Source: a virus. Taken from it: 22,272 nucleotides of DNA. Below, piece after piece: positions 1 through 22,272 of this stretch. Numbering within the stretch: position 1 is the stretch's first letter; every line of letters begins with the position of its first letter. Location: positions 1-22,272 of the IMG/VR virus record IMGVR_UViG_3300042914_004444; one strand, written 5' to 3'. The translations under genes were made by a program, and so were the position numbers. The notes under the pieces are model-generated. The model was not told where the DNA came from and searched no databases. It saw only the letters and a list, made by a program, of their open reading frames with translations.

Positions 1-770
1 TGGAAAGGTCGATTGGTGTGGGCGCATTGGGTTATCATGCATACTTACAAAGAAAGAATTTGCCTTGGGAAAATCCGATGGCTACAGGCATGAACCGAAG
101 AATGTTCAAGCATATCAGAGAAGGTTTAGATCATGCAAATTTGGAGTTGGGTAAAGAGCGTGGTGAAGCGCCTGATGCCGAAGGAACCGGACGTAGATTC
201 TCACATACGATGGCTATCGCTCCTAACGCTAGTTCTAGTATTATTATGGGTAACACAAGCCCTTCCATCGAGCCTTATCGTGCTAATGCTTATCGTCAAG
301 ATACTCTATCAGGTGCTCATCTTAACAAGAATAAGTTCTTAGACAAAATAATCAAGGAGAAGTGTGATGCTGACAAGCGATTGGATTATCAAGAACTCTG
401 GTCAAGTATTATTGCAAATGACGGATCAGTACAGCACCTTGACATATTGTCTGACTGGGAAAAAGACGTATTCAAAACGTCTATGGAGATTGACCAGCGA
501 TGGGTTGTGGAGCACGCAAGTCAGCGACAAAGTTTCATTGACCAAGCACAATCCATTAACCTCTTTTTCCGCCCAGATGTAGGTGTAAAATATCTTCACG
601 CAGTTCATTTTCAAGCATGGAAACAAGGTCTCAAAACACTTTACTATTGTAGGTCAGAAAAAATCAGCAAGGCAGATAAAGTATCGAACAAGATTGAAAG
701 ACAAGTGATTCAAGAAGTCGATCTAAAGGCTCTTGCACTGGGCGAAGAATGTTTGGCTTGCGAGGGATGA
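1..770 (+). CDS. nrdA: Ribonucleoside-diphosphate reductase large subunit, C-terminal part (5' end outside window)
   Basis: Catalytic subunit of class I ribonucleotide reductase, which makes dNDPs from NDPs for phage DNA synthesis. The reading frame (codons from base 3) is open to the left edge, so only about the last 256 residues are present. Visible family features: GVGALGYHAYLQ; the NTSPSIEP loop at about 264-287; TLYYCRSEK near the end, which contains the paired tyrosines of the radical relay; and a C-terminal ECLACEG tail whose CxxC-type cysteines accept electrons from thioredoxin or glutaredoxin. It is followed within two bases by an unknown gene, then a thioredoxin and nrdB, so subunits and reductant are grouped. 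The match is clear and there are no disruptions. Confidence 0.96.
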   Translation, partial: ERSIGVGALGYHAYLQRKNLPWENPMATGMNRRMFKHIREGLDHANLELGKERGEAPDAEGTGRRFSHTMAIAPNASSSIIMGNTSPSIEPYRANAYRQDTLSGAHLNKNKFLDKIIKEKCDADKRLDYQELWSSIIANDGSVQHLDILSDWEKDVFKTSMEIDQRWVVEHASQRQSFIDQAQSINLFFRPDVGVKYLHAVHFQAWKQGLKTLYYCRSEKISKADKVSNKIERQVIQEVDLKALALGEECLACEG

Positions 771-771
771 T

Positions 772-1410
772 ATGTCTTTTCTAATTGCCAATCTACCCCC
801 TGTGCATTGTTACATTCGCCGTGAATTCCTTTATGATTTTGAAAAAGGTCACGGCGAATATGAACCGTGTATATGGGTGTCAATAAAAAGTTTAAGAAGT
901 CAAGCGTTTCGTATTGAAGCATACCTTCCTCGGTATGGCGCTCTATATGACAAGTTACCTCTGAATGCATTTGTGAGCAGGAAGGATGCTTTGAATCCTG
1001 ATGACTTTTTAGATTTAGACACATTGCAAATATGGGACTGTTTCAGTTATAATATTGCAATCATGCAGAAGGCGTTCCTTCGAAATTTATCATGCCAATT
1101 CTATGCGAAAGATAAACAATTATATTCAGGAAACTATCTGTTTACAGTTGACAATGCAAGTCCTGATTTAAACCTTATTGATACAAGTTATAGTGAGTGG
1201 CCTGAAGATCATAAGTCGTTTAATTTTATTGAACTTGATAATGGACAATACGCAGCGCAACCAAATAATCGGTGTATATTCTTTGATGCAGCAAGCAATC
1301 CGAAACAAATGTTGTTTCCTGACTTCAAAGTGTGTACAAAAAAATATGTTGTTGAAACGAATCCGAAATGGCGTTTAGGTGATACAACAGATGTAATGTA
1401 TACCAAGTAA
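772..1410 (+). CDS. Conserved hypothetical protein between nrdA and thioredoxin
   Basis: A 212-residue protein of unknown function. I chose the ATG at 772 because a GAGGG ribosome binding site lies 5 bases upstream, next to the nrdA stop codon; an earlier in-frame ATG at 733 lies inside nrdA. The protein starts MSFLIANLPPVHCYIRREF, and I believe similar proteins sit beside nrdA in marine T4-like phages. It has no signal peptide or membrane helix. It is rich in aromatic residues and has scattered cysteines without a metal-site pattern. Its place inside the reductase operon suggests co-expression with nucleotide metabolism, but gives no function. Confidence 0.85.
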   Translation: MSFLIANLPPVHCYIRREFLYDFEKGHGEYEPCIWVSIKSLRSQAFRIEAYLPRYGALYDKLPLNAFVSRKDALNPDDFLDLDTLQIWDCFSYNIAIMQKAFLRNLSCQFYAKDKQLYSGNYLFTVDNASPDLNLIDTSYSEWPEDHKSFNFIELDNGQYAAQPNNRCIFFDAASNPKQMLFPDFKVCTKKYVVETNPKWRLGDTTDVMYTK

Positions 1411-1419
1411 AGGATTTAC

Positions 1420-1662
1420 ATGAAAAAGATTTATCGTTTTACTGCCTCATGGTGTCAACCATGTAAGGCATTGTCAATGAACTTAGAGCAAGCAAACCTG
1501 GACATTCCAATTGAAGTTATCGACATTGATGCCTTTGATGAGATGGCAATCGAGTATAATATTCGTTCTGTGCCGACATTGGTGTTAAAAGATGGGTCAA
1601 ATGAAAAAAGATTGGTCGGCGTTCATTCACCAAATCAAATTAAAGAGTGGGCAAATGGTTAA
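1420..1662 (+). CDS. Thioredoxin/glutaredoxin-like redox protein
   Basis: An 80-residue thioredoxin-fold protein. The active site WCQPCK is at residues 11-16 after a beta strand, and SVPTLVL near residue 51 supplies the cis-proline loop. It is shorter than bacterial thioredoxin (about 105) and similar in size to T4 NrdC. It probably reduces the C-terminal cysteines of the phage ribonucleotide reductase, whose two subunits flank it. A ribosome binding site-like AAAGGA lies just upstream. The last 8 bases overlap the nrdB start, so translation is likely coupled. Confidence 0.93.
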   Translation: MKKIYRFTASWCQPCKALSMNLEQANLDIPIEVIDIDAFDEMAIEYNIRSVPTLVLKDGSNEKRLVGVHSPNQIKEWANG

Positions 1663-2644
1663 AAAGAAACTTAGACTTACCGACGAAAGATCACATTTTA
1701 AACCGTTCAGTTATCCGTGGGCGTATGACGCTTGGCTAAAACATGAACAAGCACATTGGTTGCATACTGAAGTCCCGATGATTGAAGATGTTAAAGATTG
1801 GAAAAACAAACTTACGCAAAATGAAAAAGAATTCCTCACGCACATATTCAGGTTCTTTACGCAAGGAGATATTGACGTTGCTGGTGGTTACGTTCGTAAT
1901 TACCTTCCTCATTTTCCTCAGCCAGAAATTCGTATGATGTTGTCTGGCTTCGCGGCGCGCGAAGCATTGCACATTGCAGCGTATAGTCATCTCATTGAGA
2001 CGCTTGGTTTACCTGAAACCACATACAATCAGTTTCTTGAGTATCAAGAAATGCGTGATAAACACGATTATATCTTGAATGGGTCTAATGGGCTTGTAAA
2101 CACCTCATCTGTTGCGAAGAATATCGCGCTATTCTCTGCATTTACTGAAGGGATGCAATTGTTTAGCTCCTTCATCATGCTGTTAAATTTTCCAAGACAT
2201 GGGAAGATGAAAGGCATGGGTCAGATTGTAACGTGGTCAATCGTTGATGAGACAATGCACGCCGAGTCAATGATTAAATTGTTTAGAACTTATATCGAGG
2301 AAAATCGTGAAATTTGGAACGATACTCTCAAATCTGAAATCTATACTATTGCAACAAGAATGGTTGACCTCGAAGATCGTTTTATCGATCTATCATTTGG
2401 CATGGGCGATATGTATAACCTATCTGCTGATGACGTTAAACGTTATATTCGTTATATTACTGATCGCCGTCTTATTAGTCTTGGTCTCAAGGGTATAATG
2501 AAAGTAAAGAAGAATCCTTTGCCTTGGGTTGAGGAAATGATTAATGCTCCAACACACACTAACTTCTTTGAAAATCGTGCGACTGATTATGCAAAGGGGG
2601 CGATGAGCGGGACATGGGATGAGGTTTGGGGAAAGGCTGCATGA
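1655..2644 (+). CDS. nrdB: Ribonucleoside-diphosphate reductase small subunit (class Ia-type R2)
   Basis: A 329-residue ferritin-like radical-generating subunit. I chose the ATG at 1655 (MVKKKLRLTDERSHFKPF); it has AAAGAGTGGG upstream and overlaps the thioredoxin stop, whereas an upstream in-frame start at 1592 lies deep inside thioredoxin. The metal ligands expected from E. coli R2 are all visible: D72, E103, H106, E165, E199 and H202. The radical tyrosine is Y110, in EALHIAAY. The ligand set argues against the metal-free or ligand-substituted R2 subclasses. The stop overlaps the dCMP deaminase start (ATGA). Full length, no insertions or inteins. Confidence 0.97.
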   Translation: MVKKKLRLTDERSHFKPFSYPWAYDAWLKHEQAHWLHTEVPMIEDVKDWKNKLTQNEKEFLTHIFRFFTQGDIDVAGGYVRNYLPHFPQPEIRMMLSGFAAREALHIAAYSHLIETLGLPETTYNQFLEYQEMRDKHDYILNGSNGLVNTSSVAKNIALFSAFTEGMQLFSSFIMLLNFPRHGKMKGMGQIVTWSIVDETMHAESMIKLFRTYIEENREIWNDTLKSEIYTIATRMVDLEDRFIDLSFGMGDMYNLSADDVKRYIRYITDRRLISLGLKGIMKVKKNPLPWVEEMINAPTHTNFFENRATDYAKGAMSGTWDEVWGKAA

Positions 2645-3108
2645 AAACAAAAATGGTTGATGCACATATGAAAGTCGCTGAAACATATGCAGAACTTTCA
2701 TATGCAAGACGATTGAAGGTGGGTTGTATTATTGTAAAGAATGATAGGATAATTAGTATCGGGTATAATGGAACACCGGCGGGTTGGGATAACAATTGTG
2801 AAACAGAAATTTCAGAAACAGAAATCTGTTTTCTTGATCAAGGTGGTCCCGGTATGCCCGTCACCACAATTTCACTTAAAACTAAACCCGAAGTTATTCA
2901 TGCTGAAGCAAATGCAATCGCAAAACTTGCAAGGTCATCTGAGTCGGGTGAGAACGCCGCTATGTTTATCACTCATGCTCCTTGTATTGAATGTGCAAAA
3001 ATGATTTTTACTTCGGGCATTAAAAATGTGTTTTATAGAAATACATATCGAAGTACAGAGGGGTTAGAATTTCTCAAAAAATGTAGTGTTGAGGTCGCAC
3101 AAATCTAG
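2641..3108 (+). CDS. cd: Deoxycytidylate (dCMP) deaminase
   Basis: Zinc enzyme converting dCMP to dUMP, the precursor of dTMP. The 155-residue product has the cytidine-deaminase signature: HAEANAI (H87, catalytic E89) and PCIEC (C115, C118) for the catalytic zinc. The ATG at 2641 overlaps the nrdB stop by 4 bases (ATGA), after GGGGAAAGG; the ATG at 2653 is a possible later start. The insertion between residues 52 and 80, with a cysteine and GGPGMP, is typical of dCMP deaminases that bind a second metal. The gene completes a nrdA-thioredoxin-nrdB-cd dNTP-supply operon. Confidence 0.93.
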   Translation: MKTKMVDAHMKVAETYAELSYARRLKVGCIIVKNDRIISIGYNGTPAGWDNNCETEISETEICFLDQGGPGMPVTTISLKTKPEVIHAEANAIAKLARSSESGENAAMFITHAPCIECAKMIFTSGIKNVFYRNTYRSTEGLEFLKKCSVEVAQI

Positions 3109-3116
3109 GAGACCTT

Positions 3117-3269
3117 ATGCAAAAACAGTTTGTTTGTATGGCGTGTAACGCTGAATTTAAAATCTCATTTAAACTAGAACCTCAGATTTTTCAAATTGAA
3201 TTTTGTCCGTTTTGTGGTGAAATATTAGAAGAGGAATTAGAAGACCATGAGGAGGAGGATACATATTGA
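3117..3269 (+). CDS. Small zinc-ribbon protein
   Basis: A 50-residue protein with two cysteine pairs, CMAC (residues 7-10) and CPFC (30-33), separated by a short beta-rich stretch; this is the layout of a zinc ribbon. The C-terminus is strongly acidic (EEELEDHEEEDTY). AGGAG lies 6 bases before the ATG. It is in the same frame as the next gene, separated by one TGA and 12 bases. Such mini zinc ribbons are common in T4-like phages; their targets are unknown. Confidence 0.8.
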   Translation: MQKQFVCMACNAEFKISFKLEPQIFQIEFCPFCGEILEEELEDHEEEDTY

Positions 3270-3281
3270 TTTGGGATCAAT

Positions 3282-3686
3282 ATGTGGTTATATCAAAACA
3301 AAGAATTCGAAGAATCAATTGATAAGTATGTGGGTTTTGTTTATCTGATTACCTGTTTAAAAACAAATCGTCGGTATATAGGAAAGAAATTATTTTGGTC
3401 GTCAAGGACCAAACAAGTGAAAGGTAAGAAGAAACGATTTAAGGTTGAGTCTGATTGGAAAACTTATTGGTCCTCATCAGATGAACTAAAACAAGATGTA
3501 AAAAACCTCGGCGAAGAAAATTTTAAGCGTGAAATCGTGCATTTGTGCTTTGGGAAGGGTGAGCTCTCCTACCTTGAATTACGTGAACAAATAGATCGAA
3601 GGGTTCTAGAATATCCGACCGATTGGTACAACAATTTAATTCACTGCAGGATCCACGGATCTCACCTAAAAACCCTCAGAAAATAG
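3282..3686 (+). CDS. GIY-YIG-like nuclease (Seg-like putative endonuclease)
   Basis: A 134-residue protein. GFVYLI at residues 18-23 and RRYIGKK at 31-37 form the GIY-YIG two-strand signature; a basic stretch (KGKKKRFK) and a possible catalytic glutamate in SYLELREQ follow. Proteins with this beginning (MWLYQNKEFEESIDKYVGF) are widespread in marine T4-like phages and are usually annotated as putative homing endonucleases. It lacks the long DNA-recognition tail of I-TevI, so it may instead be a housekeeping or recombination nuclease. Only a weak ribosome binding site (TTGGGAT) precedes it; translation may be coupled to the zinc-ribbon gene. Confidence 0.78.
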   Translation: MWLYQNKEFEESIDKYVGFVYLITCLKTNRRYIGKKLFWSSRTKQVKGKKKRFKVESDWKTYWSSSDELKQDVKNLGEENFKREIVHLCFGKGELSYLELREQIDRRVLEYPTDWYNNLIHCRIHGSHLKTLRK

Positions 3687-3687
3687 T

Positions 3688-3703
3688 GTTGTTTTATTGC
3701 AAC
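3688..3703 (+). promoter_or_regulatory. Single operator-like palindrome upstream of the 3723 promoter
   Basis: GTTGT-TTTATT-GCAAC. This matches the GTTGT-N6-ACAAY pattern found in tandem at 4073 and 10945, with one mismatch. It starts 2 bases after the end of the GIY-YIG gene, and the surrounding GTGTTG/CAACAC arms can also form a 6-bp hairpin. It ends 19 bases before the -35 box, compared with 10 in the other two modules. It has no T-run, so it is not a standard terminator. Confidence 0.5.
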
Positions 3704-3722
3704 ACCTGTGGATAACTTATGC

Positions 3723-3750
3723 TTGACATTTTATCCAGCTTCTGTATAAT
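3723..3750 (+). promoter_or_regulatory. Strong sigma70-type promoter
   Basis: TTGACA at 3723-3728 and TATAAT at 3745-3750, both perfect consensus hexamers, spaced 16 bases. The end of the spacer (TTCTG) resembles the other two block promoters. The predicted start site (about 3757) falls on the first base of the downstream ATG, so the message could be leaderless. This is the kind of promoter read by host RNA polymerase early in infection. Confidence 0.85.
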
Positions 3751-3756
3751 GTAAGC

Positions 3757-4071
3757 ATGATGAGAAAACGACGTTCCGACAGAAATCATGTGCTCTACCA
3801 GATCACTAACGTGTCCACTGGCGATACTTACGTAGGTCTGACTGTTGCACAGGGTCAAGCCTATCTGCGTTCCGTCAAGGTTCGTTGGCAGAAACATGTA
3901 TCTGCTGCCCTCAACGACGGCAAAGATTGGGCCTTCAGCAAGGCTCTACGGGCCCAGCAAGACACGTCTTGGCGTTATCAGGTGCTGGAGATTGTGCGAG
4001 GACGTAAGAATGCCCATCAGCGAGAGCGCCAACTAATCGCAGAACTTTCCCCTTCTTTGAACACATTTTAA
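3757..4071 (+). CDS. GIY-YIG-like nuclease domain protein
   Basis: A 104-residue protein. HVLYQITN (11-18) and TYVGLT (24-29) match the GIY-YIG strands. An arginine-rich helix follows (VRWQKHVSAAL), and ERQLIAELSPSLNT at the end matches the catalytic glutamate and final region of the family. It differs clearly from the GIY-YIG protein just upstream, so it is not a recent duplicate. The start could be the ATG at 3757 or the adjacent one at 3760; no ribosome binding site is seen. It lies alone between two strong promoters, each with GTTGT/ACAAC palindromes. Confidence 0.8.
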   Translation: MMRKRRSDRNHVLYQITNVSTGDTYVGLTVAQGQAYLRSVKVRWQKHVSAALNDGKDWAFSKALRAQQDTSWRYQVLEIVRGRKNAHQRERQLIAELSPSLNTF

Positions 4072-4072
4072 T

Positions 4073-4104
4073 GTTGTTTTTTTACAATGTTGTTAAAATA
4101 CAAC
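4073..4104 (+). repeat. Two abutting 16-bp palindromes (putative operators), copy A
   Basis: GTTGT-TTTTTT-ACAAT (4073-4088) is followed directly by GTTGT-TAAAAT-ACAAC (4089-4104). The second unit ends exactly 10 bases before the -35 box of the next promoter. The same two-unit, 10-base-gap layout occurs at 10945-10976. The most natural reading is a pair of sites for a dimeric regulator contacting neighbouring helical turns. The protein that binds them is unknown. Confidence 0.75.
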
Positions 4105-4114
4105 AAAAAACTGG

Positions 4115-4142
4115 TTGCACTTTTATCTGAGTCCTGTATAAT
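4115..4142 (+). promoter_or_regulatory. Sigma70-type promoter of small-gene block 1
   Basis: TTGCAC (4115-4120), 16-base spacer, TATAAT (4137-4142). The spacer ends AGTCCTG, identical to the end of the spacer at 11002-11008, and both -35 boxes are preceded by GGT or CGGT. It should transcribe the run of small genes from 4174 onwards. Confidence 0.85.
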
Positions 4143-4173
4143 TGATTTTGTTGATTGATTGAGAGAGATTGAG

Positions 4174-4368
4174 ATGCAAGTTTTTTCTGTGCTACAAGAT
4201 GATGGTGAGCGGTACGATTTCTTGGGTGTGTTTGGTTCTTTCGAGGACGCAGAAGCATTCATCCGAGGGCGTGAGGGTTTCATCCGTGGGTGGTATCAGT
4301 TCGGTGTGGTTGCTTCCGAACTAGGTGAAGAAGTAGATTTTCTTGGTCGTGTCGATTGGATACAGTAA
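4174..4368 (+). CDS. Small hypothetical protein, block 1
   Basis: A 64-residue acidic protein beginning MQVFSVLQDDGERYDFLGV. I chose the ATG at 4174, which follows a GAGAGAGATTGAG purine stretch; an in-frame TTG at 4159 is less likely. The pattern of a strand, a Gly-x-Phe turn and a helix (GVFGSFEDAEAF), then more strands, suggests a compact alpha/beta fold. It is the first gene after the block 1 promoter, so it is probably made very early. I do not recognise a function; small proteins in this position often act on the host. Confidence 0.72.
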   Translation: MQVFSVLQDDGERYDFLGVFGSFEDAEAFIRGREGFIRGWYQFGVVASELGEEVDFLGRVDWIQ

Positions 4369-4392
4369 TTTTTCTTGGAATGGTGCTCTAAA

Positions 4393-4641
4393 ATGCGTAC
4401 TCGTTCAGTGATTCGTGGTCTGAAAAATTCTCAGCCCGTCCGTGTGATTATCAACGGTGTTGGTTTCGTGACTACCGTTGAGGGTATGACTCAAATGACC
4501 TTTACTGAACAGCGGGTTGCTGCTTGGAATGCTCTAGAGCATATTGCTCGCGAGAAAATCACTGGGTTTGCTTATACCAGTACCTTCTACAATGATCGCA
4601 TGGAACGTACTTCCGTCGATGTTCAAGTGGATCTAATCTAA
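4393..4641 (+). CDS. Small hypothetical protein, block 1
   Basis: An 82-residue protein beginning MRTRSVIRGLKNSQPVRVII. It seems mainly beta-stranded with one helix (EQRVAAWNALEHIAREK). I chose the ATG at 4393; an in-frame TTG at 4375 would add 6 residues. No clear ribosome binding site precedes it beyond GGAA at 4377. The stop codon shares one base with the next ATG (TAATG), indicating coupled translation. Function unknown. Confidence 0.7.
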   Translation: MRTRSVIRGLKNSQPVRVIINGVGFVTTVEGMTQMTFTEQRVAAWNALEHIAREKITGFAYTSTFYNDRMERTSVDVQVDLI

Positions 4642-4886
4642 TGAATGACCAAATCGTAAGTCGTCTTGGCTACACTCATGGGCAATTGAATGATGCTTTT
4701 AAACTCATTCAAAATCCAGAACACTGGAAACTTCCCATCGATGCTTGGATTCATCCAAATATGTTCGATGTCTGTAATGAGGCTTGTGTCTACTTTACTG
4801 GTGGTCCTCTGTATCGGCGAGGTACTGCTGGAGATGCTGCTCTTCGCGTGACAGCGGATGGCTACTATGCGGTTATCGGAGCTTAA
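4641..4886 (+). CDS. Small conserved hypothetical protein, block 1
   Basis: An 81-residue protein beginning MNDQIVSRLGYTHGQLNDAF. The middle PEHWKLPIDAWI and the end VTADGYYAVIGA resemble a small family I associate with phages and plasmids of proteobacteria (helix, NWKxPID, then a glycine-tyrosine rich end). It has no cysteine pair or membrane segment. It overlaps the preceding stop by one base, and 3 bases separate it from the next gene. Function unknown. Confidence 0.72.
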   Translation: MNDQIVSRLGYTHGQLNDAFKLIQNPEHWKLPIDAWIHPNMFDVCNEACVYFTGGPLYRRGTAGDAALRVTADGYYAVIGA

Positions 4887-4889
4887 ATC

Positions 4890-5183
4890 ATGATGCCCCC
4901 TGATCTTACCATTGCAATTAATCGTTATGTCAATGATATTGAAGCGTCTTACACTGGCACGCTTTCATTTTGGGCAGAAGTAGAATATGGGCGAAAGTAC
5001 GCAAAGATCATCAATGTTACTCATAACAATAGCCGATCTGTGCATGCTTTTGTTGATATGAAAACAGGTGATGTTTACATGCCTGCCTCTTGGAATGCCC
5101 CTGCAAAGCATGTGCGATTTAACTTGCTAAATAATTATCCTACGAATATTACCTGGTCAGGTGGGTATCTTTACTTGAGGTAA
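4890..5183 (+). CDS. Small conserved phage protein (VHAFVD..TGDVY type)
   Basis: A 97-residue protein. VHAFVDMKTGDVYMPASW followed by APAKHVRFNLL is a pattern I recall from many small phage and accessory proteins: a beta-hairpin enzyme-like core, always without known function. The N-terminus has two possible starts (ATGATG at 4890/4893). No targeting signal is seen. It lies in the block 1 run, 3 bases after the previous stop. Confidence 0.75.
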   Translation: MMPPDLTIAINRYVNDIEASYTGTLSFWAEVEYGRKYAKIINVTHNNSRSVHAFVDMKTGDVYMPASWNAPAKHVRFNLLNNYPTNITWSGGYLYLR

Positions 5184-5185
5184 AA

Positions 5186-5359
5186 ATGTTCTCTCGTCTT
5201 TTAAGTGAAGTCGAACGTTTACGTGAAGTGTATGGTTTAGATGCAGGTGGGGCTTTGCGATACATTCATGAGCATCTTGGCGAATATTCTTCTGAACTCG
5301 TAATGGAATATCAACTTTTCATCTCTCAAGGCATTGAAATGCTTTCCCCGGTAGAATAA
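5186..5359 (+). CDS. Small hypothetical helical protein, block 1
   Basis: A 57-residue protein beginning MFSRLLSEVERLREVYGLDA. Almost the whole chain is predicted amphipathic helix with one break (DAGGALRYIHEH). The reading frame fills the gap between its neighbours exactly: the ATG lies 2 bases after one stop, and one base separates its stop from the next ATG. This packing is the main evidence that it is real. Function unknown. Confidence 0.72.
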   Translation: MFSRLLSEVERLREVYGLDAGGALRYIHEHLGEYSSELVMEYQLFISQGIEMLSPVE

Positions 5360-5360
5360 T

Positions 5361-5591
5361 ATGCAAACTATTGAACACAAAAATATAAAGCAGTTGCTCG
5401 AAGAAGCAGGATTTTGCTTTTGGGAAGATGAAGATTGGAAGCCTGAAGGTGCAGTGATTGATTGGGCAGCACAATATGATAAGGAGATGAATGCATTCGT
5501 TGAACTTCTAATTCGCGATTGCGCTGAGTATATTGACAGTCATTTGGTTGAAGGTATTCACAACAAAATTTTAGAAAGGTATGGATTATGA
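5361..5591 (+). CDS. Small hypothetical protein, block 1
   Basis: A 76-residue acidic protein beginning MQTIEHKNIKQLLEEAGFCF. The segment NAFVELLIRDCAEYID resembles the KFAELIIRECA motif found in many short T4-like phage proteins of unknown function. The C-terminus is a short amphipathic helix. The last 4 bases overlap the next gene (ATGA). No function can be assigned. Confidence 0.75.
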   Translation: MQTIEHKNIKQLLEEAGFCFWEDEDWKPEGAVIDWAAQYDKEMNAFVELLIRDCAEYIDSHLVEGIHNKILERYGL

Positions 5592-5872
5592 ATCAGTACA
5601 GTAATTGGGATGTGTACAACCAACTAGCTTTTCGGGATTGGTTGAAAAGTATGCTTCGTATGGGTGGCGTCGAATTGACCTTTACGAAAACTGACGGGAC
5701 TGAGCGTGTGATGAATGCATCGCTTGAAGAAAGTAAAATTCCTGTTTATGAAAGCAAGACGGGTCGAACTAAAGCGCCCAATGATGAAGTTGTTTCAGTT
5801 GTAGATATTGACATTGGTGAGTGGCGTTCTGTACGATATGATTCCATCAAACAAGTAAGGATCACACTGTGA
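5588..5872 (+). CDS. Small beta-barrel phage protein (DUF2693-like)
   Basis: A 94-residue protein with NWDVYNQ..FRDWL, VELTFTKTDGTERVM and a final WRSVRYDSIKQVRI. This layout (short helix, TFTKKDGTER hairpin, WR-R-D-I end) matches the SH3-like barrel family often labelled DUF2693 in phages; the assignment is from memory of the pattern. Its role is unknown. It starts with ATG overlapping the previous stop (ATGA), and its own stop overlaps the GTG start of the next gene (GTGA). Confidence 0.72.
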   Translation: MNQYSNWDVYNQLAFRDWLKSMLRMGGVELTFTKTDGTERVMNASLEESKIPVYESKTGRTKAPNDEVVSVVDIDIGEWRSVRYDSIKQVRITL

Positions 5873-6930
5873 GTAAAGCCGTCGCATCCTCTGAACCCAA
5901 CTTCGTATCCATCGATGTATCTAAAGATGACTACACTGCAAAACTAGTCAGTGCTTTGAATTGGTTTAACTTCGAACGGGATAAAAAGGATGCACGGAAT
6001 TATATTGAACAGTATGCGAAGAAGCAAGGCATTACTATTTCAGGTGTGACTGATTCTGATATTGTTCCCACTATGGGGTGGATTGCACATTTGTGCAATA
6101 AAGGAGCAAACCTTTCCGAGGAGCACGTTGATAAACTAAACGTTTATCTGGCACAACTAAATCGTGCGAAGAAGTCTGTGCCTGTTACGACAAACACTCC
6201 ACGTGTCTCTATTCAAGAAGCTACGCAAAATAAAATTAATGCTTATATTGGCGAACTTGAAGGGGTCTTTGACCAACTATTCAAGAACCCCAAAGAATCA
6301 TTCTCTTTGCTCGAGGACCTGAAGAAAAATCAGATGCCTCAAACTATCGGGCCTAACATTGAAGAATGGACAAAGACAAAGCTGAAGGAACTCATCACCG
6401 CCTATGAAGGCACAGACAAAGACCTTGTTGAAGGTTATTCAAACATTCGAAAGAAGGACCTTCTTGCTTTCATTAAGAAACTAGCGACGTTTGTTGAGGA
6501 TGCTGAAAAGTATTCTTCATACAAAAAAGCTAATCGTAAACCTCGCGAAAAGAAAGTCAAGCCTCCGACACAACAAGTAAAAACGCTAAAGTACAAAGCT
6601 AAAGATGATGATCTGAAAATTACTTCAGTATCACCTACAACTATTGTTGGTGCCCAACAGGTTTGGTTGTTCAATACAAAAACACGAAAGCTGTCTGTAT
6701 ATCGAACTGACAGCGCCTTGGGAATTCAAGTCAAAGGTACAACTTTGCAAAATTACGACCCCGAGATGTCTTGTCAAAAGACTCTGCGTAAACCTGCTGA
6801 ACAACTTAAGGATCTACTAAGTGCAGGCAAGATTCAGCTTCGTAAATTTATGGACAACATCAAAGCAGTGCAAGTAGAAGTGAACGGTCGCCTTAATGGC
6901 GACACTCTAATCGTTAGGACTATTAAATGA
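5869..6930 (+). CDS. Conserved hypothetical protein upstream of RNase H
   Basis: A 353-residue protein starting with GTG (overlap GTGA with the previous stop). The N-terminal half is helical and charged. A basic linker with KKANRKPREKKVKPP lies near residues 216-232, and a predicted beta-rich C-terminal domain starts around VGAQQVWLFNTKTRKLSVY. I recall homologues next to RNase H in marine T4-like phages. The basic linker and the context (it overlaps RNase H by 4 bases) suggest a nucleic-acid role, but this is inference; no catalytic motif is visible. Confidence 0.85.
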   Translation: MSKAVASSEPNFVSIDVSKDDYTAKLVSALNWFNFERDKKDARNYIEQYAKKQGITISGVTDSDIVPTMGWIAHLCNKGANLSEEHVDKLNVYLAQLNRAKKSVPVTTNTPRVSIQEATQNKINAYIGELEGVFDQLFKNPKESFSLLEDLKKNQMPQTIGPNIEEWTKTKLKELITAYEGTDKDLVEGYSNIRKKDLLAFIKKLATFVEDAEKYSSYKKANRKPREKKVKPPTQQVKTLKYKAKDDDLKITSVSPTTIVGAQQVWLFNTKTRKLSVYRTDSALGIQVKGTTLQNYDPEMSCQKTLRKPAEQLKDLLSAGKIQLRKFMDNIKAVQVEVNGRLNGDTLIVRTIK

Positions 6931-7808
6931 TTGTAATTGATTATTCGCAGACAGCCATCTCAAACTTGATGGCTGAATTGGGTGGTCGCAAAGATATTGA
7001 GATTAACCTCCCTCTCATTCGCCATATGATTCTAAATTCTATTCGCGGGTACAAGCAAAAATTTGGTGCAACATATGGTGACATTGTAATCGCTTGCGAC
7101 AATCGCACTTACTGGCGCAGATCAGTGTTTCCGAACTACAAAGCCAATCGTAAGAAAGAAAGAGAAGATTCGGGGTATGATTGGAAAGCAATCTTTGAGG
7201 CGTTGTCTACCATTCGCGAAGAACTGAATACTTTCTTTCCATACCCTGTTCTAAACATTGAAGGCGCTGAGGCAGATGATGTTATTGCGACTCTTGCGGA
7301 GTGGACCCAAACAAACGACCTTTCTGTGGGTATCGTCGAAGAACCCAAACCATTTCTGGTTGTGTCAGGAGACCACGACTTCATCCAGTTGCAGAAGTAT
7401 CCAAACGTCAAACAGTACAGCCCTATTCACAAGAAAATGGTGAAACCTGACCGTAAACCTGAACATTATGTCATTGAGCACATTATTCGCGGAGATACGG
7501 GTGATGGTGTTCCTAATGTTCTGTCAGACGATAATTGTCTTGTAGAAGGTCGCAGACAAAAACCTGTGATGAGCAAGAAGCTGGAGGAGTGGATTAAGGA
7601 TTCGCAAAAAATGCCATCCGACGATGAGTTTAAAAAGAACTATGACCGTAATAAAGTTTTGGTTGATCTTGATTGTATTCCTCGAAGTGTAAAGGAATCT
7701 ATTATAAATAATTTCGTTAGTCAACCCAAAAAAGATCGTAGTCAGCTACTAAACTACTTCATGCAAAATAAAATGAAAATGATGCTTGAGGTTATATCGG
7801 AGTTTTAA
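6927..7808 (+). CDS. rnh: RNase H / 5'-3' exonuclease (FEN-like, T4 Rnh type)
   Basis: A 293-residue flap-nuclease family protein that removes RNA primers from lagging-strand fragments. Acidic metal-binding motifs appear in family order: D5 in VIDYSQ; ACDNRTYWRRSVFPNYKANRKKERE near 54-78, including the conserved Tyr/Lys/Arg region; GAEADDVIATLA; SGDHDFIQL; and GDTGDGVPN before the helix-hairpin-helix region. Length is close to T4 Rnh (305). As in T4, it lies upstream of dsbA, 33, 59 and 32, though here other genes intervene. The overlap with the preceding gene is ATGA. Confidence 0.95.
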   Translation: MIVIDYSQTAISNLMAELGGRKDIEINLPLIRHMILNSIRGYKQKFGATYGDIVIACDNRTYWRRSVFPNYKANRKKEREDSGYDWKAIFEALSTIREELNTFFPYPVLNIEGAEADDVIATLAEWTQTNDLSVGIVEEPKPFLVVSGDHDFIQLQKYPNVKQYSPIHKKMVKPDRKPEHYVIEHIIRGDTGDGVPNVLSDDNCLVEGRRQKPVMSKKLEEWIKDSQKMPSDDEFKKNYDRNKVLVDLDCIPRSVKESIINNFVSQPKKDRSQLLNYFMQNKMKMMLEVISEF

Positions 7809-7809
7809 A

Positions 7810-8310
7810 ATGCGCCTTTTACTTCCTGAAATTTTTGACAAAGTACAAAAAGCAGAAACCGTTGAAGAACGGAAACAAATTCTGCTTAAAAATAACTCTC
7901 CCGTACTTATCGACCTGCTAAAGATGAACTTTCATCCCGAAGTTCGAATGCAACTTCCTGAGGGTATGCCTCCCTTCAAACGAAGTGGTATTCCTATGGG
8001 AATGGCAGACACTAATCTTTATAAAGAAATGCGTCGGATGTATACGTGGATCAATCCCCCGCCAAACTTGCACAAGATTAAACGTGAGACTCTTTTCATT
8101 CAATTGCTAGAAAGCATCAATGAAAAAGAAGCTGAACTTCTGTGTGCCGTGAAAGATAAAGAATTGACTCGTATGTATTCTGCTATGACATATGACCTGG
8201 TCAATCAAACGTTTCCCGACTTGCTTCCTGTGCGACAACCTGTTGTAGAAACACAACAACAGGAGGAAAAGGCACCAAAAAAGCGAGGACGGCCCAAGAA
8301 GGCCGCTTGA
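7810..8310 (+). CDS. Conserved T4-like hypothetical protein (DUF6433-like)
   Basis: A 166-residue protein beginning MRLLLPEIFDKVQKAETVEE. I chose the ATG at 7810, one base after the rnh stop; GGAG lies at 7799. Helical throughout, with a proline-rich middle (PEGMPPFKRSGIPMGMADT). It ends with a basic KKRGRPKKAA tail that resembles an AT-hook, which suggests DNA binding. It matches a family I know from marine T4-like phages as DUF6433; there is no known function. The end of the gene contains a GTTGT-N6-ACAAC palindrome at 8242, and a promoter starts on its stop codon. Confidence 0.83.
   Translation: MRLLLPEIFDKVQKAETVEERKQILLKNNSPVLIDLLKMNFHPEVRMQLPEGMPPFKRSGIPMGMADTNLYKEMRRMYTWINPPPNLHKIKRETLFIQLLESINEKEAELLCAVKDKELTRMYSAMTYDLVNQTFPDLLPVRQPVVETQQQEEKAPKKRGRPKKAA
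8242..8257 (+). promoter_or_regulatory. Operator-like palindrome inside the end of a gene
   Basis: GTTGT-AGAAAC-ACAAC, a perfect match to the 16-bp palindrome found upstream of the two block promoters. It lies in coding sequence 49 bases before the -35 box at 8307. It may be a real regulator site or a chance product of the Gln-rich codons (QQQ) at this position. Confidence 0.35.
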
Positions 8311-8335
8311 CAGACGTAGAAGCTGATGTTACAAT
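8307..8335 (+). promoter_or_regulatory. Sigma70-type promoter overlapping the DUF6433-like gene stop
   Basis: TTGACA (8307-8312), 17-base spacer, TACAAT (8330-8335): a perfect -35 and five of six -10 positions at the ideal distance. The predicted start is near 8342, just before the ATG at 8347. It should transcribe the group that leads to dsbA and the phosphoesterase. Confidence 0.6.
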
Positions 8336-8346
8336 GATGTTTTTGA

Positions 8347-8748
8347 ATGGTGAATGGCATGCTGATCTATACGACCACCCGCAGTTCAAAAAAGCCCAAC
8401 CGACCGAAGAGGCAAGAGGCGGAAGAATACAATCGTTGGTTGAAAAGTGTAAATCCTTCTGGGCAAAAACCATCAAAGCCCTCAGGAAAGCTGACACAAA
8501 ATAAACCGTATCGTCGAGGTTATGAAGAGGCTCTTGCGATTCCCAGTGTCGATTCAGGTAAGGCAACTGTTCTGGGTGTAAAAAGTATCATGGATCCTTT
8601 CAATTTGCAAAAGGAATCAGAAGAAGTTCAGGAAGCGATCATTGCAAAAAGTAAACGTGTTGCAATTGCTTACAACAAAGGTGGTTACCAATACTTGACA
8701 GATGACACAGATCCGACTACACTTGGATCAAGTGAACGTAGACGATAG
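8347..8748 (+). CDS. Conserved hypothetical phage protein
   Basis: A 133-residue protein. The N-terminus is basic and low in complexity (SSKKPNRPKRQEAEEYNRWLK). The conserved part is the C-terminus: YRRGYEEALAIPS, then SIMDPFNLQKESEEVQEAII, then AKSKRVAIAYNKGGYQYL. This is a pattern I recall from several T4-like and other phage groups, function unknown. The start is uncertain (ATG at 8347 or 8359). A TTG-started frame from 8307 overlaps it for 158 bases, but it begins on a promoter -35 box and I reject it. Confidence 0.78.
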   Translation: MVNGMLIYTTTRSSKKPNRPKRQEAEEYNRWLKSVNPSGQKPSKPSGKLTQNKPYRRGYEEALAIPSVDSGKATVLGVKSIMDPFNLQKESEEVQEAIIAKSKRVAIAYNKGGYQYLTDDTDPTTLGSSERRR

Positions 8749-8757
8749 GAGAATATT

Positions 8758-9045
8758 ATGAGTATGATTTTTAGCAATCCCGCAGATCGAAAAACCATTC
8801 GAGATGCACTTCATGAAATTTCTGGCGCGATGACTCGAATCGAAGGTGAGCGTAGTTACATTAGCGAAACGATTAAGGATATTACAGCAAAGTATCCGAT
8901 GGTATCGAAACGTGTCTTTCGCAAAATGATTAAGGTATACCATACCCAAACGTTTACACAAGAGGTAGAAGAGCAAGAAGAATTTGAATCGTTGTATGAA
9001 ACGATTACAACCGCACCCGTACCGCAAGGATCAACTAATGTTTAA
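8758..9045 (+). CDS. dsbA: DsbA-like double-stranded DNA-binding protein
   Basis: A 95-residue helical protein. VSKRVFRKMIKVYHTQTFTQEVEEQEEFESLYETI aligns in layout with the end of T4 DsbA (FNRLLALYHKDN...EEVVELYDTV). In T4, DsbA binds DNA near late promoters and sits between rnh and 33, as here. GGAG lies 7 bases before the ATG; a second ATG at 8764 is possible. The small size and low similarity mean the assignment rests partly on gene order. It overlaps the next gene by 8 bases. Confidence 0.75.
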   Translation: MSMIFSNPADRKTIRDALHEISGAMTRIEGERSYISETIKDITAKYPMVSKRVFRKMIKVYHTQTFTQEVEEQEEFESLYETITTAPVPQGSTNV

Positions 9046-9229
9046 TCAAATTCGGAATATCGTTGAAGTTCATATTCTTGATGCAATGAATAGGCCGAAG
9101 AAGAAAAAAATTTTGGGGGTGTGGGGTGAAACACAAACCATCCCCTTTGAACTAATTCGTTCGTTGAACGAAAAAAAATATCCCGGGTGTGGGGTAGAAA
9201 TTAAAGTACATGTTTACGAAGGACCATAA
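9038..9229 (+). CDS. Small hypothetical protein
   Basis: A 63-residue protein beginning MFNQIRNIVEVHILDAMNRP. I chose the ATG at 9038, preceded by AAGGAT. A beta strand, a basic turn (RPKKKKIL), a WGETQTIPFELI stretch and a final strand (CGVEIKVHVYEGP) suggest a small beta-sandwich. Its stop shares one base with the next ATG (TAATG). Function unknown. Confidence 0.68.
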   Translation: MFNQIRNIVEVHILDAMNRPKKKKILGVWGETQTIPFELIRSLNEKKYPGCGVEIKVHVYEGP

Positions 9230-10044
9230 TGAAGCTAGGCATCTGTTCTGACATTCATCTTGAGTTTGGGTATCTTCCTATCGAGAATAAAGAAAACATC
9301 GATGTTCTAATTCTTGCAGGTGATATTCTTGTTGCAAGAGCTTTAGGCAAAGAACCCTCAAATTATCGTGTAAAGGATATTGAGGACTTTAAACAATTTT
9401 TCCGTGACTGCTCAGAGAAGTTTCCTCACGTGATTTACATCATGGGTAATCATGAACATTACGGGGGTGACTTTAACGATTCACCAACCATTCTGCGTGA
9501 GTTTTGCGAAAGTGTCGGAACAAACGTTTATTTTCTTGATAATGAAACGAAACAGATTGATGATGTAGTGTTCATCGGGCAAACATTGTGGACAGACTTT
9601 AATAATGAAAATCCCATCAGTATGGCGACTGCACAGGGATGCATGAATGATTTTCGAGTCATCAGAAATCGTGTACAGGATCGTAAGTTCACACCGCTAG
9701 ATGTTCTAGAAGAACATAAAAAAAGTCTTTCGTTTATCGATGAACAAACAAAAATTTACGCCGATAAAAAGTGTGTTGTTGTTGGTCACCATGCACCCTC
9801 TCATAAGAGTGTCAAACCAAACTATGAAAGGGATTATCACGTGAATGGAGCATACCGCTCTAATCTAGAAGAATTTATTATGAGTCGTACACAAATTAAA
9901 CTGTGGGTACACGGGCACACTCACTCTGAATTCGACTACATGGTGGGTGATACCCGCGTGGTGTGCAATCCTCGAGGTTACGTGGGATATGAAAGACAAC
10001 ATCAAGATGTTGACCCATACTTCCCACTACCAGTAGAACTTTAA
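9229..10044 (+). CDS. Calcineurin-like metallophosphoesterase
   Basis: A 271-residue two-metal phosphoesterase. All family motifs are visible: DIH (D8, H10), GD (D32), GNHE (N74, H75), GHH (H187, H188) and GHTH (H230, H232). Substrates in this family range from phosphoproteins to nucleotides and DNA ends; the sequence does not decide. The lack of extra domains suggests a soluble cytoplasmic enzyme. The start shares one base with the preceding stop. The stop codon (10042-10044) overlaps the end of a converging minus-strand mini-gene. Confidence 0.92.
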   Translation: MKLGICSDIHLEFGYLPIENKENIDVLILAGDILVARALGKEPSNYRVKDIEDFKQFFRDCSEKFPHVIYIMGNHEHYGGDFNDSPTILREFCESVGTNVYFLDNETKQIDDVVFIGQTLWTDFNNENPISMATAQGCMNDFRVIRNRVQDRKFTPLDVLEEHKKSLSFIDEQTKIYADKKCVVVGHHAPSHKSVKPNYERDYHVNGAYRSNLEEFIMSRTQIKLWVHGHTHSEFDYMVGDTRVVCNPRGYVGYERQHQDVDPYFPLPVEL

Positions 10045-10145
10045 AGCATAATTCCGCGGTGACGTAATCTTGCTTCGTATGCTTTTGCTCTACCTTCAGC
10101 GATGGAAGAAAATATGATTGTTAAAACATTTAAAACTTTTTTCAT
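10041..10145 (-). CDS. Tiny minus-strand protein (34 residues)
   Basis: Reads MKKVLNVLTIIFSSIAEGRA then KAYEARLRHRGIML. Its ATG overlaps the stop of the upstream minus-strand mini-gene (ATGA), and its stop overlaps the stop of the phosphoesterase on the other strand. The ending with RAKAYEARLR is a pattern I recall from very short T4-like phage proteins. It has a hydrophobic N-terminal half and a basic amphipathic C-terminal half. Function unknown; the coupling to its neighbour is the main support. Confidence 0.6.
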   Translation of the reverse strand: MKKVLNVLTIIFSSIAEGRAKAYEARLRHRGIML

Positions 10146-10297
10146 CTTGGGAATCCTTTTTGTTCGCGGTCAAGCTGACGAAGAATTCTCTCTACGTCAA
10201 CAATATCTTGTGCATGTTTAAAGTATTTCTCATTGAAGGATTTTTCATCATGTTGCTTGATTTTTTGAGAGATGTACTGTATGATGCTGGTAATCAT
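10142..10297 (-). CDS. Small minus-strand hypothetical protein (51 residues)
   Basis: Reads MITSIIQYISQKIKQHDEKS, then NEKYFKHAQDIVDVERILRQ, ending LDREQKGFPR. It is mostly charged amphipathic helix. AAAAGG lies 6 bases before the ATG on the minus strand. It forms a two-gene minus-strand unit with the 34-residue protein (ATGA overlap). The unit is convergent to the phosphoesterase and divergent from the small membrane protein at 10370. It accounts for a stretch that would otherwise look empty. Confidence 0.65.
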   Translation of the reverse strand: MITSIIQYISQKIKQHDEKSFNEKYFKHAQDIVDVERILRQLDREQKGFPR

Positions 10298-10345
10298 GTT
10301 TGACCTTTTGGGTTGTTTGAAAGTTTGGAGATTTTGTCCCCCTAT

Positions 10346-10353
10346 TATTTATG
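10346..10353 (-). promoter_or_regulatory. Possible late promoter for the minus-strand pair
   Basis: On the minus strand the sequence is CATAAATA, one base from the T4 late motif TATAAATA and matching the NATAAATA form I recall for cyanophage late genes. It lies 49 bases upstream of the 51-residue gene, in the divergent gap 10298-10369, which holds nothing else I can identify. Confidence 0.4.
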
Positions 10354-10369
10354 ATGCAACGCAACAAAA

Positions 10370-10516
10370 ATGAGCGATAATCTTATACTTTTTGTAGGAA
10401 TGATTTACCTCTATGTGGCTGTAGAACAAGGCCTAAAGGGTAATTTGGGTATGGCAATAGCCTTTGGGGGTTATGCCTTTTCAAACGTCGGACTTTATCT
10501 TCTTGCAGCTAAATAG
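10370..10516 (+). CDS. Small conserved membrane protein (48 residues)
   Basis: Reads MSDNLILFVGMIYLYVAVEQ, then GLKGNLGMAIAFGGYAFSNVG, ending LYLLAAK. There are two hydrophobic helices around a short GLKGN turn, so a helical hairpin in the inner membrane is expected. The YLYxAxEQxxKGN...GYAxxNVGL pattern is one I know from marine T4-like phages. No ribosome binding site is visible before the ATG. The stop overlaps the AGGAG site used by the following cupin gene. Confidence 0.8.
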   Translation: MSDNLILFVGMIYLYVAVEQGLKGNLGMAIAFGGYAFSNVGLYLLAAK

Positions 10517-10524
10517 GAGTTCTT

Positions 10525-10872
10525 ATGTTACAAATTGTTGAAAAACCTTGGGGTCATTATTCAGTGTTTTATGATGACGGGAAAAACATTAAAGTTAAAG
10601 AACTTTACGTGCTACCTGAAAAGAGCCTGAGTATGCAGAAACATTTCAAGCGAGCAGAGGAATGGTTCGTCGCCTCGGGGTTTGCAACAGTGTGGACATC
10701 TAATGACTATGATGGTGTAAATATTTTGCAAGGTGTTTACAAAAAGTTTGATAAATTGACGATTCCCAAAGGAACATGGCATCGACTTGAAAATCAAGCA
10801 AGCATTCCTCTAAAAATTATCGAAATTCAATACGGTGAAGAATGTCTTGAAGAGGATATTTTACGAAAATGA
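10525..10872 (+). CDS. Cupin, mannose-6-phosphate isomerase type II-like
   Basis: A 115-residue single-domain cupin. KPWGHYSVF at 7-15, SMQKHFKRAEEWFV at 36-49 and PKGTWHRLEN at 81-90 are the signature of the C-terminal isomerase domain of bacterial GMP/PMI enzymes. H40, E45 or E46 and H86 are the probable metal ligands. Free-standing versions occur in T4-like phages and may alter sugar nucleotides or bind sugars; activity is not proven by sequence. AGGAG lies 6 bases upstream of the ATG. Confidence 0.85.
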   Translation: MLQIVEKPWGHYSVFYDDGKNIKVKELYVLPEKSLSMQKHFKRAEEWFVASGFATVWTSNDYDGVNILQGVYKKFDKLTIPKGTWHRLENQASIPLKIIEIQYGEECLEEDILRK

Positions 10873-10943
10873 CTGACTTTTATCTTTTTATAAACAGTGC
10901 ATTTGCCTTTTACTGCTGGAAGAAGGCAAACGAATTTCTGTGA
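10869..10943 (+). CDS. Possible 24-residue membrane-associated peptide
   Basis: MTDFYLFINSAFAFYCWKKA followed by NEFL, with an ATG overlapping the cupin stop (ATGA). One hydrophobic aromatic helix is visible. The same bases contain an 8-bp inverted repeat (TTTGCCTT at 10902-10909, AAGGCAAA at 10923-10930) without a T-run. The region may therefore be a truncated gene or simply a spacer. It ends 2 bases before the operator-like repeat at 10945. Confidence 0.4.
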   Translation: MTDFYLFINSAFAFYCWKKANEFL

Positions 10944-10944
10944 T

Positions 10945-10976
10945 GTTGTATTCTCACAACGTTGTAAAAAAACAAC
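10945..10976 (+). repeat. Two abutting 16-bp palindromes (putative operators), copy B
   Basis: GTTGT-ATTCTC-ACAAC (10945-10960) joined directly to GTTGT-AAAAAA-ACAAC (10961-10976), ending exactly 10 bases before the -35 box. The half-sites are kept while the N6 centres differ from copy A at 4073. This is what protein-binding sites look like, rather than a recent copy of the whole region. Confidence 0.78.
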
Positions 10977-10986
10977 AAAAAATCGG

Positions 10987-11014
10987 TTGCACTTTCTGCT
11001 AAGTCCTGTATAAT
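10987..11014 (+). promoter_or_regulatory. Sigma70-type promoter of small-gene block 2
   Basis: TTGCAC (10987-10992), 16-base spacer, TATAAT (11009-11014). Hexamers and spacer length are identical to the promoter at 4115; the spacers share CTTT at the start and AAGTCCTG/GAGTCCTG at the end. It should transcribe the small genes from 11048 onwards. Confidence 0.85.
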
Positions 11015-11047
11015 TATCAATGTTGAATGATTTTTCAGGAGCGCCAA

Positions 11048-11254
11048 ATGGCTCAAGATACTACGATGACTCTCGAACAGATTCAAACCGTTGTTGATCG
11101 TTTCACCCAACAATCGGTGCGAGTGCATGATGGGCATGCTTACGCTGCGGGTTACCTTGGCAGCATGGTTGCTCGTTTGCTGCGTCAAATGCCCATTGAG
11201 GAGCAGTTGCTTGAGGTTGACCTTCTTCTGAACGCTTCCATTTGGGTCGAATAA
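11048..11254 (+). CDS. Small hypothetical protein, block 2
   Basis: A 68-residue protein beginning MAQDTTMTLEQIQTVVDRFT. I chose the ATG at 11048 because CAGGAGCG precedes it; the message would have a 25-30 base leader. All helical, with HAYAAGYLGSMVARLLRQM in the middle, perhaps a small helical bundle. It is the first gene after the block 2 promoter. The stop abuts the next ATG. Function unknown. Confidence 0.75.
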   Translation: MAQDTTMTLEQIQTVVDRFTQQSVRVHDGHAYAAGYLGSMVARLLRQMPIEEQLLEVDLLLNASIWVE

Positions 11255-11365
11255 ATGGAACGCCTTAAACAACTTTTCTATTCAGTATCCATGAGTTCAG
11301 CCGCTCTTGGATATCTTGCAGCGACTCTTGCGGGAGTCGCATTCTTGCTTTGGGTGACAAAATGA
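11255..11365 (+). CDS. Small single-span membrane protein (36 residues)
   Basis: Reads MERLKQLFYSVSMSSAALGY, then LAATLAGVAFLLWVTK. A short basic N-terminus is followed by one hydrophobic helix and a final lysine. Its ATG directly follows the preceding stop, and its own stop overlaps the next start (ATGA). The tight fit supports its being a gene. Function unknown. Confidence 0.68.
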   Translation: MERLKQLFYSVSMSSAALGYLAATLAGVAFLLWVTK

Positions 11366-11559
11366 ATGCATCAAAAGAACAATTGAACCGGGTTCTCTTT
11401 TCTCTTATGGGTCGTGAAGACCTAGTTAAAAACTGGTGGGTAGGCCCCAATTATGCGTTTGGCTTGCAAGCTCCCGCCGACCTATGGGATGATGGCGAGG
11501 TAGGCAGAGAGATGGTCACCAATTATATTCTTGGGCAACTTAACGGCGACTATTCATGA
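11362..11559 (+). CDS. Small protein resembling an MbcA/ParS/Xre toxin-binding domain
   Basis: A 65-residue protein. NWWVGPNYAFGLQAPADLWDDGE..REMVTNYILGQL resembles the C-terminal DUF2384 domain of Xre/MbcA/ParS antitoxins, in which a Trp-x-x-x-Asn-x-x-(Phe/Leu) turn precedes a (T/A)Px(D/E)L helix. No Xre-type DNA-binding helix-turn-helix precedes it and no RES-type toxin gene is next to it. If real, a free antitoxin-like domain could block host toxin systems; this is inference. Overlaps: ATGA on both sides. Confidence 0.6.
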   Translation: MNASKEQLNRVLFSLMGREDLVKNWWVGPNYAFGLQAPADLWDDGEVGREMVTNYILGQLNGDYS

Positions 11560-11717
11560 CCCTTGATGAAATAAATAATACACTGCAGGCAATTTCTGCT
11601 GAGCTAAAAGAGTGGGAAGTGTCTGCGTATATTGACAAACTTGATGACGTTGCTTATAATGAATTTGTAACTTACATGGAAAATCTACGATCCGCTTACA
11701 GTTATTGCGAGGAATAA
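11556..11717 (+). CDS. Small acidic helical protein (53 residues)
   Basis: Reads MTLDEINNTLQAISAELKEW, then EVSAYIDKLDDVAYNEFVTYM, then ENLRSAYSYCEE. It is strongly acidic and nearly all helix, a composition seen in phage inhibitors and DNA mimics, though that is only a possibility. The start overlaps the previous stop (ATGA). One base separates its stop from the ATG of the secreted protein. An ATAAATA at 11571 inside it may be a chance late-promoter-like string. Confidence 0.68.
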   Translation: MTLDEINNTLQAISAELKEWEVSAYIDKLDDVAYNEFVTYMENLRSAYSYCEE

Positions 11718-11718
11718 A

Positions 11719-12021
11719 ATGCGTAAACATTTGCTTGCAGTCATTCTAGCCATTTCTCCTGCTGCTCATGCATGGGGACCCGTCGAACAAGCAGCCCTTA
11801 TTGGCGTTATTGGTGGTGCATTGATTGGTCGAGCAACCGCTGAACCCGTTCCTCCTTATTACGGCCCGCCTCCTGCATATTATCCGCCGCCTCACCAGAC
11901 AGGTGAGTATTATTATGGTCATGCGCCAATTGTGCGTAGACATTGTTTTCGTGTTCCTTTGTATGACCAATATGGTCGGTATGTTTCTTCAACCCGTAGG
12001 TGTGAGTATGTTCAACACTAA
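11719..12021 (+). CDS. Secreted small protein with glycine zipper and Pro/Tyr-rich middle
   Basis: A 100-residue protein with a clear signal peptide (MRKHLLAVILAISPAAHA, cut likely before WG). A glycine-zipper helix follows (AALIGVIGGALIGRA), then a Pro/Tyr-rich stretch (PPYYGPPPAYYPPP), and a C-terminal piece with two cysteines that could form a disulfide. It resembles small periplasmic proteins of proteobacteria more than typical phage proteins and may have been acquired from a host. A phage protein sent to the periplasm could affect the envelope or exclude other phages; no function is proven. Confidence 0.8.
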   Translation: MRKHLLAVILAISPAAHAWGPVEQAALIGVIGGALIGRATAEPVPPYYGPPPAYYPPPHQTGEYYYGHAPIVRRHCFRVPLYDQYGRYVSSTRRCEYVQH

Positions 12022-12157
12022 AGTTGTAAAGCGCCGTGATCCCATCGCTTTTGATCTTTTGGTTTCCGGCACCTACAAGCCGCGCAAGGTTTCTGTAAAG
12101 AAACTTTATAAGCGCAATTTCCGCAATCAACGTGACTTTGAGGTGAAATATTCATAA
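12008..12157 (+). CDS. Small basic protein with GTYKP motif (49 residues)
   Basis: Reads MFNTKVVKRRDPIAFDLLVS, then GTYKPRKVSVKKLYKRNFRN, ending QRDFEVKYS. I chose the ATG at 12008, which has AGGTG upstream and overlaps the end of the secreted-protein gene by 14 bases; earlier in-frame starts lie inside that gene. It is very basic, so nucleic-acid or ribosome binding is possible. It shares LxxGTYKP(R/K) with the next gene. Confidence 0.62.
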   Translation: MFNTKVVKRRDPIAFDLLVSGTYKPRKVSVKKLYKRNFRNQRDFEVKYS

Positions 12158-12165
12158 GGAGGACT

Positions 12166-12312
12166 ATGTCTTGGTTATTGGGCACGTACAAGCCGAAGCA
12201 ATTTGAAAAACCCACCAACAATGAAACAAAAGTTTGTTGGCTTTTAGATTACAAGCGAGATAAAAATGAGCAACGAAAAACGATATACAGTTCAACTCCT
12301 AGAAAGCGGTGA
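12166..12312 (+). CDS. Small basic protein with GTYKP motif (48 residues)
   Basis: Reads MSWLLGTYKPKQFEKPTNNE, then TKVCWLLDYKRDKNEQRKTI, ending YSSTPRKR. It has the best ribosome binding site in the window (AAGGAGGA, 5 bases from the ATG). It overlaps the next gene by 47 bases in another frame. The LLGTYKPK start resembles LVSGTYKPR of the preceding protein, suggesting two members of one tiny family. Function unknown. Confidence 0.6.
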   Translation: MSWLLGTYKPKQFEKPTNNETKVCWLLDYKRDKNEQRKTIYSSTPRKR

Positions 12313-12718
12313 GGATTTGATTCTTCCTATTCCCGATGAACTGTTGAATGAAGTTGGGTGGAAAGAGGGTGATGTATTGAATTTCAAACCAAACGACGAT
12401 GGTGGGTTTATCATGGAAAAAGTTGAAAATACTGAAACTGAGTTAGTTTTGGTTGAAGCTATGTCGATGTTCCTTATGCGTTATGTTGTTGAAGTACCCA
12501 AAGGAAAAACTGAATGGGCTCTTGACACTGTGACTTGCGAAGAGGCAGTTGAACTATCACAAAAGCACCTGGGAGAACATATTGTATCTCATCGTGTGAT
12601 TAATGAAAAAGAATTTTTTGATGTTTTCGATGAGGACAACGACTATCTAAAAAAGTGGGACGCAGATAAAAAGAAAGGTATGATTACTCGAATCAATAAG
12701 GATGGAGATTTGGTTTGA
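12266..12718 (+). CDS. Conserved T4-like protein with AbrB-like N-terminal domain
   Basis: A 150-residue protein with two parts. Residues 8-53 (SGEDLILPIPDELLNEVGWKEGDVLNF) match the swapped-hairpin AbrB/MazE DNA-binding fold. Residues 70-150 (RYVVEVPKG...EAVELSQKHLGEHIVSHRVI then FFDVFDEDNDYLKKWDADKK) match a domain I recall from marine T4-like phages with no known function. If the first domain binds DNA, this is a candidate regulator, perhaps for the GTTGT/ACAAC palindromes, but nothing links them directly. Its start overlaps the preceding mini-gene by 47 bases. Confidence 0.8.
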   Translation: MSNEKRYTVQLLESGEDLILPIPDELLNEVGWKEGDVLNFKPNDDGGFIMEKVENTETELVLVEAMSMFLMRYVVEVPKGKTEWALDTVTCEEAVELSQKHLGEHIVSHRVINEKEFFDVFDEDNDYLKKWDADKKKGMITRINKDGDLV

Positions 12719-13263
12719 ATATCTTCTACTTGGATAAGGATCCAAAAACTTGTGCAGAAATGCACAATGACAAGCACGTAGTCAAGATGATCATTGAGTA
12801 TGCTCAGCTCATGTCAACTGCTCATCGATTGCTAGACGGTGAAGAATATCTTGGGATGACTGCGAATGGGCGCCGCATTAAGCGATGGCGCCTGAATGAT
12901 TCGCGCGAAGATATTCTAATGATGGCTTCACATATCAATCATCCTTCATCAGTATGGTGTCGAGCAAGCAAACAAAATTATCTTTGGCTGAATAGAATGT
13001 GGTATTATTTGTGCAAAGAATACACTTACCGCTATGGTAAAATTCATGCCGTAGAAAAACGTATGGCTGAAGCATTATATGTTTGGCCAAATAATATTCC
13101 TGACCTTCCTTTTACCGCTCCTACACCCGCCATGCCTGATACATACAAAGTACCAGGTGACTCTCTAACTTCTTATCATAACTACTATAAAGGAGGTAAG
13201 CAGCATCTTGCAAGTTGGAAAAAGAGAACTATTCCTATGTGGTTTAACGAGCAAAATGCATAA
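12715..13263 (+). CDS. Conserved T4-like hypothetical protein (MNIFYLD type)
   Basis: A 182-residue protein with a TTG start overlapping the previous stop (TTGA); GGAG lies upstream at 12704. It contains many conserved His, Trp and Asp residues: NIFYLDKDPKTCAEMHNDKHVVKMIIEYAQ, HINHPSSVW, and LPFTAPTPAMPDTYKVPGDS before SYHNYYKGGKQH. The family is widespread in T4-like phages of marine bacteria and has no assigned function; conserved His/Asp pairs suggest an enzyme. The TTG start is supported because the family begins MNIFYLD. Confidence 0.85.
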   Translation: MNIFYLDKDPKTCAEMHNDKHVVKMIIEYAQLMSTAHRLLDGEEYLGMTANGRRIKRWRLNDSREDILMMASHINHPSSVWCRASKQNYLWLNRMWYYLCKEYTYRYGKIHAVEKRMAEALYVWPNNIPDLPFTAPTPAMPDTYKVPGDSLTSYHNYYKGGKQHLASWKKRTIPMWFNEQNA

Positions 13264-13266
13264 ATA
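13259..13266 (+). promoter_or_regulatory. Possible late promoter before the FmdB-like gene
   Basis: CATAAATA overlaps the stop codon of the preceding gene. With T4 late promoter geometry the transcript would start at about 13272, on the ATG of the next gene, which has no visible ribosome binding site. The motif may be a chance result of the stop-codon context. Confidence 0.35.
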
Positions 13267-13271
13267 ATTCT

Positions 13272-13532
13272 ATGCCACTATACGATTACAACTGCCAAAA
13301 ATGCGATCATACTTTTACAGAAAAGTTTATGATTGCAGACCGTAAAACGCCCGAAGAGCAACCTTGTCCTTCATGCGGCGAAAATTCAGTTCAACTTCTA
13401 ATCGGGACGCCAGGAGTCGGCGATTCCGTTCGTTTGGGTGTTCGAACAGTAGACAACGGATTTAGGGAGGTGCTTTCAAAAATTCACGAATCTCAACCAA
13501 AAAGCAATCTGAACAATAAACTTTCCAGATGA
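13272..13532 (+). CDS. FmdB-like zinc-ribbon protein
   Basis: An 86-residue protein beginning MPLYDYNCQKCDHTFTEKF. Cysteines at 8, 11, 32 and 35 (CQKC, CPSC) form the zinc ribbon of FmdB-type regulatory domains. The second half is low in structure and basic at the end. Such proteins recur in T4-like phages; their role is unknown, perhaps transcription or protein-protein contact. Its stop overlaps a further in-frame start for the PhoH reading frame, but a terminator lies between this gene and the likely PhoH ATG. Confidence 0.85.
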   Translation: MPLYDYNCQKCDHTFTEKFMIADRKTPEEQPCPSCGENSVQLLIGTPGVGDSVRLGVRTVDNGFREVLSKIHESQPKSNLNNKLSR

Positions 13533-13557
13533 TTGCTAGAATAATTCCGCTAACCAG

Positions 13558-13587
13558 AAGAGACAGCAATGCAACGCTGTCTTTTTT
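13558..13587 (+). terminator. Intrinsic terminator before phoH
   Basis: AGACAGC (13561-13567), 8-base loop, GCTGTCT (13576-13582), then a run of T to 13587. Pairing extends to 10 bp with one G-T pair through AAG/TTT. It separates the FmdB-like gene from phoH. It also argues against starting PhoH at the in-frame codon at 13529, because the hairpin would then be coding sequence. Confidence 0.82.
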
Positions 13588-13603
13588 CATTTTAGAGGGC
13601 TCC

Positions 13604-14338
13604 ATGGCAAAAAGACAAGAAAAAGAACAACGCCAACCACATTTGACATTGGCATCCAATCGTTTAAAACTGAGACTAGACGATATGGACGTTATATCTC
13701 CCCTCACAGACAATCAACAAACCTTCTTTACACACTATAAAGAGGGTCGTGAGTTTATTCTTCTACACGGTGTGGCAGGTACAGGAAAGACGTATATTGC
13801 CTTGTACAAAGCACTAGAAGAAGCACTTGATAGAGAGTCTGTATATGATAAAGTCATCATAGTTCGTTCTGCAGTCCCCTCACGGGAGATTGGTCACCTA
13901 CCAGGAGATGAAAAAGAAAAGACAGACGTATACAAAGAGCCTTATGTAGAAATCTGTAGCAACCTATTCAATCGCAACGATGCTTTTCAACGTCTACAAG
14001 AACAAGGTGTATGTCACTTTCTGATCACTTCGTTTTTGCGGGGTGTGACACTAGATAACAGCGTGGTCATAGTAGATGAGTGTCAAAATCTTTCGGATTC
14101 TGAGATCAACACAATCATGACTCGCGTAGGTCACAATTCAAAAATCATCTTTTGCGGAGACTTTAGACAAACCGATCTGAATAAAAAGCATGATATGTCG
14201 GGACTGAAAAAGTTTATTGCAATCGCGAAGATGATGCCGTCATTCAAGATGGTCGAGTTTTCAGTTGATGACATTGTGAGAAGTGACATTGTAAAGCAAT
14301 ACATATTAGCAAGACTAAAATACGAGGAGAATGCATAG
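13604..14338 (+). CDS. phoH: PhoH-like ATPase
   Basis: A 244-residue P-loop protein. Walker A is GVAGTGKT (56-63), Walker B is VVIVDE (154-159) followed by CQN, and GDFRQTD (185-191) is the conserved downstream motif. These place it in the PhoH/RhlB-type superfamily-1-like ATPases, common in marine phages, with a proposed but unproven role in RNA metabolism or phosphate stress. I chose the ATG at 13604, with TAGAGGG upstream, directly after the terminator. The N-terminus is rich in charged residues (MAKRQEKEQRQ). Confidence 0.92.
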   Translation: MAKRQEKEQRQPHLTLASNRLKLRLDDMDVISPLTDNQQTFFTHYKEGREFILLHGVAGTGKTYIALYKALEEALDRESVYDKVIIVRSAVPSREIGHLPGDEKEKTDVYKEPYVEICSNLFNRNDAFQRLQEQGVCHFLITSFLRGVTLDNSVVIVDECQNLSDSEINTIMTRVGHNSKIIFCGDFRQTDLNKKHDMSGLKKFIAIAKMMPSFKMVEFSVDDIVRSDIVKQYILARLKYEENA

Positions 14339-14380
14339 AATTCAATTGGTTGTTACTTAGCACATTGTGTAAATTAGCTG

Positions 14381-14460
14381 TATGGTGTCTCGATTTATCT
14401 CAATCTAAAAGGCAGAAATATTTCTGAAAAAAATTTCAGAGGTTCATCATAGACACCATA
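14381..14460 (+). repeat. 80-base structured non-coding element with 10-bp outer stem
   Basis: Within the 213-base gene-free gap 14339-14551, TATGGTGTCT (14381-14390) is the perfect reverse complement of AGACACCATA (14451-14460). Inside are two mutually exclusive hairpins: the perfect palindrome CAGAAATATTTCTG (14413-14426) and TCTGAAA-AAAA-TTTCAGA (14423-14440). They share TTTCTG, so only one can form. The element has no T-run, no tRNA arms and no obvious promoter of its own. It lies 40 bases upstream of a strong promoter. It could be a small RNA, an RNA processing site for the phoH message or a protein-binding site. Confidence 0.55.
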
Positions 14461-14500
14461 TTAGAAAAATAAAACTTAACAACTATTGATAGTTCAGATA

Positions 14501-14528
14501 TTGACACATTATGCAAAATGTTTATAAT
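14501..14528 (+). promoter_or_regulatory. Strong sigma70-type promoter for the exonuclease gene
   Basis: TTGACA (14501-14506), 16-base spacer, TATAAT (14523-14528): both hexamers perfect. AACTAT-TG-ATAGTT, a 6-bp inverted repeat, lies at 14480-14493, just before the -35 box, and may be an operator of another type. The predicted start is about 14535, leaving a 17-base leader that carries TTTGAGGAAAA. Confidence 0.82.
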
Positions 14529-14551
14529 CATGGTTTGAGGAAAATATCTGA

Positions 14552-15274
14552 ATGAAATTGTACAACGCTATAAGTAACCCGCCCGAAATTCCAAAGCTCA
14601 AACAATTAACAAATCCTGCAACCGGCAAGAGAATTTATGTAACGCCTTCGGGGAATAAATTTCCTTCCGTCACAACAGTATTGCAGGAATATGGTAAAGA
14701 GTCATTGGATGCCTGGCGAAAGAAAGTCGGGAAAGATCGGGCGAGTTACATAGCTACTACAGCAGCGGCACGCGGCACACGATTGCACAGCCTCTGTGAA
14801 AAGTATTTGCAAAATGAAGATCCGTTTAGCAATCCTAAAATATCTTTATTTGACAAAGAACTTTTTCGCAGTATAAAACCTGCTTTGGAGGATATTGATA
14901 ATATACATCTACAGGAACAACGGTTATACTCAGAACATTTGAGAATGGCGGGAACCGTTGATTGTATAGCAGAGCATAATGGTCGTTTAAGCGTAATAGA
15001 TTTTAAGACATCGTCTAAACGAAAACAAAAACAATATATTGAAAATTATTTTATGCAATGTTCAGCGTACGCCGTAATGTACGAAGAACTGACTGGAATA
15101 CCTGTAAGTAAGATCGTTATCATAATTGCTTGTGAAAATGATCCTGTTCAAGTTTTTGTTGAAAAGCGAAACAATTACATTAACCAACTAATCTATTATA
15201 GGGACCTTTATGAAAAAAATAATCCTAGCTACCTTGATGATGTTCTCGATGGGTACGTATGCACAGACGCCTAA
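14552..15274 (+). CDS. PD-(D/E)XK exonuclease (MGME1/RecB-like)
   Basis: A 240-residue nuclease of the type found in marine T4-like phages and related to mitochondrial MGME1. Motifs in order: FPSVTTVL; RGTRLHSLCEKYL with H79; LQEQRLYS with E122; GTVDCIA with D137; VIDFKTS with D150 and K152, the PD-(D/E)XK core; then IENYFMQCSAYAVMYEELTG, with the conserved glutamine. It probably degrades single-stranded or host DNA or processes replication ends. It has its own strong promoter and GAGGA before the ATG. The last 65 bases overlap the next gene. Confidence 0.87.
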   Translation: MKLYNAISNPPEIPKLKQLTNPATGKRIYVTPSGNKFPSVTTVLQEYGKESLDAWRKKVGKDRASYIATTAAARGTRLHSLCEKYLQNEDPFSNPKISLFDKELFRSIKPALEDIDNIHLQEQRLYSEHLRMAGTVDCIAEHNGRLSVIDFKTSSKRKQKQYIENYFMQCSAYAVMYEELTGIPVSKIVIIIACENDPVQVFVEKRNNYINQLIYYRDLYEKNNPSYLDDVLDGYVCTDA

Positions 15275-15545
15275 TATTCTTTTCTTAAATTTTCAAGCTG
15301 CGTGTAGTGAAACTTCTTATATAGTAAATGAGTTAAAAAACACACATAAGGACAGGCCTATTGCTGTTGCACAAACGAAAGAAAAGTATTTAGTAATCTT
15401 TTGGAAATCATTGACAACGAACGATTTCAGTGTTACAATATCAGCAGAAGGTAAAAACACTTCTTGTATTTTACTTGAAGGGTCAGATTTTGAATTAGTT
15501 GATGAAAGGGGGAAACGTCTTGGGCAACCTACACAATTACGTTAA
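15210..15545 (+). CDS. Secreted small phage protein with signal peptide
   Basis: A 111-residue protein with a signal peptide (MKKIILATLMMFSMGTYAQ, cut likely after TYA). The mature part has two cysteines (AACSETSYIV and NTSCILLEG), which may form one disulfide. The pattern C...ELxxxHKDRPIAVAxTK..L..IxxSxxxxxFxVxIxxxGxxxCILxxGxDFELV matches a family I recall as hypothetical in many phages. Overlapping the exonuclease gene by 65 bases in another frame is unusual. AGGGA lies 6 bases before the ATG. Export suggests an action in the periplasm; function unknown. Confidence 0.8.
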   Translation: MKKIILATLMMFSMGTYAQTPNILFLNFQAACSETSYIVNELKNTHKDRPIAVAQTKEKYLVIFWKSLTTNDFSVTISAEGKNTSCILLEGSDFELVDERGKRLGQPTQLR

Positions 15546-16098
15546 ACTGTATGAAAATATTTTAGACGAAGAAACTTGCCAAGATATTATGTCTGTGGTT
15601 GAGAATGCAACGTTTGAAGATATTACGAATGAAAATTTTAAATTTAAGCAAGCTATCGTTACAGAGAATTCCCACTGGGAATTACCTGAAGTTACAGAAA
15701 ATGAAATAACAACTACACCTTTACATCTTCAAGATGTTTTTTCTGAGTTGTTTTTCTCAGCCGCTTCAAATTACTTTCAAGGCACTCAACTACCTCTTGT
15801 TCCTGAATTGCAAGGGTTTGAGAATATAAAAATCAAAAAGTTTACAGATCAACATTTCTATAATCTACATAGTGATGTGAATGACCATAAATCTGCAAAA
15901 AGATTTTTGTCTGTTTTTGTATTCCTAACTGATGCTGAAAATGGTTATATTAGATTTCCAACTTTAGGAATCACAGACATTATTCCGAAAAAAGGCTCTA
16001 TTCTTGTTTTTCCTCCGCATTGGCTTTATCCATATGAGGTAAAATGCCGGGATGGCGGTTCTTTGATGTACGCGCATAGTTATCTACATTACGTTTGA
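15520..16098 (+). CDS. 2-oxoglutarate/Fe(II)-dependent oxygenase
   Basis: A 192-residue protein with a double-stranded beta-helix core. The iron ligands are H117 and D119 (LHSDVN) and H167 (PPHWLYPYEV); K175 or R177 could bind 2-oxoglutarate. Prolyl-hydroxylase-like enzymes of this kind are frequent in marine T4-like phages; the substrate is unknown. I chose the TTG at 15520 because AGGGGG lies 7 bases upstream; an ATG at 15502 has no ribosome binding site. It overlaps the secreted-protein gene by 26 bases. The TGA stop is immediately followed by the late promoter of the tmRNA unit. Confidence 0.85.
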   Translation: MGNLHNYVKLYENILDEETCQDIMSVVENATFEDITNENFKFKQAIVTENSHWELPEVTENEITTTPLHLQDVFSELFFSAASNYFQGTQLPLVPELQGFENIKIKKFTDQHFYNLHSDVNDHKSAKRFLSVFVFLTDAENGYIRFPTLGITDIIPKKGSILVFPPHWLYPYEVKCRDGGSLMYAHSYLHYV

Positions 16099-16106
16099 TA
16101 TAAATA
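16099..16106 (+). promoter_or_regulatory. T4-type late promoter of the tmRNA unit
   Basis: TATAAATA, a perfect match to the T4 late promoter recognised by the phage sigma factor gp55 with gp33, whose gene lies at 17953. It starts on the base after the oxygenase stop codon and would start transcription near 16112, just before the tmRNA acceptor part. Another TATAAATA (7703) is inside rnh and has no such placement. Confidence 0.75.
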
Positions 16107-16112
16107 ACTTTT

Positions 16113-16176
16113 ATGATTGTAAGAAGTTGACTGAAAGGTGTTTCGGACGGCGGTTCGATTCCGCCCAGGTCCACCA
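16113..16176 (+). ncRNA. ssrA: tmRNA acceptor piece (3' part, encoded upstream)
   Basis: The 3' end of a tmRNA. TTTCGGAC is followed by the T arm GGCGG-TTCGATT-CCGCC (16149-16165), the acceptor strand CAGGTCC (16166-16172), discriminator A and an encoded CCA (16174-16176). TTTCGGAC before the T arm also occurs in E. coli tmRNA. No matching GGACCTG or D arm lies upstream, so it is not a tRNA. Instead CAGGTCC pairs with GGGCCTG at 16575-16581, and TGTTTC pairs with GGGGCA downstream (helix P2). The mature 5' end is unknown; I placed it at the likely transcript start. Confidence 0.9.
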
Positions 16177-16188
16177 AAAGGAAATTAG

Positions 16189-16563
16189 ATGTTATCTTTT
16201 AGGAATTTTACAGAATCTAGAGAAGATCCGCATCTTTATCATGCAACATATAGAATTCATATGGACAGTATAGCCAAAAAAGGTTTGTTGGCAAATTCTG
16301 ATCATAAGAACTGGAACGATAGCAAAGGGGGTCGGGTTTATTTAGCAAAAGATCCTGATGAAGCGCTAAGTCATGCAGAATCTGCTGAAGACGCACCTCA
16401 AAAACATTTTGATAGCGGCATTGTTGTGTATAAAGTTAATAGAAAAAATCTAGATCAAAGTAAAATTCATAAAGATTCGAATAACCCGGATGCTGATACA
16501 ATTGAATATCATGGAGACATTCCGTCTAAGCATCTGTCAGTTCATTCAGAACATGATACCTGA
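16189..16563 (+). CDS. ART/KptA-fold-like protein encoded between the two tmRNA halves
   Basis: A 124-residue protein lying wholly inside the permuted tmRNA gene; it starts 12 bases after the CCA and ends 11 bases before the other half. AAGGA precedes the ATG. LYHAT (H18), a DSIAKKGLL helix, GGRVYLAKDPDEAL (Y51), IVVYKVNRKNL and EYHGDIPSKHL (E106) follow the order of ADP-ribosyltransferase-fold proteins and of KptA/Tpt1 RNA 2'-phosphotransferases. H18-Y51-E106 could be an H-Y-E triad. The first residues (MLSFRNFTES) loosely resemble T4 capsid-targeting leaders (MKTYQEFIAE). No membrane segment. Substrate unknown; family call is from pattern only. Confidence 0.75.
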   Translation: MLSFRNFTESREDPHLYHATYRIHMDSIAKKGLLANSDHKNWNDSKGGRVYLAKDPDEALSHAESAEDAPQKHFDSGIVVYKVNRKNLDQSKIHKDSNNPDADTIEYHGDIPSKHLSVHSEHDT

Positions 16564-16574
16564 TTCCTTCTGAT

Positions 16575-16749
16575 GGGCCTGACCTGGTTTCGACGGGGCA
16601 ATAAGTAGGAAGATGGACGATCCGACACAGAGAGTCGTTAAAAGTAAAAAACGTAAACGCAAACGACGAACAGTTCGCATTGGCTGCCTAAACTCAGCCT
16701 AGGGTTTCAGTGGGTTTCCTCGTAACAGAATAACCCACTTTATTTTTTT
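16575..16749 (+). ncRNA. ssrA: tmRNA coding piece (5' part, encoded downstream)
   Basis: Starts GGGCCTG-ACCTGGTTTCGACGGGG, matching the start of E. coli tmRNA (CTGG-TTCGACGGG). GGGCCTG pairs with CAGGTCC of the acceptor piece over 7 bp, with the third pair G-U, the alanyl-tRNA synthetase identity element. CGAC-ACAGAGA-GTCG is a candidate for the first pseudoknot stem. The tag frame begins with resume codon GCA at 16659 and reads ANDEQFALAA, stop TAA at 16689-16691. It is followed by GC-rich pairing segments and a terminator, and no tRNA-like 3' end follows. Only about 175 bases, so the pseudoknot region is reduced. Confidence 0.92.
16709..16749 (+). terminator. Intrinsic terminator of the tmRNA unit
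   Basis: AGTGGGTT (16709-16716), 15-base loop, AACCCACT (16732-16739), then TTATTTTTTT. It lies 18 bases after the tag stop codon and 13 bases before the holin-like gene, so it ends the tmRNA transcript. The stem may also remain as the 3' end of the mature coding piece. Confidence 0.8.
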
Positions 16750-16761
16750 AAGGAAAACGTT

Positions 16762-17103
16762 ATGCCTGAACCTGGATTTCTAACAGCTAAAATTATGTCT
16801 GGATTGGGTGGGTTGATTGGTGGGTTGACACTCATGGTGTTCATGAAGCCAATGACAATTCTAGATGCAGCTTTACGCGGAGGTATCTCAACAGGAACAG
16901 GAATAATATTTTCTACTCCTATTCTAGAATGGTTGGGTATGAATCAAACGTTTGATATGATTCTAATGTTTGGATTTATTATCGGATTTCTTGCTTGGGG
17001 AGTTCTTTCGTTAGTCGCTCAAATTTTCATCAATGCACAAAAAAAGAATCATGATATTATTGATGTGGTCAATAAGACCAAACAGAGCAGTGATAAAAAA
17101 TGA
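16762..17103 (+). CDS. Holin-like membrane protein
   Basis: A 113-residue protein with three hydrophobic helices (around residues 8-28, 32-56 and 62-90), a glycine-rich first helix (MSGLGGLIGGLTLMVF) and a charged C-terminal tail (KKNHDIIDVVNKTKQSSDKK). This is the layout of class I holins. It directly precedes a SleB-type cell wall hydrolase, supporting a lysis role. AAGGAAAA lies upstream of the ATG. Not homologous to T4 holin t by eye; function inferred from shape and neighbour. Confidence 0.7.
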   Translation: MPEPGFLTAKIMSGLGGLIGGLTLMVFMKPMTILDAALRGGISTGTGIIFSTPILEWLGMNQTFDMILMFGFIIGFLAWGVLSLVAQIFINAQKKNHDIIDVVNKTKQSSDKK

Positions 17104-17109
17104 GGTATT

Positions 17110-17640
17110 ATGTTTATACTAAGAATAGTTTTCATTTTCTTTTTGGGGAGCATTCTTTATGAGTATTTTCCTTATCTAGTGCATCACAAATTCGAAGAAG
17201 TAAAAGAGGAAAAACATCCCCCTTATGTAACTATGGCACAACGTGAAAAGGAGATAGATTGTTTAGCAAAAAACATTTACTATGAGGCAGGTATCGAATC
17301 ATTTGAAGGTAAAGTAGCAGTTGCACAAGTTACAATCAATCGAACAAAATCAGGAAAATTTCCAAAAGATATATGTGCTGTTGTATATGAAAGAAATTTA
17401 GTATACAATAATGTCATATGTCAATTTAGTTGGTATTGCGATTCAAAAGCTAAAGTGAGACCTATCCATGCAGCAACCTATAAGGAATCCGAGGCTGTGG
17501 CTAAAAAGGTATTACTTGAAGGATACCGCCTTTCAATCATCACAGAGGACGTACTATACTATCATGCAGACTATGTCAACCCCCGATGGAAAAAACAACG
17601 AGTCGCCAAAATCGGAAAACACATCTTCTACAAAGGTTAA
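17110..17640 (+). CDS. Endolysin, SleB/CwlJ-type cell wall hydrolase with N-terminal anchor
   Basis: A 176-residue protein. Residues 3-23 form a hydrophobic signal anchor (LRIVFIFFLGSILYEYF). Residues 47-170 match the Hydrolase_2 (SleB) domain: CLAKNIYYEAGIESFEGKVA with likely catalytic E59, VAQVTINR, KFPKDICAVVYER, CQFSWYCD and YYHADYVNPRW. SleB enzymes are lytic transglycosylase-like peptidoglycan hydrolases. The anchor suggests export by the host Sec system as a signal-arrest-release type lysin. Together with the upstream holin-like gene it forms the lysis cassette. The last 77 bases overlap the next gene. Confidence 0.85.
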   Translation: MFILRIVFIFFLGSILYEYFPYLVHHKFEEVKEEKHPPYVTMAQREKEIDCLAKNIYYEAGIESFEGKVAVAQVTINRTKSGKFPKDICAVVYERNLVYNNVICQFSWYCDSKAKVRPIHAATYKESEAVAKKVLLEGYRLSIITEDVLYYHADYVNPRWKKQRVAKIGKHIFYKG

Positions 17641-17956
17641 TTGGCTTGAAAAGCTAACACTTTTGAGGGGATCGCTTTTCGACTTCTTTGAACATAAACT
17701 AAAACCAAGCACCGCCGAATCAATTGGATGGGTAGGCATTGTTCTTTTGCATGGTGCACTCATTCCCACATTCCTGGCAGTCATGGCAGGTGTGACGGAC
17801 AAGATGCCTCCTGTTGATCTGGTTCTTTTCATTTGGGCAGCTTTGGTCACTTTCTTTGTTCGCGCTGCAATTTTAAAAGATACTGTTAACGTTTTGACGA
17901 TTGGTGCAGGATTTATCGTTAACGCTGTTTTCATGGCACTTATTCTGTTCAAATGA
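17564..17956 (+). CDS. Conserved three-helix membrane protein
   Basis: A 130-residue protein (start at ATG 17564 or 17573; both overlap the end of the endolysin gene in another frame). A hydrophilic N-terminus of about 45 residues is followed by three membrane helices: SIGWVGIVLLHGALIPTFLA, VDLVLFIWAALVTFFVRAAI and VLTIGAGFIVNAVFMALIL. I recall similar proteins before gene 33 in marine T4-like phages. The position next to holin and endolysin suggests a lysis-related role (second holin or antiholin), unproven. Its stop overlaps the gp33 start (ATGA). Confidence 0.78.
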   Translation: MQTMSTPDGKNNESPKSENTSSTKVNWLEKLTLLRGSLFDFFEHKLKPSTAESIGWVGIVLLHGALIPTFLAVMAGVTDKMPPVDLVLFIWAALVTFFVRAAILKDTVNVLTIGAGFIVNAVFMALILFK

Positions 17957-18207
17957 ACACACTTACAGATCAATTTATTATTTCAAAGAAGTTTACAACT
18001 GCTAATGAATTTTCGTTATACATAGAAAGTTTAGTCACGGCAAAAAAACTTTCCTACATGGAAGCTGTCATCAACTATTGCGAAGAGGCTGATATTGATG
18101 TAGAATCAATCAAGTCGCTGGTGAATAAGTCTCTCAAAGAGAAGATTCAATGTGAGGCAGAGGAACTAAACTATTTCAAAAGGAAAACAGGTAAACTTCC
18201 GTTATGA
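17953..18207 (+). CDS. 33: Late-promoter transcription co-activator gp33
   Basis: An 84-residue helical protein. SYMEAVINYCEEADIDVESIKSLVNKSLKEKIQCEAE matches the core of gp33, which binds the RNA polymerase beta-flap and, through its C-terminal hydrophobic end, the sliding clamp gp45, linking late transcription to replication. The C-terminus (TGKLPL) is the expected clamp-contact end. Gene order (33 then 59 then 32) is as in T4. It fits the late promoter at 16099. Overlaps: ATGA at both ends. Confidence 0.85.
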   Translation: MNTLTDQFIISKKFTTANEFSLYIESLVTAKKLSYMEAVINYCEEADIDVESIKSLVNKSLKEKIQCEAEELNYFKRKTGKLPL

Positions 18208-18797
18208 TGAACATGGACGCCTTTAAGGCCTATCGTTATTATCTTGCCCTTCGTATGCATTTTACCACAGATCGTTATGATGTTGTGAAACATAAAGGTC
18301 GCATTAAAGTGTCGAATGACAAATTCATGCGCCAAAAGAACTTGTATACGAAGTTGGCAAATCAATTTCAAGATGAAGAATACATCAACTTTCTTGTGTC
18401 GAACTTTGTTTCTGGAGATCAATGGGGCGGTATTTTTGATTCACGCGCGCACGACACATACCTCAATTGGAAAAAACGAACCGAGTCACTTGCATACACA
18501 TTTAAAAATGATATGCAAAGAGTTCTGAAAGAGTTGAATCTGTCTGCGTTCGACGAAGCTGTAATCTTTGAAGTACAGAAAAATCAACACCCATATATAA
18601 TAAGAGCTTACTTGAGTAAGGATATTACAATCGAGACTCTTGTAATTCTAAACAAAATGTACAATTTCTGTGAAAAATTTGATAAAGAAATAGATGAGAC
18701 ATTTGTATGGCCCGATATTTCAAGACTTATAAGGAAGTACAGCCCTTTCGTCAAAATGAAAAAGGATAGGTTCAGTGAACTCATTGGAAGACTTTGA
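18204..18797 (+). CDS. 59: Helicase loader gp59
   Basis: A 197-residue protein (T4: 217). The beginning MDAFKAYRYYLALRMHFTTDRYDVVKHKGRIKVS is the typical gp59 start, and SNFVSGDQWGGIFD and WPDISRLIRKY fit the two helical domains. gp59 loads the gp41 helicase onto gp32-covered fork DNA. It starts with ATGATG; the first ATG overlaps the gp33 stop. It overlaps the next gene by 23 bases. Confidence 0.92.
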   Translation: MMNMDAFKAYRYYLALRMHFTTDRYDVVKHKGRIKVSNDKFMRQKNLYTKLANQFQDEEYINFLVSNFVSGDQWGGIFDSRAHDTYLNWKKRTESLAYTFKNDMQRVLKELNLSAFDEAVIFEVQKNQHPYIIRAYLSKDITIETLVILNKMYNFCEKFDKEIDETFVWPDISRLIRKYSPFVKMKKDRFSELIGRL

Positions 18798-19005
18798 ACG
18801 TCTAGAAACCAAAATTGATACTCTTGAAAAAGAAGTTATTGATATACATGAAAGATATTTAACTGTTGCAGAGACCATTCGCGAAATGCAAAAGTACATG
18901 GTTAAAATTGCACAACATCAAGCGATCATTGCTGACCAAATTTCACGTTGGCCCTACATTGCAGTAGATCGCAAAACATCTAAACTTAATAAGGACAAGG
19001 AGTAA
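18775..19005 (+). CDS. Conserved small coiled-coil protein between 59 and 32
   Basis: A 76-residue protein with a GTG start at 18775 (AAGGATAGG upstream). ERLETKIDTLEKEVIDIHER is a short coiled coil, followed by a helix and SRWPYIAVDRKTS. Proteins with this LETKxxxLExxVxDxHER...HQxxIAxxIxxWPYI pattern accompany gene 32 in marine T4-like phages as I recall. The location among replication genes suggests a replisome-related or gp32-related role, unproven. Confidence 0.78.
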   Translation: MNSLEDFERLETKIDTLEKEVIDIHERYLTVAETIREMQKYMVKIAQHQAIIADQISRWPYIAVDRKTSKLNKDKE

Positions 19006-19016
19006 TAAGTTTTACT

Positions 19017-19202
19017 ATGGGCGATACAAGACGTTTTAATGATGATTACGGTGATGGTAAAAAAATCAAAAAGTTAAAAAAGAACAAACGAATCGTTGAC
19101 AAATACCGCAAGGTCGTGCATAATTATGATTCGTTTAATGATGATGCGTTTGATGAATACTTAGATCATGAGTACAAACAAAACAAAACGAAAATACGTT
19201 AA
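19017..19202 (+). CDS. Small highly charged hypothetical protein upstream of gene 32
   Basis: A 61-residue protein. A lysine-rich middle (DGKKIKKLKKNKRIVDKYRK) is followed by an acidic stretch (DSFNDDAFDEYLDHEY) and a basic end. AAGGAG lies 15-20 bases before the ATG, so the start is only moderately supported. A sigma70-like promoter (19096) lies inside it. Function unknown; the composition suggests nucleic-acid contact. Confidence 0.65.
   Translation: MGDTRRFNDDYGDGKKIKKLKKNKRIVDKYRKVVHNYDSFNDDAFDEYLDHEYKQNKTKIR
19096..19124 (+). promoter_or_regulatory. Probable sigma70-type promoter for gene 32
   Basis: TTGACA (19096-19101), 17-base spacer, CATAAT (19119-19124): perfect -35, five of six -10 positions, ideal spacing. 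It lies inside the small gene at 19017 and about 110 bases upstream of gene 32, leaving a leader where gp32 could control its own translation. Its coding location makes it less certain. Confidence 0.5.
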
Positions 19203-19236
19203 TACATCGCAACACACTTTTCATACGGAGTAAACT

Positions 19237-20145
19237 ATGGTTATTCAATCTCTTTCTGATCTTAAAAAGTCCCGCGGCGGTTTCGAAAACCTGATGAAGG
19301 AAGTAGAAAAGATCGCCAATCCCATCACCAATCAAGAAGATAATCGCTTCTGGCAACCTGAAGTCGATAAGGTTGGTAATGGTTATGCAGTCATTCGATT
19401 CCTCCCCCCGTGTAAAGGCGAGGACCTTCCCTGGGTTCGTATTTGGAACCATGGCTTTCAAGGCCCAACAGGCAAGTGGTATATCGAAGATTCATTGACG
19501 ACTATTGGATTGCCTGATCCTGTCAGTGAACTAAACAGCCAGCTTTGGAACAGCGGCAATGAAGCAGACAAAGACGTTGCTCGCGCCCAAAAGCGTAAGC
19601 TGACTTACATCAGTAACATTCTTGTTGTGACTGATCCGGGTCGTCCTGAGAATGAAGGCAAAGTATTCTTGTACAAGTTTGGCAAAAAAATCTTTGACAA
19701 GATCAAAGACGTTGCTGATCCTCAATTCCAAGATGAGGAATCAGTCAATCCTTTCGACTTCTGGAATGGTGCAAACTTCAAACTGAAGATTCGTAAGGTT
19801 GAAGGTTATCGTAATTATGATAAATCAGAATTTGATAAACCTTCTCCTGTTGCAAAATCTGATGAAGAAATTACAGCGATTTGGGACCAACAACATGCAC
19901 TCAAGCCATTTGTTGATCCTTCACGTTTCAAGTCATACGACGAACTGAAAGCAAAGTTGAATGCTGTTCTCAATGCACCTGCAGCGCCTAAGCGTGGCGA
20001 GGAAATTGAAGTTGATGAACCTGTGCAACGTGCAGCACCTGTAAAATCAGCAGCACCCAAACCTGTCGTAAAGAAGGAAGAAGTAAATTTTGATGATGAT
20101 GATGAATCGTTGTCTTACTTTGCTAAGCTAGCAAACGACGACTAA
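19237..20145 (+). CDS. 32: Single-stranded DNA-binding protein gp32
   Basis: A 302-residue protein (T4: 301). Core motifs: FLPPCKGEDLPWVRIWNHGF, GKWYIEDSLTT, YISNILVVTDPGRPENEGKVF, YKFGKKIFDKI, FDFWNGANFKLKIRKVEGYRNYDKS and FKSYDELKAKL. The C-terminus is acidic (NFDDDDESLSYFAKLANDD), as needed for partner binding. The three zinc cysteines of T4 (ETC..., CPVC) are replaced (EDS..., DPVS), while the histidine in NHGF remains, so zinc binding is probably lost. The N-terminus carries a basic LKKSR segment resembling the cooperativity motif. GGAG lies 8 bases before the ATG. Confidence 0.95.
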   Translation: MVIQSLSDLKKSRGGFENLMKEVEKIANPITNQEDNRFWQPEVDKVGNGYAVIRFLPPCKGEDLPWVRIWNHGFQGPTGKWYIEDSLTTIGLPDPVSELNSQLWNSGNEADKDVARAQKRKLTYISNILVVTDPGRPENEGKVFLYKFGKKIFDKIKDVADPQFQDEESVNPFDFWNGANFKLKIRKVEGYRNYDKSEFDKPSPVAKSDEEITAIWDQQHALKPFVDPSRFKSYDELKAKLNAVLNAPAAPKRGEEIEVDEPVQRAAPVKSAAPKPVVKKEEVNFDDDDESLSYFAKLANDD

Positions 20146-20147
20146 AC

Positions 20148-20171
20148 AAAAGGGGCGCAAGCCCCTTTTTT
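20148..20171 (+). terminator. Bidirectional intrinsic terminator between gene 32 and the tail gene
   Basis: AAAAGGGGC-GCAA-GCCCCTTTT: a 9-bp perfect stem with a GNRA-type loop and T-runs on both strands. It ends the rightward gene 32 transcript 3 bases after its stop and the leftward tail transcript; the stop codon of the minus-strand gene lies on its edge. Confidence 0.93.
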
Positions 20172-21933
20172 AATATGCTGCTCTTGAATCGTTGTATCGT
20201 GTGAATGATGATTGCATACGTGGTTCAGCTTTAATGGGTATAGCTGTTTGTGTATTTGTACTATTGTTGTTTTGAATCACAATAGGTTGTACTTGACCCC
20301 CTCCTTGCATCTCACCTGTTAAGTTCTTGTTTTGCGAACTTTCCGTTAATAGTTCATTAGAAAAGTCTCTTCTTGCGGTTGTTGGTGTAATCATTTCCTC
20401 AGGTGATGCAGGTGCTCGAACCTGAATATCCCTTTCTTGTTGTGCCGCTTTTAGCTCTTTAAACTTTGCCTCTGCCTCATCATACTTACCTTGCCTTACA
20501 AGATTTTGTATTTGCATGTAATCTTTTTTAGTTAGCTGAGTACCATATTCAGCTTCACCATCTTTACCCTCTAATGATACCTTATATGTGTCACGACCAA
20601 ACAATCCTCCCGACACACGTTGACCTAACAATGAACCCGCTTTATATGATTTAATATTACCTTCAGGGTTTTCAATGATATTACTATCAGAGCCGGTTGC
20701 CATGAATTGACCAATTTTTTGATTTTTCTTTGAAAATAAACTCCCTAGGAAACTATTACCAAATAAAGATTTTCCTGCAACTATTCCTTGATCAAATTTA
20801 TCTTGTTGTGTAAGAATAGGTCCTGAGGATTCTTCTTTTTTTCTAGATTCGACATTTGAACTTATCATTTGTTCAGCTTGAGGAACCCCTACACCTCCTG
20901 ATAAATCTTGATTAGTATTTTCTTTAATATAATTGTATGTGCCCTTTATTTTATTAAAGAATCCACCTCGTTTTTGTTCAACACTTGAGGTTCCTGGGGG
21001 TGTGGGCACAAAAGCAGATTCCATTCCTGTGATAGTAGGTGATTCACCTGATTCTGGCTGCGGAGGTTTAATATTTTTAATAGGTTCACGATCTGCAACT
21101 GCAGGAGCTTTTGTGTTTATGTCGTAAAAATTTTTGCCATCTTTGTTTTCAGCCAACCACTTCTTTAAATCTTCTCTATTTCTGCCATATTGCGTAAACA
21201 GTTCCTCATCCGTCAAATCTGACTCAACAGCTTGATTTATTTCTCCCCAACGCACTGCACCAGCGGCACGTCTTGCATTTAATTTACCTGCCCTACCTGC
21301 AGTTAGGGGCTTTCCCGACACATCTGTCTCTCCACGTTTTTCCATAGCATAGGGATTAAACTCTAATCCGGGAGCATTGGGATTTGCATCTATCTTTCTT
21401 TTTTCAATTGAGGCGCCAATATAAGGCAAAGTCGCGATTGTTGCCACAGCTGCTAATGGACCTGCAATGCCCGCTGCAGCTGCTGGGGGCGGCACAGGGG
21501 GTGGTGTTACAGGAGGCACTGTACTTGGTACAGGAACTTTTTTTGGAATAGGAATATCCCCAAAATCTAGACTAAGTTGTTTTGGGTCCTCTTTTTTTAC
21601 TGTTTCGTCATTAGAAACAGGCATTTTATTTGCAGCCGCCTTTTCAGACGTTGATGGTGCAAAAGAAGTTCTCTGTACATCTTTCTTTTCAATGTAAGGA
21701 GTTTGTGTAATAGGTTGACGTTCTTCTCCCGACTTTTTAAGTATTTTTTCTATGCTAATTAAAGTTTTAGACTCTTTTTTAGTTTCCTTTAAAAGGTCCT
21801 TGACATCTTTACCTATTACTTTAATTTCCTTCGCTAAATCAACAGATTTATCTGGTGTGGAAGGAGGGTAACTTTTAATTGTGTCAAGATTATTTCCTGT
21901 CAATAAAGCAGGCAATCTTTTTTGTTGTCTCAT
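20170..21933 (-). CDS. Tail protein, candidate tape measure (gp29-like position)
   Basis: A 587-residue protein. The N-terminal 130 residues are charged helices (DLAKEIKVIGKDVKDLLKET). A proline-rich hinge (VPPVTPPPVPPP) leads into a hydrophobic Ala-rich segment (GIAGPLAAVATIATLPYIGA). The rest is Gly/Asn/Gln-rich and low in complexity, with repeated SLFG-type turns, and ends QNNNSTNTQTAIPI...RYNDSRAAY. It directly follows, with an ATGA overlap, a frameshifting chaperone like lambda G/GT, the usual place of the tape measure. The length nearly equals T4 gp29 (590). No direct match to gp29 is claimed; another virion or hub protein is possible. Confidence 0.7.
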   Translation of the reverse strand: MRQQKRLPALLTGNNLDTIKSYPPSTPDKSVDLAKEIKVIGKDVKDLLKETKKESKTLISIEKILKKSGEERQPITQTPYIEKKDVQRTSFAPSTSEKAAANKMPVSNDETVKKEDPKQLSLDFGDIPIPKKVPVPSTVPPVTPPPVPPPAAAAGIAGPLAAVATIATLPYIGASIEKRKIDANPNAPGLEFNPYAMEKRGETDVSGKPLTAGRAGKLNARRAAGAVRWGEINQAVESDLTDEELFTQYGRNREDLKKWLAENKDGKNFYDINTKAPAVADREPIKNIKPPQPESGESPTITGMESAFVPTPPGTSSVEQKRGGFFNKIKGTYNYIKENTNQDLSGGVGVPQAEQMISSNVESRKKEESSGPILTQQDKFDQGIVAGKSLFGNSFLGSLFSKKNQKIGQFMATGSDSNIIENPEGNIKSYKAGSLLGQRVSGGLFGRDTYKVSLEGKDGEAEYGTQLTKKDYMQIQNLVRQGKYDEAEAKFKELKAAQQERDIQVRAPASPEEMITPTTARRDFSNELLTESSQNKNLTGEMQGGGQVQPIVIQNNNSTNTQTAIPIKAEPRMQSSFTRYNDSRAAY

Positions 21934-22139
21934 CCTCTCATCCTTCTTTCTGCGATTCTGTCTCGCATTCTTTCGTTTTCTTCTCTAATGTGTTCAACTA
22001 ATAATGTCAAATATATTTCCCTCTCCCACGGCAGCATATTCTCGATCTCTGTTAAACTATACTTATGATATTGCATAAGTCCAAAATTTGTTTTGTAAAA
22101 ATCTGCTAGTGAGTCTCTTCCGAGACTTATACGAAAAAA
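21930..22139 (-). CDS. Frameshift extension of the tail/hub assembly chaperone (-1 frame)
   Basis: Reading resumed in the -1 frame at the slippery site gives 67 residues: RISLGRDSLADFYKTNFGLM, then QYHKYSLTEIENMLPWEREI, then YLTLLVEHIREENERMRD and a basic end. This segment is well conserved in my memory of T4-like phages. It has no ATG of its own until an internal one at 22076 with a poor ribosome binding site. Its stop overlaps the start of the 587-residue gene. It may correspond to the T4 gp51 region; that link is uncertain. Confidence 0.75.
   Translation of the reverse strand, partial: FFRISLGRDSLADFYKTNFGLMQYHKYSLTEIENMLPWEREIYLTLLVEHIREENERMRDRIAERRMRG
22112..22139 (-). other. Programmed -1 ribosomal frameshift site
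   Basis: On the minus strand the heptamer T-TTT-TTC (22139-22133) is in the zero frame. A 5-base spacer (GTATA) follows, then a 6-bp hairpin AGTCTC-GGAA-GAGACT (22127-22112). The zero-frame stop TAA (22129-22127) overlaps the first bases of the stem. All three standard parts (X-XXY-YYZ slip site, 5-8 base spacer, stem-loop) are present. Confidence 0.82.
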
Positions 22140-22272
22140 TTTGCAAGGCCCTCGACTTTGGCCTTGTTTATTGCATTACAATTAGTACACACTAGTTCTA
22201 CACTCTTTGATAATTTCGGCATGGTCTGGAAGAATTTTTCAATTTTTCCAAACTGTTCGATATTCATCGACG
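22127..22272 (-). CDS. 26: gp26-like baseplate hub / tail assembly chaperone, C-terminal part (5' end outside window)
   Basis: The zero-frame product, open to the right edge of the window. The visible end reads MNIEQFGKIEKFFQTMPKLS, then KSVELVCTNCNAINKAKVEG, then LANFFV. The CTNC pair followed by KVEGLANFF resembles the C-terminus of T4-like gp26 proteins. The chain ends two codons after the slippery site, so two products are expected: a short form ending FFV and a long form continuing into the -1 frame, as with lambda G and GT. Confidence 0.7.
   Translation of the reverse strand, partial: SMNIEQFGKIEKFFQTMPKLSKSVELVCTNCNAINKAKVEGLANFFV

Follow-up and report, generated by a model that had tools for sequence, protein, structure and literature searches.

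The virus record IMGVR_UViG_3300042914_004444 of IMG/VR comprises 22,272 bases with T4-type genes; the whole record was analysed and is referred to here as the window. Within it lies a tmRNA gene in which the 3′ half of the molecule is encoded ahead of the 5′ half, and the two halves are 398 nt apart. What, then, occupies this intervening sequence (IVS)? A preliminary description of the locus interpreted the gene as a permuted tmRNA and took the 398-nt gap for a spacer of the usual kind. The first part of this interpretation stands, but the second does not: the analysis strongly indicates that the spacer is a protein gene.

The window contains a complete permuted tmRNA gene

The Rfam model tmRNA_permuted (RF04321) aligned over its full length (model positions 1–213) to positions 16115–16691 with 117.8 bits (E = 8.1e-23; gathering score, 47), and ARAGORN independently called a permuted gene (tmRNA*) with the tag ANDEQFALAA, which closes with a ClpXP-type degron followed by a stop. 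A chance match at 16115–16691 is excluded. Covariance models had been proposed as a check on the preliminary description, and the outcome was divided: RF04321 scored far over its cut-off, but the beta_tmRNA model (RF01850) reached only 76.5 bits, below its cut-off of 84. RF01850 aligned correctly in the coding half and placed the acceptor half within the long IVS, so the resemblance is confined to the coding half and the model was rejected for typing the gene.

The elements of the tmRNA were found where the preliminary description had read them, including the mature ends at 16176 and 16575. The acceptor stem is formed by CAGGTCC (16166–16172) and GGGCCTG (16575–16581) with seven of seven pairs, G3-U70 among them, and ACCA (16173–16176) follows directly after CAGGTCC. 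The six-base P2 segments TGTTTC (16139–16144) and GGGGCA (16595–16600) also pair, three G-U pairs included. A second helix, GATTG (16115–16119) with CGATC (16618–16622), comes from the covariance model and was absent from that description; in the model alignment, the two P2 helices lie between the pieces, and a third, short helix is interrupted by non-standard pairs. Inter-piece folding energy was also considered as proof of a two-piece complex and was set aside as not discriminating (−12.8 versus −8.1 ± 3.1). The T4-like affiliation is evident from gp32 (5.8e-46) and a helicase loader (5.7e-52) in the window, and these two genes, together with ARAGORN, RF04321, and the coding half of RF01850, support the earlier view that a T4-like phage encodes a functional-looking two-piece tmRNA in permuted order.

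The gene is preceded by a T4-type late promoter box and followed by a terminator-like hairpin (Table 1). The window contains two such boxes where 1.2 are expected, so the match by itself is weak. Across 272 distinct upstream regions of tmRNA genes, the box occurred 40–69 nt upstream of the T arm in 13 cases and at another place in one (among the matches listed), which argues that its use is real but confined to a minority of these genes.

Table 1. Features of the permuted tmRNA locus in the window
Feature	Position	Strand	Basis or remark
T4-type late promoter box, TATAAATA	16099..16106	+	Exact match; 8 nt separate it from the acceptor piece
tmRNA acceptor piece (3′ half of the molecule)	16115..16176	+	5′ pairing strands, T arm, CAGGTCC, encoded CCA; RF04321 positions 1 onwards
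Intervening sequence (IVS), 398 nt	16177..16574	+	Between the two model halves; presumed removed at maturation; filled by a putative protein gene
AAGGAA, 5′ strand of the IVS closing stem and Shine-Dalgarno sequence of the nested gene	16178..16183	+	Pairs with 16564–16569
Nested protein gene, 124 aa (MLSFRNFTESREDPHLYHATY...)	16189..16563	+	Identical copy in a second, independent contig
TTCCTT, 3′ strand of the IVS closing stem	16564..16569	+	Pairs with 16178–16183
UGAU leader before the coding piece	16571..16574	+	Adjoins the presumed RNase P cut; of 89 distinct IVSs, coding or not, 78 have TGAT here
tmRNA coding piece (5′ half of the molecule)	16575..16750	+	GGGCCTG, TTTCGAC, P2 strand, tag frame; RF04321 and RF01850
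Tag reading frame, ANDEQFALAA and stop	16659..16691	+	ARAGORN; sequence reading
Terminator-like hairpin, GTGGGTT/AACCCAC, then T run	16710..16749	+	Sequence; end of the tmRNA transcript

A protein gene appears to fill the intervening sequence

The IVS begins with the signals of a gene. A Shine-Dalgarno sequence, AAGGA (16178–16182), almost abuts the CCA and is spaced from the start codon as AAGGA-N6-ATG; the frame that it introduces remains open to the end region of the IVS, an arrangement that defines the class of coding IVSs described below. Its stop ends 11 nt before the coding piece, outside the UGAU leader. The stem that closes the IVS comprises 6 bp in the conserved register with an A-C mismatch at position 1 and is shorter than most others, and the window is a milder case of the overlap between gene signals and RNA features seen elsewhere. 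The sequence makes a strong case that the spacer holds a nested protein gene.

Could the arrangement be an assembly artefact or a chimera at 16177–16574? The carriers are metagenome contigs, and one contig of the same phage group, L006 (IMGVR_UViG_3300033571_017037), stops at the start of the IVS, its match to the window ending at 16180, as would happen in a population where IVS content varies. Against this, the 124-codon gene and its arrangement are repeated in an independent contig, IMGVR_UViG_3300042887_004906, which is 99.7% identical to the window over 8,079 nt, and tens of other contigs share the architecture with other genes. An artefact is very improbable.

The only homologue of the nested frame is this identical copy, hence there is no variation from which to calculate dN/dS, and its 124-aa product matched no Pfam family. 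Its residue pattern is suggestive of an ADP-ribosyltransferase/KptA fold, but this assignment was dropped, as the E-values were 0.043 for KptA and 0.5 for a phage ADP-ribosyltransferase, and sequence searches of Pfam, NCBIfam, and PDB all gave no significant match. An AlphaFold model built with no alignment had a pLDDT of 49, and Foldseek returned no match to it below E 0.3. The protein starts with MLSFRNFTES (16189–16230), which appears similar to the capsid-targeting N-termini of T4 internal proteins; a packaged-protein role would fit this start and the late promoter.

Coding intervening sequences recur among permuted phage tmRNA genes

A single frame may arise by chance, and an alternative account is that this is a plain permuted phage tmRNA and that IVS ORFs are frames left open by chance because the spacers are short and AT-rich. 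Short hairpins with no ORF do make up most of the IVSs of permuted tmRNA genes. IMG/VR was scanned in two ways: for AGGA and ATG downstream of an acceptor half (the start-selected set), and in two content-blind scans anchored on the tmRNA coding half only; the totals are lower bounds, and the rates hold for the sampled patterns. In the start-selected set, which is the largest and was selected by its Shine-Dalgarno sequence and ATG, all 67 distinct IVSs among the matches listed had frames in which no stop appeared before the final 15 nt of the IVS, compared with 9.4 ± 2.5 in dinucleotide shuffles, and the stop fell exactly 1 nt before the coding piece in 38 of these 67 (4.8 ± 1.8 in shuffles); many loci are related, so the counts are not independent events. 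Among the matches listed in the content-blind scan of GGGCC-type acceptors, 74 distinct IVSs measured 60 nt or more; 41 of them had an ORF call, versus 5.6 ± 2.2 in shuffles. For GGGG-type acceptors, ORF calls were not significantly commoner than in shuffles (11 of 69 versus 7.5 ± 2.3, among the matches listed), which suggests that the habit is concentrated in one phage group, although two single cases of this type (L531 and L251) are clear.

At least 98 distinct IVSs with an ORF call were found in IMG/VR, and the 90 with better support group into about 40 sequence families (among the matches listed). Some IVSs of 382–455 nt are entirely open. Ten cargo proteins were tested in Pfam, and matches were obtained to thioredoxin (PF00085, 4e-21), a staphylococcal-nuclease-type SNase domain (PF00565, 2e-12), and PGDYG (3e-6); the thioredoxin and SNase genes are full length. 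Over 99% of its length, the SNase cargo shares 57% identity with a nuclease gene of phage Melnitz that is free-standing between baseplate genes, indicating that ordinary phage genes use the IVS slot. A membrane-like segment was predicted in 42 of the 90 supported coding IVSs (among the matches listed). The dN/dS values ranged from 0.03 to 0.51 in nine measurable families, some with few sites, and suggest that the IVS codons of these families, all other than the window's, are under purifying selection. Given the excess over shuffles, the low dN/dS values, the full-length cargo genes, and the long open IVSs, the chance account is refuted for the phenomenon as a whole and, as an explanation of it, has very little probability; it still applies to some short single cases, and a few single, short ORF calls are probably due to chance.

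The commonest cargo consists of membrane peptides of 22–26 aa with an acidic N-terminus (MNDDLT...VVVVLVVFALVLL), as in L234, L243, L259, L348, and others. A 1,886-nt spacer, in L332, was discarded as a probable false pairing.

The ends of the intervening sequence pair with each other and double as gene signals

A stem closes the IVS: it begins at the first nucleotide after the CCA, and 4 nt separate its end from the coding piece. In this register, 92% of the pairs are canonical in coding IVSs and 87% in non-coding ones, compared with 36–67% when the strands are slid by 1–3 nt; in the coding IVSs, the 92% is over 57 distinct end pairs, and the slid values are 48–67%. Several pair types occur at each position of the stem. 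The UGAU leader is likewise found in coding and non-coding IVSs alike. Where the IVS is coding, the ribosome-binding site (often TAAGGAAGTTT) is the 5′ strand of this stem, and in many such IVSs the 3′ strand encodes the last codons and the UGA of the leader is the stop. Because the stem and UGAU also occur in non-coding IVSs, they are more general features that became gene signals.

Two further observations were made at the IVS ends and within non-coding IVSs. A zinc-ribbon-like frame (MKYTALCPSCF...) in L168, L252, L257, L260, and L341 (IVS of 101 nt) has no stop inside the IVS and enters the coding piece across the presumed RNase P site; its processed form would be a non-stop messenger. The non-coding IVSs of L160 (IMGVR_UViG_3300033232_000045) and L007 contain T-arm-like GGTTCGANTCC stretches, possibly tRNA remnants.

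Intervening sequences are exchanged between near-identical phages

One contig, L005, is 98.7% identical to the window over 5 kb downstream of the locus and 92% over 5 kb upstream. L005 and L113 nevertheless have a 119-nt non-coding IVS that is unrelated to the window's but has exactly the same boundaries, and between L005 and the window both strands of the closing stem change along with the IVS. This difference is a natural exchange of the IVS. In relatives collected by an exonuclease search, the IVS measures 5–140 nt, versus 398 nt in the window.

Precise swaps between near-identical genomes would suit IVS genes that are homing-type mobile elements aimed at the tmRNA spacer, and so would the SNase-fold nuclease of one cargo family and the homing endonuclease genes known from group I introns in tmRNA genes (PMC11915505). 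Such elements seem quite improbable here, as the cargo comprises about 40 families and close to half of its ORFs look membrane-like, Pfam searches with ten cargo proteins gave no GIY-YIG, HNH, or LAGLIDADG nuclease, and both strands of the closing stem vary with the IVS.

The coding trait looks phage-specific

A permuted tmRNA scored over the cut-off in 38 of 50 virus contigs among the exonuclease-based relatives, and permuted genes are also present in named phages of Pseudomonas, Xanthomonas, Stenotrophomonas, Alcaligenes, and Acinetobacter; no coding IVS was found among the cultured (named) phages examined. The carriers of coding IVSs include gp32-positive T4-like contigs (14 of 50 records searched, two of the 14 being MAGs) as well as contigs of 278–363 kb. 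The same pattern was searched in 84,980 cellular species genomes, which gave at least 61 matches, and two of those listed were permuted with an IVS ORF. A cellular origin of coding IVSs was rejected: of the two, L391 lies on a MAG contig with a phage gp32, and the L384 peptide is nearly the same as that of viral L244. In 250 Burkholderiales genomes, matches over the cut-off span about 205–246 nt, IVS included, versus 577 nt in the window, leaving no space for a gene of this size. By these comparisons, the coding-IVS trait looks phage-specific.

ARAGORN also predicted unusually long tags of 27–31 aa (e.g., ATADTFDFSAMSFTGNSVSGKSKVALAA) on the phage permuted tmRNAs L239, L252, L257, L260, L343, L345, and others.

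One transcript may yield either protein or tmRNA

The reading that we favor, with a probability of roughly 0.8, is that the IVS of this permuted phage tmRNA gene is a slot for a protein gene and that a single transcript is both messenger and tmRNA precursor, each molecule giving rise to protein or to tmRNA. The either/or choice is what we infer from the layout: the Shine-Dalgarno sequence, last codons, stop, and presumed RNase P site overlap, so translation and maturation should be mutually exclusive on a given molecule. One transcript, probably from a T4-type late promoter in the window, would carry the acceptor piece, a short messenger with its own ribosome-binding site, and the tag-coding piece. 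The nested gene would be translated, probably co-transcriptionally, before the closing stem forms; translating or terminating ribosomes would melt the stem, cover the acceptor strand, and so block tmRNA maturation on the same molecule. Later folding of the stem and the acceptor would commit the RNA to tmRNA. The mature tmRNA would then perform ordinary trans-translation late in infection, and the IVS products, often membrane peptides of 22–30 aa, would have separate jobs.

The two products may instead be packed compactly and nothing more, the gene and the tmRNA being expressed and processed with no effect on each other. Cargo such as the SNase and the thioredoxin looks like the genes that phages ordinarily carry, and a free-standing version of one is found elsewhere; the presence of the stem and UGAU in non-coding IVSs means that their overlap with gene signals could be opportunism. 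In most families, however, the Shine-Dalgarno sequence and last codons share the stem, and 38 of the 67 start-selected IVSs among the matches listed have their stop at the presumed RNase P cut; as an argument, such overlap makes independence of translation and processing physically unlikely. We regard compact packing as possible but somewhat doubtful.

An extension of the favored reading as slot and switch takes arfA as its analogy. In E. coli, arfA is a short messenger that processing turns into a non-stop one, and its product is tagged by tmRNA. Processed nested messengers might similarly be tagged by trans-translation, which would couple small-protein expression to the demand for ribosome rescue. 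The RNase P cut would leave the stop 1 nt from the messenger's 3′ end (as in those 38 of 67 start-selected IVSs among the matches listed) or no stop at all, and protein would build up only from transcripts translated before processing or in cells whose rescue capacity is exhausted. The likeness to arfA is an analogy only and concerns IVS frames that end at or past the presumed RNase P cut; the feedback link would be weaker in the window, whose stop lies 11 nt within the IVS. We consider such feedback unlikely.

Relation to known tmRNA genes

The preliminary description left it undecided whether a phage copy had been described, and published cases answer this. A permuted two-piece tmRNA has been reported in Melnitz, 53 two-piece cases occur among the tmRNAs of 18,146 phage genomes (PMC9004378), and a 2025 database holds 79 bacteriophage tmRNAs (PMC11915505); the permuted phage tmRNA itself is therefore not new. 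The new part is the protein gene that fills the IVS. In the literature searched, which left most subscription papers and preprints outside, we found no description of protein genes nested in the spacer of a permuted tmRNA.

The window shares with the RF04321 and RF01850 genes the order of the halves, the G3-U70 acceptor stem, T arm, CCA, P2 helices, TTTCGAC, and a tag ending in ALAA, but differs from them in its 398-nt, protein-encoding IVS. Melnitz and related marine myophages likewise have a permuted ssrA in a T4-related phage (PMC9004378); for Melnitz, an early promoter and a glutamine riboswitch are reported and no IVS gene is described (PMC9004378), whereas the window has a late-promoter box and a nested gene. 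Group I introns in tmRNA genes also place a protein gene within a removed part, as these self-splicing introns in the T loop carry LAGLIDADG homing endonuclease genes (PMC11915505); the window, in contrast, has no intron, and its gene occupies the permutation spacer. The IVS of a permuted tmRNA in one MAG contains a tRNA gene and was reported as unique (PMC11915505); there too a gene lies within the IVS, but it is an RNA gene.

On this reading, the discarded spacer of permuted tmRNA genes would gain a function, and phages would have a new location for genes, inside a structured non-coding RNA gene, with an RNA stem as the ribosome-binding site and a processing leader as the stop. It also brings to light tens of families of small phage proteins, many being membrane peptides of 22–30 aa that gene callers likely miss, and makes testable the question of whether one transcript can choose between messenger and tmRNA.

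Elsewhere in the window, a stretch of about 90 bp (4071–4160) matches, at 81–84% identity, the part of L004, L005, and L006 that corresponds to window positions ~10,940–11,030, and is a dispersed repeat, perhaps regulatory. The adjacent ORFs at 3282–3686 and 3757–4071 have, by eye, the look of GIY-YIG-type nucleases.
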